From Desulforamulus ruminis DSM 2154 (lineage in GTDB: Bacteria > Bacillota > Desulfotomaculia > Desulfotomaculales > Desulfotomaculaceae), in NCBI RefSeq assembly GCF_000215085.1, contig NC_015589.1, positions 62,001 to 126,000 of the forward strand: a DNA stretch of 64,000 nucleotides, written 5' to 3'. Positions within the stretch are counted from its first letter, which is position 1. The number at the start of each line of letters is the position of its first letter. Shown one piece after another: positions 1 to 64,000 of the stretch. A program made the translations under genes and the position numbers. The notes under the pieces were generated by a model. That model did no database searches, was not told where the DNA came from, and saw only the letters and a list, made by a program, of their open reading frames with translations.

Positions 1-82
1 ATTAAAGCCATTGATTGATCCATGGCCGGATTTGGCATAGCGGAAGGATTTTACTAAATCCCTGCATGGTGGAGGGCCTGCA

Positions 83-1015
83 ATGAAGCTTGAACGGTTG
101 ATTTCTATCCTGGTGATTTTGCTCAGGCGGCAGCGGGTACAGGCGAAGGAACTGGCGGAAATGTTTGAGGTTTCCGTCAGGACCATCCTTCGCGATGTGG
201 AGGCCATAAACCTGGCCGGGATCCCTATTGTTACTTATCAGGGGGCAAAGGGAGGAATCGGCCTTGCGGAAGGCTATCGTCTGGACAAAAGTATTTTGAC
301 CTCCCATGAGATGGCCGCCATCATTACCATGCTCAAAGGGATTGGCATGTCGGTTCCCGATATTGGCCATGAAATTTTGCAGGAAAAGCTGAAAAATACC
401 TTATCCCCGGCCCAGGCTAAATTTCTCGATGCCAAAACCAATCAACTTTTCATTGACTTATCTCCTTGGGGAGGAAATAGGACTCTGGCGGAAAAAGTCG
501 GCATCCTGCGTAAAGCCATAGAAAACTTAACGGAAGTTGAGTTAAAATACACCGATTCATCCGGCGCAAAGACCTTGCGCCGGGTCCAACCCTATTCTCT
601 CGTGCTCAAAGGGCAAAACTGGTACCTGTACGCCTGGTGCCTGCTGCGGGGGGAATTTCGCCTCTTCAAATTGTCAAGAATGAAGGAGATAAATATTTTA
701 GAAACCCGGTTCCAGCCCCAGGAGGTATCGCTGCAGCCATTTCCCTGGGAGGAGGAATGGTCGAGCCCCGGGGGCATGGTTGAGTTGGAGCTGGTTTTTG
801 ACAAGGAAATGGAGGCGGTTGTGGAGGAGTGGTTTGCGGGGAATTTAGTTCAACTGGAAGATGGCAGGATCCGGATTGAAATTTCCCTGCCGGAGAATAA
901 CTGGCTCTATGGGTTTTTGCTCAGTTTCGGCACCGGTGTAGAGGTGATCCGGCCATCCAGGCTGAGGAAGATTCTGGCGGACCAGGCCCGGGGAATACTG
1001 AAAAAATATGTTTAG
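83..1015 (+). CDS. WYL-domain HTH transcriptional regulator (YafY/DeoR-like)
   Basis: A DNA-binding regulator of 310 residues. The first ~60 residues form a DeoR/HTH_11-type winged helix (RQRVQAKELAEMFEVSVRTI, then LRDVEAIN). Residues ~140-310 form a WYL ligand-sensing domain with the diagnostic NWYLYAWC and FRLFKLSRM strings. Length and domain order match the family. The ATG is preceded by GGTGGAGG. WYL proteins bind small ligands or nucleic acid and control the adjacent operon or distant genes. The next gene, a GyrI-like ligand-binding protein, follows after 66 bp in the same direction and may be co-expressed. The ligand and targets cannot be read from sequence. Confidence 0.88.
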   Translation: MKLERLISILVILLRRQRVQAKELAEMFEVSVRTILRDVEAINLAGIPIVTYQGAKGGIGLAEGYRLDKSILTSHEMAAIITMLKGIGMSVPDIGHEILQEKLKNTLSPAQAKFLDAKTNQLFIDLSPWGGNRTLAEKVGILRKAIENLTEVELKYTDSSGAKTLRRVQPYSLVLKGQNWYLYAWCLLRGEFRLFKLSRMKEINILETRFQPQEVSLQPFPWEEEWSSPGGMVELELVFDKEMEAVVEEWFAGNLVQLEDGRIRIEISLPENNWLYGFLLSFGTGVEVIRPSRLRKILADQARGILKKYV

Positions 1016-1081
1016 AAACATGACGGCCTGTTGTCATGTTTGGGGTAGTATAATGGGAGAAAAATGAAGGGAGTCAATGCC

Positions 1082-1543
1082 ATGAACTACCCATGCGAAC
1101 TGTCGGATCAACCGTCTCAGCCGGTGCTTTCCATCCGAACCAGAAGTGCGGTGGAAAATCTGCCCCAGGTGTTGGGCCAGGCTTATTTAACCGTTCTCCG
1201 GTATTTGGCTGAGATCGGGGAGCAGCCCGCAGGCCCGCCCTTTGCGGCCTATTACAATATGGACATGCAGGACCTGGATCTGGAAATTGGCTTTCCGGTG
1301 GCCAAAGCACTAACCGGGCGGAATGAAATTCAGCCTAGTGAAATCCCGGCCGGAAAGCAGGCCACCTGCCTCTATCAAGGACCTTACCGTCAGATAGAAC
1401 CCGCCTATCAGGCACTGATGCAGTGGATCCAGGAGAAGGGTTTGCTGCCAACCGGTGCGGCCTATGAATTCTACCTCAATGATCCCCGGGAAACCCCGGA
1501 GAGTGAGCTTCTGACAAAGATTGCTTTTCCGCTGAAAGGTTAA
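1082..1543 (+). CDS. GyrI-like/AraC effector-binding domain protein
   Basis: A 153-residue stand-alone SRPBCC-like effector-binding domain (GyrI-like, as at the C-terminus of BmrR/Rob). Family signs are VLSIRTRSAVENLPQVLGQAY near the N-terminus, PFAAYYNMD, the DLDLEIGFPVAK strand and a C-terminal YEFYLNDPRETPESELLTKI segment. No HTH is attached, so it probably binds or sequesters a small hydrophobic cation or acts as a hydrolase, as seen for some stand-alone members. ATG 1082 was preferred over ATG 1064 because AAGGGAG lies 8 nt before it. A hairpin terminator follows directly. Confidence 0.8.
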   Translation: MNYPCELSDQPSQPVLSIRTRSAVENLPQVLGQAYLTVLRYLAEIGEQPAGPPFAAYYNMDMQDLDLEIGFPVAKALTGRNEIQPSEIPAGKQATCLYQGPYRQIEPAYQALMQWIQEKGLLPTGAAYEFYLNDPRETPESELLTKIAFPLKG

Positions 1544-1562
1544 AATAAATACACAGCAATGA

Positions 1563-1602
1563 CCAAGGATTCCCGCAGAACGGCGGGAATCCTTGGTTTT
1601 TA
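1563..1602 (+). terminator. Rho-independent terminator
   Basis: A 14-bp stem (CCAAGGATTCCCGC with its complement) and short loop followed by TTTTT, just after the GyrI-like gene. It separates this unit from the ABC-F gene. Confidence 0.85.
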
Positions 1603-1675
1603 TGCTCTTTATGTAAAAATTAAAGGGATCGGGCAGCTTTACCGGACTGCTTATGATATAATATAAACTTGTTGA

Positions 1676-3322
<1,647 letters not shown>

Positions 3323-3363
3323 TCCCAGGAAACGGACCATTTTTGAGAAAATGAGGTGGCCGG

Positions 3364-3696
3364 ATGAACATTCAGATATTCGGCACCAAAGGGTGCCAAA
3401 ATACCCGCAAGGCAGAACGCTTCTTTAAAGAACGGGCCATCCCTTATCATTTTGTTGATTTGAAAGTTCGCGGTTTGAGCAAAGGCGAGCTGAACCGGGT
3501 TGGATCCGTACTGGGTCTGGAAAATCTGATGGACACGAACGGAAAAGAGTATGCCAAACGCAATCTCAAATATATTGTTCATGATACGGAAGAAATGCTG
3601 CTGGCTCATCCATTGCTGTTAAAAACCCCCATTGTCCGCAACGGTTCTCAAGCCACCCTTGGCTATTGTCCGGAAATCTGGCAGAAGTGGGTGTAA
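3364..3696 (+). CDS. ArsC/Spx-family thioredoxin-fold protein
   Basis: A 110-residue ArsC/Spx/YffB-like protein. The N-terminus (MNIQIFGTKGCQNTRKAERF) is the family's beta1-active-Cys-alpha1 unit with a single Cys (GCQNTR) rather than the CxxC of Spx. TPIVRNG is the cis-Pro strand. Such proteins are arsenate-reductase-like thiol enzymes or regulators that contact RNA polymerase; which applies here is not clear. RBS GAGGTGG lies 6 nt before the ATG. It is 41 bp downstream of the ABC-F gene, so the two may be cotranscribed, and a terminator follows. Confidence 0.82.
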   Translation: MNIQIFGTKGCQNTRKAERFFKERAIPYHFVDLKVRGLSKGELNRVGSVLGLENLMDTNGKEYAKRNLKYIVHDTEEMLLAHPLLLKTPIVRNGSQATLGYCPEIWQKWV

Positions 3697-3730
3697 CGAC
3701 GGGTTTGCTGAAAGAGATCGTCCTATAATA

Positions 3731-3777
3731 AAAAGATTCCCACCTGATCAGGGCCGGGAATCTTTTTATTATTTTTT
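3731..3777 (+). terminator. Rho-independent terminator
   Basis: AAAAGATTCCC pairs with GGGAATCTTTTT across a GC-rich loop and is followed by TTATTATTTTTT. It ends the ABC-F/ArsC-like unit. Confidence 0.8.
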
Positions 3778-3863
3778 GAAAGTAAAAAATTTTCTATCCA
3801 AACGAACAGGACTTATTCAATCGGTAGGGAATTATTTAGAAAAATCTAGGAGGTGGTTTGCTC

Positions 3864-4820
3864 ATGGAAGGTCCCAATAAATTAGAGCTGCTTCGAACCA
3901 TGCTGCTGATTCGCAGGTTTGAAGAAAAATTGGAAGACTTGAGCAGGGAACCGGGAAAACTCCACGGCATGATGATCGTCTGCACCGGCCAGGAGGCGGT
4001 GGCGGCGGGAGTGAGCGCGGCTCTGGAGGCCCAGGATGTGATCATCAGCAATCACCGCAGTCACGGTCATTTAATTGCCAAAGGAGCGGAGCCGGACCTC
4101 ATTATGGCCGAAATATTTGGCAAGACCACAGGCTATAACAAGGGGAAAAGCGGTACCCTGCATATCGCGGTTCCGGAAGTAAACGCCCTGTGCACCACCA
4201 CGGTGGTGGGAGGCGGCATTCCCATTGCCGTAGGAACCGCTTTCGCCGCCCAATATGAGAACAAAGATTTTGTGACGGTTTGCTATTTCGGCAACGGGGC
4301 GGCGGATGAGGGAAGTTTTCACGAAGCGTTGAATTTAGCCGCCCTGTGGAATTTGCCGGTAATCTTTCTTTGTGAGAATAACCTGTACTCCGGGGCCCAG
4401 CGGCTGGAGGAGCACACCCGGATTAAAGATTTGGCGGAACGGGCCGGGGCCTATGGCATGGCTTCTGAGATTGTGGACGGCAATGATGTGATGGAGGTAT
4501 ACCAGGCTGCTTTACGGGCCAAAGAGAGATGTCTGGCGGGAGCGGGACCGGTCCTCATAGAATGCAAAACCTATCGCTGGGGCGGTCACAGCACCACCGA
4601 TCATCAGGCTTATCAGCCCCGGGAGGAAATTGCGCAATGGAAGCTGCGGTGCCCGGTTAAACAGTTAAAAGAAGCACTGTTACAAGAGGGCGTTTTGACG
4701 GAAGCCGCCTGGGAGCAGATGGACGCTGAAGTGAAGCGGCAGGTTGATCAGTCGGTACAGTTTGCCGAGGAAAGTCCCTGGCCGGATGTTACCGAGGCCT
4801 TGGAAGATGTGTTTGCCTAG
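3864..4820 (+). CDS. TPP-dependent 2-oxoacid/acetoin dehydrogenase E1 alpha
   Basis: The alpha subunit (318 residues) of a thiamine-diphosphate E1 decarboxylase of the pyruvate/acetoin dehydrogenase family. The TPP/Mg motif is GNGAADEGSFHEALN...CENN, and LIRRFEEKLEDL, CTGQEAVAAG, SNHRSHGHLIAKG and GKSGTLHI are family blocks. Translation is set to ATG 3864, seven bases after AGGAGGTGG, rather than TTG 3858 inside the ribosome site. The beta subunit follows after 26 bp. Neither an E2 lipoyl transferase nor an E3 is encoded nearby, so substrate (pyruvate, acetoin or a branched 2-oxoacid) and partner stay open. Confidence 0.9.
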   Translation: MEGPNKLELLRTMLLIRRFEEKLEDLSREPGKLHGMMIVCTGQEAVAAGVSAALEAQDVIISNHRSHGHLIAKGAEPDLIMAEIFGKTTGYNKGKSGTLHIAVPEVNALCTTTVVGGGIPIAVGTAFAAQYENKDFVTVCYFGNGAADEGSFHEALNLAALWNLPVIFLCENNLYSGAQRLEEHTRIKDLAERAGAYGMASEIVDGNDVMEVYQAALRAKERCLAGAGPVLIECKTYRWGGHSTTDHQAYQPREEIAQWKLRCPVKQLKEALLQEGVLTEAAWEQMDAEVKRQVDQSVQFAEESPWPDVTEALEDVFA

Positions 4821-4846
4821 GTAAATAATCTTGGGAGGTTAAACTT

Positions 4847-5824
4847 ATGCTACAAATAACCATGGGTGAAGCGGTAAAGCAAGCCTTGCAGGAAGAGATG
4901 CGCCGGGATGAGCAGGTTTTTGTGGCCGGAGAAGGAGTGGGTGTGGGGATTCACAGTAACCCTAAATTTCCCACCTTTGGTCTGCTGGAAGAGTTTGGTC
5001 ACCGGCGGGTAAAGGATACACCGGTTTCCGAGGCGGCCATAGCCGGTTTGGCGGTAGGCGCCTCCGTAATGGGTTTGCGGCCGGTGGTGGAGATCATGTT
5101 TAATCCCTTCTTCACCATTGCTTCCGATCAAATTGTCAATCATGCAGCCAAGCTGCGTTATCTTTCCGGGGGAAAGAGCCAGTTTCCGCTGGTGGTGCGC
5201 ATGAAGTCCGGAGCGGGGATCGGAGCCGGCTGCCAGCACTCCCATAATCTGGAGGCATGGCTGGCCCATTGTCCGGGTCTTAAGGTGGTTATGCCCGGGA
5301 CCCCTGCGGATGCCAAAGGGCTGCTGAAGTCTGCCATCCGGGAGGATAACCCAGTCATCTTTATTGAAGATATGGTTTTATATTTTGTGCCGGGACCCGT
5401 GCCGGAGGAGGAATACACCATTCCCATTGGCCTGGCCGAGGTCAAGAAGCCGGGCCGGGATGTTACCCTGGTTACCTGGTCTAAGATGCTGGGCGTTGCT
5501 TTTAAAGCAGCCGGTCAATTGGAAAAGGAAGGGATCAGCGTAGAAATTGTGGACTTAAGGACACTGGTTCCCCTGGATGAAGAGACCATTTTAAAATCCG
5601 TGGCCAAAACCGGCTGCCTGGTGGTGTTACACGAAGCCACCCGAACCGGCGGGTTTGGTGCAGAGATCGCGGCTCTGGTGGCGGAAAAGGCCTTTATGCA
5701 TCTTAAGGCGCCGGTAAAGAGGATTGCGCCTCCGGATATTCCGGTTCCTTACAGCAAGCCTTTGGAGCAGTTTTATATCCCCAATGAAAATACCGTTGTT
5801 GAGGTAATCAAGGACATGGTTTAA
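4847..5824 (+). CDS. TPP-dependent 2-oxoacid/acetoin dehydrogenase E1 beta
   Basis: The E1 beta subunit (325 residues), transketolase central plus C-terminal domains. Family blocks: GEGVGVGIHSNPKFPTFGLL, DTPVSEAAIAGLAVGA, EIMFNPFFTIASDQIVNHAAK, KSGAGIGAGCQHSHNLEAW, the VDLRTLVPLDEETI loop and LHEATRTGGFGAEIAA. It forms an alpha2-beta2 heterotetramer with the upstream product. The ATG has GGGAGG upstream. The gene order E1a-E1b is that of acoAB/pdhAB, but the operon ends here. Confidence 0.9.
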   Translation: MLQITMGEAVKQALQEEMRRDEQVFVAGEGVGVGIHSNPKFPTFGLLEEFGHRRVKDTPVSEAAIAGLAVGASVMGLRPVVEIMFNPFFTIASDQIVNHAAKLRYLSGGKSQFPLVVRMKSGAGIGAGCQHSHNLEAWLAHCPGLKVVMPGTPADAKGLLKSAIREDNPVIFIEDMVLYFVPGPVPEEEYTIPIGLAEVKKPGRDVTLVTWSKMLGVAFKAAGQLEKEGISVEIVDLRTLVPLDEETILKSVAKTGCLVVLHEATRTGGFGAEIAALVAEKAFMHLKAPVKRIAPPDIPVPYSKPLEQFYIPNENTVVEVIKDMV

Positions 5825-6203
5825 TTTAGACGAAAACATTCAGGGCATCACAAACCAACCTTATTTTGGGCCGCCATAGGCCTGGATTAGGGGGAAATCC
5901 GAACAAGGGAGAAAGGACTCTCACCATCACTGGTGAGAGTCCTTGGCTATTCCCTGCAAAAATGTTTTTTCCGTGAGCAGTGGGCAAGGATCCCCTTGCC
6001 GCGGCAGAAGTGCACCAATCTATCATGAGACATAAGATGGTAATTTTTTAAAATAATAAAAGGATGATTCCTCCAATTACTTTTTAAAAGTAATTTCATG
6101 GATCCCGGTTTTTCCGAATACATTTTAGTCGATAGGTGATATAATCCCCAGTAACAGCCGGTTATTTTTTTAAGGAATTAAAAAAGTTTGGAGGAGAATC
6201 GCT
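5825..6203. other. Intergenic region with a perfect 14-bp palindrome
   Basis: About 380 bp without a convincing gene. Positions 5913-5926 and 5931-5944 are perfect inverted repeats around a TCAC loop, but no T-run follows, so it is not a canonical terminator. A possible -10 (GATATAATCC) near 6138 precedes the oxidoreductase gene. Nothing else was recognised. Confidence 0.5.
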
Positions 6204-7196
6204 ATGTCCTATTTACTTAAGCCATTACAAGTGGGTACCCTGGCATTAACCAATCGTCTGGTGATGCCGCCCATGGCTACGGCCAAGGCTGAACCGGATG
6301 GGAAAGTGAGCCAGGAGATTCTGGACTACTATGCTGAAAAATCCGAGGGAGGATATATTTCACTCATCATCATTGAACATAGTTTTATAAAACCGGAGGG
6401 AAAAGCCAGTATAAAGCAACTTTCCGTTGCGGAGGATGGCATGGTTGAAGGGTTAAAGAAACTGGCCAAGGTGATTCACGGCAATGGCTCCAAGACTATG
6501 ATGCAGCTTAACCATGCCGGAAGTGCTGCCCTTGAAGAGGTGATCGGAACCACTCCGGTAGCTCCCTCGGCAGTGGCCAATCCACGCAGGGGGGATAGGC
6601 CTCGTGAACTCACCCGGCAGGAAATTGCAGAGATTATTGAAGCCTTTCAAAATGCCGCCCGGCGTGCCAAAGAAACCGGGTTTGACGGGGTTGAAATCCA
6701 CTCCGCCCATGGTTATCTGCTGAACCAATTTTTATCCCCGCTGACCAATCGGCGTTCGGATGAGTATGGCGGGGATATTCATAACCGCATCCGTATTCAC
6801 CTGCAAGTGATTGAAGCCGTGCGGGCGGCGGTGGGGGAAGATTTTCCCCTTTTGCTGAGGTTAGGGGCTTCGGATTTTATGGCCGGTGGGACCACCCTTG
6901 AAGACAGCCAGATTGCTGCCAAAGAATTTGCCAAGGCGGGGATCACCATACTGGATATTTCCGGCGGTTTCTCCGGCTATAATGTGCCGGGACTTACGGG
7001 GCAAGGTTATTTTGCACCATTGACAGAAGCCATTAAAAAGGTGGTGCCCATTCCGGTCATTCTTACGGGTGGTATTACCGAGGTTCGGGTTGCCGAGCGG
7101 TTACTGGCCGAAGGAAAGGCCGATTTGATTGGTGCGGGCAGGGCCATACTGAACGATTCCCAATGGGCCAAAGGTGCGGTAGAAAGTCTTCGTTAA
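6204..7196 (+). CDS. NADH:flavin oxidoreductase, Old Yellow Enzyme family
   Basis: A single-domain FMN TIM barrel of 330 residues, the length of OYE/YqjM-type enzymes and lacking the Fe-S and FAD domains of 2,4-dienoyl-CoA reductase. The N-terminal LTNRLVMPPMATAKAEPDG is the family start. GVEIHSAHGYLLNQFLSP followed by TNRRSDEYGG is the substrate/FMN signature. VILTGGITEV and DLIGAGRAIL bind the FMN phosphate. It reduces activated C=C bonds with NAD(P)H; the natural substrate is unknown. RBS GGAGGAG lies 8 nt before the ATG. It appears monocistronic. Confidence 0.9.
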   Translation: MSYLLKPLQVGTLALTNRLVMPPMATAKAEPDGKVSQEILDYYAEKSEGGYISLIIIEHSFIKPEGKASIKQLSVAEDGMVEGLKKLAKVIHGNGSKTMMQLNHAGSAALEEVIGTTPVAPSAVANPRRGDRPRELTRQEIAEIIEAFQNAARRAKETGFDGVEIHSAHGYLLNQFLSPLTNRRSDEYGGDIHNRIRIHLQVIEAVRAAVGEDFPLLLRLGASDFMAGGTTLEDSQIAAKEFAKAGITILDISGGFSGYNVPGLTGQGYFAPLTEAIKKVVPIPVILTGGITEVRVAERLLAEGKADLIGAGRAILNDSQWAKGAVESLR

Positions 7197-7450
7197 AGGC
7201 AGTGCCCGGTGAAAGATAAAAGACCCCTTGAGCAGACTGGAAAAGCAATTTCTTCCAAAGAGATACTTGAGATACGTCAAAAAGAAACAATGATAGACTT
7301 TTTTAGGGATTATTTTTATAATATTAAAAGGATTATCAGTAAAGGTAAAGTTTACCACATGGGATCCGGTGGTTTTGGGGCTAGCGAAGGGGAAATGGGT
7401 ATTTGCAGGACATTAGAAGGACACTTATTTTAGTGTTAAGCAGAAAGAAA

Positions 7451-7483
7451 AGCTGCTGCCAATTGGTAGCAGCTATGTTTTTA
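7451..7483 (+). terminator. Terminator hairpin
   Basis: AGCTGCTGCC and GGTAGCAGCT form a 10-bp stem with loop AATT, followed by ATGTTTTTAA. It separates the oxidoreductase from the response-regulator gene. Confidence 0.65.
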
Positions 7484-7558
7484 ATATGATAAAGGTTCTG
7501 TACATATTTAAACTTATAAAATCCCTACGTATGGGCTGTTTGCCCTGGGAGGGAAGGT

Positions 7559-9001
7559 ATGAATGTAAACGTACTAATTGTTGATGGTGAACGGCAAATC
7601 CAAACTCTTTTTAAAAGGATTCTGGGAAGTCAGGTATACCGGGTTACCGCGGTAGATGATGCCAAGTCCGCCTACCTAAAATTAGCGCAAAAAAATTTTA
7701 AGGTGGCCATGATAAATTTTAAGCTGCGGGATACTACAGGATTGGATTTACTCCAGTATATCAAAAATGTTCAGCCAGAATGCCGTTGTATCATTATGAC
7801 CGGTTATGGCTCGATTGAAACGGCAATACGGGCCATTCAATTGGGGGCTTACGATTATCTGGAGAAGCCCTTTGAGTCGCTGGAAAAGGTGCGGAGGATC
7901 GTTCAAAGCGTTGGTGATTTCGGAGAGAAAGAGTCAAATCATACCGAGTTTGAAAGCATACGGAGTTGTGCGGATACCGTGGGCATGGTGATTGGCAACA
8001 GCAAAGAGATGCGAAAAGTAATCACCACGGCCTATAAAATCGCCAATAAAAAAGTAAATGTATTGATTTCCGGTGAAACAGGGACTGGAAAAGATGTGCT
8101 GGCCAGATTTATTCATGCCGCCAGCGACAGGAAAAACAATCTTTTTGTGCCCATAAACTGCGGCGCCCTGCATGAAAGTCTGCTGGAAAGTGAATTGTTT
8201 GGTCATGAAAAGGGAGCTTTTACCGGGTCCAACGGAACCCGAAAAGGTATCTTTGAATTAGCCAATAAGGGAACACTCTTTTTAGATGAATTGTCTGAAG
8301 CCAGCCAGGCCATCCAGGTAAAGTTGCTTAGAGTACTAGAAACCGGTGAATTTTTGCGTTTGGGTGGTGAAAAACCCATCAAGACCGACGTAAGAATTAT
8401 TACTGCCACCAATGCCAACATCGAGAACCTGGTAAGAAGCCGTAAATTTAGAAAGGATCTATATTATCGTTTAAATGTGGTACGGTTGGATTTAATCCCG
8501 CTGAGACAAAGAAGCGAGGATATTATCGAATTCGTCAAGCATTTTGCCGAAAAAGTTGCCGCTAACTATAATCATCCCACCCCCCCTCTTTTTACCGAAC
8601 TGGCTTTACATGTACTACAATGTTATCCCTGGTATGGCAATGTTCGGGAGCTATACAGCATTATTCAAAAAATTGTTTTAAAAGATGTCTCCGGGGTCAT
8701 TGACATTAAACATTTACCAAAAGACATTATTAATAGCTTTAGCAGGCAGAATGGCCAGAATCAAAGTAATTTTTCACCACAAAAATTTAAAATTCAAAGG
8801 CTAAAGGGTATCATTCATAGTTTAAATGGGTTGAACAACCCCCAACTGGAAGGCAAATCCTCCTTTCATCCCAGACTGCTGCAGGATGTGGAAAAAGAAT
8901 ACATTGAAAGAACCATAGAATATTATAACGGCAATGTTACTTTAGCCGCCAGGGCCCTGGGGATCAGCAGAGCAACATTATATCGCAAAATTAAACAATA
9001 A
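7559..9001 (+). CDS. NtrC-family sigma-54 activator with degenerate receiver
   Basis: A 480-residue protein: receiver ~4-115, AAA+ sigma-54 domain ~145-375, Fis-type HTH at the C-terminus (LAARALGISRATLYRKIK). The AAA+ part has Walker A GETGTGKD (172-179) and sigma-54 loop GAFTGS (219-224; usually GAFTGA). The receiver keeps Asp9, Thr81 and Lys103, but the phospho-acceptor position reads MINFKL, so Asp is Asn53, and the acidic pair is VDG rather than VDD. Phosphorylation is therefore unlikely and another input is probable. A sigma-54 promoter lies just downstream at 9145, making the following chemosensory genes the likely target. RBS GGGAGGG precedes ATG. Confidence 0.93.
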   Translation: MNVNVLIVDGERQIQTLFKRILGSQVYRVTAVDDAKSAYLKLAQKNFKVAMINFKLRDTTGLDLLQYIKNVQPECRCIIMTGYGSIETAIRAIQLGAYDYLEKPFESLEKVRRIVQSVGDFGEKESNHTEFESIRSCADTVGMVIGNSKEMRKVITTAYKIANKKVNVLISGETGTGKDVLARFIHAASDRKNNLFVPINCGALHESLLESELFGHEKGAFTGSNGTRKGIFELANKGTLFLDELSEASQAIQVKLLRVLETGEFLRLGGEKPIKTDVRIITATNANIENLVRSRKFRKDLYYRLNVVRLDLIPLRQRSEDIIEFVKHFAEKVAANYNHPTPPLFTELALHVLQCYPWYGNVRELYSIIQKIVLKDVSGVIDIKHLPKDIINSFSRQNGQNQSNFSPQKFKIQRLKGIIHSLNGLNNPQLEGKSSFHPRLLQDVEKEYIERTIEYYNGNVTLAARALGISRATLYRKIKQ

Positions 9002-9052
9002 ATGTATTGTTTTGAGAAATAAAACTATTTATATGTCGAAAATTGCCTTTTG

Positions 9053-9083
9053 AAAATAAAGCTATAATAGCTTTATTTTTTTA
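9053..9083 (+). terminator. Rho-independent terminator
   Basis: An 11-bp stem (AAAATAAAGCT with AGCTTTATTTT, loop ATAAT) followed by a T-rich tract. It ends the activator gene ahead of the sigma-54 promoter. Confidence 0.75.
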
Positions 9084-9144
9084 TTTATAGCCGAATTCAA
9101 GCATCTCCGGCCTTTTATAAAGCTTTTTTTTAATTCTTAAAGGT

Positions 9145-9161
9145 TTGGCATTTATTTTGCT
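9145..9161 (+). promoter_or_regulatory. Sigma-54 (-24/-12) promoter
   Basis: TTGGCATTTATTTTGCT carries the invariant GG and GC separated by exactly 10 nt and matches TGGCAC-N5-TTGC at all but one core base. The predicted transcript would start near 9172, 29 nt before the ATG at 9201. No clear tandem activator site was seen upstream. Confidence 0.82.
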
Positions 9162-9200
9162 GTTAGAAACAATGGATTTGAACTGAATGGGGTGAGATAA

Positions 9201-9416
9201 ATGCATAACCATGAAAGGGTGCAGAGGGAATTGGCTCAGGAGTACATACCCATGATCAAAGATTCGCTTACCGTTATCATCAGTAATTTGCAACTTTTGT
9301 CCGAGGAAAAGCCGGACCATCCCGCAATCAACCGGTATCTGGAACTGATTGATGAAGCCAGAAAGATTAACAGGGCTATTGATGTACTCTTCTCTTTAAG
9401 GCCTGGGATGAAGTAA
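9201..9416 (+). CDS. Small helical protein resembling a histidine-kinase DHp segment
   Basis: A 71-residue soluble, helix-rich protein. Residues ~15-70 (IKDSLTVIISNLQLLSEEKP, then NRYLELIDEARKINRAIDVL) resemble the two-helix dimerisation/phosphotransfer domain of sensor kinases, but the position of the phospho-His in H-E-L-R-T-P-L-T appears to be Pro and no ATPase domain is attached. It could be a dimerisation or docking partner for the Asp-less receiver protein or for CheW; this is inference. A good ribosome site (GGGGTGAG) precedes ATG. It is the first gene of the sigma-54 transcript, with cheW 105 bp downstream. Confidence 0.6.
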   Translation: MHNHERVQRELAQEYIPMIKDSLTVIISNLQLLSEEKPDHPAINRYLELIDEARKINRAIDVLFSLRPGMK

Positions 9417-9521
9417 AGGAAAATCAACCTTTGCGGATAAGGCCGTGATGATTGACGGTCATTTGAAGGGGGTGAAAAAGCTGTGTTGGTCAGGTCTTTA
9501 TAAGAAAGGAGGTATTAACAA

Positions 9522-9935
9522 ATGTCCACGAACCAGGTGATCGTCTTTGAGTTGGGGGATATACGTTATTGTGTTGATATTCTGAAAACGCAGGAAATCA
9601 TGCGTATGGTGGAAGTAACCCCGGTCAATGAGGAGAATGACAAGGCCAAGGGAATTATTAATCTGCGCAACGAATTGATTCCAATTATCAACACCGCTCA
9701 TCTGCTGAGATTGTCTGAACAGGCGGAAAGTAATGAAACCCGGATTATTGTAGTAGAGTCGAATAAAAAAAAGGTAGGTTTAATTGTCGACCGGGTTTTG
9801 GAAGTAGGTACATATACCCTGGAGGAAATGGAAGAAATGAAGGCCGTTGCTTCCGCGGATACCTCTTTTATCAGGGGAATTATTAAGAAAAAAGAACACT
9901 TGTGGTTAATGTTAAATCTAGACCAAATAGCATAA
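9522..9935 (+). CDS. cheW: CheW-like chemotaxis coupling protein
   Basis: A 137-residue single CheW domain: VIVFELGDIRYCVDILKTQE at the start, the GIINLRNELIPIINT core and the IIVVESNKKKVGLIVDRVLEV strand pair. CheW couples chemoreceptors to the CheA kinase at the membrane. It sits between the DHp-like gene and the chemoreceptor, so receptor and adaptor are co-expressed; cheA is not in the window and must be supplied elsewhere. AAAGGAGG lies 9 nt upstream of the ATG. Confidence 0.92.
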   Translation: MSTNQVIVFELGDIRYCVDILKTQEIMRMVEVTPVNEENDKAKGIINLRNELIPIINTAHLLRLSEQAESNETRIIVVESNKKKVGLIVDRVLEVGTYTLEEMEEMKAVASADTSFIRGIIKKKEHLWLMLNLDQIA

Positions 9936-9953
9936 ATATTCGGGGGTGCAAAA

Positions 9954-11510
9954 TTGCTTAAAAATACAAACTTCATGATGAACAAAACCCTGCGCTCTAA
10001 ATTTATTTGGGGTATTGGATTGGTGTTGCTGCTAATTATCGGAACCTCTTTATTTTTAATCGCAACCATTAAAAGGAGCGATAACAGCTATACGGAGCTT
10101 ATTGAGAAAAAAGCCTTTGCTTATGCCAAGACCGAATCGTTAATGAGTAATTTCAACCGTTCTGCAGCCAGTGTGCGGGCTTATATGCTGTTTGGAGAAG
10201 AGGACGAAATTAAAACCATCCAAGAATCAATGGCCCGGACAAAGGAAGAATTAGAAGCAATTCTTCCTTTATTAACAACGGATGAAGGAAGACAGATGCA
10301 TCAAGCGGTTGTAAAAGATCTGGAAGAGTACGAAATTTTTACGGAACAGATGATTTCATTGATCCAGACCCGGGAGGCGGCCCAGGGAGAGGAACGAACG
10401 GCGGCTGAAGAACAAGTGCTAAAATATTTTTCAGACAATAGAGGGTATGTCAGCAAACTAAATACGGATGGAATGAAATTGTCCGAACGTCAATTAAATA
10501 ATTTAGTCAATGGTAGTAAAGAGACTTCAGTGGCTGCCCAGAGAAGCATTATGATTGCCACCATCATTGTTATCATAACTGTCCTGGTTAGTTTTATCAT
10601 TGCCGTGGTAATCTTTAAAAATCTCAAAGAAATTGCGGCGCAAATACAGGAAAAATCCCGCAATGTGGATACTTTGACCACCGAGTTATCCGCCAACTCG
10701 GAAAATGTTGCGGCCGGAGCAACCGAATCGGCTTCCACCACCAACGAAGTGGCCGCCTCCATGGAAGAGGTAAATGTCAATGCCCAAAATATTTCTAATA
10801 AAGTGGAGTTAGTTAACCATAATATTCAACGTATTTCTGAAACCTCGGTGCAAACCTCGGGCTATGCCAAGGAGGGGGACAAGGGGCTCCGGGATATCTT
10901 TGAACAGATGCAGGCCATTCAACATTCCGCTGCCGGGAGTGAAAAGGTGGTTCGCGGCTTGGGAGAAGACGCGGGCAGGATTAACCAAATTATTGAATTA
11001 ATTACTAAGATTGCCGACCAAACCAATTTACTGGCTTTGAACGCAGCCATAGAAGCAGCACGGGCCGGTGAACACGGCCGGGGTTTTGCGGTGGTGGCTG
11101 AAGAAGTAAGAAAGCTCGCCGAGCAGTCCGCAGAGGCCACCAAGGACATTTATGGTTTAATCACCACCATCCAAAGTAAATCCCAGGAAGCAGTCCAGAG
11201 CATGGTTTTAAGTGTAAATCAGGTGGAAAAAGGAGCCCGGGTGCTGGAAGAAGTAAAGGATAAGTTTGGTAAGATCACCCTGGCCGTGGATGGTTTGGAA
11301 GGGGATATTTTGTCCGCAGCCGGGGCGGCCAAGGATATGACCGACTCCGTACAGGGGGTTATCAGCGCGGTGGAGGAAGTATCGTCCGCGGTACAAAATG
11401 TTGCTGCAGCGGTGGAAGAACAAACAGCCAGTACCGAGGAAATATCATCGGCTACTCAGACTTTAGCAGGTTTAGTAGCGGAATTAGATGCCATTGCTGT
11501 TAAACTTTAA
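9954..11510 (+). CDS. Methyl-accepting chemotaxis protein (chemoreceptor)
   Basis: A 518-residue receptor. TM1 is at ~19-42 ([20 protein letters not shown]), then a ~150-residue helical extracytoplasmic sensor (four-helix-bundle type), then TM2 at ~198-220 ([20 protein letters not shown]). A long coiled-coil signalling domain follows with the conserved hairpin ([20 protein letters not shown], then [19 protein letters not shown]). No recognisable HAMP with its conserved Pro follows TM2, and no CheR-binding pentapeptide is at the C-terminus. The TTG start at 9954 has GGGGGTG at 5 nt; ATG 9975 is the alternative. The ligand is unknown. Confidence 0.93.
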
Positions 11511-11604
11511 TTTCCAGGATTAAAATCAGTGGATATTGGGCCGGCAGCCTGCTTCCGCTTGCTGGACACCCGAGGGTTCATTTCTTTATAAAGGGGCTTC
11601 CTTG

Positions 11605-12168
11605 ATGTTAAAAAAACAAACAACCTTTTTGGGTATTACAGATCTCAGCTCGTTAGCCTATTTAGATTTAGATATGGATACTAGGGATCATTGTTATAAA
11701 GTAGCCCATTACGCCAGTGCTATTGCTGTGGCCATGGGAAACCAATATAGCTGCCAGGTCTTTTTAGCTGCTTTGCTTCACGACATCGGGAAAAGTAAAA
11801 TTGCCAAGGAAATTCTTTGTAAGCCCGGAGAACTAACCCCAAAGGAGTGGGAACTCATAAAGCGGCATCCGGTAATGGGATATCATCTCATTAAAGAAAA
11901 TCCATCCTTAATGCCCTTTAAAGAGATTGTTTTATATCATCATGAACGTTTTGACGGAAAGGGCTATCCCTGCGGGCTCATGGGTTACGATATTCCCCTG
12001 ACGGCAAGAATGATCAGTATTGCGGATGCCTTTGACACCATGACTTCTACCAGGGTTTACCGGGAACAAATAAGTGTAGAGCAGGCTTTACAGGAATTAA
12101 TCCATTGTTCCGGCACCCAATTCGATCCGGAGTTAGTAAGAATCTTTGTAGATTTGTTTAAAGAATAG
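11605..12168 (+). CDS. HD-GYP domain protein, predicted cyclic-di-GMP phosphodiesterase
   Basis: A 187-residue protein, essentially an HD-GYP catalytic domain alone. Motifs in order: HYASAIAVAMG, HDIGKSKIAKEILCKPGEL (HD plus IGK), RHPVMGYHLI, YHHERFDGKGYPCGL (HHE and GYP), IADAFDTMTSTRVYR and QFDPELV. All metal ligands expected for c-di-GMP hydrolysis appear present. ATG 11605 was chosen because AAGGGG lies 8 nt upstream; a TTG at 11536 in the same frame lacks a site. As last gene of the CheW/MCP transcript it links the chemosensory module to second-messenger turnover. Confidence 0.9.
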   Translation: MLKKQTTFLGITDLSSLAYLDLDMDTRDHCYKVAHYASAIAVAMGNQYSCQVFLAALLHDIGKSKIAKEILCKPGELTPKEWELIKRHPVMGYHLIKENPSLMPFKEIVLYHHERFDGKGYPCGLMGYDIPLTARMISIADAFDTMTSTRVYREQISVEQALQELIHCSGTQFDPELVRIFVDLFKE

Positions 12169-12180
12169 CCGCTAGACTTA

Positions 12181-12213
12181 AAATACTCCCTTGACCTCAA
12201 GGGAGTATTTTAA
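12181..12213. terminator. Bidirectional terminator
   Basis: A perfect 14-bp inverted repeat (AAATACTCCCTTGA) around CC, flanked by A- and T-rich ends. It lies between the convergent HD-GYP and lepB genes and could stop both. Confidence 0.75.
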
Positions 12214-12242
12214 AATTGGCGGGTTTTTCCCATGGTACCAAT

Positions 12243-12776
12243 CTACCCACGGGTAAGAACCTTTAAATGATTGAAAGGGTAATAAAGAAACATTGCCCGG
12301 CCAATGATATTATCGGTTGGCAGAGGGCCCCAAAATCTACTGTCGTAGCTGTTGTTACGATTATCCCCCATGACAAACACATGATCTTCGGGAACAGTGA
12401 AGGGTTTTAAATCCTCCCGGGGTTTTTCTAAGAGATAGGGTTCCTTTAATGGTTTGCCGTTGATGTAGACCGTTCTTTCTTGGATGGAAACGGTATCCCC
12501 CGGTAACCCAATCACTCTTTTGATAAGGGCTTCCTCTTCGATATGGGCCTCGGCAGGAGGGGTGAAAACCACAATATCTCCCCGTTGGATTGATTTAAAC
12601 TGATAAGAAATTTTGTCGGTCATCAGATGATCTCCCACCTTTAAGGTGGGGAGCATCGATTCGCTGGGGATCCATCTGGCCTCGGCCACATAGGAACGGA
12701 TCACTAAGGATAATACAATGGCTACCACAATGGTGCCGGCCCACTCCAATAGGTTCTTTCTTGTAACAGAGGTCAT
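12243..12776 (-). CDS. lepB: Signal peptidase I
   Basis: A type I signal peptidase (SipS type) of 177 residues that removes signal peptides on the outer membrane face. An N-terminal membrane anchor (~12-30) precedes the catalytic Ser40 in SESMLPTL; the general-base Lys86 is in LIKRVIGLPGD, and boxes FTPP, VYINGKPL and VMGDNRNNSYDSRFWG follow in order. AGGAGTG lies 5 nt before ATG. It stands alone downstream of the fix operon on the same strand, 85 bp from fixX. Confidence 0.95.
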   Translation of the reverse strand: MTSVTRKNLLEWAGTIVVAIVLSLVIRSYVAEARWIPSESMLPTLKVGDHLMTDKISYQFKSIQRGDIVVFTPPAEAHIEEEALIKRVIGLPGDTVSIQERTVYINGKPLKEPYLLEKPREDLKPFTVPEDHVFVMGDNRNNSYDSRFWGPLPTDNIIGRAMFLYYPFNHLKVLTRG

Positions 12777-12861
12777 ATTTACACTCCTATCGGTTTGTTA
12801 AAAACCTGCAACGGCTTCCGGCAAGAGGCTGTTTTTGCCAGCAGCTAATTTTCCCGGTTGC

Positions 12862-13182
12862 TTAAGCCAGCCTAAATTGAACCCCATACCCACCTCTGGG
12901 ATAGCGCCACCGAATGTTCTCGTAGGGGCAGCCGATTCTGCAAGCGCCACATTCCAAACATCCCTCATAACCCACGGAGATCCGGTTTTCCCGCCACTCA
13001 TAAACTTTGGCCGGGCAAAACAGGGTACAATCCTTGCCGGAGCATTTTTCGGCACAGATCGCTTCGTCGATGATTTCCAGATGAGAGGTCTGATCCGGTT
13101 TCCAGCGATTCAAATACAATTTGTCGTCAATGTTAATTTCCGTATCCAAATCTTTTAATTTTTTTATTAATTTATCCTTCAT
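12862..13182 (-). CDS. fixX: FixX-type ferredoxin-like protein
   Basis: A 106-residue 4Fe-4S ferredoxin-like subunit that accompanies the FixC quinone oxidoreductase. Cysteines lie in AEKCSGKDCTLFCPAKVY and CLECGACRIGCP, the FixX pattern. The ATG at 13182 overlaps the fixC stop (TAATG), with a GGAAGG site upstream, showing translational coupling; an in-frame upstream ATG at 13200 lies inside fixC and is not preferred. It passes electrons within the FixABCX bifurcating complex. Confidence 0.92.
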   Translation of the reverse strand: MKDKLIKKLKDLDTEINIDDKLYLNRWKPDQTSHLEIIDEAICAEKCSGKDCTLFCPAKVYEWRENRISVGYEGCLECGACRIGCPYENIRWRYPRGGYGVQFRLA

Positions 13183-14477
13183 TATCTCATCGCCTTCCAA
13201 GCTTGATAAAGGTCTTTACCTAAGGAGAACAGAGAATTTTCACTTAAGAGGCGTTTTAAAATTAATTTTTGTTTGCCCTGTTTGCTGAGGCCATCCACCG
13301 TTAACATTTCCTGCAGCGCCATGTTGCTGACCGGAATATATTCGTTGAAATATTGGGGATTTGTTTCAAATAAATGAGAAGCATTCTTGTATTTCTTTAA
13401 GTCCTGGATGACATAACTGTTGCGCAGGTTCTTTTCGTAGGAGGATAAGCCCTGGGCGGTAAAGTTGCCGGTGTCATGGGCCTCCACAATGGCCTCGGCA
13501 GCCAGGCGGCCGGAAGTCATGGCTAAATTGCTGCCTTCCCGGTGAATGCCGTTTACCAGTTGGGCGGCGTCTCCTACCACCACCACGCCAGGGCCCACCA
13601 GTTTGGGAATGGCGTTATAGCCTCCCTCGGGAATTAAATGGGCATAATATTCCACCGGTTCTCCATTTCGGATTAACGGGCGGACCAAAGGGTGCCTTTT
13701 TAAATTCTCCAGCAGATCATAGGGGCGTACCTTGCTCTGCCTGACTTGGGATAACAGTGCGCCCACCCCGATGGAGAGATGTTCTTTATTGGTGTAGATA
13801 AAAGCGGTGCCCACCAGGCCCAGGGTGCCGCCGCCAAAAATCTCAATGGTGGCGCCCATGCCCGGTTCAAGATTAAACCGGTCTTCAATGACTTCAGCGG
13901 GCAATTTCAATTCTTCCATCACCGCCAGGGCCACTTCCTGGGGCTTCCATTCTTGATGAAAACCCAACTGTTTGCTTAATAGGGAATTGACGCCGTCGGC
14001 CAGCACCACTACATTGGCGTAAAGGTCTCCTTCGGGACGGCTGGTTCTGACACCCACCACCCGGTCTTTTTCCACAATGCAGGATTCAACGACGGTTTCA
14101 TTAATGATGACGGCTCCCGCTTCGGTGCATTTGCGGGCAAACCACTGATCAAACTGGCCCCGGAACACGGTAAAGCAATTGTAAGGTTCCCTGGCCCAGG
14201 CCTGCCCCTTATATCCGGTGGTAACCGCCGACTCTTCATCCATCAGCCAGAAGCGCTGATCCACCACCGGCCTTTGCAAGGGGGCTTCTTTCCAAAATTC
14301 CGGGATTAATTCTTCCATCATGGACCGGTAAAGAACTCCGCCCATGACGTTTTTAGCTCCGGGATAATCCCCCCGTTCAATAACCACAACGGACAAACCG
14401 GCCTGGGCCAGTTTATAAGCAGCGGCTAGGCCGCCAACGCCGGCACCAACCACAATCACATCAAATTTTTCAGGCAC
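13182..14477 (-). CDS. fixC: FixC electron-transfer flavoprotein:quinone oxidoreductase
   Basis: An FAD-dependent ETF-QO-type dehydrogenase of 431 residues. The N-terminal dinucleotide fold reads VVVGAGVGGLAAAYKLAQAG with IERGDYPGAKNVMGG; a later FAD loop is VVVGDAAQLVNGIHREGSNL. In FixABCX it receives the high-potential branch of electrons and delivers them to quinone while ferredoxin is reduced. The GTG start at 14477 overlaps the fixB stop by 8 nt and has GGGGGAA upstream. Length is that of FixC, without the C-terminal ferredoxin of mitochondrial ETF-QO, whose role FixX takes. Confidence 0.94.
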   Translation of the reverse strand: MPEKFDVIVVGAGVGGLAAAYKLAQAGLSVVVIERGDYPGAKNVMGGVLYRSMMEELIPEFWKEAPLQRPVVDQRFWLMDEESAVTTGYKGQAWAREPYNCFTVFRGQFDQWFARKCTEAGAVIINETVVESCIVEKDRVVGVRTSRPEGDLYANVVVLADGVNSLLSKQLGFHQEWKPQEVALAVMEELKLPAEVIEDRFNLEPGMGATIEIFGGGTLGLVGTAFIYTNKEHLSIGVGALLSQVRQSKVRPYDLLENLKRHPLVRPLIRNGEPVEYYAHLIPEGGYNAIPKLVGPGVVVVGDAAQLVNGIHREGSNLAMTSGRLAAEAIVEAHDTGNFTAQGLSSYEKNLRNSYVIQDLKKYKNASHLFETNPQYFNEYIPVSNMALQEMLTVDGLSKQGKQKLILKRLLSENSLFSLGKDLYQAWKAMR

Positions 14478-15771
14478 AGTTGATTCCCCCCTGACCTTGA
14501 AGCTGTTTTTGCAAATCAGCTTTATTCTGTGTCAATAGTTCTTTTAAAGGTTCCGTTAGCAGGGGCACCAGTTTAAAAACATCCCCTACCAGGCCGTAGG
14601 TGCATTCCTTAAAAATCGGAGCGTTGGGATCGGTGTTAATGGCGATGATGACATCCGCCCCGCGAATTCCCACCAGATGTTGAATAGCTCCGGAAATGCC
14701 CAAGGCAAAATATATTTTAGGAGCTACGGTAACGCCCGTTTGTCCCACCTGGTATTTATGGTCAATCCAGCCGGCTTCCACCGCCGCCCGGGACGCTCCA
14801 ACCCGGCCGCCCAGAGCCTCCGCCAGTCCAAAGCAAATCTTTTGAAAACCGTCCCGGTCTCCCAGCCCCCGGCCGCCGGCCACAATAATTTCCGCTTCCT
14901 GCAGGTTAACCTGTTCGCCCTGCTCTTGCACAATTTCCAGCACCCGGGTCAGCAGGTCCTCTTCCTTCAGGCTGACTTCCTTCTGAACCAGCGCACCCTG
15001 CCGGCCGGGCGCCAGGGCGGGCATCCGCATGACCTTGGGTCGAACGGTGGCCATTTGGGGGCGGTGCGCCTTGGAGACAATGGTGGCCATAATATTGCCG
15101 CCAAAGGCCGGACGGGTGGCCAGCAGCAGACGTTGTTGCAGATCAATATCCAAACCGGTGCAATCCGCAGTAAGCCCGGTCCTTAACTCTGTAGCAACCG
15201 CTCCGGCTAAATCCCGTCCGGTGGTGGTGGCACCCATTAAAATAATCTCCGGCAGGTATTCCTTGGCCAGATCCACAAAAACCTGCATATAGGTTTCTGT
15301 GCGGTAGTAGCGGAGGGCCGGGTTATCCACAAGATAAACCTTATCGGCGCCGCATTCATAGACCTTATTGGCCAAACCGCACACCTGATGTCCTAAAAGA
15401 ACACCGGCCAGTTCCACCCCGAGCTTTTGCGCCAGTTGACGCCCGGCGCCAAGCAATTCCAAAGATACCGGCATAATCTGCCCTTCTCTTTGCTCAATAA
15501 AAACCCATACCCCCTGGTAACGGCCCAGGTCGCCGGACAGCACGGCAGCCTCCGCCCCGGCAAGGGTGGTTAAATCTTCCTTTGCCTCATGGGCCATTTC
15601 CGGAAGGCTCAGTGCGCTTACAGGACAAACTTCAACGCATTGGCCGCAGGCAACACATTTTTCTTCAATCACCTGGCATAAGCCTTCTTCGTTTATATAA
15701 AGCGCTTCATAGGGGCAGGCCGGGATACAGGCCTGACAACCAATACAAGCAGATGATACACGAACCGCCAT
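14470..15771 (-). CDS. fixB: FixB/EtfA with N-terminal 2[4Fe-4S] ferredoxin domain
   Basis: ETF alpha subunit of about 433 residues. Residues ~6-60 hold two 4Fe-4S motifs (CIGCQACIPACPYEAL and CVACGQCVEVCPVSAL). The rest is EtfA: N-terminal domain to ~290, then the FAD domain with IVAGGRGLGDRDGF, VGASRAAVEAGW, QVGQTGVTVAPKIYFALGIS and the AINTDPNAPIF segment. The fused ferredoxin probably serves as an electron exit of the bifurcating flavin; such fusions occur in anaerobes. ATG 15771 was chosen since GAGGTGG lies 5 nt upstream, while GTG 15780 lies within that site. fixA ends 15 bp upstream. Confidence 0.94.
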   Translation of the reverse strand: MAVRVSSACIGCQACIPACPYEALYINEEGLCQVIEEKCVACGQCVEVCPVSALSLPEMAHEAKEDLTTLAGAEAAVLSGDLGRYQGVWVFIEQREGQIMPVSLELLGAGRQLAQKLGVELAGVLLGHQVCGLANKVYECGADKVYLVDNPALRYYRTETYMQVFVDLAKEYLPEIILMGATTTGRDLAGAVATELRTGLTADCTGLDIDLQQRLLLATRPAFGGNIMATIVSKAHRPQMATVRPKVMRMPALAPGRQGALVQKEVSLKEEDLLTRVLEIVQEQGEQVNLQEAEIIVAGGRGLGDRDGFQKICFGLAEALGGRVGASRAAVEAGWIDHKYQVGQTGVTVAPKIYFALGISGAIQHLVGIRGADVIIAINTDPNAPIFKECTYGLVGDVFKLVPLLTEPLKELLTQNKADLQKQLQGQGGINCA

Positions 15772-15786
15772 TTTAACCACCTCGGC

Positions 15787-16593
15787 TTAATTATTCTGAG
15801 TCATTCTCTGGGACAGTTTCGCCATTAACTGGTTGACCATGCTTTGCTCATCGCCCTGCAAAATCTCTCCCCGGTTTCGCTGGGAAGGGGCAAAAATTTT
15901 GGTCACGGAAGTAGGGGAACCCTTTAGGCCCATCATGGAGGGATCTGCCTCCAGGTCAACCGCTTGCAGAATGCGGGGCTGATAGCGGGCGGCCCGCAGC
16001 ATGTTGGGAAGAGAAGAATACCTTAATTCGTTGATCTCCTTCTCCACCGTAAGAAGGCAAGGCAGTTTTGCCGTTACCACCTCATAGGCTTCATCCAGCT
16101 TCCGGTGCACCTTGATTTCTCTTGCCCGGGGGTCCAGGGCCGCCACGGTTTGCACGTAAGTTAACTGGGGCATGCCCAACCGCCGGGCAATACCGGGACC
16201 CACTTGGGCGGTATCGCCATCAATGGCTTGTTTGCCGCAAAAAATTAAATCAAAAGGCTCCTGCTCACAAACTTTCTGTATTCCCCGGGCCAAAATATAA
16301 CTTGTGGCCAAAGTATCGGAACCGGCAAAGGCCCGGTCGCTTAATAAATATCCTTCATCGGCTCCCAGGGCAATACATCGCTGGATAACCTCCACTGCAT
16401 TGGGCGGTCCCATGGAAATCACGGTGACCTTCCCTCCAAAGCGTTCCTTGATGCGTACCGCTTCCTCCACCGCATGGCTGTCATAGGGATTCATGATGGC
16501 CGGTGCGCTGGACCGGTCTAAGGTGTTGGTTTCAGGGTCGATCCGAACTTCGGTTGTATCCGGCACCTGTTTGACACAAACAAGAATATGCAA
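15787..16593 (-). CDS. fixA: FixA/EtfB electron-transfer flavoprotein beta subunit
   Basis: ETF beta subunit of 268 residues. HILVCVKQVPDTTEVRIDP at the N-terminus, the NPYDSHAVEEAVRIKE block, DTLATSYILARG, DLIFCGKQAIDGDTAQVGP and GSPTSVTKIF are FixA hallmarks. With FixB it carries the bifurcating FAD that takes NADH electrons. The TTG at 16593 (protein starting M-HILVCVKQV) has GAGAGGTGA just upstream and fits the family start better than the GTG at 16602. First gene of the fixABCX operon, ~290 bp downstream of the DASS transporter. Confidence 0.93.
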   Translation of the reverse strand: MHILVCVKQVPDTTEVRIDPETNTLDRSSAPAIMNPYDSHAVEEAVRIKERFGGKVTVISMGPPNAVEVIQRCIALGADEGYLLSDRAFAGSDTLATSYILARGIQKVCEQEPFDLIFCGKQAIDGDTAQVGPGIARRLGMPQLTYVQTVAALDPRAREIKVHRKLDEAYEVVTAKLPCLLTVEKEINELRYSSLPNMLRAARYQPRILQAVDLEADPSMMGLKGSPTSVTKIFAPSQRNRGEILQGDEQSMVNQLMAKLSQRMTQNN

Positions 16594-16886
16594 AAGAATC
16601 ACCTCTCAATAAATGTCGGTTTAGAAAGGAGAAGCCTTTCATTCACTTTCAATTAAAAGAACCCTCATATAAAAGTATAACAATCCTGGATTTGCAGGTA
16701 TATGAGTTAGTTCTTCCAGCTCTTTCAATTTCTGACTGGCAATGCAGCAGGTCAAATATCCATATACGAACCATTATAATGAATAACTCTTTTTAGATCA
16801 TGACAAAAACATGAAATAAATCTTAAGTTAAAGTAAAAAGGGAGAGACCTGAAAAAGGTTTTCCCTTTAAAGAAATCAATCTGCCT

Positions 16887-18332
16887 TTACCATAGACCAA
16901 TTAACTTCCAGTAGAATAATCCGACGGTTAGATAAAGGATGGTTGTTAAAGCGGTTACCACAAAACCGATCTTCCACCAGGTCTTTTTATCGACATAGCC
17001 TGTTCCGAACAAAAGCGGTCCAAGACCGTTACCGTAGTGAGTGAGGGTGGAGGAAACCACCATTAAATAGGCGATCAGGAAAAATGCCGGGTATTTGGGC
17101 ACGCCGGTCACGGCAACAAAGCTGAACAATACCGGAGCAAAGGCGGCCACGTAACCCACCAGAGAGGGAAAGACATAATGAGGTAAAATGGCCACCAGGG
17201 CAATAATGATAAAAGCAATAAATACATTGGTACCCCCGATGGGCAAGGATTGCTCCATCTGCAGCGTCAGCCATTTAAAAAAGTCCACTTTATCCAGAGC
17301 ACTGGAGAGGCCGATGATGCCGCCGAACCAAATTAAAATAGACCATGTTTCTTTGGTTTCCACAATATCTTTCCATTGAATAATATTAAACAGAGTCATA
17401 ATGGTAACGCCCAGAAAGGCCACGATAGCGACATCAATTTTGCTGATGGTACTGGTGGCCCATAAACCCAGGGCAAGTAAAAAAGTAGCCGCAACCACCA
17501 TTTCCTTCCAATCCACCGGTCCCAGTTCCTCTAACTCACCTCTGGCCATACGGCGGACTCCTTCCACAGAATGCATCTCCGGCGGATAAATTCGATAAAC
17601 CACCCAGGGAATGAACAAGAAAGCAATGAAACCCGGCAGGGCAGCCATAGTCCAGAGGGGCCAACTAATTTGAATGCCCAGAATCTGGTCGGCCAGTTTG
17701 GTGCTTAAAACATTGGGGCCCATGCCGGTGATAAACAAGCTGCCGGTGGTCATGCTGATCATATACAGCAGAACCGTCAGGTAGGAGCCCAGGCGCCGGG
17801 GGTTTTGATCCGGTTTTGAATCCACCACATCAAAGACCCCCTGGCAAAGGGGATAGACCAAACCGCCGCCCCGGGCAGGTGCAGCAGGAATGGAGGTAGC
17901 CAATAACAAATCCATAAAACTAAATACATAACCTAAACCCAGGCTGCTTTTGCCAAAGGCTTTAATCAATATCAGGCCAATTCTCCTGGCCAGCCCGCTC
18001 TTCTTAAAACCGATACTCATCATAATGGCTGTTACGATTAACCACACCGTGCTGTCGGTATAGCCCACCAGCACATCCTTTAACGGCACCACCATCAGCC
18101 CGGCGGATGCTACACCGACAAAAATGGCGCTGGGTTCCGGTAATCCCTGCAACATCAGCATTAAGATGGTGCCTACAAAGATACCGAATAGTTTCCAGGC
18201 CTGGGGAGAAAGCCCCTGAGGAGAAGGCAGGATAAAAAATAAAGCCGCAAAGAGAATTGGTATAACGATTCGGATAAAGCGACTGTCCCAAGACAATCTA
18301 AAGCCGTTGCCATTTGTAGTACTATGAGCCAT
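16887..18332 (-). CDS. DASS-family anion transporter (CitT/SLC13-like)
   Basis: A membrane protein of 481 residues with about 12-14 hydrophobic segments, in the divalent anion:Na+ symporter family (COG0471). Diagnostic parts: MSIGFKKSGLARRIGLILIK, SIPAAPARGGGLVYPLCQGV, MTTGSLFITGMGPNVLSTKL, TWSILIWFGGIIGLSSALDKV and THYGNGLGPLLFGTGYV. Members carry 2-oxoglutarate, malate, citrate, tartrate or sulfate; C4/C5 dicarboxylate exchange is likeliest here. A role for sulfonates is possible given the cluster 4 kb away but not shown. GGGGGG lies 9 nt upstream of ATG. Confidence 0.9.
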   Translation of the reverse strand: MAHSTTNGNGFRLSWDSRFIRIVIPILFAALFFILPSPQGLSPQAWKLFGIFVGTILMLMLQGLPEPSAIFVGVASAGLMVVPLKDVLVGYTDSTVWLIVTAIMMSIGFKKSGLARRIGLILIKAFGKSSLGLGYVFSFMDLLLATSIPAAPARGGGLVYPLCQGVFDVVDSKPDQNPRRLGSYLTVLLYMISMTTGSLFITGMGPNVLSTKLADQILGIQISWPLWTMAALPGFIAFLFIPWVVYRIYPPEMHSVEGVRRMARGELEELGPVDWKEMVVAATFLLALGLWATSTISKIDVAIVAFLGVTIMTLFNIIQWKDIVETKETWSILIWFGGIIGLSSALDKVDFFKWLTLQMEQSLPIGGTNVFIAFIIIALVAILPHYVFPSLVGYVAAFAPVLFSFVAVTGVPKYPAFFLIAYLMVVSSTLTHYGNGLGPLLFGTGYVDKKTWWKIGFVVTALTTILYLTVGLFYWKLIGLW

Positions 18333-18460
18333 TTAAGAATACCCCCCATGAGATTTTGCTGTAAGAAATGATTTTTACCTTAATTCACGGGTAACTTTAT
18401 CTTATCGTTACCTTGTTAGGGGGGCTTTAAACACCTATTTATGGAACGGAAAATTAAGCT

Positions 18461-20677
18461 TTAAATAAAGGGACATTTCTCTCCGGTGTAATAAATGGCC
18501 AAGCGGTGGAGTGCTCTGGTGCAAGCAACATATAATAGCTTTTTGTCCAGATCACTGGAGTAATTGCCTTTGTTTGCACCGTACACCATGACCACATCAA
18601 ATTCCAGACCTTTGGAGATATAAGAAGCAATGACTGAAAGACCCTTTTCCACCTTTCCTTCCTGGGGATGGATGAGTTTAACAGGTATCCATTCCTTTAA
18701 TTTGTGATAAACTCGTTCCGCCTCTCGCTGGGTTTTGCATAGAATGGCCACAGATTCAAAACCTTGTCCAAGGAAGTCCGAAGCAGCACGGCGAATGGCC
18801 CGGTCCATGGATTGCTCCGTTTTGTTCGGTACAATCAAGGGCTCTTTGTCGTGACGTTCAAAAAAACGATTCTGCTCTAGGCCCAACAGCCTTTGGGCAA
18901 AAGTATTAATTTCATAAGAAGACCGGTAGGCTTTATTTAATTGCAGGGTGATACTCTTTTCTTTATCCAGTATGGCTGAAATATCATCATACAGGGAGGG
19001 ATCGGCTTCTTTTTCGATGGTTTGCCGAATATCTCCCAAAACCGTATATTTTGCTTCCGGAAATAACAGTTTAAAAACTTCGTATTGCAGAGGAGCATAA
19101 TCCTGGGCTTCGTCGATGACCACTTGTTGAATCTCCGGAAATAGATTGTGCCCCTCCATGCGCAATTTTAGATACAGAAGGGGAGCGCCATCTTCATAAT
19201 GCACCTGCCCTCTTTGCAGGCCCTCCCTGGTACTAGAAAGAATCTGTTCAATATTCTCCGGGAGGTCAAGCCCCTGGGAGAGTTTAAAGAAAAGTTTGGG
19301 CTGGTCAAAGAGTCTTTCATACAGATGCAGGTAATCCACCCTGGTAAATTTATGAAGCCGCTTCCGGAAAGAGGCTGCTTCCTTAATGGACATCAATCGG
19401 CTGAAGGACCTGATTTCCAAATCATGTCCTTCACTGCTGGCTACAATTTTTTCAATTTTTTTAAGTCGTTTCTTTTGCAGCGGGTGAACCTTTTGCCAAA
19501 TCCAATTTTCTATCCGTTGAAGTTGTTTGGCCATGGGTATGCCGGTTTTGTTGTTTAGAAAACGGTTTTTCAACTGTTGCCTGGTTTCCAGAATAAGACC
19601 GTCGTAATAGACATCGGCAAAGGGAATCATGTGGCGGGCATAATGCCGGAGCAATCGGTCAAGGATCTTGACGAAGGTTTTTGAACCTTTGAAATCTGCG
19701 CTTTGCCTCCTGGCGTTCCCTTGGTTCGTGCGGCAGGAATAAATCATAGATTCAAGCTGCATGGCCCGGGTTTCTATCCTAAACCTGTCGGCAAAAACTC
19801 TTGCTGCAATATCTTCAAAGGTCGCTTGTTCTACGTTTTCTTCTCCAAGGCCCGGCAGGACATCGGAAATATATCTGCTAAAGATCGGATTGGGAGAAAT
19901 AATCATAATGTTATGTGAAGCCAATTTTGACTTTAAACCGTCATAGAGTAAAAAGGCAATGCGGTGCAGGGCAATGGAAGTTTTACCGCTGCCCGCCACA
20001 CCCTGTACCATTAAAAGGTCGTGGTCCCTATTCCGGATAATGAGGTCTTGCTCTTTTTGAATGGTTTCCACAATATTTTTCATTTTCACGGAGGCATTGC
20101 AGCTTAATATTTCTTGAAGCATTTCGTCATTGATCATCCTGTTGCAGTCAAAAAAATAGATCAGTTTAGAGTTCCTGATTTTATATTGACGCTTTAACAA
20201 GAGGTCTCCGTGAATTAACCCGGCCGGAGCGTTGTAGGCCGCGCGGCCCGGTTCATACCGGTAAAAAATGCTGGCAATGGGTGCCCGCCAGTCATACACA
20301 TAAACCTGGTGTGTTTGGGAATCGGTCACGGTATGAAGGCCAATATAAATCTTTTCCCCAGGGCCGCAGCTTTCCTCCGCGAAATCAAACCTGCCGAAAT
20401 AAGGAGTATCTATGATGCTATTATAATCCTCGATTTGCTTCACGGTGTTCTGATAACCGGCGGTCTCCTGATTCACCTGAAGAAGACATTGATTCATTTC
20501 CGTAAGCAGGGCAAAGTCACCGGAAAAAGGAGCGGCATTTTCCCACATATCCCTTCTGGCGTCAATTACTTTTTTCTTTTGCTTGGATTGCTTTGCCAGT
20601 TCTTTAGCCCGTTCTTTTTGAATCACGGCAATGGTTTCTTCGAGATAAGCCAATTCCTTTTGCTTTTCCCCGTTCAT
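18461..20677 (-). CDS. helD: HelD-like superfamily I helicase (RNA polymerase recycling factor)
   Basis: A 738-residue UvrD/Rep-related ATPase matching Firmicute HelD, which pulls RNA polymerase off DNA or stalled complexes. A helical N-terminal arm (~1-70) precedes the helicase core: Walker A GVAGSGKTSIALHRI, VVIDEAQDYAPLQYEV (Walker B), LGDIRQTIE, LNKAYRSSYEI and a C-terminal GLEFDVVMVYGAN...LLYVACTRALHRL motif VI region. GGGGGG lies 5 nt before ATG. It is monocistronic, ahead of the DASS gene on the same strand. Confidence 0.92.
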   Translation of the reverse strand: MNGEKQKELAYLEETIAVIQKERAKELAKQSKQKKKVIDARRDMWENAAPFSGDFALLTEMNQCLLQVNQETAGYQNTVKQIEDYNSIIDTPYFGRFDFAEESCGPGEKIYIGLHTVTDSQTHQVYVYDWRAPIASIFYRYEPGRAAYNAPAGLIHGDLLLKRQYKIRNSKLIYFFDCNRMINDEMLQEILSCNASVKMKNIVETIQKEQDLIIRNRDHDLLMVQGVAGSGKTSIALHRIAFLLYDGLKSKLASHNIMIISPNPIFSRYISDVLPGLGEENVEQATFEDIAARVFADRFRIETRAMQLESMIYSCRTNQGNARRQSADFKGSKTFVKILDRLLRHYARHMIPFADVYYDGLILETRQQLKNRFLNNKTGIPMAKQLQRIENWIWQKVHPLQKKRLKKIEKIVASSEGHDLEIRSFSRLMSIKEAASFRKRLHKFTRVDYLHLYERLFDQPKLFFKLSQGLDLPENIEQILSSTREGLQRGQVHYEDGAPLLYLKLRMEGHNLFPEIQQVVIDEAQDYAPLQYEVFKLLFPEAKYTVLGDIRQTIEKEADPSLYDDISAILDKEKSITLQLNKAYRSSYEINTFAQRLLGLEQNRFFERHDKEPLIVPNKTEQSMDRAIRRAASDFLGQGFESVAILCKTQREAERVYHKLKEWIPVKLIHPQEGKVEKGLSVIASYISKGLEFDVVMVYGANKGNYSSDLDKKLLYVACTRALHRLAIYYTGEKCPFI

Positions 20678-20705
20678 TGGAGCCCCCCTATTTTTTAAAA
20701 GTTTA

Positions 20706-20734
20706 TTGACACAGGCCTAAGATTGTGGTAAACT
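20706..20734 (+). promoter_or_regulatory. Candidate sigma-A promoter
   Basis: TTGACA and TAAACT separated by 17 nt, reading toward the PAS-sigma-54 activator at 21006 and divergent from helD. The remaining gap to 21005 holds a short hairpin (GGCAAC...GTTGCC, 20819-20836) followed by a T-rich tract that could act as an attenuator. No gene was seen in 20678-21005. Confidence 0.5.
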
Positions 20735-21005
20735 AATTATAATAAAATTATAAAATAGGATAGTTGTGCACAATAATTAATTATATACAAAAAACTTCTT
20801 TGTGTAAAGAAATTTTTAGGCAACCCATGTGTTGCCTTTTATTATTTTTAAGCAATTTGCTAAAATGGATTATAAGATAACCAACGGGTCCATTGGCTTG
20901 ACGGGAATGTTATGCTTAATATAAAAATATAATAGAATCTTTGGCGCCAATTCTGCTTTATGGAGCCTTAAGGAGAATAAATAAAAGATAAAGGAAGTCG
21001 TTATT

Positions 21006-22409
21006 ATGGATACTGGTGGTGCACCCAAAAACTTAGAAATATTTTTTGATAAAATATTAGATGTTTTTTATGATGGTATCTATATTACGGATTCCCGTGG
21101 GGTTACTATAAAAGTTAACGATATGTATGAAAAACTTACCGGTTTAAAGAAGGAAGAACTTTTGGGACGTAAGGTTACGGATTTGGAGAAGGCGGGGGTT
21201 TTTGATTCTCCTCTAAACCCCATTGTGGTTAAGACGGGAAAGCCCCAGACCTCAGTTCAGTTAAATAAAACAGGGCGAAAGGTTGTTATCAACGGGCATC
21301 CGGTATTCGATGAGGGAGGAAAGGTGGCTTACGTGGTCACCTATGTCCGGGATGTTACCGTTCTTTCTCAGTTAAAAGATGAAATATCGGTCCAGCGGGA
21401 GCTCATTCAAAAATATCATCACGAAGCGCAATACCTGCGCACGAAAAACTTTGGACAGACCCATGCGGTGATTGAAAGCCCTAAAATGATAAAATTAATG
21501 GATTTGTTAAAACGGATATCTCAGACAGACACGACGGTTTTGATTTTAGGGGAGACCGGTGTTGGGAAAGATGTCTTTGCCAAAAAAATTCACGAACACA
21601 GCAGCCGGAGGGATGAGCCGTTCTTTAAAATTAACTGTGCCACCATTCCGGAGAATCTGATTGAATCCGAACTCTTCGGCTACGACCCGGGGGCCTTTTC
21701 CGGAGCCAGTTCCAAGGGAAAACCGGGATATTTTGAATTGGCCGACAAGGGGACCCTCTTCCTGGATGAGATCGGAGAACTGCCCCTTTCCATGCAGGCA
21801 AAATTGTTGCGTGTTTTGCAGGATCAAGAAGTCATGCGGATTGGTTCGACCAAAGTAAAAAAAGTAGATGTGCGTTTTGTGGCGGCTACCAACAGGAACT
21901 TGGAGGCAGCCATCAAGGAGGGCAACTTTAGAAGCGACCTGTATTACCGGTTGCATGTGGCTGTGCTGGAAATACCCCCGCTGAGGGAAAGAATGGAGGA
22001 GATTATACCGCTCATTGATTATTTCTTAGATAAATTTAATACCAAATATAAAAAGAAAATGATTTTTTCCCAGGAAGCGAAACAAATGCTCAAATCCTAT
22101 CCCTGGCCTGGAAACGTGCGGGAAATGGAGAATTTGATTCAGGGCTTGATCGTAACAAGAGATGAAGAAATCCTGCAGTTGCAGGATTTACCCAGTTATT
22201 TGCTGACAAACCAAAATAAAAACAGCTTATTCCAACCCCATCCCCTGAATATAGAAGAGAAACCCCTCAGTGAGATCATGGATGAGTTTGAAAGAAATCT
22301 TTTGGAAAATGCCTTAAATACCCATGGCAAAACTACTACCTTGGCCAAATTGTTTCATGTAAATCATTCCACTATTTTTAGGAAATTAAAAAAATACAAT
22401 CTAATATAA
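21006..22409 (+). CDS. PAS-domain sigma-54-dependent transcriptional activator
   Basis: A 467-residue one-component activator: PAS sensor ~10-125 (DGIYITDSRGVTIKVNDMYE), AAA+ ~150-385, and a TyrR/Fis-like HTH at the end (TTLAKLFHVNHSTIFRKLKK). Walker A is GETGVGKD (182-189), the sigma-54 loop GAFSGA (229-234), Walker B GTLFLDEIGE. No receiver domain, so it should respond directly to a small molecule or partner. It lies upstream of, and in line with, two sigma-54 promoters at 22758 and 25842, each with three identical-type palindromes. It is the obvious candidate activator of the sulfonate gene cluster; the effector is unknown. Confidence 0.94.
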   Translation: MDTGGAPKNLEIFFDKILDVFYDGIYITDSRGVTIKVNDMYEKLTGLKKEELLGRKVTDLEKAGVFDSPLNPIVVKTGKPQTSVQLNKTGRKVVINGHPVFDEGGKVAYVVTYVRDVTVLSQLKDEISVQRELIQKYHHEAQYLRTKNFGQTHAVIESPKMIKLMDLLKRISQTDTTVLILGETGVGKDVFAKKIHEHSSRRDEPFFKINCATIPENLIESELFGYDPGAFSGASSKGKPGYFELADKGTLFLDEIGELPLSMQAKLLRVLQDQEVMRIGSTKVKKVDVRFVAATNRNLEAAIKEGNFRSDLYYRLHVAVLEIPPLRERMEEIIPLIDYFLDKFNTKYKKKMIFSQEAKQMLKSYPWPGNVREMENLIQGLIVTRDEEILQLQDLPSYLLTNQNKNSLFQPHPLNIEEKPLSEIMDEFERNLLENALNTHGKTTTLAKLFHVNHSTIFRKLKKYNLI

Positions 22410-22608
22410 TTTATCTTGTAGTTTAAAAGAGAGAAAGCCCGATTTCAATATTAGGCTTTTTCTTTTTTGTTTTAACCGAGCTGTATAGATCCACTTGTGG
22501 CATAAATTTAATCCTTTGAGAAATGTAGTTCATGAATGGCAAGAAACTAGTTTTTATAAAACAATGTTCGTTTCAACCAGGAAAATTTCTGAATAAGAGT
22601 AAAATTAA

Positions 22609-22706
22609 TTGCATCTGTGCAAGGGAATTTGCAATTTTGCAATGGACAATCTATCTAGGAAACGACACAATGCAATAAAAAGTAATTTTTGATTGCAAAG
22701 ATGCAA
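22609..22706 (+). promoter_or_regulatory. Three palindromic activator sites (candidate enhancer)
   Basis: TTGCATCTGTGCAA (22609-22622), TTGCAATTTTGCAA (22629-22642) and TTGCAAAGATGCAA (22693-22706) fit TTGCA-N4-TGCAA. The first two start 20 bp apart, about two helical turns; the third lies 64 bp further on and ~60 bp upstream of the -24 element. This is the layout expected for an enhancer-binding AAA+ activator. Confidence 0.75.
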
Positions 22707-22757
22707 ATTATTTAGGATAAAGAAGTGAAAAAAGTCTAATTTATCTGTATTTATGCC

Positions 22758-22774
22758 TTGGCATAGTTCTTGCT
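22758..22774 (+). promoter_or_regulatory. Sigma-54 (-24/-12) promoter for the Fe-ADH/ALDH unit
   Basis: TTGGCATAGTTCTTGCT has GG and GC with the required 10-nt spacing. Transcription is predicted to begin near 22785. Confidence 0.88.
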
Positions 22775-22796
22775 ATATTAGTACTATAGTTCACTT

Positions 22797-23975
22797 TTGG
22801 GGGAGGGGGGAGTCGGTATAACCCTGCAGATTTGTTCCTTTACAGCCCCGACCAAAATTATCAGTGGTGTTGATGCCAGGAAAACGGTTGGGACGGAGGT
22901 GAAGTCCCTGGGAGGCAAGGTTGTTTTCATCAGTACCGATAAGGGCATTGTGAATGCGGGTTTGCTGGTGGATATCCTGGAATCCCTAAGTAAAGAAAGC
23001 CTGGCCTATGTTGTATTTGATGAAGTTGAAACCAATCCCGCCATTGATATTGTGGAAAAGGGGTTACAGGTTTACCGGAACGAAGAATGTGATATTTTGC
23101 TGGCGGTGGGCGGCGGCAGCGCCATGGACACGGCCAAGGCCATCGGTATTATGGTGAACAATCCCGGACCCATTGGCACCTACGCGGGAGTTGACAAATA
23201 CCCCTGCGCTCCGCCAAATATTGTTTCGGTACCCACGGCGGCAGGTACCGGAGCGGAAATTCTCAGCACAGCGGTCATAACCGACCGGGTAAGAAATTGC
23301 AAAATTTCTGTCAGTGGTGCAGGACAATCGCCCCGGGTAGCCATTGTTGATCCTCTGATGCTGCAAACCTTGCCTGCCGCCATTGCGGCGGCTACCGGGA
23401 TGGTTACCCTGACCCATGCCATCGAGGGCTACGTATCCCTGGGCAGCTCGGAGTTAACCGATTTATTAAATTTTAAGGGAGTTCAGTTGGCCGCCAAATA
23501 TTTACGCAGATTTGTGGCTAACCGCAGAGATTTAGAAGCTGCCACCGGCATGCAAATGGCTTGCTTGTATGCTGCTTTGGGTTCGTCTAATTCGGGATTG
23601 GGCAATGTTTATGCCATGGCCAATTCCCTTGACGGACACTTTAATATCCTGCATGGCATTGCTTGTGCAGTTCTGCTGCCGGCGGTGATGGAATTTAACA
23701 CCATGGCCTGTCCGGATAAATTTATAGAAATTGCCGGATGCTTTGGGGAGAATGTTTCGGGCCTGCCGGCGCCGGAAGCCTCTTTAAAGGCTGCCGTAGC
23801 CGTGAGAAAGCTGGTCAAGGACATTGGCCTGCCCGCTGGATTAAGAGAGATGGAGATTACGGAGAAGCAAATCGTGCAGATGTCCCGGGATGCCATCGGC
23901 AGCGGTATTTATAAAACGAATCCGCGGGAAACAAACCTAATGGACATGATCAAACTATATAGGGAAAGTATTTAA
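22797..23975 (+). CDS. Fe-ADH-family protein with altered metal site
   Basis: Fe-dependent alcohol dehydrogenase/dehydroquinate synthase-like fold, up to 392 residues. The NAD motif VGGGSAMDTAKAIG (~104-117) and PTAAGTGAE are intact. Against FucO-type enzymes, ligands Asp196 and His263 correspond to Val203 (ATGMVTLTHAIEGY) and Tyr272 (GNVYAMAN), and catalytic-region His267 to Asn276; His207 and His286 remain. Metal binding is thus doubtful. Context suggests a role in C3-sulfonate or related alcohol metabolism, but chemistry is unproven. The start is uncertain: no ATG is near; TTG 22797 lacks an upstream ribosome site, while GGGGGAG (22806-22812) points to ATA 22818 or CTG 22824. Confidence 0.85.
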   Translation: MGEGGVGITLQICSFTAPTKIISGVDARKTVGTEVKSLGGKVVFISTDKGIVNAGLLVDILESLSKESLAYVVFDEVETNPAIDIVEKGLQVYRNEECDILLAVGGGSAMDTAKAIGIMVNNPGPIGTYAGVDKYPCAPPNIVSVPTAAGTGAEILSTAVITDRVRNCKISVSGAGQSPRVAIVDPLMLQTLPAAIAAATGMVTLTHAIEGYVSLGSSELTDLLNFKGVQLAAKYLRRFVANRRDLEAATGMQMACLYAALGSSNSGLGNVYAMANSLDGHFNILHGIACAVLLPAVMEFNTMACPDKFIEIAGCFGENVSGLPAPEASLKAAVAVRKLVKDIGLPAGLREMEITEKQIVQMSRDAIGSGIYKTNPRETNLMDMIKLYRESI

Positions 23976-24036
23976 TCTGGGTGCATAGGCCTGGGGCTTT
24001 GGCCCCGGGTAATTTATACAAAGGAGGCCATATAAA

Positions 24037-25458
24037 ATGGTTGCTGAGGTTCGATTATTTATTAATGGTGAATGGGTAAGCACCAATCAAAAGGAAAAAG
24101 TATTGAATAAAGCCACAGGAGAGACGGTGGCGGAGTATTATGTCGCCGGTGCCAAGGAAGTGGATGCGGCCATTGCTGCCGCTGAGAATGCTTTTAAAAC
24201 CAAAAAGTTAGCTCCTTACCGCCGTTATGAAATTTTAAAAAGAGCCAGCGAATTAATGATGGAAAGACAGGAGGACTTAGCTCTAACCATCAGCCAGGAA
24301 GTAGGCAAAACGCTAAAAGAAGCAAAGGGCGAAGTAGCCCGGGCAGCCCAAACTCTGTTGATTTCCGCGGAGGAAAGTAAGCGTGTACAGGGAGAAATTG
24401 TTCCCATTGCCGGTTCTCCCGGAAATGAAAACCGCCGCGCCTGGACCACGCGGGTACCCCTGGGCATTGTTTGTGCCATTACTCCATTTAATGTACCGGC
24501 CAACTTAACCTGCCATAAAGTGGGTCCGGCCATTGCTGCCGGGAACGCTGTTGTGTACAAGCCTGCCAGCGCCACTCCCATTATCGGTGCAAAACTCTGT
24601 GAGATCATGGCGGAAGCAGGTTTGCCGGCCGGGTACTTAAACATGGTGATGGGGTCCGGCCCGGTGGTGGGCGATGCCCTGGCCAAGGACCAACGAATCG
24701 CATTTTACAGCTTTACCGGTAGTGCGGCGGTAGGAATGAAACTAAAAACTGCCGTGGGTTTTAGACCCATTTCTTTGGAGCTTGGTTCTAATTCCCCTAC
24801 CCTGGTTCACGGCGATGCTGATTTGGCGGCGGCCGTTGACGCATGCACGCGGTCTGCCTTTGCCAATGCCGGCCAGTTGTGCATTTCCGTACAACGGGTT
24901 TATGTTCATGCTCCCATTTACGATGAATTCTGCAAGCAGGCAGCGGCTCTGGCCCAAACCTTAAAAATTGGAGATCCTCTGGATCCTGCCACCGATATTG
25001 GCCCCATGATCAGTGAAAAAGAGGCGGTAAGGGCTGAAGCCTGGATTCAAGAGGCGGTGGCTGAAGGGGCCAAACTCTTGGCAGGGGGGCAGCGCAAAGG
25101 ACCCTTTTTAGAGCCGACAGTTTTAGCCAACGTTAAGCCGCAAATGAAATGCAGTTGTAACGAAGTTTTTGCTCCGGTCTTTAATATTGTGTCTTACGAT
25201 ACCATCGACGAAGCCATCGCCCTGGCTAATGATTCATGTTACGGTTTGCAGGCGGCTATTTTTACAAATTCCCTGGATATCGCCACCCGTTGCGCTGAGG
25301 AGCTGGAAGCCGGCGGTGTCATCATTAATGATGTTTCTACTTTCCGCGCCGATCTCATGCCCTATGGAGGTTGGAAGGAAAGTGGTATCGGCAAGGAAGG
25401 CCCCCGGTATGTAATCGAAGAAATGACCAAGGAAAAAATTGTGGTCTTAAAGATGTAA
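24037..25458 (+). CDS. NAD(P)-dependent aldehyde dehydrogenase (possible sulfolactaldehyde dehydrogenase)
   Basis: A full-length ALDH of 473 residues. Catalytic Cys282 lies in GQLCIS, general base Glu249 in LELGSNSP and oxyanion Asn153 in TPFNVP; FTGSAAVG is the cofactor turn. It oxidises an aldehyde to the acid without CoA (class of lactaldehyde/succinate-semialdehyde dehydrogenases). In this cluster the natural candidate is 3-sulfolactaldehyde to sulfolactate, by analogy with SlaB/GabD-type enzymes of sulfonate degraders; substrate is inference. AAAGGAGG precedes ATG, 61 bp after the Fe-ADH-family gene, and a strong terminator follows. Confidence 0.9.
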   Translation: MVAEVRLFINGEWVSTNQKEKVLNKATGETVAEYYVAGAKEVDAAIAAAENAFKTKKLAPYRRYEILKRASELMMERQEDLALTISQEVGKTLKEAKGEVARAAQTLLISAEESKRVQGEIVPIAGSPGNENRRAWTTRVPLGIVCAITPFNVPANLTCHKVGPAIAAGNAVVYKPASATPIIGAKLCEIMAEAGLPAGYLNMVMGSGPVVGDALAKDQRIAFYSFTGSAAVGMKLKTAVGFRPISLELGSNSPTLVHGDADLAAAVDACTRSAFANAGQLCISVQRVYVHAPIYDEFCKQAAALAQTLKIGDPLDPATDIGPMISEKEAVRAEAWIQEAVAEGAKLLAGGQRKGPFLEPTVLANVKPQMKCSCNEVFAPVFNIVSYDTIDEAIALANDSCYGLQAAIFTNSLDIATRCAEELEAGGVIINDVSTFRADLMPYGGWKESGIGKEGPRYVIEEMTKEKIVVLKM

Positions 25459-25533
25459 CGACTAAGATTTCTTTTAGTAGCTTTTATGTCCCTAAATTCT
25501 CCATAAATCCCTCTATGATCAGGACCTGTGATC

Positions 25534-25566
25534 AAACCTGTGGTTTATACCACAGGTTTCTCTTTC
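25534..25566 (+). terminator. Rho-independent terminator
   Basis: A perfect 11-bp stem AAACCTGTGGT/ACCACAGGTTT with loop TTAT, followed by CTCTTTCT. It ends the first sigma-54 unit. Confidence 0.82.
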
Positions 25567-25692
25567 TATAGGACCACCATCCTGAACTCAAGAATTTGGG
25601 AAATGTAGTTCATGAAATGAAAGAAAATTAAATTTTTTCTTGAAAAACAACCTTCTTTTAAGCTGAGACATTTCTGAATAAAGCAAAATTTA

Positions 25693-25790
25693 TTGCATCT
25701 GCGCAAATAAATTGCAATTCTGCAAGAGGGGGATTGTCCGAGAAACGACATAAAACGAGAAAAAAGTAACCTATAATTGCAAAATTGCAA
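25693..25790 (+). promoter_or_regulatory. Three palindromic activator sites (candidate enhancer)
   Basis: TTGCATCTGCGCAA (25693-25706), TTGCAATTCTGCAA (25712-25725) and TTGCAAAATTGCAA (25777-25790). The starts are 19 and 65 bp apart, nearly the same as the 20 and 64 bp in copy 1. Confidence 0.75.
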
Positions 25791-25841
25791 TATTTTTAGA
25801 ATCAAGAAGTCGAAAAAATGCAATTTGTCTGGATTTATACT

Positions 25842-25858
25842 TTGGCACAGTTCTTGCT
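25842..25858 (+). promoter_or_regulatory. Sigma-54 (-24/-12) promoter for the SuyAB unit
   Basis: TTGGCACAGTTCTTGCT matches the sigma-54 consensus TGGCAC-N5-TTGC exactly. The predicted start is near 25869, giving a long leader of about 160 nt before the first ATG. Confidence 0.9.
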
Positions 25859-26030
25859 ATATAAGTACTATAGTTCACTTATCGGAGGGGAAGGAAGCAG
25901 GGCGGACGGTCTGGCCCATAGCATAAGAGGATGTTTCACCGGTAAGTTCAGAATTAACAGATTAATTAAATTTTGAGATAATTTAATTGGTTGCTGAAAG
26001 GGCTAATAAATAAAAGCAGGTGAATAATCA

Positions 26031-26975
26031 ATGAAATTTGTCATAACCGAATTGATCTGGAACGAAGGAATCGAGATATTAAAGGAAATGGGTGAAGTCA
26101 TTTACGATCCCAATCTGTGGAAGAAGAATGAGCAGTTGCCTTCACTCTTAACGGATGCCGACGCCCTGATTGTAAGAAACCAGACCAGAGTGACCGGAGA
26201 ACTGCTGGCCCAAGCCCCCAAGCTCAAAGTGGTAGGCCGCTTGGGCGTGGGTCTGGATAACATTGAACTGGCCGCTGCCCGGGAAGCCGGCGTTAAAGTG
26301 GTCTTTGCCCGGAATGCCAATGCCATCTCGGTGGTTGAATATGTTTTTGCCGCCATGTTTTCCTTTTCCCGCCCCCTGGAAAAGGCGTCTCAGGATGTTA
26401 AGCAAGGGAACTGGGACCGTAAGCTCTTTACCCGGGAAGAAATTTACGGCAAAACCCTGGGTCTCATCGGTGTGGGGGAAATTGGCGCCCGGCTGGCTTC
26501 CCGGGCCAAGGCCTTTGGAATGAAGGTCATTGGTTATGATCCCTTCCTGCCGCCCTACGAACTGGCCTGCACCGACATTGGTGTCAATATGACTTCTTTA
26601 GAAAAAGTCTTGGCCGAAGCGGATTATGTCAGCCTGCATGTGCCGCTAAATGATCAAACCAGGAACTTGATCAACAGGGAAAGTCTCAAGACCATGAAAA
26701 AGACCACTTTCATTATAAACACAGCCCGGGGTGGTGTCATTAACGAAAGCGATCTTTATGAAGCCCTTAAATCCAATATTATTGCCGGAGCCGCCCTGGA
26801 TGTGCTGTCCAAGGAACCGCCTGAGGGCAACCAACTGCTGGAGCTGGATAACCTGATGGTGACGCCTCATATTGCCGGACTGACCGAGGAAGCCCAGGTG
26901 CGAACGTCCGAACTGGTGGCCCGGGAATGTGTCAAGGTATTGTGTGGACAGGGTTCTCTGTGCATCGTAAGATAA
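26031..26975 (+). CDS. D-2-hydroxyacid dehydrogenase (SlcC/(S)-sulfolactate dehydrogenase-like)
   Basis: A 314-residue NAD-dependent enzyme of the phosphoglycerate-dehydrogenase family without the SerA ACT domain. Rossmann motif LGLIGVGEIGARLA, catalytic Arg in INTARGGVINESDL, Glu in LSKEPPEGN and His in TPHIAGLTEE are present. In known sulfolactate degraders such a protein (SlcC) oxidises (S)-sulfolactate to sulfopyruvate and sits beside comC and suyAB, exactly the arrangement here. Function assignment rests on context. It is the first gene after the second sigma-54 promoter; the next gene begins 25 bp on. Confidence 0.82.
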   Translation: MKFVITELIWNEGIEILKEMGEVIYDPNLWKKNEQLPSLLTDADALIVRNQTRVTGELLAQAPKLKVVGRLGVGLDNIELAAAREAGVKVVFARNANAISVVEYVFAAMFSFSRPLEKASQDVKQGNWDRKLFTREEIYGKTLGLIGVGEIGARLASRAKAFGMKVIGYDPFLPPYELACTDIGVNMTSLEKVLAEADYVSLHVPLNDQTRNLINRESLKTMKKTTFIINTARGGVINESDLYEALKSNIIAGAALDVLSKEPPEGNQLLELDNLMVTPHIAGLTEEAQVRTSELVARECVKVLCGQGSLCIVR

Positions 26976-27000
26976 GGGCGGAAGAACGGAGGAAAAATCA

Positions 27001-28062
27001 ATGAATTTTACTGCGTTACAGTTGACCGAATTTTGCTCCAATTTGCTGCAAGCAGTGGGCGTGCCCCAGGCAGAAGCCGATATTGCGGCGGATGTTCTGG
27101 TGGATACCAGTTTGGAAGGGCTGGATACCCACGGCATCAGCCGGCTGCCCATCTATGTAAGCCGGATTCAAAAGGGGCGCATTAATGCCAAGGCGGCAAT
27201 TAAAGTTAATCAAACCGCACCGGCGGCAGCTACGGTGGATGGCGACAACGGCTTGGGGCAAGTGGTGGGCGTAAGGGCCATGGAGGTGGCCATTCGTCTG
27301 GCCCAAGAGGCCGGTGTGGGTGCCGTGGCGGTTAAACACAGCAACCATTACGGGGCTTCCTCCTATTTTTGTAAACAGGCAGCCGCTGCGGGCATGGTGG
27401 GTTTGGCTTTTACCAACACTCCTTCCGGGATCCCGCCTTGGGGCGGCAAGGAAGCCTATTTCGGGACCAACCCCATAGCCTTTGGCTTCCCCGGCAAAGA
27501 ACAGCCGGTGGTGGTGGATATGTCCTCCAGCATCGTGGCCAGGGGCCACATTATTCTGGCAGCCAAACAAGGCCAGCCCATCCCCGAAGGATGGGCCATT
27601 GACAAGGAAGGAAAACCCACCACCGATGCCAAAGCCGCCCTGGAGGGAGCGGTGCTTCCCATGGCCGGACCCAAGGGCTATGCATTAGCCCTGGCGGTTG
27701 AAGTGATGGCGGGAATTATCAGTGGATCCGCCTTTGGTAAAAATGTGGGGTGGATTTACGACGAAAGCACCCAGCCGGTGGATATCGGACATTTCTTTGT
27801 TGCCCTGGATGTGGCTAAATTTATGCCGCTGGGATTTTTCCTTAACCGGATGCTGCAAATGATTACGGAAATTAAGGAAACACCCAAAGCAGAAGGGGTT
27901 GAGGAAATTTTTATTCCCGGCGAAAGGAGAGCTATGAAAGCCAAGCGGCGTAAACGGGAGGGCATTCCTGTTCCGGATCCGTTGCTGGCAGAGCTGAACC
28001 AATTGGCCGGGGAAGTTGGTGTCATGCCCCTGGGTTCGTTTACAACAAGTGGTAATACCTAA
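27001..28062 (+). CDS. Malate/L-lactate dehydrogenase-2 family (ComC/(R)-sulfolactate dehydrogenase-like)
   Basis: A 353-residue member of the LDH2/MDHG family, a NAD(P)-dependent 2-oxoacid reductase fold unrelated to classical lactate dehydrogenase. Family blocks: DTSLEGLDTHGISRLPIYV, VDGDNGLGQVVG, VKHSNHYGASSYF, NTPSGIPPWGGKEAYFGTNP and PKGYALALAVEVMAG. ComC from this family reduces sulfopyruvate to (R)-sulfolactate, the isomer cleaved by SuyAB; paired with the SlcC-like enzyme it would interconvert the two isomers through sulfopyruvate. Plain malate or ureidoglycolate dehydrogenase is the alternative. ACGGAGGAA precedes ATG. Confidence 0.82.
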   Translation: MNFTALQLTEFCSNLLQAVGVPQAEADIAADVLVDTSLEGLDTHGISRLPIYVSRIQKGRINAKAAIKVNQTAPAAATVDGDNGLGQVVGVRAMEVAIRLAQEAGVGAVAVKHSNHYGASSYFCKQAAAAGMVGLAFTNTPSGIPPWGGKEAYFGTNPIAFGFPGKEQPVVVDMSSSIVARGHIILAAKQGQPIPEGWAIDKEGKPTTDAKAALEGAVLPMAGPKGYALALAVEVMAGIISGSAFGKNVGWIYDESTQPVDIGHFFVALDVAKFMPLGFFLNRMLQMITEIKETPKAEGVEEIFIPGERRAMKAKRRKREGIPVPDPLLAELNQLAGEVGVMPLGSFTTSGNT

Positions 28063-28194
28063 TACTTTATATTTTATAATCAACTGGGCAGCAAACAATT
28101 TTCTGGGAGGTGGTTTATAAAAATTCCTTTTAAAGCAAGGACGATAACCCCAATCAGCTTTTGGTACAAGAGTAGAGAAAAAGGAGGAGTTAAG

Positions 28195-28473
28195 TTGATT
28201 AAGTTCCTAGTACACGACCTGGCAGACATGGTTGGTGTAGCCGTAGCCGACATTAAAGCCGGCGAAGCAGTCACCGGGAAAGTTCAGGACTCGGACAAGA
28301 CCATTGAGATTCAGTCTATCAGTGATATTCCCCTGGGCCACAAAATCGCCCTGAAAGATATCGCTGCCGGTGAAAGGGTAATCAAGTATCACGTGCCCAT
28401 CGGTAAAACCGTACAGGCCATTAAAAAGGGTGAGCATGTGCACACCCATAATTTAAAAACGGAAAGGTGGTAA
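28195..28473 (+). CDS. suyA: SAF-domain small subunit of sulfolactate sulfo-lyase (UxaA N-terminal type)
   Basis: A 92-residue SAF domain corresponding to the N-terminal part of altronate dehydratase and to SuyA. Key strings are [41 protein letters not shown], and [19 protein letters not shown], where the final His-containing strand contributes to the active site. With SuyB it forms the lyase that splits (R)-sulfolactate to pyruvate and sulfite. TTG start 28195 has AAGGAGGAG upstream; the stop overlaps the suyB reading frame by 7 nt at its first candidate start. Split-subunit organisation matches SuyAB more than fused UxaA. Confidence 0.78.
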
Positions 28474-28481
28474 ACCCAATC

Positions 28482-29642
28482 ATGTCTATCCCCACTTTTT
28501 ATGGCTATCGCCGTGAGAACGGCGCCGTAGGCTGCCGCAATCATGTGATCATTTTACCTGTGGACGATATTTCTAACGCTGCTTGTGAAGCGGTGGCCAA
28601 GCATGTCCAGGGCACCATGGCCCTGCCCCATCCCTACGGCCGTCTGCAGTTTGGTGAAGATTTAGAGCTGCATTTCCGTACTTTGATCGGCACCGGCTGC
28701 AACCCCAACGTAGCGGCGGTCGTGGTCATCGGCATTGAACCCAACTGGACCAATCTGATTGTGGAAGGCATTGCTAAGACCGGCAAGCCGGTGGCGGGCT
28801 TCTCAATTGAGCGCAACGGGGATTTTAAAACCGTGGAGCAGGCTTCCTGGAAAGCCAAGGAATTCGTTCAGTATGCCACCGGACTGCAAAGGGTGGAGTG
28901 CAGCATTGATGAACTGACCATTTCCACGAAATGCGGTGAGTCGGATACCACTTCCGGCCTGGCAGCCAACCCCTCCATTGGCCGTCTGTACGACCGTCTG
29001 GACCCCATGGGCCTGACCTTGTTCTTCGGGGAAACTTCGGAAGTGACCGGCGGGGAGCATCTGGTAGCGGATCGTTGCGCGACGCCGGAAATCAGGGAAG
29101 AGTTCATGAAGACCTGGACGGCTTACAACCAGTTCATTTTGGACCAGGGTGTGGATCTGTGCGGTACTCAGCCCACCCAGGGGAACATTGCCGGGGGCTT
29201 AACCACCATTGAAGAAAAAGCCTTGGGCAACATTCAGAAGATCGGTAAAGTAGCGAAAGTACAGGGTGTGCTGGCTCCGGCGGAAGCACCGACCAAGAAA
29301 GGCCTGCACTTTATGGATACCTCCTCGGCAGCAGCTGAATGCTTAACCCTGATGGCAGCCGCGGGAGCGGTATGCCACTTCTTCCCCACCGGCCAAGGCA
29401 ACATTGTGGGGAACCCCATTTTGCCGGTGATTAAGGTTTCGGCGAACCCCATCACGGTATCCACCATGTCGGAGCACATTGACGTAGATCTGAGCGGCAT
29501 TCTGCGGGGTGAAATGGATCTGGACGGAGCGGCGGATGCGCTGATGGACATCATGATCCGCACTTTGAACGGCCGGATGACCAATGCGGAAACCCTGGGT
29601 CATAAGGAGTTTGTTTTGACCAAGCTCTATCGTTCCGCTTAA
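28482..29642 (+). CDS. suyB: Large subunit of sulfolactate sulfo-lyase (UxaA C-terminal type)
   Basis: About 386 residues of the UxaA/SuyB family, an Fe-dependent lyase. Recognisable are [75 protein letters not shown] and [19 protein letters not shown], with Cys and His residues typical of the iron site. SuyB is ~390 residues, in agreement. The start is taken as ATG 28482 ([14 protein letters not shown]), with GAAAGGTGG upstream; GTG 28467 overlaps that site. Sulfite released here would feed dissimilatory sulfite reduction. Altronate or galactarate dehydratase is the alternative, disfavoured by the neighbours. Confidence 0.8.
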
Positions 29643-29782
29643 TCCATAAAGTCACAGATAAAAAGAGGGACTGGATAAATTCCCGCCCCTTAGAAAAGAA
29701 ATATGAGAGTAAAATACAAAAATCATTTTAGTACAAAATGAATAGAAAAGCTACAAAAAGTTGCAAGAAAGAAGGTGTGGCT

Positions 29783-31216
29783 ATGTCCCAAGAGATTATT
29801 GTGCGCGGGAAACAAGATATTATTAACTTTCTAAATAATGCGGGTCCGGCCAAGAATGCCTCTATTGTGATTTTTACCGCCTTGGGCGGCATCTTTATCG
29901 ATGCCTATGACTTTACCAGCCTGGGTATTGGGGCGGTGCAGTTAAAAGAGCAATTTGGTTTAAGTGCTGTGCAAATGGGGAATTTAACGGCCTCCATGGC
30001 TTTTGGCGCCCTGCTGGGGGCAATTTTTGGCGGTTACTTTGTTGATAAACTGGGAAGGCAGAAAATGTTTTATGCCGACCTCTGGTTCTTTGTGGTTTCC
30101 GCCCTGGTTGCGGCCTTTGCTCCCAATGTGGAAGTATTAATGTTATGTCGGTTTTTGATGGGTATCGGCGTTGGTCTGGATTTCCCGGTGGCTTTAAGTT
30201 ATATTGCCGAGTTTAGCTCCATGAAGGGCAAGGGCAAGTGGGTCAACCTCTGGCAAGGCATGTGGTATGTTGCGGCATCTGCCTCTTTCTTAATTGTGCT
30301 TCCCTTTTACTTCCTGGGAGCCGGTCCCCATCTGTGGAGATGGGCGGTTGGTTTCGGAGCGGTGCCGGCCATCGTGGTTCTAATCATGCGGAAGTATTTC
30401 ATGGAAGAAAGCCCCCTTTGGGCTCTGAACCATGTGGGTATAAAGGAAGCGGCACGGATTATTGAAAGAACCTATGAAGTAAAAGTGGTATTGGATTGCA
30501 AACCCGAAGACCTGGAACCGGTCAAGGAAGAACATAAACCCAATCTATCCTACGGGGCTTTATTCACCAAGCGCTACAGGCTGAGAACCCTGATGGCCAC
30601 CATTGTGGCCATGACCCAGAGTATGGAATACTTTGCAGTGGGTTTCTACCTGCCGGTGATTGCCGCCATGATTTTCGGTAAGGAATTCCTCTGGGCCATT
30701 GTTGGCTCCATCGTATTTAATTGTTTCGGCATTGTAGGCGGGACCTGGCAGGCTTATATTACAGATAAGTTCGGTTCCAGAAAAATGTGCATCATTGGCT
30801 ATAGCATTGCCTGCTCTTGCCTGCTGATCATCGGGTTATTTGAACAACATATGTCGGTGCTTATGCAAGCCTTGGTCATCGGCCTGTTTATCTTCGGGCA
30901 CTCTTTCGGACCGGGCGCCCAGGGAATGGCAGTGGCGACCCTATCCTTTCCGGCCAGCATCCGGGGCTTGGGTTCCGGTTGGGGACAGACCATGGTACGG
31001 GTAGGCAGTATTACCGGCTTCTATTTCTTCCCCCTGGTACTGGCGGCTGTTGGTTTGCAAAAAACCCTGTTGTTCCTGGCCCTGGTACCGGCTATCGGTT
31101 TACTGTCCATCCTGGCCATTAAATGGGATCATACCGGTCAAGATGTTGAGTCGGAAGCTTTGCAAGATGAACAAGCGGCCAAAACCCAAGGCATGAGTGC
31201 AGGAGTTAATCTTTAG
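29783..31216 (+). CDS. MFS transporter, candidate sulfonate importer
   Basis: A 477-residue major facilitator transporter with 12 predicted membrane segments, of the sugar/aromatic-acid/niacin-like MFS group. The loop-2/3 motif GGYFVDKLGRQKMFYADLW and FLMGIGVGLDFPVALSYIAEF mark the N-terminal half, and a cytosolic loop lies between helices 6 and 7 (~220-265). ATG 29783 is 5 nt after GAAGGTG; the upstream in-frame ATG 29738 has no site. Its place between suyB and the hydroxyacid reductase suggests import of DHPS or sulfolactate, which is inference. Confidence 0.88.
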   Translation: MSQEIIVRGKQDIINFLNNAGPAKNASIVIFTALGGIFIDAYDFTSLGIGAVQLKEQFGLSAVQMGNLTASMAFGALLGAIFGGYFVDKLGRQKMFYADLWFFVVSALVAAFAPNVEVLMLCRFLMGIGVGLDFPVALSYIAEFSSMKGKGKWVNLWQGMWYVAASASFLIVLPFYFLGAGPHLWRWAVGFGAVPAIVVLIMRKYFMEESPLWALNHVGIKEAARIIERTYEVKVVLDCKPEDLEPVKEEHKPNLSYGALFTKRYRLRTLMATIVAMTQSMEYFAVGFYLPVIAAMIFGKEFLWAIVGSIVFNCFGIVGGTWQAYITDKFGSRKMCIIGYSIACSCLLIIGLFEQHMSVLMQALVIGLFIFGHSFGPGAQGMAVATLSFPASIRGLGSGWGQTMVRVGSITGFYFFPLVLAAVGLQKTLLFLALVPAIGLLSILAIKWDHTGQDVESEALQDEQAAKTQGMSAGVNL

Positions 31217-31286
31217 TGCGCGGAAAGTAGATTACGTAATGACTGAATCTGTTTCTCTTAATTCTCGACAAAAAGGGGTGTCCTCA

Positions 31287-32144
31287 ATGAAATACGGATA
31301 TATTGGATTAGGTCTTATGGGGGGAGGGTTAGCCCGCAACCTCATTCGTGCAGGAAAAGATGTAACGGTATTTGATTTAAACCCGGAAGCCATTAAAAAA
31401 ACCCTGGCTGTGGGGACTACCGGGAAAGCAGCCCAAGGTGCTGCGGAACTGGCCGGTTGCGATGTGGTATTTACCAGTCTGCCCCTGCCTAAACACATTG
31501 AGGGGACCATGCTGGGAGAAGAAGGGCTGCTGAGCAAAATGAAGGCTGGGGCCACCTATATTGATGTAAGTACCATCGACCCCAAAACCGCTAGAAAATT
31601 AGCGGAGGCTGCAGAGAGTAAAGGGATTGGTTTCCTGGCCTGCCCTTTGGGAAAAGGTCCGGCCCAGGCCGAGAAGGCGGAACAGCCCATCTTCGCCGGT
31701 GGTAAAAAGGAAGTATATGAAAAAATGCTGGATACTTTAAAGATCGTGGGCAATCCCGTTTATTATCTTGGCGGGGCGGAACAGGCCTACGCCTTTAAAT
31801 TAATCAGCAATATGATCGGCATGACCAATCTGGCTGTGCTGGCTGAAGGTTTGCGCATCGGTGAAAAGGCCGGTATTGAGCCTAAGCAGCTTCAGGAACT
31901 GCTGGCCGATACCGGGGCGAACTCCTTCCAGTTACAGGTTCGCGGGCCTTGGATCTTAAACAACGACTTTGGCAACCGTTTCGGTGTCAGTCTGGCTTTG
32001 AAGGATGTCCGGCTGGGTTGTGACATGGCCGATGACTGGGGTTATGATGCCAGATTCACCAAGCTGGCCAAGAAATTCTACGAAATTGCGGAAGCCCAAG
32101 GTTTTGCCAACGAAGACTGCAACGCAGTTTATAAAGTTTTGTAG
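31287..32144 (+). CDS. Beta-hydroxyacid dehydrogenase, 3-sulfolactaldehyde reductase-like
   Basis: A 285-residue beta-hydroxyacid dehydrogenase. Rossmann start YIGLGLMGGGLARNLI, substrate loop DVSTIDP, catalytic Lys171 in FKLISN. The loop that in hydroxyisobutyrate enzymes reads SGG is PLGKG, with basic Lys123 after Gly122; in YihU, the E. coli sulfolactaldehyde reductase, the equivalent is, from memory, a Gly-Arg pair contacting the sulfonate. This supports a sulfolactaldehyde/DHPS interconversion. ATG 31287 follows AAAAGGGGTG; longer upstream frames overlap the transporter end and lack a site. Last gene of the unit, followed by a terminator. Confidence 0.85.
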   Translation: MKYGYIGLGLMGGGLARNLIRAGKDVTVFDLNPEAIKKTLAVGTTGKAAQGAAELAGCDVVFTSLPLPKHIEGTMLGEEGLLSKMKAGATYIDVSTIDPKTARKLAEAAESKGIGFLACPLGKGPAQAEKAEQPIFAGGKKEVYEKMLDTLKIVGNPVYYLGGAEQAYAFKLISNMIGMTNLAVLAEGLRIGEKAGIEPKQLQELLADTGANSFQLQVRGPWILNNDFGNRFGVSLALKDVRLGCDMADDWGYDARFTKLAKKFYEIAEAQGFANEDCNAVYKVL

Positions 32145-32157
32145 TTGTGATTTCAAT

Positions 32158-32198
32158 AACCCTCTTTGCCATTTTGGCAAGGGGGTTCATTTTTTTAA
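32158..32198 (+). terminator. Rho-independent terminator
   Basis: AACCCTCTTTGCC pairs with GGCAAGGGGGTT across ATTTT, then CATTTTTTT. It ends the second sigma-54 unit. Confidence 0.85.
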
Positions 32199-32281
32199 GG
32201 CTTATGATTTTTATCTATTCCTAAAATTCTCCTTGCCCGGTATGATATAGGCAAGATTCGTAACGAGGCAGGTGACTGCTG

Positions 32282-33181
32282 ATGATGCCGGGGGATTTTA
32301 CCTATCCGTCCCGATATCTTAAGGTGCTGGGATACAACCTGCATTATCTGGATGAAGGAGAAGGGGAGCCGATTCTGCTGCTGCACGGGAACCCCACCTG
32401 GGGCTATTTGTGGAGGCTTTTTTTGCCGGAGTTAAGCAGGAATTACCGCTGTGTGGTTCCCGATTTTTTGGGCTTCGGCTTATCGGATAAACCAACCGGA
32501 GCGGATTACGGCCTGGCGGCTCAACAGCAGAGGCTGTCCCGGTTTGTGGATAAGCTGGGGCTTCAGGAGATAACCCTGATGGGGCATGACATCGGCGGGA
32601 TTATTGGCCTGAGCTGGGCGGCTGAAAACAAAGAACGGGTAAAGCGGCTGGTCCTCATGAACACAAGCGGGACGGTGCCCGAGGTGCTGGGCGGAAACCG
32701 CTACAGGATTCCCTGGTCCTACCTTGTATTGTGGCCCCTGCGGCTTCCGGGGTTGGGTGAAGGGTTGGTGCAGGGCCTCAACTTTTTGCAGAGGGTGGTT
32801 ATGCCTGCGGCCTTTTGGGGGAGGCAGTTCTTCTCCAAAGAGATCCGCCGGGGATTCGCAGCTCCTTACAGGGGCTGGCGGGATCGTAAAGCTCAGTTGG
32901 TTACCGTAAGGCAGATACCCATCTGGAAATCCGATCCCGTTTATCAAATGCTGTATAAAACCGGACGGTCATTGGCGGGTTGGCAGGTTCCCACCCAGAT
33001 CATATGGGGGATGAAAGATCCGTCTTTTCCCCCGTGGATCATCCATGACCTGGAAAGGCTGCTGCCCAACCACGGAATTACTTTGCGCCTGCCTGGGGCG
33101 GGGCACTTTTTAACCGAGGAAAAACCGGAAGAAATTCTTAAACAAATCAAGGAGTTTTTGCAAAATACCGGTGTCCGATGA
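32282..33181 (+). CDS. Alpha/beta hydrolase of the haloalkane dehalogenase/epoxide hydrolase group
   Basis: A 299-residue alpha/beta hydrolase. The oxyanion segment LLHGNPTWGYLWR and an Asp nucleophile elbow GHDIGG place it in the Asp-nucleophile group (haloalkane dehalogenases, fluoroacetate dehalogenase, epoxide hydrolases). The halide-binding Trp that follows Asp in true haloalkane dehalogenases is Ile here, so dehalogenation is not assured. Catalytic His is in PGAGHFLTEE and an acid likely in GMKDPSF. It stands alone, tail-to-tail with the fusion gene on the minus strand, 1 bp apart. Confidence 0.85.
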   Translation: MMPGDFTYPSRYLKVLGYNLHYLDEGEGEPILLLHGNPTWGYLWRLFLPELSRNYRCVVPDFLGFGLSDKPTGADYGLAAQQQRLSRFVDKLGLQEITLMGHDIGGIIGLSWAAENKERVKRLVLMNTSGTVPEVLGGNRYRIPWSYLVLWPLRLPGLGEGLVQGLNFLQRVVMPAAFWGRQFFSKEIRRGFAAPYRGWRDRKAQLVTVRQIPIWKSDPVYQMLYKTGRSLAGWQVPTQIIWGMKDPSFPPWIIHDLERLLPNHGITLRLPGAGHFLTEEKPEEILKQIKEFLQNTGVR

Positions 33182-33182
33182 A

Positions 33183-35657
33183 TTAAACCAGCAGCAGCAT
33201 GACCAAGGCAAAATACCCCAGAGCCAGAAAAAAGGCCGCGGCATTAAGCCATTTGTTTTTGACTTTAGGGGAGATCTTGGTCAGGCAATACTCTGTAAAC
33301 AACAATCCGATGACCATAAAGTGGGCTTGCAGAAAGTAACAGGCGGTGGTTGTCAGCAGGGGGCTGCTTGTTTTAAGGCTGGATAATTGGACCAGGTAGT
33401 TTTTTAAAGGGCTGAATTTGGTGCCCAACTGGTAGGAAATATGACTTCCGGTAATGAGTGGGATGAAAGCCAAGGACATGCGCAGGTAGGAAACAAAATT
33501 TTTGGCCATCACTCTCTTCTTTAAAAAGAAAACAACAAAAGCGGCCAAGAGTAAAAACAGCGTCCAATAAGAGAGATTAAATACCCATTTCCAATGCTGG
33601 GGATAGGTATTTTTTATTTCCGGCAGCAGGCATAGGGGCAGCAGCATCAAGCCGAAAAATAAAACCAGAGCAGCCATTCCCCCGTGCACATTGGAGAGAC
33701 GCCAGATTTCCCTGCCCGGGGGCCGCAGGCTAAATTTAATGGAATCGTTGGGGCAGTTCAGAACACATTTAAAGCACAGCTTGCAATTCATATTACTGTC
33801 CAGGTAAGCGGCATGCTGCAGCATGGGACAGCCGGTTCCCGTATCCCCTTTATAACAATTGAAGGTTTGACATTGGTTCTGGCAGATGTCTGTTTTAGCC
33901 CGCAGTTCAACCGGTGATAAGGTGGAACAAACGGCGAAGATGGCTCCCAGGGGACACAGGTAGCGGCACCAGATTTGACCCCGGAAGAGCAGCCCGCAGG
34001 CGATGGCTGCGGCTGAAATGGCCAGCAGCAAGAGGCCTGTTAAATAAGGAACATCCTTTATATCAAAAAATTCTTCATACCAGAAAATCAGGCTAAAAAG
34101 GAAGGAAAAAAATAAGTAGTAATTTTTACTGATAAAGGCTGGCACCGGTTTGGCGTAACACTTTATTTCCTGAGCCTTGCAAGCTAAAAAAGCAAAGGGA
34201 CAGATGGAGCAGGAAATCCTGGCCAGCAGCAGGGAGGCCAAAATAATCATGGGGCCCATGAATTTCCAGGTGAAGGTATTGATCCAGAGGTTGGTATTGT
34301 TTCCGGTAAAGGCAAAGAAAAGAATGCCGATAAAGATCAGGGTCATTCCTTGTTGAGCCCTTTGCGGCCAGATTTTATGATGAATTAAATTTTTCAGAAA
34401 GCCCCACTGGAGAAGATTATACCCGGGATGACTCTTGATTACTTCACCAAGAATAATGGTTTCCGCTTCGATAACAGAAGTGCTTGTTAACAGCACGGCC
34501 CGGTCAATGATTTCTTCCAACTCGCGGATGTTGGCCTGCTGGTAATCGTGGTACAGCAGTTTTTCAGTGGCGGCCTGGGAAAGGGAAAGACCTTCCTTTT
34601 CATATTTTTTACCCTTTAACGTCACAAAGTGATTTAGTAATTCAGGAATATCTCTTTTCCGGTTTCGCAGGGGTTCCAGATAGAGGAGGTCGCGGAACAG
34701 TGAATTGCACACAACGCCCGGAAATTTTTTTTCAATATACCGGGTGGGGTTACTGACGGTGGAGGCCATGAGAATTCTTACTTCCCTGGATCGGTTCACA
34801 TAGTCTATCAACCGCAGCAAAGCGCCTTTGGGGAGCAGCTCGATGTCGTTCAGGAACAGGGTGCCCCCCTGGGCTAAGTCCATATAACTGAAGCCATCGG
34901 TCAATCTTTCCATTTTGGCCAGCGGACCCAGTAATTTATTTCCTTCCTCATCCTTTGTAAGCTCTTCGCACTCCACTACAATAAAGGGCTTTTCGTTCCT
35001 CATTCCGTAGGTGTGAATGAGATTGGCCGCCAGAATTTTACCTGTTCCCTTTTCTCCCAGGATTAAGACGGGCTCATTGTGCCTGGCGATTTCATCAATT
35101 TTATGCCGCAATATTTTGGTAAACTTGCTCTGACCCACCAGTTCATGCCAATCGTTTCTGGAATGAATAATGAAACTGGCCAGGGACAGCTCCTTGTTCC
35201 TGGCAGCGAAAATTTCATCGTTTACCTTGATTAGCTGAGAAGAGAGGGTTTTAATCACTTTGTGGTTTAATTCAGGAACCCATTGGATGAGATTTTCAAA
35301 ACCACGGTCTTTAAAGACAATAATCTGACTTTTTTTGGCGGTACTAATGCAAACCGGAGAGGCTTCCCTGGTAAGAAGGCAAATTTCCCCATAATAGTCT
35401 CCGGGAGAAAGTCGGTCCAAAATGATTTTTTCTCCATGCTCATCCTGAGTGTAGACCTCTAATTCCCCTGAAAAAACAATAAAAAACTTGTCGAGGATTT
35501 CCCCCTGGGATATCATAAGATCCTGAGGGCGCAGGGTCTTTAAGCTGCAATGGCTGCTGATGTCCAGTAAAAGGTGGTCGGAAATGCCCTTAAACAGGCT
35601 CAGATTTTTTAATAAAGGATAGAGGATGTTTGAATTGGTTTGTTTTAACATAACCAT
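33183..35657 (-). CDS. Fusion: cyclic-nucleotide-binding / degenerate sigma-54 AAA / polyferredoxin membrane protein
   Basis: An 824-residue fusion. Residues ~15-130 are a CRP-type cNMP-binding domain (GEICLL). Residues ~170-410 align to sigma-54 AAA+ domains (VGQSKF, LILGEKGTGKI, AQGGTLFLNDIELLP, LRNRKRDIPELLNHF), but Walker A ends in Ile, Walker B is ND rather than DE and the GAFTGA loop is absent, so ATPase and sigma-54 contact are doubtful. From ~435 on are multiple membrane segments with NapH/NosR-type cysteines (ISCSICP, CRYLCPLGA) and a ferredoxin CKLCFKCVLNCP. No HTH is visible. It probably senses a ligand and controls or performs membrane electron transfer. ATG follows GGAGG. Confidence 0.88.
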   Translation of the reverse strand: MVMLKQTNSNILYPLLKNLSLFKGISDHLLLDISSHCSLKTLRPQDLMISQGEILDKFFIVFSGELEVYTQDEHGEKIILDRLSPGDYYGEICLLTREASPVCISTAKKSQIIVFKDRGFENLIQWVPELNHKVIKTLSSQLIKVNDEIFAARNKELSLASFIIHSRNDWHELVGQSKFTKILRHKIDEIARHNEPVLILGEKGTGKILAANLIHTYGMRNEKPFIVVECEELTKDEEGNKLLGPLAKMERLTDGFSYMDLAQGGTLFLNDIELLPKGALLRLIDYVNRSREVRILMASTVSNPTRYIEKKFPGVVCNSLFRDLLYLEPLRNRKRDIPELLNHFVTLKGKKYEKEGLSLSQAATEKLLYHDYQQANIRELEEIIDRAVLLTSTSVIEAETIILGEVIKSHPGYNLLQWGFLKNLIHHKIWPQRAQQGMTLIFIGILFFAFTGNNTNLWINTFTWKFMGPMIILASLLLARISCSICPFAFLACKAQEIKCYAKPVPAFISKNYYLFFSFLFSLIFWYEEFFDIKDVPYLTGLLLLAISAAAIACGLLFRGQIWCRYLCPLGAIFAVCSTLSPVELRAKTDICQNQCQTFNCYKGDTGTGCPMLQHAAYLDSNMNCKLCFKCVLNCPNDSIKFSLRPPGREIWRLSNVHGGMAALVLFFGLMLLPLCLLPEIKNTYPQHWKWVFNLSYWTLFLLLAAFVVFFLKKRVMAKNFVSYLRMSLAFIPLITGSHISYQLGTKFSPLKNYLVQLSSLKTSSPLLTTTACYFLQAHFMVIGLLFTEYCLTKISPKVKNKWLNAAAFFLALGYFALVMLLLV

Positions 35658-35859
35658 GACAATCCTCCGGGTTTATGATTTTGTTTCAGGTATTGATCAA
35701 AGGCGGAGAAGCAATAGCCAAAGGAGGTGGTTCCTTTTCAGGATAATTCATTTCCTTTATTGGCTCAATCACAGAAAATGTCGAAAAAAGGATGTGCAGG
35801 ATCCCTTGAAGGGTTGATAAAAAAGATGTTATAGTTAAGGGACAAGTCTTATTTGGCTC

Positions 35860-35888
35860 TTGACTTGTGAAACATAAATGAATATAAT
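35860..35888 (+). promoter_or_regulatory. Sigma-A promoter for tRNA-Ser/SRP RNA
   Basis: TTGACT and TATAAT separated by 17 nt, ending 38 bp upstream of the tRNA. Near-consensus, as expected for stable RNA. Confidence 0.85.
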
Positions 35889-35926
35889 CTAACATGTAGT
35901 CTGTAAAAACAAGAGAAAATTTTTCT

Positions 35927-36018
35927 GGAGAGGTGGCCGAGTCCGGTCGAAGGCGCATGACTGGAAATCATGTAATGGGGCAACTCATTCGCGGGTTCGA
36001 ATCCCGCCCTCTCCGCCA
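35927..36018 (+). tRNA. tRNA-Ser (GGA)
   Basis: The acceptor stem GGAGAGG pairs with CCTCTCC, with discriminator G and encoded CCA at the end. The anticodon loop is CTGGAAA inside an ATGA/TCAT stem, giving anticodon GGA. A long variable arm and GGTTCGAATC T-loop are typical of tRNA-Ser. SRP RNA follows immediately, the Bacillus-like order. Confidence 0.97.
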
Positions 36019-36036
36019 CAAAAAATGTTAGTCTAT

Positions 36037-36307
36037 GACCGTGCTAGACGGGGAGGTAGCGGTGCCCTGTACCAGCAATCCGCTGTAGCTGGGTTGAATT
36101 CCTGCCCTAGGGTATGACTTGTGGGGTCTGGCCATTGTAAGGGGCGTTGATGACCGGGTCTTGCGCAGCGTAGGCTCTCGAACCGTGTCAGGTCCTGACG
36201 GAAGCAGCACTAAGGGAATCCCTGCGGGTGCCGTGAGGCAACCTGGTCTGAGCAACCTGCGATGGTTTCGCCCGGAAGTGATCATTCGAAGGTGGGTGCA
36301 CGGTCTC
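36037..36307 (+). ncRNA. ffs: Signal recognition particle RNA (large, Bacillus type)
   Basis: The apical Ffh-binding loop is visible as GTCAGGTCCTGACGGAAGCA followed by GCACTAAGGG (near 36188-36219). The ends pair (GACCGTGC at 36037 with GCACGGTC at 36298), giving ~271 nt with an Alu-like domain as in Firmicute scRNA. It lies between tRNA-Ser and a terminator, upstream of dnaX, as in B. subtilis. Boundaries are approximate. Confidence 0.93.
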
Positions 36308-36327
36308 TAATTTTATAGAATGTGTTG

Positions 36328-36360
36328 AAACCTGCAATTATTGCAGGTTTTTTGGTTTTT
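36328..36360 (+). terminator. Rho-independent terminator
   Basis: A 10-bp stem AAACCTGCAA/TTGCAGGTTT with a 3-nt loop, then TTTTGGTTTTT. It ends the SRP RNA transcript. Confidence 0.9.
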
Positions 36361-36451
36361 GAAGTCGATAGGCCAGCAAACAAGGGTTTTTAAAAATTGT
36401 GAAAATAAAATATAATGGATTCAGTTAGCTAACGAACGAGGAGGTGTACAA

Positions 36452-38122
36452 ATGGAAAATTTAATTAAGGTTTGTGTGGAAAGGGAAGAAACGTACGAAA
36501 TCGACCAGGGTACACCGGTGCAGGAACTGCTGAAAAAGAACGGGGGAGCCAGGAAATACCCTGTGGTTGCGGCCATGATCAATCATCGCCTTAAAGATTT
36601 GAGAACGCCCTTGGACCGGGACTGCCAAGTTGAATATATCGACCTGTCTTCCGAGGATGGGATAAGGATCTACCACCGCAGCGTCATTATGGTTCTGATG
36701 CGGGCGGTATCCGAGGCTCTGCCGGGAGGTACGGCCATCATTCAGCATACCCTGGGGAACGGCGTCTATGGCGATGTTTCCTATAGCAGGCCCATAAAGG
36801 ACCGGGATGTTGCCAGAATTGAGCGGCAAATGCGTTATATCATTGAGGCCGATGAGCCCATGGTTCGCAAAAAAATCAGTAAAGAGGACGCTGAGCGGTT
36901 GTTCACCGAATCCGGTCAGACCGAGAAGATCAGTCTGCTCCGCTACCTGCCTCAGGATGAAGTGGCCATTTACTCCTGCGGCGGCTACTATGACTTTTGT
37001 TACGGGCCTTTAGTGCCCAGCAGCGGATTTCTGAAGAATTTCAGACTGCGGTTCTATCTACCCGGATTTATTCTGGAATTACCCAAAAAGGAAAATCCCA
37101 TGGAAATTCCACCCTATATCGAGCAAGGAAAGTTGGCCAATGTTCACTACGAAGCCAAGAAGTGGGCTAACATTATTAAGGTAAATAACGTGGTAACGTT
37201 GAACGACATGGTTACCAAGGGAGATGTGGGCAACTTAATCCGGGTATGTGAAGCCTATCACGAGAAGCAAATTGCCCGGATTGCCGATCAAATTACCGAA
37301 AATATTGACCGCATCCGCATTGTTTTAATTGCAGGGCCGTCCTCCTCCGGGAAAACCACCTTTGCCCAGCGGTTATCCACTCAACTGCAGGTCAATGGCA
37401 TCCGGCCGGTGGCCATTTCCCTGGACGATTATTTTGTGGACCGGGAGCTTACGCCCAGGGATGAGCAGGGCAACTACGATTTTGAAAGCATTAAGGCCAT
37501 TGATAGTGCTTTATTTAACGATCATTTAATTAAATTAATCCAGGGTGAGGAAATTAAGCTCCCTTACTTTAATTTTAAAACCGGCAAGCGGGAATATCAC
37601 GGAGAGAAATTAAGGCTGGCTCCTTCGGATATGGTGATTGTAGAAGGAATTCACGGGTTAAACGATGTCTTAACCAGCTCCATTCCCAAGGGCAGAAAAT
37701 TTAAAATCTATGTCAGTGCCTTAACCCAGATTAATATTGATAATCAAAACCGAATTCCCACTACGGATTTAAGAAAAATCCGGCGCATTGTACGAGATCA
37801 TCGTTGCCGGGGACGTTCCGCGGCTGAAACCATTAGTATGTGGCCGTCGGTTCGCCGAGGTGAGGAGAAAAATATTTTTCCCTTCCAGGAAAGCGCCGAC
37901 GTGATGTTTAACTCCGCTTTGGCCTATGAACTGGCCGTTTTAAAAGGGTCCGCCGAACCGCTGCTGCAGGGAATCACACCGGATTCTGCCGAATATGCCG
38001 AAGCCAGAAGACTATTGAGCTTTTTAAACTTTTTCTCACCCATGGCTGTGGATGAAATTCCGTTAAATTCCATTGTACGGGAATTTATCGGGGGCAGTTG
38101 CTTCGTGGGGACCGTGAGATAA
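36452..38122 (+). CDS. Uridine kinase-like nucleoside kinase with TGS domain
   Basis: A 556-residue protein seen in many Clostridia: an N-terminal TGS/ThrRS-like region (~1-60) and a second-additional-domain-like part with IYHRSVIMVLMRAV, then a P-loop kinase domain from ~285 (LIAGPSSSGKTTFAQRLSTQ, SLDDYFVDRELTP, VIVEGIHGLNDVL). It resembles uridine kinase/phosphoribulokinase joined to ThrRS domains; the phosphoryl acceptor is presumed a nucleoside but not established. GAGGAGGTG lies 6 nt before the ATG. Monocistronic, with a terminator after it. Confidence 0.88.
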   Translation: MENLIKVCVEREETYEIDQGTPVQELLKKNGGARKYPVVAAMINHRLKDLRTPLDRDCQVEYIDLSSEDGIRIYHRSVIMVLMRAVSEALPGGTAIIQHTLGNGVYGDVSYSRPIKDRDVARIERQMRYIIEADEPMVRKKISKEDAERLFTESGQTEKISLLRYLPQDEVAIYSCGGYYDFCYGPLVPSSGFLKNFRLRFYLPGFILELPKKENPMEIPPYIEQGKLANVHYEAKKWANIIKVNNVVTLNDMVTKGDVGNLIRVCEAYHEKQIARIADQITENIDRIRIVLIAGPSSSGKTTFAQRLSTQLQVNGIRPVAISLDDYFVDRELTPRDEQGNYDFESIKAIDSALFNDHLIKLIQGEEIKLPYFNFKTGKREYHGEKLRLAPSDMVIVEGIHGLNDVLTSSIPKGRKFKIYVSALTQINIDNQNRIPTTDLRKIRRIVRDHRCRGRSAAETISMWPSVRRGEEKNIFPFQESADVMFNSALAYELAVLKGSAEPLLQGITPDSAEYAEARRLLSFLNFFSPMAVDEIPLNSIVREFIGGSCFVGTVR

Positions 38123-38133
38123 AGAAGAAAAGA

Positions 38134-38163
38134 AACACCCTCAAGCTCTGCTTGAGGGTGTTG
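38134..38163. terminator. Bidirectional terminator
   Basis: AACACCCTCAAG and CTTGAGGGTGTT form a 12-bp stem with loop CTCTG, between two convergent genes; A- and T-rich flanks could serve both directions. Confidence 0.7.
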
Positions 38164-38169
38164 AATTAT

Positions 38170-39306
38170 TTAGCGCAGCAGCTTTTTGCCCAGCCAGTTC
38201 TGGCGAACCCGGACCGCTTTGTGGGGGCAGAGTTCCTGGCAGCAGAAGCAGCGAATGCATTGATTAAGGTTTAACCGGGGCTGGCCGTCGGCCATGGTAA
38301 TGGCCCCGGCGGGGCAGCAGCGCTGGCATTCGCCGCAGCCCAGGCATAGCTCGGGGCTGAAAATGGGTTTTGGCTGCAGCCGGCCGATAACCCTTTTTAG
38401 GGGGCCGGGAATATCAAAATCGATTTGCCTATGGCCCGGCAATTGAAAAGGTGAAGTAAGGGTTGGCAGAGGGTCTCCCGCCAGTTCCAACTGTTCAGGA
38501 GGTGGACAGAGGCCCTGTTCCATGGCTAACCGGATTAACGGAAGGGATTCCGGATGAATGCCGATGAAACCCGAACCTACATAATCCAGGGCATAGGGAT
38601 TGGGGGAGGCCAGTAAAAGTCCCGCCTTTCTGGGAGTTCCCGCCGTTGGCCCGTCTCCTTCCATGCCCACGATGGCATCCATAATGACCAAGGTTGGTTT
38701 TAGCAGGGTGTTGATATCGATTAAAAGCTGGGTGAAGTCTTCCAAGCGCTGCAGGTTGAAGTGATATTCCGCCTTTTTCAAGCCGGGTATGGCCCCATAC
38801 ATTAACTTTACGGCCCCGGTGTACCGGGTCATGCAGTGGGTTTTTAATTTTGGCAGGCCGATAATAACATCCGCTTCGGCCAGTACTTTGAGAACGGTCA
38901 GTTGCTTAATGACCCTGCCCCGGGGATGGGCCAGCACCAGTTCGGTGGTGTCAAGGCAAAGGTCGCAGCCGGTGCGGGCGGCCACTTCCGACATGCCCGT
39001 AGTCCGGTAAACGGCGTTAAGCAATCCCTTGCTGGAAGGCCCGCCGGGAGAGTCCACAATAAATGGTTTTCCGCCGGCCCTTTGCACCATACGCACCACG
39101 GCTTCCACCAGTAAAGGGTGGGTGGTGGCGGCTTCCTCAGGCTTTTTTTTGGCGATTAAATTGGGTTTTACGGCCACCCGCTGGCCCGGTTGGATCCATT
39201 TTTCCACAGGGCCCAAGGAGATCAGTAATCCTTCTAAAGCCCGGTCAATGGCTGGTAGTGCATAGCTGTCACAATGGGCAACAGCGACCCGGTTGTTTTC
39301 AGTCAA
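38170..39306 (-). CDS. DUF362 protein with C-terminal 2[4Fe-4S] ferredoxin domain
   Basis: A 378-residue protein: DUF362 domain (~5-300; VAVKPNLIAKKKPEEAATTH, VDSPGGPSSKG, IIGLPKLKTHCMTRYTGAVK) and a bacterial ferredoxin tail with CLGCGECQRCCPAGAI and CIRCFCCQELCPHKAV. DUF362 proteins are common in anaerobes; an electron-transfer or metal-enzyme accessory role is likely but not defined. TTG start with GGGAG ~10 nt upstream. Convergent with the nucleoside kinase and divergent from dnaX. Confidence 0.88.
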   Translation of the reverse strand: MTENNRVAVAHCDSYALPAIDRALEGLLISLGPVEKWIQPGQRVAVKPNLIAKKKPEEAATTHPLLVEAVVRMVQRAGGKPFIVDSPGGPSSKGLLNAVYRTTGMSEVAARTGCDLCLDTTELVLAHPRGRVIKQLTVLKVLAEADVIIGLPKLKTHCMTRYTGAVKLMYGAIPGLKKAEYHFNLQRLEDFTQLLIDINTLLKPTLVIMDAIVGMEGDGPTAGTPRKAGLLLASPNPYALDYVGSGFIGIHPESLPLIRLAMEQGLCPPPEQLELAGDPLPTLTSPFQLPGHRQIDFDIPGPLKRVIGRLQPKPIFSPELCLGCGECQRCCPAGAITMADGQPRLNLNQCIRCFCCQELCPHKAVRVRQNWLGKKLLR

Positions 39307-39539
39307 GAATGCAATCTCCCTTCTCGGGTTATGGTGTACAAATAAAGAGCTGGCAGCGGCAGAGAGCCGCAGTTATTCTAAACCTTCCTTTTATTATGAC
39401 CCGCCGTTTCCGGCGATAGAAATGGATTCTCCCAAAGTCGGATATTTCCTGGTTTTTTAAATGGAAATAGTTTCTCTTAAAGGAAATAAGTATTAAAAGG
39501 CGAAACAATATGGAAGAATAACAATGGGGTGTTTCTGTT

Positions 39540-41183
39540 TTGACGTATAAAGCTTTGTACCGTACATGGCGTCCCCAAACCTTTCATGAACTGGTGGGCC
39601 AGCAGCACATAACCCGGACCTTGCAAAATGCCCTGGTCAACGGGAAGGTTGCTCATGCTTATTTATTTTGCGGCCCCAGGGGAACCGGGAAAACCACCAC
39701 GGCCAAAGTGCTGGCCAAGGCCTTAAACTGCCTGAACAATGACCTGGGAGAACCCTGCAATGAGTGTGACAATTGTCGGGCCGTTAATGAAGGCACGTCG
39801 GTGGATGTGATTGAAATCGATGCTGCCTCCAATCGTGGCATCGATGAAATTCGGGATTTGCGGGAGAAAGTTAAATTTGCTCCGGCCACCGGTCGCAGAA
39901 AAGTATATATCATTGATGAGGTTCATATGCTCACGGACCAGGCTTTTAATGCTTTATTAAAAACCCTGGAAGAACCTCCGGCCCATGTGGTTTTTGTACT
40001 GGCCACCACCGAAGCCCATAAGGTTCCGGTAACCATTCTTTCCCGCTGCCAGCGTTTTGATTTTCGCCGCATTAAAACCCAGGAGATGCTGGGAAGGCTA
40101 AAAGAAGTGGCTGCCGGCGCCGGTATTGAAGTGGAAGAAGAGGCTCTTCGGCTGATTGCCGAGGCGGCGGAAGGAGGCTTGCGGGATGCCCTGAGTATTT
40201 TGGATCAGGGGGCGGCCTTTGCGGAAGAAAAGGTTTCCGCCGCAGACATTCACAGCATCCTGGGAACGGTGCAGCAGGAAGTACTGGCCCGCATGGTGCG
40301 GCATTTGGCTGAGGGAAAGGCGTCTTTGGCCCTTGAACTGCTGGCTGAAATAAATGATCGGGGAAAGGATTTGCGGCTTTTTGCCAGGGAACTGACTTCC
40401 CATCTGCGGGGATTGCTGCTGGAAGGTTTGGATCAAAAGAGTCCGGCCGGCTCTCTGCAGGAGCAGACCTTGTTTCACTTGCTGCAGGTGCTGGTCCAGG
40501 CGGAACAGGAAATGAAGTGGAGTTCCCAGCCGGTTCTGGTGTTGGAGCTGGCTTTGGTTAAAGCAGCCCGGCCGGAGGTAAGCACCTCTGTAGAGGCTTT
40601 GGCCCGGCGGGTGGCCCAGTTGGAACACCGGCTGGAAAGTGGAGCGGTGGAAATTGCCTCCCTGCCGCGGAAGGACTTGGACCAAGAAACCCAGGCCCCT
40701 GGGCCAAGAAAAGAGAGCCCTATAGCCAAGGTAGGGACTGCCGGCCCGCCGGAGAAAGAAAAGACGGTTGAACTGCCGGTAAAAGAAAGTCCCGCAGCCC
40801 CGGTAAAGGATACGGGCATCGAGATCATACGCCAGGCTTGGCCCGCCCTGTTAAAGGGCATACGGGATGGTGGGAAAATGAGGCTGTGGAGCGTCTTAAA
40901 TAAAAATGAACCTCAAATAGAGGCCAAAGGCAACACCTTAACCCTTTATTTTGAAGAATTTATTGATTATGCAACAGCAGATAAACCTGAGTCCAGAAAA
41001 TATCTGGAATGGCTACTCTCCAAACATTTTGGGACTCCCTGGGAGGTACGCTGTGTGCAGGGAAAAAAGCAGGTGCCCCGGCCGACCTCTAATCCTAAGG
41101 ACGATCCCATTTACCTGGAGGCGGTCCGGCTTTTTGGGGAAGACCTGGTAACCCTTGAGAATGACCCGGAATCAACGGGTTGA
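39540..41183 (+). CDS. dnaX: DNA polymerase III gamma/tau subunit
   Basis: Clamp-loader ATPase of 547 residues. YKALYRTWRPQTFHELVGQ opens the family; Walker A GPRGTGKTTTAK, zinc cysteines in ...CNECDNC, Walker B IIDEVHML, SRC motif LSRCQRF follow. A variable, Pro/Glu-rich tail (~360-440) and a C-terminal domain resemble tau, so full length is tau; no frameshift element for gamma was identified. The TTG start has GGGGTG upstream. It begins the dnaX-ybaB-recR set conserved across bacteria. Confidence 0.96.
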   Translation: MTYKALYRTWRPQTFHELVGQQHITRTLQNALVNGKVAHAYLFCGPRGTGKTTTAKVLAKALNCLNNDLGEPCNECDNCRAVNEGTSVDVIEIDAASNRGIDEIRDLREKVKFAPATGRRKVYIIDEVHMLTDQAFNALLKTLEEPPAHVVFVLATTEAHKVPVTILSRCQRFDFRRIKTQEMLGRLKEVAAGAGIEVEEEALRLIAEAAEGGLRDALSILDQGAAFAEEKVSAADIHSILGTVQQEVLARMVRHLAEGKASLALELLAEINDRGKDLRLFARELTSHLRGLLLEGLDQKSPAGSLQEQTLFHLLQVLVQAEQEMKWSSQPVLVLELALVKAARPEVSTSVEALARRVAQLEHRLESGAVEIASLPRKDLDQETQAPGPRKESPIAKVGTAGPPEKEKTVELPVKESPAAPVKDTGIEIIRQAWPALLKGIRDGGKMRLWSVLNKNEPQIEAKGNTLTLYFEEFIDYATADKPESRKYLEWLLSKHFGTPWEVRCVQGKKQVPRPTSNPKDDPIYLEAVRLFGEDLVTLENDPESTG

Positions 41184-41208
41184 GCATATATAAGGAGGAT
41201 TTAGTGAT

Positions 41209-41526
41209 ATGATGGGTGGAAATATGAACAAAATGATGAAGCAGGTTCAAAAGATGCAGCAGGATATGGCTAAAATGCAGGAAGAGTTGAGTTCCCGCAC
41301 CGTTGAAAGCACCGCCGGGGGCGGTGCGGTGAAAGTGGTGGCCAATGGTAAACAGGAGATCGTTAGCATTGCCATTAAGCCGGAAGCGGTGGACCCCGAG
41401 GACGTTGAAATGCTGCAGGACTTAATTTTGGCCGCAGTGAATGAATCCCTGCGCAAGTCCCAGGAGATGGTCTCCAAGGAAATGAGCAAACTTACCGGCG
41501 GACTGAATATACCGGGGCTGTTCTAA
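41209..41526 (+). CDS. ybaB: YbaB/EbfC nucleoid-associated protein
   Basis: A 105-residue DNA-binding protein: helical [20 protein letters not shown], then [20 protein letters not shown] and the [20 protein letters not shown] strand-helix. It forms a tweezer-like dimer and coats DNA. Located 25 bp after dnaX with AAGGAGGA ribosome site, upstream of recR, the standard order. Confidence 0.95.
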
Positions 41527-41539
41527 AAGGCTTCGGGGT

Positions 41540-41755
41540 ATGGTTTTTTGGTTCCGTTGTTAGACTTATAGGCATGTCTTTGGGGTCCTGTTGTTAGACT
41601 CATGGGCATTTCTTTTTGAGTCTTGTTGCCGGCCTTGTACTTCGGGATCCTTTACAGGACCCTTTAAGAACACTTATAAGGCTAGCGACAGGACCCAAAG
41701 GAAGCACCTCACAGGCCGGACCCTAAAGGACTGCTTGAAAGACTCCACCAAAGGA
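41540..41755. repeat. Intergenic inverted-repeat element, copy 1
   Basis: Between ybaB and recR. Tandem units begin GGTTCCGTTGTTAGACTTAT and GGTCCTGTTGTTAGACTCAT and are followed by inverted units (AAGGCTAGCGACAGGACCC; GGCCGGACCCTAAAGGA), so the RNA can fold into long hairpins. Related copies occur at 42435, 61850 and 63345. An in-frame extension of recR through it is unlikely to be translated. Confidence 0.65.
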
Positions 41756-41764
41756 AGGATAACC

Positions 41765-42370
41765 ATGCTTTACTACTCCGGTCCGGTGGCCAGGCTGGTA
41801 AATGAGTTTGCCAAACTTCCAGGCATTGGTCCTAAAACAGCCCAAAGGCTGGCTTTTCATGTATTGAATTCTTCTCCGGAAATGGCTCAAAGTTTGGCTA
41901 AAACCCTGGTGGAAGTGCGCCAGTCCATCAAGCGCTGTTCCCATTGCTGCAACCTTACGGATGAAGATCCCTGTCATGTCTGCCGGGATACCAGCCGAAA
42001 TCGCAAGTTGCTCTGCGTGGTGGAAGAGCCCAGGGATGTCATTGCCATGGAGAAGGCCCGGGGTTATCGAGGTTTATATCATGTGCTCCACGGCGCCATT
42101 TCACCCATGGAAGGTGTCGGACCTGAGGATGTCACGGTGAAGGAATTATTAGGACGCCTGCAGGAAGGAGAGGTGGAAGAGGTCATTCTGGCCGCCAACT
42201 CCGATGTGGAGGGAGAAACCACCGCCCTTTATCTGGCCCGATTGATCAAACCCCTGGGAATTAAAGTAACCCGCATTGCTCATGGGATTCCCGTTGGCTC
42301 CGATCTGGAGTATGCCGACGCCATGACCTTGAACAAGGCACTGGAAGGCCGTGGAGAATTCGGTTCCTAA
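41765..42370 (+). CDS. recR: Recombination mediator protein RecR
   Basis: A 201-residue RecFOR-pathway protein that loads RecA at gaps. The helix-hairpin-helix [18 protein letters not shown], the four-Cys zinc finger [16 protein letters not shown] and the Toprim segment [16 protein letters not shown] with [14 protein letters not shown] are all intact. ATG 41765 ([12 protein letters not shown]) has AAGGAAGGA upstream and matches the usual start; the frame is open further upstream only because the intergenic repeat lacks stops. Confidence 0.96.
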
Positions 42371-42403
42371 AATTTTCCAAATAAATAGTCATAAAGTTTG
42401 TCC

Positions 42404-42433
42404 AACCCCGCTATATATGTAGTGGGGTTTTTC
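42404..42433 (+). terminator. Rho-independent terminator
   Basis: AACCCCGCTA and TAGTGGGGTT form a 10-bp stem followed by TTTTCTTT, just downstream of recR. Confidence 0.8.
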
Positions 42434-42434
42434 T

Positions 42435-42600
42435 TTGGGGCGGTTAGCCTAACGGGCATTTCTTTAGGGTCTAGTTATTAGACTTAATGGTACTGCTATG
42501 AGGTCCTGTATCAATAAGCTGCAGGACCCGAGAAGAAGACTTTTAAGGCTAGCAACTGGACTGTTAAGGAATACCAATAAAGCCAACGGCCGACCTGAAA
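42435..42600. repeat. Intergenic inverted-repeat element, copy 2
   Basis: Between recR and bofA. It shares GGTTAGCCTAACGGGCATTT then CTTTAGGGTCTAGTTATTAG with copy 1 and closes with AAGGCTAGCAACTGGACTG and TTAAGGAATACC in inverse orientation. Confidence 0.6.
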
Positions 42601-42631
42601 AAACCACCCTTTAGCAAACGGGGGTGTTTAT

Positions 42632-42895
42632 ATGGAAACAAAGACCATCATCTTAAGCCTGCTGGGGCTGTTGGGCCTGTACCTGTTTGGGACAATCTTT
42701 GCCCGGCCCCTGGTTTTAATTGGTAGAGTGGGAATATCCCTGCTGGTGGGCGGCCTTTTACTGGCGCTGGTCAATGTAGCCTGCGGTGGTTTGGGCCTGC
42801 ATATTGCCATTAATCCGGTTACTTTGTTAACGGCAGGTATATTGCAGATTCCGGGGGTTGTATTGTTGGTACTGGCAAACTATATGGTGCTTTAA
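42632..42895 (+). CDS. bofA: BofA-family pro-sigma-K processing inhibitor
   Basis: An 87-residue membrane protein with two or three hydrophobic helices and the family C-terminus INPVTLLTAGILQIPGVVLL. BofA inhibits the SpoIVFB protease in the outer forespore membrane until the sigma-G signal arrives. Its position after recR is conserved in spore formers. ATG is weakly preceded by GGGGGTG. Confidence 0.88.
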   Translation: METKTIILSLLGLLGLYLFGTIFARPLVLIGRVGISLLVGGLLLALVNVACGGLGLHIAINPVTLLTAGILQIPGVVLLVLANYMVL

Positions 42896-43057
42896 AACCT
42901 CTAAAGCATTAAATTTGACCTTTTACTTTCCCTAGAGGCAGTTGGCCGAAAAACAAATCTGAACGCAATGATTTAATGTTGTAAATAATTTTTCCGCGAA
43001 ATGTCGAAAAAAGGACTTGAACGGTTAGTTGGCCTGTTAAATAGGGTTAACTAATTG

Positions 43058-43086
43058 TTGACTTAATAAATTTTAGAGATTATACT
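43058..43086 (+). promoter_or_regulatory. Sigma-A promoter of the 2-oxoacid oxidoreductase operon
   Basis: TTGACT and TATACT with 17-nt spacing, ~105 bp upstream of the first gene. Confidence 0.8.
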
Positions 43087-43093
43087 AGTAAGA

Positions 43094-43136
43094 AGAGCTC
43101 GGGATATGGCGTAATGTCCCGGTTCTTGCTTTTTAT
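43094..43136 (+). promoter_or_regulatory. Leader hairpin with T-run (possible attenuator)
   Basis: Just after the promoter, CGGGA...TCCCG with flanking AAGAG/TTCTT arms can form a hairpin, followed by GCTTTTTAT. It resembles a terminator inside the 5' leader, suggesting attenuation. No known riboswitch class was recognised. Confidence 0.45.
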
Positions 43137-43191
43137 AGAGCTTTTAGGAATTTTCTGAAATGGACAAACTAATACCGCAGAAACAGGGGGG

Positions 43192-43863
43192 ATGACCATT
43201 TCGAAGAGAATTGTTGAGGCCTATGTGGGTGAATATGCCAGTGGAAAAAGTGAAGTGGCTGTAAACCGTGCTCTGGAATTGGCCAGCTTAGGTCGCAAGG
43301 TGAACTTGGTAGACCTGGACATTGTGGAACCCTGTTATACCCTGCGTCCCATTAAAAAACAGCTTGAGGATGCCGGGATGAGCGTCATCGCCTGGGAAAC
43401 AAGGGAAACCATGGGCTTAGGAGAAGCCGGCAATACCATTAAACCGGAATCCCGGTGGGCATTATACCGGGAGGGGGATGTGATTCTAGATATTGGGTAT
43501 GGTATTGAAGGAGCAAAAACCCTGAACCTTTTGGAAGGGGTGGAAGAAACCCCGGAATTAAAGATTATCGCTGTAATCAATGCCAAAAGACCCATGACAT
43601 CAACCGTCCAAGAAATTCTTGATTACATAAAAGAACTGGAACCTATTCACGCGCTCATAAACAATACGCACCTGGGGGATGAGACAACGCCGGAAGTTGT
43701 TCAAGAGGGTGCGCGGATGGTAAGCGAGGTTTCTAATATTCTGGGAATCCCTGTGGTAGCCACCACCGCAGACCAAGAAGTAGCCCGGCAACTGGGAGCA
43801 CAGGATTGTATGGGATATCCCGTACGACCCCTGGTTCGTTACATGCCGCATACGTTTTGGTAG
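43192..43863 (+). CDS. P-loop NTPase-like protein associated with 2-oxoacid:ferredoxin oxidoreductase
   Basis: A 223-residue protein with an N-terminal nucleotide-binding loop YVGEYASGKSEVAVNRAL and a MinD/ParA-like second strand VNLVDLDIVEPCYTLRP, then VILDIGYGIEGAKTL and IAVINAKRPMTST. It looks like a SIMIBI-class ATPase. As first gene of the operon, 66 bp before the alpha-subunit gene, it may aid assembly or regulation of the oxidoreductase; function is not known. The start is uncertain: ATG 43192 abuts the GGGGGG, and ATT 43198 would be better spaced. Confidence 0.75.
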   Translation: MTISKRIVEAYVGEYASGKSEVAVNRALELASLGRKVNLVDLDIVEPCYTLRPIKKQLEDAGMSVIAWETRETMGLGEAGNTIKPESRWALYREGDVILDIGYGIEGAKTLNLLEGVEETPELKIIAVINAKRPMTSTVQEILDYIKELEPIHALINNTHLGDETTPEVVQEGARMVSEVSNILGIPVVATTADQEVARQLGAQDCMGYPVRPLVRYMPHTFW

Positions 43864-43941
43864 GACAACCAGACCATTATAAATGTAGGCTTCAAAGTTG
43901 CTCCAAAGGAATCTATTAACTTAGGAGGTGTGGTTTTTCTC

Positions 43942-45027
43942 ATGTCCGAAAAACCGATTACCGGAGAAAAGCGGGCGTTCATGACGGGTAACGAGGTAGT
44001 TGCCTGGGCAGCCCTGGCAGCCAATGCCGAGATTATGTATGGCTATCCCATTACTCCTCAAAACGAAATCATGCACTACTGGACCCGCCAAGCTCCCAAA
44101 TTTGACCGCAAATTCCTGCAAACCGAAGATGAACTGTCTGCGGGTTTTACCACCGTTGGCGGAGTGCTGGCCGGTCTTAGGGCCTTTACTGCCACCGCGG
44201 GCCCTGGTAACACACTGATGCAGGAACCCATGTCCATGGCTGAAGCCATGAGACTCCCCAGCGTGGTGGTTGTCCAACAGCGTGGCGGCCCGTCCACAGC
44301 GACCGTTATTTACTCCCAACAGGAAGTAACCCTCACTACATACGGTGGTAATGGTGAAGGGATGCGGGTGGTTTACTCCCCTAGTAATCACCAGGAATTG
44401 TTTGATTACACCATTAAGGCCTTTAACACTGCCTGGAAGTATCGTTTCCCTACCTTTGTACTGGGCGACGGCTACCAGGCTAAAATGCGTGAATCCGTAA
44501 CCCTTTACGATCCCGCCGAAAGAGGCATTGAAATGGTTCCCACCGAAAAATACGTGGGCAAACCCGGAACTCCCGGTGTAGACCGCGAACCCGGGCATTA
44601 CCGCAATACCTATAACGTTGAAGAAGAACTTTATGAAGTACTCCAACAGCATTTTGCTGATTATGAAAAAATGACTCCGGAAGTTGTGGAATACGCAGAG
44701 GAATTCACCGAGGATGCGGACCTGATCGTGATTGGCCACGGTGTTGTTTTCCGTGGTGTGCGTGATGCCGTTAAAGAACTAAGAGCAGAGGGGCTGAAAG
44801 TCGGCTATTTCCGGCCCATCACCCTTCGTCCCTTCCCTGCGGAGCAGCTTAAGGCTTTAGCCACCGGCAACAGAAAACTGTTAATTGCTGAATCCGCCCA
44901 GGGCCAGTTGGCCAAACTGGTGAAGGATGCCATTTACGGTGCCACCGCCGAAATCGTGCCCTATTTCAAGCCCGGCGTGGGGATTACCACCGAACAAATT
45001 GTGGCCAAAGTTAAAGAGGTGCTCTAA
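43942..45027 (+). CDS. 2-oxoacid:ferredoxin oxidoreductase alpha subunit
   Basis: The 361-residue alpha subunit (PFOR domains I/II) of a four-subunit VOR/KOR-type enzyme. Motifs: FMTGNEVVAWAALAANAEIM with YGYPITPQNEIMHYW, TATAGPGNTLMQEPMSMAEA, VVVQQRGGPSTATV and GVVFRGVRDAVKEL. It oxidatively decarboxylates a 2-oxoacid (branched-chain or 2-oxoglutarate; pyruvate less likely) to acyl-CoA and reduced ferredoxin. ATG 43942 was chosen; the upstream GTG 43930 lies in AGGAGGTG. Confidence 0.92.
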   Translation: MSEKPITGEKRAFMTGNEVVAWAALAANAEIMYGYPITPQNEIMHYWTRQAPKFDRKFLQTEDELSAGFTTVGGVLAGLRAFTATAGPGNTLMQEPMSMAEAMRLPSVVVVQQRGGPSTATVIYSQQEVTLTTYGGNGEGMRVVYSPSNHQELFDYTIKAFNTAWKYRFPTFVLGDGYQAKMRESVTLYDPAERGIEMVPTEKYVGKPGTPGVDREPGHYRNTYNVEEELYEVLQQHFADYEKMTPEVVEYAEEFTEDADLIVIGHGVVFRGVRDAVKELRAEGLKVGYFRPITLRPFPAEQLKALATGNRKLLIAESAQGQLAKLVKDAIYGATAEIVPYFKPGVGITTEQIVAKVKEVL

Positions 45028-45060
45028 GAATTTTTTGCAAATAAGGAGGGAGGTTTCAAC

Positions 45061-45834
45061 ATGTCTGTGAACCCACAACCCGCTATGCCCAAAAGCTGGC
45101 GTGTAGAAAGTAAACCTCATAAATTCTGTCCCGGTTGCGGTCATGGTCAGGTGCTCAAGTGCCTGGGCGAGGCCATTGATGAACTGGGTATTCAGGATAG
45201 AGTTGTATTTGGCTGTGACATCGGCTGTTCTTTGCTGTCCTGGGATTTCTTCAACTGTGACAGCGTGCAGACCCACCATGGGCGGACCACCCCGGTAATG
45301 ACCGGTATTAAACGGGCCAACCCCGATCTCATCTGCATTGCCTATATGGGTGACGGCGGCGGCTACGCTATCGGTGTCGGCGGTATCGTAAACGCTGCCG
45401 CCCGTAACGAAAAAGTTACCGTTCTTCTGGCCAACAATACGGTGTATGCTATGACCGGCGGCCAGATGTCCCCTTGCACCATGCCCGGCCAAAAGGTAGA
45501 GACCGCTCCCTACGGTCGCGATGCACAGGCAACCGGTATGCCCACCCAAGGACCGGAAATGATCTCGGCCATCACCGGTGACGGCGCCTATGTGGCCCGG
45601 GGCAGCGTTGCCAATTTACGGCAGTTAAAAAGCTATATTAAAAAGGCTTTGGAAAATCAGATGCAGGGGAACGGTTTTTCCTTTGTGGAAGCCTTGGCCT
45701 CCTGCCCCACCAACTGGCGGACCAATGCCCAAAAGACCTGGGCCTTTGTAGAGAAGGAAATGACCCAGTACTTTAAGGTTGGAGAAAAGAAAAACCCCTT
45801 TGAGGCAAAGAAGGAGGCTCAGCAGAATGGCTAA
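45061..45834 (+). CDS. 2-oxoacid:ferredoxin oxidoreductase beta (TPP) subunit
   Basis: A 257-residue TPP-binding subunit. HKFCPGCGHGQVLKCL, GCDIGCSLLSWDFF, THHGRTTPVMTGIKRANPDL and the TPP/Mg motif YMGDGGGYAIGVGGIVNAA with NNTVYAMTGGQMSPCT are the family blocks. It pairs with alpha to form the active site. AAGGAGGGAGG precedes ATG; its stop overlaps the gamma start by 8 nt. Confidence 0.94.
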   Translation: MSVNPQPAMPKSWRVESKPHKFCPGCGHGQVLKCLGEAIDELGIQDRVVFGCDIGCSLLSWDFFNCDSVQTHHGRTTPVMTGIKRANPDLICIAYMGDGGGYAIGVGGIVNAAARNEKVTVLLANNTVYAMTGGQMSPCTMPGQKVETAPYGRDAQATGMPTQGPEMISAITGDGAYVARGSVANLRQLKSYIKKALENQMQGNGFSFVEALASCPTNWRTNAQKTWAFVEKEMTQYFKVGEKKNPFEAKKEAQQNG

Positions 45835-46393
45835 AGCTACAAAAATCTGCTTGGCCGGTGAAGGTGGCCAGGGTGTTCAATCCGTAGCGGAAATTATTGC
45901 CGCGGCTGCCAACGCGGAAGGACGCGAGGCGCTGTACATTCCTAACTTTGGTGTTGAACAGCGGGGCGGTGTATCCATCGCTTACCTGCAAATTGGCGAC
46001 CAGCCCATTGGAGCTCCCAAATTTGATAAAGCCGACATTTTGATTGCCCTCAGTGACCGCGCTGTCCGTCGCTGCAAGCAATATGTGGGCCCTGAAACCG
46101 TATATGTTTATGATACCAGCATTGAAGGTGTGGAAGAGGACCTGCCCAAGGAAGGCGAAGCCAAGAGGGTATTGGCCATTCCCGCTCTGGAGATTGCTAA
46201 GAACGAACTGCACCCCCGGGTATTTAACGTGATCATCATGGGTGCCGTAGTGGCCGCCACCAATGTGGTTCCGGCTGAAGCCGCCAAAAAGGCCATTGAA
46301 AAGAAACTTGGCTATAAATTTGAGCAAGATCCCAAGCTGCGCGAACTGAACTTTAAGGCCATTGACCGCGGCATGGAACTCATGAACAAGTAA
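45827..46393 (+). CDS. 2-oxoacid:ferredoxin oxidoreductase gamma subunit
   Basis: A 188-residue gamma subunit, CoA-binding/assembly module: ICLAGEGGQGVQSVAEIIAA, YIPNFGVEQRGGVSIAYLQI, and a C-terminal helix-rich part with ITL-like AAKKAIEKKL. ATG 45827 follows AAGGAGG and overlaps the beta stop; the longer frame from 45779 lies in beta coding sequence. Translational coupling is probable. Confidence 0.92.
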   Translation: MAKATKICLAGEGGQGVQSVAEIIAAAANAEGREALYIPNFGVEQRGGVSIAYLQIGDQPIGAPKFDKADILIALSDRAVRRCKQYVGPETVYVYDTSIEGVEEDLPKEGEAKRVLAIPALEIAKNELHPRVFNVIIMGAVVAATNVVPAEAAKKAIEKKLGYKFEQDPKLRELNFKAIDRGMELMNK

Positions 46394-46408
46394 TTAGGGG
46401 GGAAAATC

Positions 46409-46660
46409 ATGGAATTCAAAGGCCGTACCCTAGAGCTAACCAAGGGTGATTGGACGCTGTTCCCCGGTCTGTGCAAAGGCTGTGGACTGTGCATTCAAAA
46501 ATGCCCCAAGAAGTGTATTGCCTGGTCCAAAGTGCTGGGTGTATATGGAACCCCCTCGGTAGAGGCCAACGACGAGTGCATCGCCTGTGGTATCTGCCAG
46601 ATGGTTTGCCCAGATACAGCCATCCTGGTTAATAAAAAGAAAGTAGCCAAAGAAGCATAG
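46409..46660 (+). CDS. 2-oxoacid:ferredoxin oxidoreductase delta (ferredoxin) subunit
   Basis: An 83-residue dicluster ferredoxin with motifs CKGCGLCIQKCPKKCI and CIACGICQMVCPDTAI. It moves electrons from the TPP site to free ferredoxin. Last gene of the five-gene operon, followed by a terminator. RBS GGGGGG upstream of ATG. Confidence 0.92.
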   Translation: MEFKGRTLELTKGDWTLFPGLCKGCGLCIQKCPKKCIAWSKVLGVYGTPSVEANDECIACGICQMVCPDTAILVNKKKVAKEA

Positions 46661-46675
46661 TTTTGTAACATAACC

Positions 46676-46705
46676 AAGACACCCCCAAACGGGGGTGTCT
46701 TTATT
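46676..46705. terminator. Rho-independent terminator
   Basis: AAGACACCCCC and GGGGGTGTCTT form an 11-bp stem with loop AAAC, then TATTAT. It lies between the convergent oxidoreductase and germination operons. Confidence 0.8.
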
Positions 46706-46758
46706 ATGTGCCGGGGTAGTCATGATGATTTTTGCAGAGGATTTGCTTTCTTTGCTGC

Positions 46759-47844
46759 CTAACGCTGGGATTTTAGGGCGTTTTTAAGGATGGCAACCAG
46801 CCAAAGCAGCAGGGGAACGCCAAATTGAATGGGAAGGGCGTATACCGGCCAGATGGTCGCGGCAAAGGTGAATTCTTCTATGGCGTTGCTATGTAAATAA
46901 AGGGCAAATAAAATGAATAATGCTCCCGCCGGCAGTATCAGGGGCTTATAATCGGATAGTTTGAACCAGTGGGAAGTACCCAGAACAAAACCGTAGTAGC
47001 AAATGAAAAATTTACAGATGGAAAAGACAAAGGTATTTAGCGCCATGATGGGCATCAACAGCCTTCCGCCGGGGGCGGAACTGAGACCCGTTATAGTGGT
47101 AAAAATGGCCCGGGAGGAGCGTTCCGGGTCCAGCGTAACAATAGCCCGTTCAATGGAGAGAACTAAAACCAGGATCCCGGCCAGGAGGCCGGCTGTAAGG
47201 GACGGACCTACTTGCTGCGGTTTATGAATATGAAAGATCAGCAGGCTGAACACAATAATTTCACCCACGGGGAAAGCGGTAAAATTAACCGCCGAGTGCA
47301 GAATGGGCTTAAATCCCCGGCTCAAAACCGGCAAAAGATTGGAATAATTTGCAAACAGCATGCTGTAGATATGTACGATGGAAAAGCCGATGACCACCAA
47401 GAAAATTAAAATTTTAAAGGCCCGGGCCAGGGTTTCGATGCCTAATTTAACGCCATAAGCGGTTAAAGCCACGGTAAAAATAAGAATAACCGTCGGCGGG
47501 GTTTGAAAAAGCATAATGGAAGATACGAAGGTTAAAATGTTTCTTAATACCAATGCTCCCAGATGGAAAGTGAACCAGAGGATAAGCAGGCCCAACAGCT
47601 TACCCGGCCAGCCCAGAATGGAGCTGCTGTATTGTATCAGGGACTGGCCGGGATACATCCTGTTCAAAGAGGTAAGCAGGGCAATGAGGAGCAAGCCCGG
47701 AATAGCCGCCAGCAGCGGTGCCAGCCAGGCGTCTTGTTTAGCCGTCAAAATGGTGGCGGTGGGAGACAGTAACAGGGCGGTACCTACCACATATCCCAGG
47801 GTTAAATAGGTTCCGTGTTTGGCCGAGATGAATTCTTTGTCCAA
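46759..47844 (-). CDS. Spore germination permease, GerAB family (second copy)
   Basis: A 361-residue APC-type permease with ten membrane segments, the GerAB/GerKB endospore germination family. The start region MDKEFISAKHGTYLTLGYVV with hydrophobic helices, and the central FPVGEIIVFSLLIFHI, fit the family. TTG 47844 has AAGGAAG 6 nt upstream; the longer frame from TTG 47862 lacks a site. It is the last gene of the germination operon, which already has one GerAB at the front (51008-52117). Confidence 0.88.
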   Translation of the reverse strand: MDKEFISAKHGTYLTLGYVVGTALLLSPTATILTAKQDAWLAPLLAAIPGLLLIALLTSLNRMYPGQSLIQYSSSILGWPGKLLGLLILWFTFHLGALVLRNILTFVSSIMLFQTPPTVILIFTVALTAYGVKLGIETLARAFKILIFLVVIGFSIVHIYSMLFANYSNLLPVLSRGFKPILHSAVNFTAFPVGEIIVFSLLIFHIHKPQQVGPSLTAGLLAGILVLVLSIERAIVTLDPERSSRAIFTTITGLSSAPGGRLLMPIMALNTFVFSICKFFICYYGFVLGTSHWFKLSDYKPLILPAGALFILFALYLHSNAIEEFTFAATIWPVYALPIQFGVPLLLWLVAILKNALKSQR

Positions 47845-47898
47845 GACGATCTTCCTTAGCAAAAGATTTTTTCCGGTGGTGATTTATAAAAGAGCTAC

Positions 47899-48144
47899 CT
47901 ATAGGGCGGTACCCAATATCTTTTCCAACTGCAAGGCCAGAGGTTTAAAGATCCCCTCAATCAGCTGGGTGGGATTGGGTAAATTCACATCAAAGGCCAT
48001 GCCGTAACTATAAACAATAGCCGGCAGCAGCAGAAGGGAAAAGGCGGTTAACTCCCGCCACTTTTTTTGTGCCAGCAGCCGGGGAACTTCCAGTACAATA
48101 ATCAGGATATAGGCCAGGGTAATTAAAATAACGGTTAAAGCCAT
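47899..48144 (-). CDS. Small two-helix membrane protein in germination operon
   Basis: An 81-residue protein with two hydrophobic helices (~1-20 LTVILITLAYILIIVLEVP and ~33-50) and a short amphipathic C-terminus. It lies between the GerAC-type and second GerAB-type genes with GGAGGAAG 3 nt before ATG. It resembles small membrane proteins often encoded in clostridial ger operons (GerD-unrelated); probably an accessory subunit of the receptor. No enzymatic motif. Confidence 0.7.
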   Translation of the reverse strand: MALTVILITLAYILIIVLEVPRLLAQKKWRELTAFSLLLLPAIVYSYGMAFDVNLPNPTQLIEGIFKPLALQLEKILGTAL

Positions 48145-48157
48145 GAGCTTCCTCCGA

Positions 48158-49369
48158 TTACTTGATTTTTTGGGGATTTACTGAATTGATGATTAATCCC
48201 ACACCATTGATGTGACTTTCCACCGCCACGTCCACTTCCAGCTCTTTAAAGGTTTCCGGCCACTGTTTAGAAAGCTCCCGGTTCCAGGCTTCGGGATAAT
48301 CCCGGTGGACGGCCCCGGCAAAGCCTAAAACATCGGTATTCAGTTCCTGGGCCCGGGTTACTGCTCCGTTGATTTGTTCTTTTACCTCTTTTGCCATCAG
48401 GGATTCGATTTTCTTAACCTGTTTTTCATTCAGCTCTATGCCGGGGGCCATTTCTGTAAGATTACCCTGAACCTTAACCTCTACCTTCATAATCAGATGC
48501 CCTTCTCTCACTTCAGACTTAAATTTACTGCTGCTTTTGGTTATTTCCACCGATACTCTTTGATTTTGCAGATTTAAGATAAGCAGGCCCTGTCTGACTT
48601 TTCCCTGAATCCAGAGCAATCCCCGGCTTTCAACCGGGTTAAACCAGCCCGCCAGTTTATCCCGGTTGAACACAGCGGTGTCTGAAAGGGTTAACTCTTT
48701 GGCCGGTGCGGGTTCCTGACCCGGTAAAAATACGCTGTCCGGATCTTTCATCAAGCTCTTGGTAAAGGTAACCCCCGCCGTGTAGGGCTGAGTATTGGGA
48801 CTGCCAAGCTGCTGCAGGAAATCACCCAGGCTGGATATGGCGTATTTGGCATTGCGGTTGCGGATGTTGATGATATCCGAGAGCACCTGGGATGGGGGCT
48901 GACCGGCATTGTTACTGGATTCCAGTATTTCCGGCAAGCCCTCTTTGGCGATCAGGATCCAGGCATTTTGCTTAAATTCCGGATCCCTTTCGATAAAGTC
49001 CAGCACATCCGCCAAACCTTTTTTGGCTAGTTTTTCAGAAATAATGAAGACCTGATTATGAGACCAGAAAAAAACATTGGGAGACTTGAGCGTAAGATTC
49101 AGCACAGCGTCATAAACAGTTTCCCCGGTACTGTACCAATTTTGAAAGGTATCCACTCCCTGGTTGGTTCTTCCCGTAACTCCCCCGCCGGCCCCGGGAG
49201 TTTGGGGCTTTACCGTTTGAGCAATGACGACGATGGTCCCATCCTCTTTTTGATCAATGCCCATACCCACCACAATGCCGGTCTCTTCCGCTTCCCGCAA
49301 ATCCCAGCAGCCTGCCAGGCTGAAAGAAAGCAGAAGGATACCAAGCAGCTGGAGAAACTTTCTTCTCAA
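48158..49369 (-). CDS. gerAC: Germination receptor lipoprotein, GerAC family
   Basis: A ~403-residue secreted lipoprotein. The signal peptide ends with lipobox SLAGC (Cys is lipidated), followed by WDLREAEETGIVVGMGID, the Ger(x)C family signature; later WSHNQVFIISEKLAKKG, FIERDPEFKQNAWILIA and a C-terminal domain with EAWNRELSKQWPETFKELEV. The C subunit of the germinant receptor at the inner spore membrane. TTG 49369 is favoured because GTG 49378 lies inside AGGGGGTGGG. The gene begins only ~12 bp after gerAA. Confidence 0.9.
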   Translation of the reverse strand: MRRKFLQLLGILLLSFSLAGCWDLREAEETGIVVGMGIDQKEDGTIVVIAQTVKPQTPGAGGGVTGRTNQGVDTFQNWYSTGETVYDAVLNLTLKSPNVFFWSHNQVFIISEKLAKKGLADVLDFIERDPEFKQNAWILIAKEGLPEILESSNNAGQPPSQVLSDIINIRNRNAKYAISSLGDFLQQLGSPNTQPYTAGVTFTKSLMKDPDSVFLPGQEPAPAKELTLSDTAVFNRDKLAGWFNPVESRGLLWIQGKVRQGLLILNLQNQRVSVEITKSSSKFKSEVREGHLIMKVEVKVQGNLTEMAPGIELNEKQVKKIESLMAKEVKEQINGAVTRAQELNTDVLGFAGAVHRDYPEAWNRELSKQWPETFKELEVDVAVESHINGVGLIINSVNPQKIK

Positions 49370-49381
49370 GGATCCCACCCC

Positions 49382-51007
49382 CTACTCCTTTTTCCCAGGC
49401 GGCCTTGGTTTAAGATTTCGGCCCATCAATTGGTTGTTCTGCTGTACCAGCTCTGCCGGTCGTTTGGATCGGGTCCAGTGAGGAGCCACAATCAAGGTGT
49501 CTTTTAAACCCTGCCAATTAAAGGGCGCCAGAGGGCTTAAATAAGGAACCCCAAAACTTCTTAGAGAACATAAATGAAGCAGAATGGCTAACAGGCCGAT
49601 CATCACACCAAATAGTCCCAGGAAAGCTGCGGAAATCATTAAAGGAAAGCGCAGCATGCGAATGGTAATGCCAAAATTGTACTGAGGGATGGTGAAGGTG
49701 GCAATGCCGGTGAAGGCCACCACGATAACCATCAAGGGAGATACAATGTTGGCCTGGACGGCTGCCTGACCGATGACCAGGGCCCCTACGATGCTGACGG
49801 CCTGGCCTATGGGCCCCGGCAGGCGGATACCCGCTTCCCGCAGTGTTTCAAAGGCTGCTTCCATCAGCAGGGCTTCCAGGAAAGCCGGAAAGGGTACTCC
49901 CTGACGGGCCGCAGCAATACTGATAAACAGAGTGGTGGGGATCATTTCCTGGTGGAAGTTGGTGATGGCAATGTATAGGGACGGCAGCGTCAAGGCGGCT
50001 AAAAAAGCCAGATATCGCAGCCACCGGATCAGGGTGGCAAAGTAAAAGTTGACGTAATAATCCTCCGGATGCTGCAGTAAAGACAGCAGTTCCCCGGGAA
50101 CCACCAAAGCCAGCGGGGTATTATCGGTGAGAACGGCCACTTTTCCTTCCGCCAGATTTCCCACCACCCGGTCCGGTCTTTCGGTTACGAGCATCTGGGG
50201 AAAGGGAGAATAAGGGCTGTCCTTAATAAAGTGTTCCAAATAACCGCTTTCCAGGACCACGTCGATATCAATTCTTTCCAGCCGCTTCCGCACTTCCGCC
50301 ACCAGACCTTCGGAGGCAATGGTTTTTATATACAGCAGGGCTACGGTGGTATTACTGACTTTACCGATTTTTAAAGTTTCCACTACCAGATTGGGAGAGG
50401 CCAGCCGCTTGCGGATCAGGCCGATGTTAACAGGCAGCCCTTCAATGAAGGCGTCCCGGGGACCCCTTACAGAGTTCTCCAGGGAGGGCTGGGGAATATC
50501 TCTCATTTTATAGCCTTTGCAGCTTATGGCAAAAGCACGGGGAAAACTATCCACCAATAAAATCACTTCACCCGTCAGCAGGCTGGAAATGATGTCATCA
50601 AAGGCAGTATATTGTTTTATTTCGGCCCGGGAGATTAGCCCCCCCTCGGTTAAGACCTTGAGTAAATGAACACCGGAACGCTGATTCAGAGGGGGTTCCA
50701 GCAGGGGGCTCATGATCTCCCGGTCTAAAAGGGGAGGGTCAATCAGGTTATCTATATAAATCACGGCAGCCTCCAGGGGTTGCTCCTGGCCCAGAAAGAA
50801 AGTTCTTTTTACGAAATCAACATTTTTACCCAGAATCCGGGTCATCTGATCCAGATTTTTCTGCAGGGAGGGGACGATTTCTGTAGACGCCAGTTCCTCT
50901 TGGGTATAAATATCCCTTTGTGTCGGTTGAGGGTGATAGGGCCTCGGGCGATTCTTCCGGATTTGCCTTTGTAACATGATCCATTTCAACTTTTCTAAAA
51001 GATCCAT
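49382..51007 (-). CDS. gerAA: Germination receptor subunit, GerAA family
   Basis: A 541-residue A subunit. A cytosolic N-terminal domain (~1-300, with VDFVKRTFFLGQEQPLEAAV, YIDNLIDPPLLDREIM, LEHFIKDSPYSPFPQMLVTE and RPDRVVGNLAEGKVAVLTDN) precedes about five membrane helices including IPTTLFISIAAARQGVPFPA. It forms the ligand-gated channel of the germinant receptor. ATG at 51007 is separated from the stop of the preceding permease by 0 bp (TAG-ATG) with AAAGGGGG upstream. Confidence 0.94.
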   Translation of the reverse strand: MDLLEKLKWIMLQRQIRKNRPRPYHPQPTQRDIYTQEELASTEIVPSLQKNLDQMTRILGKNVDFVKRTFFLGQEQPLEAAVIYIDNLIDPPLLDREIMSPLLEPPLNQRSGVHLLKVLTEGGLISRAEIKQYTAFDDIISSLLTGEVILLVDSFPRAFAISCKGYKMRDIPQPSLENSVRGPRDAFIEGLPVNIGLIRKRLASPNLVVETLKIGKVSNTTVALLYIKTIASEGLVAEVRKRLERIDIDVVLESGYLEHFIKDSPYSPFPQMLVTERPDRVVGNLAEGKVAVLTDNTPLALVVPGELLSLLQHPEDYYVNFYFATLIRWLRYLAFLAALTLPSLYIAITNFHQEMIPTTLFISIAAARQGVPFPAFLEALLMEAAFETLREAGIRLPGPIGQAVSIVGALVIGQAAVQANIVSPLMVIVVAFTGIATFTIPQYNFGITIRMLRFPLMISAAFLGLFGVMIGLLAILLHLCSLRSFGVPYLSPLAPFNWQGLKDTLIVAPHWTRSKRPAELVQQNNQLMGRNLKPRPPGKKE

Positions 51008-52117
51008 CTATGCAGCCCCCTTTGAACGATTTAAGCCGTGGCGGAACAGGGAGAGAAGGTATAATAACAAGGGAAGACCCAGATTGATAAAAAGGATGGA
51101 AACCGGGAAAGTATACTGGGAAAATTCCAGCAGTTTTTCCGTATTAGGCCAGGATATAAAAGCCAGCACCACGATTAGGGCTCCTGCCGGCAGGACCAGG
51201 CAGCGATAGCTGGTTAGGCCGAACCATTGGGCCAATCCATACACTCCGGCAAAGAAGAAGGTGGTTAATTTCATTAGCATGCCGGAAATCCAGACGGCCA
51301 TGAATAAAGCGCTGGGCTGAAAAATCAGTTCCTGTACAAAATGGGGAGGCTGCGACAGCAAAGTAAATAACGGAAAAACCAGCCGGCTGGTCCGGTCCGC
51401 ACCAAGGCTGCCTACTACGGTGATGATGACCATTTCCAGCAGGAAAAACAGCAGGAGAATGGCATATAGGGTAACCCTCCGGACAGCAGATTTCCGCTGG
51501 ATAAAAGGGATCAGCATTAAAATTACCGCCGTTTCCCCGAGCCAGCTGGACGGTGACAGAGAACCGGTAACAATGGGACCAACCCCTTTGGAAAAGTCCG
51601 GTTTAAGGTTATACCAATCTACTGTCCCCACAAAAACAAAAAAAATAATAAGAATGGCAAACAAGTTGAAAAAAAGAATTAAGCTGTTGGCCCGGACAAT
51701 TACCTCCAACCCCAGGTACAAAGCCGCACAGGAAAGCAGGGTAAGCAGCACCAGGAAAACTACCGGTGGGGTTTCGGGCATGTAAGCCGCGGACATCAAT
51801 GCCTGGAATTGCCTCAAAACGTAATAGGCTACATAAATAAAGTAAAAAATAAACAGGAGGCTTACCAGCTTTCCCAAGGGGAAGCCCAGTATATCCACAG
51901 CGTATTCAATGATGGTCTTTTCCGGATAGCGAAGGCCCAGAGAGGTGGAAACCAGGGCAATTAACGACCCAACCGCCAGAGCGATTACCAGAGCCAGCCA
52001 GGAGGCCATACCTGCTCCCTTGGCCACTAAACCCGGTACAAAAAGAATGGAGGTGGCAAATACAATCATGACCAGATACCCCATGGCCTGCCACTCAGAA
52101 ATTTTCCAGTTTTTCAA
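51008..52117 (-). CDS. gerAB: Germination receptor permease, GerAB family (first copy)
   Basis: A 369-residue ten-helix APC-superfamily permease binding the germinant. Family signs are ISEWQAMGYLVMIVFATSIL, PEKTIIEYAVDILGFPLGKL and a hydrophobic core to the end. TTG start 52117 has GGGAGGATGG 6 nt upstream. It heads the operon gerAB-gerAA-gerAC-small-gerAB, an order with B first. The operon is expected in the forespore under sigma-G; no certain sigma-G promoter was identified. Confidence 0.92.
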   Translation of the reverse strand: MKNWKISEWQAMGYLVMIVFATSILFVPGLVAKGAGMASWLALVIALAVGSLIALVSTSLGLRYPEKTIIEYAVDILGFPLGKLVSLLFIFYFIYVAYYVLRQFQALMSAAYMPETPPVVFLVLLTLLSCAALYLGLEVIVRANSLILFFNLFAILIIFFVFVGTVDWYNLKPDFSKGVGPIVTGSLSPSSWLGETAVILMLIPFIQRKSAVRRVTLYAILLLFFLLEMVIITVVGSLGADRTSRLVFPLFTLLSQPPHFVQELIFQPSALFMAVWISGMLMKLTTFFFAGVYGLAQWFGLTSYRCLVLPAGALIVVLAFISWPNTEKLLEFSQYTFPVSILFINLGLPLLLYLLSLFRHGLNRSKGAA

Positions 52118-52233
52118 AAAACCATCCTCCCATAAGCTCTAAAAAAGCTGCTTATCAATACTTCTAGTATTTTCTCCCAATAAAGAAAACATGTACAAGA
52201 ATGCAGGTTGTATTGGATCAGGCATACGAATAA

Positions 52234-52262
52234 AAATACCGGCTGCTTTTCGCGCCGGTATA
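52234..52262 (-). terminator. Candidate minus-strand terminator
   Basis: ATACCGGC and GCCGGTAT form a hairpin; on the minus strand it is followed by TTTTTATT. It may stop transcription from 52781 before the ger operon. Confidence 0.5.
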
Positions 52263-52368
52263 AAAAGGTTTCACTTCACCAATTACCCTGCAGGATCATA
52301 TACTTAGCTTAGAGAATGTTTTAATAGCTCGATTTTTAGGGAACACTGGAGATAAAAGGGGGGTTGGT

Positions 52369-52557
52369 ATGGAAAAATTTTTAAATTGTGCTTTATGCCG
52401 GAAGTCTGTACCTGAAAACAACACCGGCATCACTCTTTTGGGAAGCTATATCTGCGAAGCCTGTGAAAATAAAATTGCCAACCTTGCCTGGGATGATCCC
52501 GAATATGACCTTTATAAAAGCGGTCTTAAAAAAATCTGGCGTTGTAACGAGGCCTGA
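52369..52557 (+). CDS. gin: Gin/CsfB-like anti-sigma factor
   Basis: A 62-residue zinc-finger protein: CALCRKSVPENN and YICEACENKIANL give two CxxC pairs, and the remaining sequence (WDDPEYDLYKSGLKKIWR) fits Gin/CsfB, the forespore inhibitor of sigma-G. Its position upstream of the yaaO-like gene and tmk is the same as csfB in B. subtilis. GGGGGG precedes ATG by about 7 nt. The 3' end overlaps a convergent gene by 46 bp. Confidence 0.85.
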   Translation: MEKFLNCALCRKSVPENNTGITLLGSYICEACENKIANLAWDDPEYDLYKSGLKKIWRCNEA

Positions 52558-52781
52558 CTTTTCGCCAGGGCCTCTTTCTTTTTATCCAATCTTAACTTGC
52601 GGTGAGCCAGCTCGATGTCCGTTTTTATTTGTCTGAGTGTGGTTAAATCAATCCCGGCCCGGGCGGCAATTTCCATGTCGCTGCGACCGCTTTTCCATGC
52701 CCGGATCAGGCGGGTCACACTGGTGCGGTATTTTTTAGACAGGGCTTTTTCGTCGATTTGAGGACCCTTTGATTTAGGCAT
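52512..52781 (-). CDS. Small HTH-like protein of unknown function
   Basis: An 89-residue basic protein. The middle (SVTRLIRAWKSGRSDMEIAA then RAGIDLTTLRQIKTDIELAH) looks like a helix-turn-helix, followed by a charged helix (KLRLDKKKEALAKSQ). ATG 52781 has AAGGAG 8 nt upstream. It runs opposite to gin and overlaps its 3' end, so the two mRNAs are complementary over 46 bp. No function can be assigned. Confidence 0.6.
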   Translation of the reverse strand: MPKSKGPQIDEKALSKKYRTSVTRLIRAWKSGRSDMEIAARAGIDLTTLRQIKTDIELAHRKLRLDKKKEALAKSQASLQRQIFLRPLL

Positions 52782-52878
52782 TCTGCTGCTCCTTTCTCTG
52801 CCCATCCCTTTATTTTAATTTTCCCCTCTTAAACACAGTCTATAAGGTTAAAGGAATGGAAAATAAGTTAGTAATTAA

Positions 52879-52908
52879 TTGGCAGTTAATTTTTGTATAT
52901 GATAAAAT
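52879..52908 (+). promoter_or_regulatory. Candidate sigma-A promoter
   Basis: TTGGCA and TAAAAT with 18-nt spacing, about 33 bp before the decarboxylase start. Confidence 0.45.
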
Positions 52909-52940
52909 AAGTTGTTAATTATTTTTAGGATGTGGTTGGG

Positions 52941-54389
52941 TTGGAGCAAAAAAATGCTCCTTTATGGGAGTCGTTGCTGAAGCAGAAATTTGCCGGGTCG
53001 GCCCAACTGCATATTCCGGGTCACCGGAGTGGACAGGCCATTCCTACGGAATTTTTAAATTTGGCGGGAACAGGAATCTTTCAACTGGATCTTACAGAGA
53101 TTCCCGGACTGGACGATTTGCATGATCCCCGGCAGGCCATTGCCGAAGCTCAGAAATTAGCAGCGGAACTGTATGGTGCGGAAAAAAGTTTTTTTTTAGT
53201 GAATGGTACCAGTGGCGGGCTGCTGGCTTTAATGCTGGCCTGTTGTCATCAGGGTGATAAAATTATTGTTCCCCGTAATGCACATAAATCCATCTTCTCG
53301 GGTCTGGTATTATCCGGGGCAGCGCCCGTTTATTACTATCCCCGGATCATGAAAGATTTTTTTTGTTCCAACGGACCGGATGTTTGGCAAATTAAAAATA
53401 AATTTAAAAAGGAGCAGGGCATCAAGGCAGTGATGGCGGTTCATCCCACCTACTACGGGATTGCCGGAGATTTGCCGAAGGTGGCGGATTGCTGCAGAGA
53501 AAACAATGTGCCCCTGTTGGTGGATGAGGCCCATGGCTCCCACCTGAAATTTCACCGGAATTTACCCCCGGATGCCCTTTCCTGCGGGGCGGATGCCGTG
53601 GTGCAAAGTATGCATAAAATGGGCGGCTCCCTGACCCAGTCCTCCCTCCTGCACATCCAGGGGCCTTATCTGGATAGGAAGCGGCTGGCAGAGGCGCTGC
53701 GCATGGTGCAGAGCAGCAGCCCGTCCTATTTATTGATGGCTTCCCTGGACCTGGCCCGCAGACAACTGGCTCTGAAGGGGGAAGAACTGATGGGCAAAGC
53801 CCTGGAAAAAGCCCTTTGGTGCCGGGAACGTCTGGAAAAACTAAAAGGGGTAAAGGTTTTGAACCAGGCGTATCTGGATGGGGACGGAGCCAGGTATTTT
53901 GACCGAACCCGGTTGACCTTTTCTTTACAGGACCTGGGTTTTTCAGGGTATCAGGTATCCCAACAACTAGAGCAAAAATATGGCGTTTTTGTGGAGATGG
54001 CGGATATTGCCTGTGTGGTGGCGGTGATTTCCCTAGGCACCACCTGGGAGGATTGCCGCAGGCTAATGCATGGAATAGAAGAGCTGACCCGGTCCCAGAC
54101 GCAAACCGTGTCCCGGTTTTACCCCGAGACGTTCATGCTGCCGGAACCGGTAAGCCATTTAACCCCCCGGGAGGCCTGGCTCAGGCCCTCGGTAACAATT
54201 CCTCTGGAACAAAGTCTGGGCAGCATAAGCGCCGCCACCGTAGCGGTTTATCCGCCGGGAATACCGGCTCTTTGTCCGGGAGAGGAAATTACCAAGGATA
54301 TTTTGGAATACCTGCAGGAAGTCCGGCAGAAGGGCTATCCCTGTCATGGGCTGGAGGACAGCGGGTTAAAGGTGATTCTTGAGGTATGA
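52941..54389 (+). CDS. Orn/Lys/Arg decarboxylase family protein (YaaO-like)
   Basis: A PLP enzyme of 482 residues, the short Firmicute type without the N-terminal wing of inducible decarboxylases. HIPGHRSGQAIPTEFLNLAG opens it; DLTEIPGLDDLHDP, NGTSGGLLALMLACC, VDEAHGSHLKF and the Schiff-base Lys in SMHKMGGSLTQSS follow. It probably makes a polyamine or cadaverine from arginine, ornithine or lysine. TTG 52941 is favoured (AGGATGTGG upstream) over GTG 52932 inside that site. It is upstream of tmk as in B. subtilis. Confidence 0.88.
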   Translation: MEQKNAPLWESLLKQKFAGSAQLHIPGHRSGQAIPTEFLNLAGTGIFQLDLTEIPGLDDLHDPRQAIAEAQKLAAELYGAEKSFFLVNGTSGGLLALMLACCHQGDKIIVPRNAHKSIFSGLVLSGAAPVYYYPRIMKDFFCSNGPDVWQIKNKFKKEQGIKAVMAVHPTYYGIAGDLPKVADCCRENNVPLLVDEAHGSHLKFHRNLPPDALSCGADAVVQSMHKMGGSLTQSSLLHIQGPYLDRKRLAEALRMVQSSSPSYLLMASLDLARRQLALKGEELMGKALEKALWCRERLEKLKGVKVLNQAYLDGDGARYFDRTRLTFSLQDLGFSGYQVSQQLEQKYGVFVEMADIACVVAVISLGTTWEDCRRLMHGIEELTRSQTQTVSRFYPETFMLPEPVSHLTPREAWLRPSVTIPLEQSLGSISAATVAVYPPGIPALCPGEEITKDILEYLQEVRQKGYPCHGLEDSGLKVILEV

Positions 54390-54422
54390 GTGGAGAATGA
54401 TATAATTTAGCGTGGAGGGTTT

Positions 54423-55046
54423 ATGTCCAAGGGATTGTTTATCGTATTTGAAGGTGTGGACGGGTCGGGAAAATCCACCCAACTGGATCTCTTAAATAAA
54501 TATCTGACGGCCCGGCAGATTCCTACCTGCGCCACCCGGGAACCCGGGGGAACTCCGGTGGGAGAAAAAATACGGGAGTTTTTACTGGACCCGGTTTTCC
54601 AGGAAATGCAGGGGCACACGGAGTCTTTGCTTTACGCGGCGGCCCGGGCCCAATTGGTGGCCCAGGTGATCCGGCCCGCATTGGAACAGGGAACCGTGGT
54701 GCTCTGTGACCGTTATATTGACTCCAGTCTGGCCTACCAGGGTTATGGCCGGGGGCTGGATATTGAATTTCTAAAGAAAATTAATGAGCTGGGGACCGGG
54801 GGCTTGCAGCCTCATATAACCTTTCTATTGAGCCTGCCGCCGGAAGAAGGTCTGGCCCGCTCAAGAAGAACCAAGTCGGCCGACCGGCTGGAGAATGAAG
54901 CCATGGATTTTCATCGCCGGGTTTGGACCGGCTACCTAGCTTTAGCCCGGCAAAATCAAAGTTATGTTGTTTTGGATGCACGGCGAAGCATTGAAACATT
55001 GCACGAGGAAATTTGCTCAGTGATGGGTGGAATGATGGGTGTATAA
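54423..55046 (+). CDS. tmk: Thymidylate kinase
   Basis: A 207-residue dTMP kinase. P-loop [18 protein letters not shown] motif [19 protein letters not shown] and LID segment [11 protein letters not shown] with [12 protein letters not shown] are the family features. It makes dTDP for DNA synthesis. ATG follows GTGGAGGG. Its end overlaps holB by 8 nt. Confidence 0.97.
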
Positions 55047-56046
55047 GCTCAGTGATATCATCGGGCACCAGGAAATGATTCGGACGCTGAAGCATGCGGT
55101 GCAGCGGGACCGGGTGGCTCACGCTTACTTGTTTATGGGGCCGCCGAGGATTGGCAAGGGAACGGTGGCGGAGCGCTTTGCCGGCTCCCTGTTGTGTGAT
55201 GAGCCCCGGGATGGTGATGCTTGCGGTTTGTGCCGTTCCTGCCGGCAGCAGTCCGGCGGCAATCATCCGGATTTGCATCGATTGCGGCCATCCGGGGCAT
55301 CCATAAAAATTGAGCAGATCAGGGAATTGCAGCGGCAGGTGCAATTTAAACCTTACCAGTCCCGGAGGCAGGTGATTCTTATGGAAATGGTGGAAGCCAT
55401 GACCACGGAAGCCGCCAACTGTTTTTTAAAAACCCTGGAGGAACCGGTGGGGGAAACGGTTTTCCTGTTGTTGACCCATCAGCCCCAGGCCCTTCTGCCG
55501 ACCATTTTATCACGCTGCCAGCAGTTGGCCTTGCGACCCCTGAGTCAAAGGGAAGTGGCAGAGGGTTTGTTGAAACTTTGTCATTTGGACCCGCAACAGG
55601 CGGATAAACTGGCCGCTCTAACCGGCGGCAGCCTGGGCCTGGCGGTGCGGCTGGCCGACGGAAGCGAGAGCTGGGACGTCCGGAACCGGGTGTTGGAGAT
55701 GGTGCAAAGATTTCCCGAAATGCAGAAGGCTCAAGCCTTGAGCATGGCGGAGGAATTATCCTCCGACCGGGCGGCGGCTTTGGAGGGTCTGGGGCTGATG
55801 CTCCTGTGGTTTCGGGACCTGCTGGTTTATCATTATACATCCGACCCGGGACTTTTAATAAACCGGGATGTGCTGGACAAGTTAGGCCGTCAGTCCGCCT
55901 GTTATGCTCCGGCGGGATTGGTGGCAATACTGGAGGATATAAAGCAAGCGAAGGATCATATCGAAGGAAACGCCAATACAAGGCTGGCCTTGGAAGTATT
56001 GATGTTAAAAATTCACTCCTACGGAGGATCTTATAATGTCCGTTAA
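55039..56046 (+). CDS. holB: DNA polymerase III delta' subunit
   Basis: A 335-residue clamp-loader subunit. [21 protein letters not shown]-loop-like [15 protein letters not shown] (atypical GxxxxGKG), zinc cysteines in [22 protein letters not shown] and [10 protein letters not shown] (SRC). GTG start overlapping tmk shows coupling. Its end overlaps ricT by 11 nt. The replication genes tmk-holB are joined to ricT and yabA as in B. subtilis. Confidence 0.95.
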
Positions 56047-56884
56047 AGTCGTTGGTGTACGCTTTAAAACAGCAGGCAAGGTTTATTATTTTGACCCGGA
56101 CGGCATTGAACTGAAGCAGGGAGACCATGTGGTGGTTGAAACCACCCGGGGCGTTGAATATGGCGAAGTGGTGGTGGCCCCCAAGGAAGTCCCGGATGAG
56201 GAAGTGGTGGCTCCTTTAAAGCAGGTCCTGCGCAAGGCCACCGCAGAGGATGACCAGCAGGTCCAGGCCAACCGGGAAAAAGAGAAAAAAGCCTTTCACA
56301 TTGCGGTGGAGAAAATTGTTGCCCACGAACTGCCCATGAAATTAATCAGTGTGGAGCAGACCTTTGACGGCAATAAAATTATTTTTTACTTTACGGCTGA
56401 AGGGCGCATTGATTTCCGGGAATTGGTCAAGGATCTGGCTGCAGTTTTCCGCACCCGGATTGAATTACGCCAGATTGGGGTGCGGGATGAGGCTAAAATG
56501 GTAGGAGGGCTGGGTTGTTGCGGCAGGGAATTGTGCTGCGCCTCCTGGCTGGCGGATTTTGCCCCGGTTTCCATTCGCATGGCCAAGGAACAAAATTTAT
56601 CCCTTAATCCGACTAAAATATCCGGCATCTGCGGTCGATTAATGTGTTGTCTGAAATATGAAAACGATGTTTATGAAGAGGCCAAGGCCGGGTATCCGGA
56701 AATCGGCACCCTGGTCATGTCCCCGGACGGGGAAGGGAAGATCGTAACCATCAATATATTCCGGAAAACCGTGAGTATTGAACTGCATGAAAGTAAAGCC
56801 ATTCGCGAATATCCCCTGAATGAGTTAAAAATTAAGCAAGGCCGAGGTGAATGCAACTGTGGCTGCCCTGCCCGGCAGGATTAA
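56036..56884 (+). CDS. ricT: PSP1-domain protein RicT (YaaT)
   Basis: A 282-residue PSP1/TPMD protein with Cys-rich patches GGLGCCGRELCCASWL and GICGRLMCCLKYEND that can hold Fe-S clusters. RicT takes part in RNase Y specificity and sporulation in Bacillus; here the family assignment is firm and function is by homology. RBS GGAGG; coupled to holB and overlapping yabA. Confidence 0.93.
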   Translation: MSVKVVGVRFKTAGKVYYFDPDGIELKQGDHVVVETTRGVEYGEVVVAPKEVPDEEVVAPLKQVLRKATAEDDQQVQANREKEKKAFHIAVEKIVAHELPMKLISVEQTFDGNKIIFYFTAEGRIDFRELVKDLAAVFRTRIELRQIGVRDEAKMVGGLGCCGRELCCASWLADFAPVSIRMAKEQNLSLNPTKISGICGRLMCCLKYENDVYEEAKAGYPEIGTLVMSPDGEGKIVTINIFRKTVSIELHESKAIREYPLNELKIKQGRGECNCGCPARQD

Positions 56885-57170
56885 TCGTTTGGAACAGGCC
56901 CTTCGTCAGATTTGCGATGAGGTGGACCGCCTGAAACAGGAAGTAAGGGAACTGGAAGATGAAAATAGCCGTCTAAGACAGGAAGTGGCCGGCTTATATG
57001 CGGAAGAAAATGAGGGAGCGGGTCGGAATCGACCCGGTGCCCGCAATCTGTGGGACTTGTATGACAAGGGATTCCATATTTGCAACTTGTATTTTGGCAA
57101 GGGCAGAGAAGGAGAATGCATCTTTTGCTATGCCCTCATGAGCAGAGGAGATCAGAATGACGGTGCTTAA
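56859..57170 (+). CDS. yabA: Initiation-control protein YabA
   Basis: A ~103-residue regulator of DnaA/DnaN: N-terminal leucine-rich coiled coil (RINRLEQALRQICDEVDRLK) and a C-terminal zinc module ending CNLYFGKGREGECIFC. GTG 56859 has GAGGTGA 8 nt upstream and is preferred to GTG 56847. It overlaps ricT by 26 nt and rsmI by 14 nt. Confidence 0.88.
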   Translation: MAALPGRINRLEQALRQICDEVDRLKQEVRELEDENSRLRQEVAGLYAEENEGAGRNRPGARNLWDLYDKGFHICNLYFGKGREGECIFCYALMSRGDQNDGA

Positions 57171-58053
57171 AGAACGGGGAACCCTGTATCTCTGCGCAAC
57201 CCCCCTGGGAAATCTGGAGGATATTACGCTCCGGGCCTTGCGTATTTTAAAAGAAGCGAGCATCATTGCAGCGGAGGATACCCGCCATACCCGGAAACTG
57301 CTCAGTCATTTTGATATCCACACGCCCTTGACCAGTTATCATTCTCACAGTGGTGAGGGCAAAGGGGAACACCTGCTGCAACGTTTGAGGCAAGGGGAAG
57401 CCGTTGCCCTGGTCTCGGACGCCGGCATGCCCGGCATCTCAGACCCGGGAGCAGAATTGGTTAAACAGGCCGTGGCCGAGGAGATTGACGTGGTCCCGGT
57501 TCCAGGGCCTTCGGCGGGGATTGCCGCTTTGATCATTTCCGGCCTGCCGACCCACAAGTTTGCCTTTGAGGGTTTTCTTTCCAACCAGCGAAAAACCCGG
57601 CGCAAGCAACTGCAGGCTTTAAAAAGGGAGCACCGCACCCTGATTTTTTACGAATCTCCCCACCGGCTGGTAGACAGCCTTAAAGAGATGCTGGCCCAAT
57701 GGGGGGAACGCCCCTGCGCGGTGGCCCGGGAGCTGACAAAAGTGCATGAAGAAATTAAAAGGGGCACCCTGTCTGAGGTGCTGGCCCATTTTGCAGAAAA
57801 TCAACCCCGAGGAGAGATCACCCTGGTGGTGGCCGGCTTGCCGGAAGAAGAACGGAATGAATGGGAGTTCCGGGAACCCTGGCTGGAACTGTCGGTGCTG
57901 GATCACGTGACCCTGTTGGAGAAGGAGGGCCGGGAGCGCAGGGAGGCTATCAAGGAGGTGGCCCGGCTGCGGGGAGTGCCTAAGCGGGAAGTGTATGCCC
58001 TGGTCCATGATACCGGAGAACAAAGAAGCCCGGAGTTTCCTCCAGGCTCTTAA
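57157..58053 (+). CDS. rsmI: 16S rRNA 2'-O-ribose C1402 methyltransferase
   Basis: A 298-residue SAM-dependent enzyme of the tetrapyrrole-methylase fold: LYLCATPLGNLEDITLRALR, AEDTRHTRKLL, VSDAGMPGISDPGAELV, VPGPSA and FYESPHRL. It methylates C1402 in the ribosomal P site. ATG at 57157 follows AGAGGAG. Last gene of the tmk-holB-ricT-yabA-rsmI run. Confidence 0.95.
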   Translation: MTVLKERGTLYLCATPLGNLEDITLRALRILKEASIIAAEDTRHTRKLLSHFDIHTPLTSYHSHSGEGKGEHLLQRLRQGEAVALVSDAGMPGISDPGAELVKQAVAEEIDVVPVPGPSAGIAALIISGLPTHKFAFEGFLSNQRKTRRKQLQALKREHRTLIFYESPHRLVDSLKEMLAQWGERPCAVARELTKVHEEIKRGTLSEVLAHFAENQPRGEITLVVAGLPEEERNEWEFREPWLELSVLDHVTLLEKEGRERREAIKEVARLRGVPKREVYALVHDTGEQRSPEFPPGS

Positions 58054-58087
58054 TTTAAACAAGGTTTTATAAAGACGGCGGAAAATA

Positions 58088-58113
58088 AAATGAGAGACGC
58101 TTGTCTCTCATTT
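58088..58113. terminator. Bidirectional terminator
   Basis: AAATGAGAGAC and GTCTCTCATTT form an 11-bp stem with loop GCTT between convergent rsmI and abrB. Confidence 0.75.
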
Positions 58114-58123
58114 ATGTATTATG

Positions 58124-58378
58124 CTATACAACTTTTACACTTTCACCCATGGCGATGGCGCACTCGCGGCAGACCATTTTTCCTTTGTAATGCTGCACAT
58201 CGGAAGCATTACCGCAGAAAACACACGCTGGTTCATATTTGCGCAGAATGATTTTTTCGTTGTCAACGTAGATTTCCAGGGCGTCTTTTTCATCTATGCC
58301 CAGAGTACGGCGCAACTCAATGGGGATTACCACCCGACCCAGCTCGTCCACCTTACGAACAATACCTGTGGATTTCAA
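58124..58378 (-). CDS. abrB: AbrB-family transition-state regulator
   Basis: An 84-residue swapped-hairpin DNA-binding protein. STGIVRKVDELGRVVIPIEL followed by RRTLGIDEKDALEIYVDNE is AbrB. The C-terminal tail has two CxxC pairs (CVFCGN ... CREC), a clostridial zinc-ribbon-like variant. TTG 58378 is preceded by GGGAGGGG; the longer frame to 58411 is upstream of that site. Its location between rsmI and metG matches B. subtilis. Confidence 0.92.
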   Translation of the reverse strand: MKSTGIVRKVDELGRVVIPIELRRTLGIDEKDALEIYVDNEKIILRKYEPACVFCGNASDVQHYKGKMVCRECAIAMGESVKVV

Positions 58379-58575
58379 TCCGCTTCCCCTCCCTGACTTA
58401 ACATTCGACAATATACCAGAATTTGCTACATATAAATCATACCAGTACTAACCGGAACAGTCAATATTTTACTTTTAATTTTATTCATAATATGTATAAA
58501 AAGCACCATATTCGGGAATGAAGTGCACCCCAAATGTTGGAGAAAAAAACTAACACTTGGAGGTGCACTTTTCTA

Positions 58576-59097
58576 ATGACAAAATACAGCGATGAGTTTC
58601 AGCTTAGGCTTGTAATGGAAGTCGAATCAGGACAATCCATAACTGTTGTAGCAAGAGCACATGGTATTCCCAAAAAGAACTTACAGCGATGGGTTTCAAT
58701 TTATGAACATGGTGGTATTGAACAACTGTTATTAAAAAAACAGCATTACTCACAAGAATTTAAGATCTCCGCTATTGAATATCGCTGGCAGCATCACTTA
58801 TCCTATAGACAAGCAGCTGCCGAATTAGAAATTCCTAACGAAGGTACTCTGTATCAATGGGAAAAGCGATATTTAGAAATGGGTTCGGCAGGTCTGCAAG
58901 CCACCAAGAAAGGCAGGCCCCCTAAAATGCCAAAGAAATCTGAGAAACTTAAGCGGAATCTGACTAGAGAGCAAGAGCTGGAAGCTGAAAATGCTCAGTT
59001 ACGCATGGAGAATGCTTACCTAAAAAAATTAAATGCCTTAGTTCAGGAAAGAATCGCCCGCGAAAGTGGGAAAAAGCGGCTGCCATCAACGAACTAA
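58576..59097 (+). CDS. IS3-family transposase OrfA
   Basis: A 173-residue DNA-binding protein with two helix-turn-helix units (LRLVMEVESGQSITVVARAH and YRQAAAELEIPNEGTLYQWE) and a leucine-zipper-like C-terminus (LEAENAQLRMENAYLKKLNA), as in IS150-type OrfA. ATG 58576 has TTGGAGGTG upstream. Its end overlaps the open frame of orfB. Confidence 0.9.
   Translation: MTKYSDEFQLRLVMEVESGQSITVVARAHGIPKKNLQRWVSIYEHGGIEQLLLKKQHYSQEFKISAIEYRWQHHLSYRQAAAELEIPNEGTLYQWEKRYLEMGSAGLQATKKGRPPKMPKKSEKLKRNLTREQELEAENAQLRMENAYLKKLNALVQERIARESGKKRLPSTN
59071..59076 (+). other. Probable -1 frameshift site of the IS element
   Basis: AAAAAG lies near the end of orfA; a -1 slip there reads into KAAAINELRQEF and then orfB without a stop, so an OrfAB fusion transposase can be made, as in other IS3 elements. 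Confidence 0.6.
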
Positions 59098-59114
59098 GGC
59101 AGGAATTTAACCTG

Positions 59115-59924
59115 ATGGCATTACTCAAGTTTGCCAGCCTGCCCCGGAGTACCTTCTACTACTATCTAAAAGCTATGGACAGGCCTGATAAATACGAAGA
59201 AATCAAAGCTGTAATCCAAGAAATATACCACGCTCATAAAGGCAGATACGGCTACCGGAGAATCACCCTTGAACTGCATAATAGAGGGTACCGTATTAAC
59301 CATAAGACGGTCTTAAAGCTGATGGGGCAATGCAACATCAAGTGCCAGGTGCGAATACGCAAGTATCGCGCCTATAAAAAAAAGTTGGGTAAAGTAGCCC
59401 CCAATATTCTGCAACGTGATTTCAAGGCAGATAAACCGAATCAGAAATGGGTTACTGACATTACTGAGTTCTCCCTATTTGGAACAAAGCTGTACCTCTC
59501 TCCGATCCTTGATTTATTTAACGGAGAAATCATCAGCTACAACATATCAGACAGGCCGACCTTCCATCAGATAATAGATATGCTGGATAAGGCATTCTCA
59601 AAGATTCCTGACAACACAAACCTTATCTTCCATTCAGATCAGGGCTGGCAGTACCAGATGAGAAACTATCAAAATAGGCTTAACAAAAAAGGAATTATCC
59701 AGAGCATGTCACGCAAGGGTAACTGCTTAGATAATTCAGTAATGGAGAACTTTTTTGGTCTTTTAAAATCAGAATTACTCTATCTTCAAGACTTCGATTC
59801 AGTAGAACATTTCCGAAAGGAGCTCGAAGATTACATAGATTACTATAATAATCAAAGGATTAAGTGCAAACTGAAAGGACTGAGTCCTGTTCAATACAGG
59901 ATCCAGTCCTCCAGAGTTGCTTAA
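59115..59924 (+). CDS. IS3-family transposase OrfB (DDE integrase)
   Basis: The catalytic domain of 269 residues: N-terminal helical LPRSTFYYYLKAMDRPDK, HTH_21 with GRYGYRRITLELHNRGY, then the integrase core with Asp in KWVTDITEF, Asp in FHSDQGWQY and Glu in SVMENFFGLLKSE, all intact. It is in the -1 frame relative to orfA and is probably expressed mainly as a fusion. Confidence 0.93.
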   Translation: MALLKFASLPRSTFYYYLKAMDRPDKYEEIKAVIQEIYHAHKGRYGYRRITLELHNRGYRINHKTVLKLMGQCNIKCQVRIRKYRAYKKKLGKVAPNILQRDFKADKPNQKWVTDITEFSLFGTKLYLSPILDLFNGEIISYNISDRPTFHQIIDMLDKAFSKIPDNTNLIFHSDQGWQYQMRNYQNRLNKKGIIQSMSRKGNCLDNSVMENFFGLLKSELLYLQDFDSVEHFRKELEDYIDYYNNQRIKCKLKGLSPVQYRIQSSRVA

Positions 59925-59960
59925 TTATCTGTCCAACATTTCGGGTTCAGTTCAGAAAAC

Positions 59961-59989
59961 TTGACAGGTGCTTGATTGTTGGATACAAT
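59961..59989 (+). promoter_or_regulatory. Sigma-A promoter of metG
   Basis: TTGACA and TACAAT with 17-nt spacing, starting 7 bp after the right end of the IS. Transcription would begin near 59996, at the start of the T-box leader. Confidence 0.85.
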
Positions 59990-59996
59990 CGAAGTA

Positions 59997-60268
59997 GCAA
60001 AGGCTATGATGGGGATGAGTAGGCGGAAGAACCTTTTAGAGAGCGGGGAACAGGTGCAAGCCCTGCAGGGAGGACCGTTCGAACATGGCTCCGGAGCCGC
60101 CGGTTCGAAGCAAGGGAAGGCTTGCTGTAGGGCCGGACGGTAGGGCACCGTTACGCGCTTTTAAGTGTTTTACACTTGCTGAGGCCGTTTACTGCAAAGG
60201 AACGGCAAATCAGGGTGGTACCGCGGGATTTACCCCGCCCCTGCCAGGGGCGGGGTTATTATTTTTTA
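59997..60268 (+). promoter_or_regulatory. T-box leader (methionine) upstream of metG
   Basis: The antiterminator T-box AGGGTGGTACCGCG is at 60212-60225 and the competing terminator (CCCCGCCCCTG with CAGGGGCGGGG) ends at ~60255 followed by T-rich sequence. Stem I motifs AGAGAGCGGGG and CAGGTGCAAGCCC are at ~60033-60064, and a candidate ATG specifier is at 60085-60087. Uncharged tRNA-Met should promote read-through. Confidence 0.9.
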
Positions 60269-60284
60269 GAAGGGAAGAAATCAC

Positions 60285-61835
60285 TTGACAAAACCTCCAT
60301 TTTATATCACCACACCCATTTACTACCCCAGCGATAATCTGCACATCGGCCATGCCTACACCACGGTGGCCGCTGACACCATTGCCCGCTATAAGCGTCT
60401 TACCGGCCATGAGGTTTGGTTCCTGACCGGGTCCGATGAACACGGTCAGAAAATCGAACGGGCGGCCCGGGCTAAAGGCCAGTCCCCCAAGGAATACGTG
60501 GACAATATTGTGCTGGGATTCAAAAAACTATGGGAGCGTCTGGGCATCAGTTATAATGATTTTATCCGCACCACCGACCCGCGCCACCACAAGGTGGTTC
60601 AACAGTTTTTCCAGCAGCTTTATGATCAGGGCGACATCTATAAGGCCGAATACGAGGGCTGGTACTGTACCCCCTGCGAAACCTTTTTTACCGAATATCA
60701 ACTGGCGGAAGGAAAATGTCCCGACTGCCAGCGGGAGGTGGAAAAGGTCCGGGAGGAAAGCTATTTTTTCCGCCAGTCCAAATATGCCGAGCGCTGGCTC
60801 CAGTTTATTGACGAGCATCCGGATTTTATTCAGCCGGTTTCCCGGCGCAACGAAATGGTCAGCTTTGTAAAGCAGGGCTTGGAAGATCTGTGTGTCTCCC
60901 GGACTACTTTTGACTGGGGCATCAAAGTCCCCTTTGATCCCAAACATGTGGTTTACGTATGGGTGGACGCTTTAACCAACTATATCTCCGCTTTGGGTTA
61001 CGGTACCGAGGATGACAGCCTCTACCGCAAATTCTGGCCGGCGGATATCCACCTGATGGCCAAAGATATTGTGCGTTTTCATACCATCATTTGGCCCATT
61101 ATGCTGATGGCCCTGGCCCTGCCCCTGCCCAAGAAGGTGATTGGTCATGGCTGGCTGCTGCTGGATAGCGGCAAAATGTCCAAATCCAAGGGCAATGTGG
61201 TGGACCCCCACGTGCTGATGGATAAATACGGGGTGGATGCCGTGCGTTATTTCCTCCTGCGGGAACTGCCCTTTGGCTCCGACTGTGTTTACTCCGAGGA
61301 AGCCCTGGTAAAGCGTGTTAACACCGACCTGGCCAATGATTACGGCAACCTGCTGTCCCGCTCCGCCACCATGATGGAGAAATATCAGCAGGGTGTACTG
61401 CAGGCTCCCGGGGCTCCCGAAGGACCGGATGCCGAATTAATTGATCTGGCCAGGACCACCCCTCAACTGGTGGAAGAATACATGAATAAGAGCGAAATTT
61501 CCAATGCCCTGGGGGCCATTTGGCAGGTGGTCAGCCGGGCCAATAAGTATCTGGAAGAAACGGCTCCCTGGTCTTTAGCCAAGAATGGTCAGACGGAAAG
61601 GCTGAACACGGTTTTATATAATGTGGCTGAAGTTCTGCGCCTGGCCACCATTATGGCCACTCCCTTTATGCCTGGCCTGCCCGGCCGGGTTTGGCCGCAA
61701 CTGGGGATTCAAGACAAACCGGAACTGCAAGCATGGAATAGTCTGAGCTGGGGCCTCCTGCCGGCGGGAACCACCGTCAAGCGGGGCGACGTACTGTTCC
61801 CCCGCATTGATTTAAAGAGTCTGGAACTGGATTAA
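60285..61835 (+). CDS. metG: Methionyl-tRNA synthetase
   Basis: A class I synthetase of 516 residues. HIGH motif (DNLHIGHAYTTV), zinc CTPCETFF...CPDC, VYVWVDALTNYISALGYG, KMSKSKGNVVDP. The short form lacks the C-terminal EMAP-like dimerisation domain found in longer MetS proteins. TTG start at 60285 follows GAAGGGAAG. It charges initiator and elongator tRNA-Met and is T-box controlled. Confidence 0.96.
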   Translation: MTKPPFYITTPIYYPSDNLHIGHAYTTVAADTIARYKRLTGHEVWFLTGSDEHGQKIERAARAKGQSPKEYVDNIVLGFKKLWERLGISYNDFIRTTDPRHHKVVQQFFQQLYDQGDIYKAEYEGWYCTPCETFFTEYQLAEGKCPDCQREVEKVREESYFFRQSKYAERWLQFIDEHPDFIQPVSRRNEMVSFVKQGLEDLCVSRTTFDWGIKVPFDPKHVVYVWVDALTNYISALGYGTEDDSLYRKFWPADIHLMAKDIVRFHTIIWPIMLMALALPLPKKVIGHGWLLLDSGKMSKSKGNVVDPHVLMDKYGVDAVRYFLLRELPFGSDCVYSEEALVKRVNTDLANDYGNLLSRSATMMEKYQQGVLQAPGAPEGPDAELIDLARTTPQLVEEYMNKSEISNALGAIWQVVSRANKYLEETAPWSLAKNGQTERLNTVLYNVAEVLRLATIMATPFMPGLPGRVWPQLGIQDKPELQAWNSLSWGLLPAGTTVKRGDVLFPRIDLKSLELD

Positions 61836-61849
61836 CTTTGGGGGCGGCC

Positions 61850-62020
61850 TCGGGGGTTTCTTTTTTAGTCTTGTTGTCAGCCTGATGAGGATTCTATTGG
61901 GTCCTGTTGTTCGTTTTAAAAGAGTATTCCTGAGATACTGCAATATTACTAGACCTTAAAGAAAGCCCATTAGGCTAACAACTGGACCCCTAAGTAATGC
62001 CTCCTAGGCTGAACAGGGAC
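61850..62020. repeat. Intergenic inverted-repeat element, copy 3
   Basis: Between metG and tatD. Shares GGGTCCTGTTGTTCG and TTAGGCTAACAACTGGACCC with the other copies, with the usual opposite orientations. Confidence 0.6.
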
Positions 62021-62038
62021 CTAAAAGGAGTGCTAAAG

Positions 62039-62821
62039 ATGCTGATTGATTCCCATGCCCACCTGGATAACGAGCGGTTTAATGAAGACCGGGAACAGGT
62101 CATTGCCCGCTGCGGCCAAGAGCTAAAAGCCGTGTTGAATGTCGGTTATGATCTGGCTTCTTCCCGTCGTTCCATAGCTCTGGCCGATGCATATCCCTTT
62201 ATTTATGCCGCTGTGGGCGTCCATCCCCACGATGCCAAGGACGCACCGGAAAATTATCTGGACCAATTGCGGGAAATGTCCCGGCATCCCAAAGTGGTGG
62301 CCATTGGGGAGATTGGCCTGGATTACTACTATGATCTGTCTCCCAGAGAAGTTCAACAGAAAATTTTTAAGGAACAACTGGCCTTGGCCGGAGAGTTGAA
62401 CCTGCCCTTTATTATCCACAACCGGGATGCCCACGGGGATGTTCTGCAAATTTTACAGGAGGGCCAGCCTTTTCCGGCGTCCGGAGTACTGCATTGCTTT
62501 TCGGCCAGTTGGGAAGTGGCCCAGGCTTGTTTGAAAATGGGTTTATACATCTCCCTGGCCGGACCGGTGACTTTTGCCAATGCCGGAAAACTGAAGGATA
62601 TTGCTCAACGGGTTCCCCTGGACCGGCTGCTGGTGGAGACCGATTGTCCCTATCTGACGCCGGTTCCCTTCCGGGGCAAACGCAATCAACCGACCTATGT
62701 CCGTCACGTGGCGGAACAAATTGCCCAATTAAGGGGGATAGCGCCGGAAGAACTGGGCAGGATTACCGCAGCCAATACACTGGCGTTGTTCAAGCTGCCG
62801 GGGGTGCTGCTAAATGAATAA
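62039..62821 (+). CDS. tatD: TatD-family metal-dependent hydrolase (DNase)
   Basis: A 260-residue TIM-barrel hydrolase. Metal motifs: DSHAHLD, AIGEIGLDYYY, FIIHNRDAHGD, VLHCFSAS and ETDCPYLTPVPFRGKRN. It degrades DNA from the 3' end or acts on related substrates. ATG 62039 is preceded by AAAAGGAG; an upstream frame to 61997 runs through the repeat. Same position as yabD after metS in B. subtilis. Confidence 0.94.
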   Translation: MLIDSHAHLDNERFNEDREQVIARCGQELKAVLNVGYDLASSRRSIALADAYPFIYAAVGVHPHDAKDAPENYLDQLREMSRHPKVVAIGEIGLDYYYDLSPREVQQKIFKEQLALAGELNLPFIIHNRDAHGDVLQILQEGQPFPASGVLHCFSASWEVAQACLKMGLYISLAGPVTFANAGKLKDIAQRVPLDRLLVETDCPYLTPVPFRGKRNQPTYVRHVAEQIAQLRGIAPEELGRITAANTLALFKLPGVLLNE

Positions 62822-63344
62822 AGAACGGGGCTTAATCCTGGTTTTTACCGGCAACGGCAAGGGCAAAACCACCGCGGCCCTGGGGTTGGGCCTAAGGGCT
62901 TGGGGCCATGAAATGAAGGTACTGATACTTCAATTTATCAAGAGCCGCACCTGCGGAGAGCATCTGGCTGCCCGTCAAATGCAGCCGGGTCTGGAAATCA
63001 GGCCCTTGGGGTTGGGCTTTATTGATTTCAAGGACCCCCAGGCAGTGGCCCGCCAGCAGCAGGCAGCCAGGGAGGCGCTGGACAAAGTGGAGAAGGCCAT
63101 GCTGTCCGGGCAGTATCAACTGCTGATCCTGGATGAAATTTTGTATGCCCTTAAATATCAACTGATCCCCTTGCAGGATGTAATCAACTTGCTGGAGAGA
63201 AAACCGGAGACCCTGCATCTTGTGCTGACAGGCCGGGATGCCCCTCCGGAAGTCATTGAGCGGGCGGATCTGGTGACGGAGATGAAAGAAATAAAACACC
63301 CCTTCCAGCAAGGCATTGACGCTCAGAAGGGGATTGAATTCTAG
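62814..63344 (+). CDS. cobO: Corrinoid adenosyltransferase (CobO/BtuR type)
   Basis: A 176-residue ATP:cob(I)alamin adenosyltransferase of the CobA/CobO/BtuR family: P-loop GNGKGKTTAALGLGLRAWGH, KVLILQFIKS, LILDEILYALKYQLI and VLTGRDAPPEVIERADLVTE. It makes adenosylated corrinoids. Its ATG overlaps the tatD stop by 8 nt. Not part of a visible cob operon. Confidence 0.9.
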   Translation: MNKERGLILVFTGNGKGKTTAALGLGLRAWGHEMKVLILQFIKSRTCGEHLAARQMQPGLEIRPLGLGFIDFKDPQAVARQQQAAREALDKVEKAMLSGQYQLLILDEILYALKYQLIPLQDVINLLERKPETLHLVLTGRDAPPEVIERADLVTEMKEIKHPFQQGIDAQKGIEF

Positions 63345-63500
63345 CTTACGGTTCTTGCTATGGGGTCGTTGCCTTACGGGATGAATTCTTGGGTCCTGCT
63401 GCTGGCCTTTAAGGTATTCCTTTAGGGTCCAGTAAACAGGACCCGGGGGAATGCTTTTAAGTCCAGCAACCGGACCCCTAAGGAATACCCGTTAGGCTAA
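63345..63500. repeat. Intergenic inverted-repeat element, copy 4
   Basis: Between cobO and the cyclase gene. TTAAGGTATTCCTTTAGGGT is opposed by GGACCCCTAAGGAATACCCG, and GGGTCCTGCTGCTGGCCTTT by AAGTCCAGCAACCGGACCC, so strong hairpins can form. Confidence 0.7.
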
Positions 63501-63505
63501 GAGAG

Positions 63506-64000
63506 GTGTTTGGCCTGAGAATCATTGATTTGACCCATGCCGTTGCACCGGATATGCCGGTGTATCCGGGAACAGAACCGCCACGGATAGCCGAAGCCTG
63601 TACCCTGGAGAAGGATGGTTTTAAAGAAACTCTGCTGACCCTGTACTCTCACACCGGCACCCATATGGACAGCCCCGCTCATCTGTTTAGCCTGGGGAAA
63701 ACGCTGGACGTTTACGATCCCGGTTACTTTTATGGAAGGGCGCTGGCCTTGGATGTGTCCGGCTGTAAAAGGAACATTGAAAAGAAGGATTTGCTCCCCC
63801 ATGAAGCAAGAATAAAAAAAGCCGCCTTTCTTTTGTTTTATACCGGCTGGGAAAAATTATGGGGTACCCAAGGCTATTTCAGCGGGTTTCCGGTTTTATC
63901 CCAGGAGGCGGCCCGGTGGCTGGCCCAGCAAAATTTGAAGGCCGTGGGTGTGGATGCCATTTCTGTTGATCCGGTGGAAGGAGTATCGTCCTTGCCGGTT
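63506..64000 (+). CDS. Cyclase/kynurenine formamidase-family hydrolase (partial, runs off window)
   Basis: The N-terminal ~165 residues of a metal-dependent cyclase-family protein. IIDLTHAVAPDMPVYPGTEP and the metal motif SHTGTHMDSPAHLF (HxGTHxDxPxH) are diagnostic; LFYTGWEKLWG and VGVDAISVDPVEG follow. It probably hydrolyses an amide such as N-formylkynurenine or a related compound. The start is uncertain: GTG 63506 overlaps GAGAGG, while CTG 63515 would be 8 nt from it. The frame is open to the window end. Confidence 0.85.
   Translation, partial: MFGLRIIDLTHAVAPDMPVYPGTEPPRIAEACTLEKDGFKETLLTLYSHTGTHMDSPAHLFSLGKTLDVYDPGYFYGRALALDVSGCKRNIEKKDLLPHEARIKKAAFLLFYTGWEKLWGTQGYFSGFPVLSQEAARWLAQQNLKAVGVDAISVDPVEGVSSLPV

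Follow-up and report, generated by a model that had tools for sequence, protein, structure and literature searches.

In Desulforamulus ruminis DSM 2154, one activator is predicted to switch on two operons through paired sigma-54 enhancer-promoters, at each of which three activator dimers would form one hexamer. We put the probability of this reading at about 0.85. The window analysed is a stretch of 64,000 nucleotides, and its features are collected in Table 1. The two control regions (modules 1 and 2) most likely let the activator induce the breakdown of a plant-derived sulfonate, which is predicted to release sulfite for respiration. Sulfonate respiration in this rumen sulfate reducer would thereby gain a predicted regulator, its operator and two target operons. 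Such respiration is one step in the possible conversion of plant sulfonates to H2S.

From the sites, their spacing and conservation, the gene content and the sigma-54 gene, we infer the following course of activation. Each palindrome would be bound by one activator dimer via the C-terminal helix-turn-helix, with two dimers on the distal pair, two helical turns apart, and a third dimer on the proximal site approximately 60 bp upstream of the -24 element. Once the PAS domain receives its signal, for which a C3 sulfonate such as dihydroxypropanesulfonate (DHPS) or sulfolactate is the probable candidate, the three dimers would assemble into a single AAA+ hexamer, the DNA would loop and the sigma-54 polymerase at the -24/-12 element would be opened. 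Module 1 would drive the operon of the iron-dependent alcohol dehydrogenase (Fe-ADH) and the aldehyde dehydrogenase (ALDH); the SlcC/ComC/SuyAB/MFS/DhpA-like operon would depend on module 2. In this way the oxidation and desulfonation parts would be induced together, supplying sulfite for respiration.

Table 1. Positions in the window of the predicted activator, the elements of both control regions and the candidate target genes
Feature	Position	Strand	Remark
Predicted activator; PAS, AAA+ sigma-54 interaction domain, C-terminal helix-turn-helix with NHSTIFRKLKKY	21006..22409	+	Pfam
Distal block AAATGTAGTTCATGAA, module 1	22521..22536	+	sequence identical in module 2
Palindrome 1, module 1, distal pair	22609..22622	.	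motif scan
Palindrome 2, module 1, distal pair	22629..22642	.	motif scan; 20 bp from palindrome 1
GAAACGACA block, module 1	22659..22667	+	
Palindrome 3, module 1, proximal	22693..22706	.	centre 59 bp upstream of T of TGGC
-24/-12 promoter TTGGCATAGTTCTTGCT of Fe-ADH/ALDH operon	22758..22774	+	
Start-site block GTACTATAGTTCACTT, module 1	22781..22796	+	predicted start near 22785
Fe-ADH	22797..23975	+	PF00465; below SarD and lactaldehyde-reductase cut-offs
ALDH, SlaB-like candidate	24037..25458	+	PF00171
Distal block AAATGTAGTTCATGAA, module 2	25601..25616	+	
Palindrome 1, module 2	25693..25706	.	motif scan; one mismatch
Palindrome 2, module 2	25712..25725	.	motif scan
GAAACGACA block, module 2	25742..25750	+	
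Palindrome 3, module 2, proximal	25777..25790	.	motif scan; 59 bp
-24/-12 promoter TTGGCACAGTTCTTGCT of sulfolactate operon	25842..25858	+	
Start-site block GTACTATAGTTCACTT, module 2	25865..25880	+	
D-2-hydroxyacid dehydrogenase, SlcC-like candidate	26031..26975	+	PF02826
Ldh_2 family dehydrogenase, sulfolactate-dehydrogenase (ComC)-like candidate	27001..28062	+	PF02615
SAF-domain protein, SuyA-like	28195..28473	+	PF08666
SuyB-like sulfolactate sulfite-lyase large subunit	28467..29642	+	PF20629/PF04295
MFS transporter, candidate sulfonate importer	29738..31216	+	PF00083/PF07690
3-hydroxyisobutyrate-dehydrogenase-like, DhpA-like candidate	31197..32144	+	PF03446/PF14833

Activator and candidate target operons

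The activator (Pfam matches PF00158, E 4.8e-70; PF13426, PAS_9; PF18024, HTH_50) has the features of a PAS-type group 2 sigma-54 enhancer-binding protein (EBP), namely an AAA+ domain, a GAFTGA-variant loop, a PAS domain and a C-terminal helix-turn-helix. Its loop reads GAFSGA, which is among the GAFTGA variants listed in PMC6615313. A sigma-54 gene is present in the genome, alongside the -24/-12 elements at both modules. The recognition helix T-x-F-R-K was found in all 14 full-length orthologues and in none of 23 paralogues. The best NCBIfam model for the activator is that of PrdR (NF041552), and an assignment as PrdR was rejected with a score of 423.5 bits, below the cut-off of 795.

By their families, the operons in the window look like dihydroxypropanesulfonate/sulfolactate respiration genes, and their products are candidates for these functions. 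For the D-2-hydroxyacid dehydrogenase we assume the name SlcC. The start codon of the Fe-ADH gene is uncertain, with a TTG at 22797 just ahead of a G-rich ribosome-binding site. The SuyB-like protein showed no match to any Suy-specific model, and its matches in the genome at E <= 1e-30 were only the four copies of this protein. SuyB is a candidate name, taken from this search and from PMC6278857, which lists suyB for D. ruminis DSM 2154. DhpA-, SlaB- and SuyAB-like genes occur together in the window, a likeness at family level only to the DhpA-SlaB-SuyAB pathway described for Desulfovibrio sp. DF1, in which DhpA is of the 3-hydroxyisobutyrate-dehydrogenase-like kind (PMC6278857). In contrast to DF1 as described there, the window adds the Fe-ADH and carries SlcC/ComC-like dehydrogenases within the SuyAB operon. 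In genome G043, a protein 89.6% identical to the ALDH lies in a sulfolactate cluster and one 84.5% identical to the MFS transporter is encoded by the first gene behind the palindromes. Relatives of the DhpA-like protein were found in G525 (77.9%) and G043 (86.0%).

In 11 of 14 relatives, the activator lies near an isethionate-lyase-like glycyl-radical enzyme instead, and we weighed whether the pathway is directed to a C2-C3 compound other than DHPS or sulfolactate, with isethionate or the common product sulfite as a possible inducer. Of seven activators near glycyl-radical lyases that were compared, six share 59-72% identity with the window activator in the PAS domain and the seventh 46%. In alignments, the isethionate-lyase residues are present in these lyases, among them Phe at 682, a position occupied by Ile in 6lon. 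Moreover, none of the pathway genes in the window, Fe-ADH and ALDH included, reaches the cut-off of a curated NCBIfam equivalog; the Ldh_2 protein scores best with NF040650, L-sulfolactate dehydrogenase, at 318.8 bits against a cut-off of 500. On the other hand, SuyAB-, ComC-, SlcC-, DhpA- and SlaB-like genes co-occur, DhpA-like genes stand behind the same palindrome sites in G043 and G525, and the corresponding activators group together in the tree (support 90/89). We therefore consider a different substrate unlikely and DHPS or sulfolactate the better candidates. Activators of the isethionate-lyase type and of the DHPS/sulfolactate type share one predicted operator.

Architecture of the two control regions

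The earlier note had described two ~280-bp modules with a common order and spacing of blocks, and the alignment bears this out. The modules lie approximately 3.1 kb apart, are identical in 230 of 315 alignment columns and score 284 compared to 52 ± 8.4 in 500 shuffles. A genome search with the module returned exactly two copies (76%, E 5.9e-48; next match E 0.08). Three palindromes TTGCA-N4-TGCAA had been claimed for each module. Their positions and start-to-start distances (20/64 bp in module 1, 19/65 bp in module 2) hold, but only five of the six are exact, the one at 25693 reading TTGCATCTGCGCAA with one mismatch. The promoters at 22758 and 25842 share the form TTGGCAyAGTTCTTGCT.

The number of palindromes with at most one mismatch in the whole window is unremarkable (seven compared to 3.48 expected; 4 of 100 shuffles reach seven). 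Their clustering, with three in each module, was reached in none of 2,000 shuffles (means of 0.054 and 0.0325). A genome-wide motif search near sigma-54 promoters, as previously proposed, gave exactly two matches to the combined site-plus-promoter pattern, both at the modules. Of the exact palindrome itself, the genome has seven copies, five of them in the modules, against one of the reversed control pattern. The remaining exact palindromes, C1:1341759 and 2030996, were rejected as targets, since the 20 kb surrounding each contain no strict -24/-12 element. Three further copies of suyAB lie in the genome without nearby sites, and sulfolactate cleavage is therefore not under this activator alone. 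Near-match palindromes around these copies occur only inside genes and none stands beside a suyAB copy; control of the three copies by the activator was rejected, as the stretches examined hold no strict -24/-12 element. Control of the isethionate-type lyase of the same genome (C1:481582, 92% to G008) was also rejected, with neither a palindrome at up to one mismatch nor a strict -24/-12 element within the 19.9 kb examined.

The sequence between the blocks has indeed diverged: identity between the modules is 29/30 in the half-sites and 16/17 in the -24/-12 elements compared to 124/188 at the remaining positions. Both the distal block and the start-site block are identical at 16/16 positions, and GAAACGACA at 9/9. 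The claim that the conserved blocks are under selection does not hold alike for each of them: the distal and start-site blocks had no match nearer than four mismatches in 10 orthologue promoter regions and are thus common only to the two modules. Equal selection on all blocks was rejected on this ground, and these two blocks may reflect duplication or local function. The likeness of the modules could stem mostly from a recent duplication, with the sites inherited and only one promoter active; the modules are the sole two copies in the genome and are 73-76% alike along their full length, and it is the perfectly shared distal and start-site blocks that were not found at orthologue promoters. A mere duplication is improbable: half-sites and promoter are better conserved than the remainder, and promoters of unrelated operons show the three-site layout again, which is therefore probably functional rather than simply inherited.

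Conservation of the sites in relatives

The palindrome had been put forward as a candidate operator of the adjacent activator, a reading that its absence from orthologous promoters would have refuted. It is conserved there, and its distribution supports the prediction. In 10/10 orthologues of the first set and 5/5 fetched later (15/15 in total, own included), the activator has a palindrome with at most one mismatch no more than 600 bp away; these counts are not independent, as G002/G005 and G507/G518/G526 are close relatives. Among the paralogue loci, 2/23 have such a palindrome, counted with true flanks and with the truncated loci L029 and L060 included. G150 (47%) was classed as a paralogue, and a palindrome at this threshold is absent from its 5.6-kb contig. 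Inverted repeats upstream of -24/-12 elements thus follow the activator, as is characteristic of promoters with an upstream activator site (UAS).

The comparison with related genomes also recovered the spacing. We defined the complete layout as a pair 19-21 bp apart (both sites with at most two mismatches) plus a proximal site 55-85 bp upstream of -24. It was present at 13 of 17 strict promoters (shuffle mean 0.003, at most one in any of 300 shuffled sets) and, among the later five orthologues, at 4 of 7 (shuffle mean 0.002). One of the four incomplete promoters (G027 TauE) and two of the three in the later set lack any site. At paralogue loci, none of 10 strict promoters has the complete layout, and three carry one of the two elements, pair or proximal site, never both. 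Because relatives share this layout, the predicted binding site TTGCA-N4-TGCAA is probably correct.

The combined pattern gave 17 matches across 113 genomes of the order (reversed control, 1) and 23 across 398 genomes of the phylum (reversed control, 2). Only 7/17 and 4/23 of these lie at an identified orthologue; others, such as those in G114, G006 and G191, are at promoters without a close orthologue or may be chance. A scan of genome contigs for orthologues added only two distant EBPs and Desulforamulus aquiferis, whose contig is that of G007, and the class-level search gave the order set again.

Operators of another regulator, such as a MarR- or GntR-type repressor acting at the same promoters, are a very unlikely explanation of the palindromes: the TTGC-N6-GCAA symmetry would also suit dimeric repressors, a GntR/FCD gene adjoins the activator in G043 and a GntR/UTRA gene lies upstream of a glycyl-radical operon in the D. 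ruminis genome, but that operon has no palindrome at up to one mismatch, no GntR or MarR regulator is among the 13 proteins of the window that were scanned near the modules (part of the frames), and the sites lie at enhancer distance rather than overlapping the promoter and track the activator over 15 loci with differing neighbours.

Relation to known enhancer-binding proteins

For NorR, three norVW enhancer sites are described as essential for activation and as a scaffold for a ring-shaped oligomer (PMC2941729). The modules resemble this system in the number and proposed role of the sites, and NorR is a precedent for DNA sites as a hexamer scaffold; it differs by a GAF domain that senses NO, compared to the PAS domain of the window activator. 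The effect of UAS binding on activity was stated as unknown in 2020 (PMC7175178). The three-site layout, found in distant relatives and at unrelated operons, offers a handle on the assembly of an AAA+ hexamer on enhancer DNA. As a tentative idea, the 2+1 layout might be a geometric code for one hexamer from three DNA-bound dimers, kept through the split of the family into isethionate-lyase and DHPS/sulfolactate types, both in two bacterial classes. If true, the family would offer a natural model for working out how an EBP assembles on DNA.

Several orthologues have GAFSGA and neighbours (amidohydrolase, glycyl-radical enzyme, activase, TRAP/MFS) that resemble, by description, those of DVU2827 of Desulfovibrio vulgaris. 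DVU2827 was reported as a one-component EBP with the GAFSGA variant, with predicted sites at the sigma-54 promoters of an amidohydrolase gene and of an operon of TRAP genes and a 'pyruvate formate-lyase' (DVU2824), and its regulon was assigned to pyruvate metabolism and transport (PMC4641369). GAFSGA is common to DVU2827, as published, and the window activator, whereas the window targets are DHPS/sulfolactate-type genes and not a glycyl-radical lyase. DVU2824 is presumably IslA of D. vulgaris. The structure of this IslA is PDB 5YMR (PMC8473560). Our data suggest that the published 'pyruvate formate-lyase' EBP DVU2827 be re-read as a sulfonate-lyase regulator.

No sulfonate regulon is named for the clostridial EBP groups as described in PMC6615313, in which they differ from the window activator; the group XptB (target sulT) could be related to it. 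These groups have TGT-N10-12-ACA sites, with several UAS per promoter (PMC6615313), and the flanks of our pooled sites lean likewise to TGT...ACA (T 52%, G 61%, T 83%).

Two promoter modules and their proposed activator

The earlier note described two enhancer-promoter modules, each with a -24/-12 promoter and three TTGCA-N4-TGCAA palindromes; both were recovered as described, except that one of the six palindromes carries a mismatch, so that not all are exact. The closed genome (3,969,014 bases; the window is C1:62001-126000) contains only these two copies. Aligned with each other, they are identical in 230 of 315 columns, far above shuffled sequences. The claim that the intervening sequence has diverged also held: the remaining positions of the module span agree at 124/188, compared with 29/30 in the palindrome half-sites and 16/17 in the -24/-12 element. 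The distal and start-site blocks are each identical at 16/16 positions, and for the GAAACGACA block (9/9) the excess conservation is weak (p 0.03). Both the distal and the start-site block contain TAGTTCA; they flank the duplicated unit on either side and, in the window, are confined to the two modules.

Features of the window and of loci in related genomes (G, genome; L, stretch of DNA around a locus)
Feature	Position	Remark
Activator gene	21006-22409	product with PAS, AAA+ and HTH domains
Module 1	~22521-22796
Module 2	~25601-25880
Distal block	22521-22536; 25601
Start-site block	22781-22796; 25865
Fe-ADH start region	22797-22833	candidates ATA 22818, CTG 22824, ATT 22830, or TTG 22797 ahead of the ribosome-binding site
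suyAB copies	28195-29642; G000:C1:622594, 1721696, 1728108	G000, this genome
Fusion gene	33183-35657, minus strand	unusual fusion of cyclic-nucleotide-binding, sigma-54-activator-like and membrane iron-sulfur parts
Palindromes in G114	L098 8941-9170	three exact sites
Palindromes in G006, G191	L099 9460-9540; L100 9773-9873
Excluded -24/-12 matches	L038 4922, 9086, 14141, 17313; L039 12702; L040 8221; L044 16019; L061 6798	within genes or overlapping an opposite-strand gene start

Orthologues of the activator, a predicted sigma-54 enhancer-binding protein (EBP), were searched in the order (E <= 1e-135; matches in 8/113 genomes, the class comprising the same 113), in the phylum (6/398, one of which, G150 with 47%, was classed as a paralogue) and in the class of G484 (E <= 1e-140; 6/82). 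The total is 15 including the present genome, with 55-100% identity over the best stretch and a full-length reading frame in 14; the frame of G007 is split. The recognition helix T-x-F-R-K was present in all 14 full-length orthologues and in 0/23 paralogues. GAFSGA was observed in 13/14 full-length orthologues (G516 has GAFTGA), compared with GAFTGA in 21 and no GAFxGA in 2 of the 23 paralogue loci. Judged by sequence, GAFSGA in place of GAFTGA is a marker of this activator family.

Conservation of the palindromes and promoter layout

The palindrome, earlier proposed as an operator of the adjacent activator, proved to be conserved. With at most one mismatch it lies within 600 bp of the activator in 10/10 orthologues of the first set and 5/5 fetched later, compared with 2/23 paralogue loci (22 from the homologue search and G150); these counts, like the layout counts below, overstate independence, as the set includes close relatives (G002/G005 and G507/G518/G526). 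The 33 unique sites from 11 complete promoters gave the consensus tgTTGCA-N4-TGCAAca with an invariant inner TG, an invariance that selection by mismatch favours. The flanks of the pooled sites come close to TGT-N-ACA, a form described for many EBPs (parts of PMC6615313 and PMC4641369); the outer G is missing from the window's own palindromes.

For the first set, every strict -24/-12 match in intergenic regions beside the activator or the neighbouring operon was used (n=17), with the exclusions listed in the table. A complete layout, with a palindrome pair 19-21 bp apart and a proximal site 55-85 bp from the promoter, was found at 13/17 (shuffles, mean 0.003). The incomplete promoters are those of Fe-ADH (iron-dependent alcohol dehydrogenase) in G053 (single site at 49 bp) and G007 (pair without proximal site), TauE in G027 (no site) and the glycyl-radical enzyme (GRE) in G484 (proximal site without pair). 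Judged from listed positions, relaxed -24 promoters in G261 and G484 (minus strand) provide two more complete layouts. In the five later orthologues, 4/7 strict promoters were complete, one of the seven being inside a gene (L124 7972); two lacked a site and one had a 27-bp pair spacing. Among four relaxed promoters there, one was complete and one had an 18-bp pair. At paralogue loci, 0/10 strict promoters were complete, and 3/10 had a pair or proximal site alone.

Scanning for the combined site and promoter pattern gave 17 matches in 12/113 genomes of the order (reversed control 1) and 23 in 21/398 of the phylum (reversed control 2); in the present genome only the two modules matched. By position, 7/17 and 4/23 matches fall at examined orthologue loci. 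The others likely include promoters of other EBPs (G114, G006, G191, G034, G069, G059), and part of the remainder is probably chance. In G114, G006 and G191, where the palindromes lie upstream of -24/-12 elements and no close activator orthologue was found, other EBPs perhaps read the same motif.

NorR requires three enhancer sites, which serve as a scaffold for a ring (part of PMC2941729). With three palindromes at each promoter, the pair being two turns apart, the modules would suit three dimers that make one hexamer; DNA looping would occur during activation.

Probable sulfonate genes behind the modules

Module 1 is followed by genes for Fe-ADH and then aldehyde dehydrogenase (ALDH). No ATG, GTG or TTG directly follows the G-rich ribosome-binding site of Fe-ADH, whose start codon is possibly non-standard. 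Downstream of module 2 lie genes for a D-2-hydroxyacid dehydrogenase and an Ldh_2 dehydrogenase, candidates for SlcC and ComC. Genes for SuyA- and SuyB-like proteins come next, followed by those of an MFS transporter and of a protein resembling 3-hydroxyisobutyrate dehydrogenase. The window proteins scanned matched no Suy-specific models, and galactarate dehydratase is the sole solved relative of the SuyB-like protein. Parts of PMC6278857 describe conversion of dihydroxypropanesulfonate (DHPS) to pyruvate and sulfite in Desulfovibrio DF1 via DhpA (hydroxyisobutyrate type), SlaB and SuyAB, and name D. ruminis DSM 2154 among suyB carriers.

At E <= 1e-30, the SuyB-like protein matches only four near-identical copies in its own genome (SuyB 99-100% identical). 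Gene conversion or recent copying is suggested, because the suyAB tracts (~1,470 bp) are 95.9-99.6% identical and flanking dehydrogenases in one cluster 83%. G043 carries MFS, DhpA-, SlcC-, SuyAB- and ALDH-like genes again downstream of palindromes; its two suyAB copies are 99.9% identical over 1,537 bp and inverted about the activator. In G525 a DhpA-like protein (78%) occurs with an aldehyde:ferredoxin oxidoreductase and the TRAP parts DctP and DctM; in DF1, too, an oxidoreductase of this kind is encoded together with DhpA (part of PMC6278857).

Glycyl-radical loci and activator history

A GRE lies close to the activator in 11 of the 14 other orthologues (G002, G005, G007, G008, G027, G053, G261, G484, G507, G518, G526); the G007 gene is interrupted, and the G516 contig stops short of the target genes. 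Activases were assigned through family matches or alignments in G008, G002, G261, G053, G507, G518 and G526, with similar frames only at the other loci. Among the other proteins encoded nearby are amidohydrolases, TRAP or MFS transporters, DsrE and TauE.

The five GREs scanned scored 1,553-1,602 bits to NF048011 (cut-off 1,000), a model named for DHPS lyase, and the nearest solved structures of the G008 enzyme are isethionate lyases of D. vulgaris and Bilophila. By our reading of the alignment, the isethionate lyase residues Arg189, Gln193, Trp374 and Phe682 (part of PMC8473560) are kept in 11/12 GREs, namely ten activator-linked enzymes and the copy of the present genome; the twelfth, from G043 and not activator-linked, has Val at 682. 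These data suggest, but do not establish, isethionate as the substrate; isethionate lyase and DHPS lyase can both cleave it (part of PMC13219744). In the present genome, an isethionate-type lyase is encoded elsewhere, downstream of one GntR/UTRA and one MFS gene, and no TTGCA-N4-TGCAA sites of this kind were found at that locus.

In the tree, the activators of the present genome, G043 and G525 (DHPS/sulfolactate neighbours) and of G516 form one group (90/89), and a single origin of GRE-type activators is weakly supported (46/46). The present activator is nearest that of G043, from another family, and not those of same-genus GRE-type relatives. Two activator types with palindromes beside both argue that one operator is common to activators of two target types.

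Among the open-access matches listed, titles and abstract beginnings named no regulator acting with sigma-54 on sulfolactate, DHPS or isethionate genes except in PMC4641369, which in the part available does not treat DVU2827 as a regulator of sulfonate genes. The GRE-type loci resemble the DVU2827 regulon, described there in 2015 as pyruvate metabolism; the EBP of that regulon likewise carries GAFSGA.
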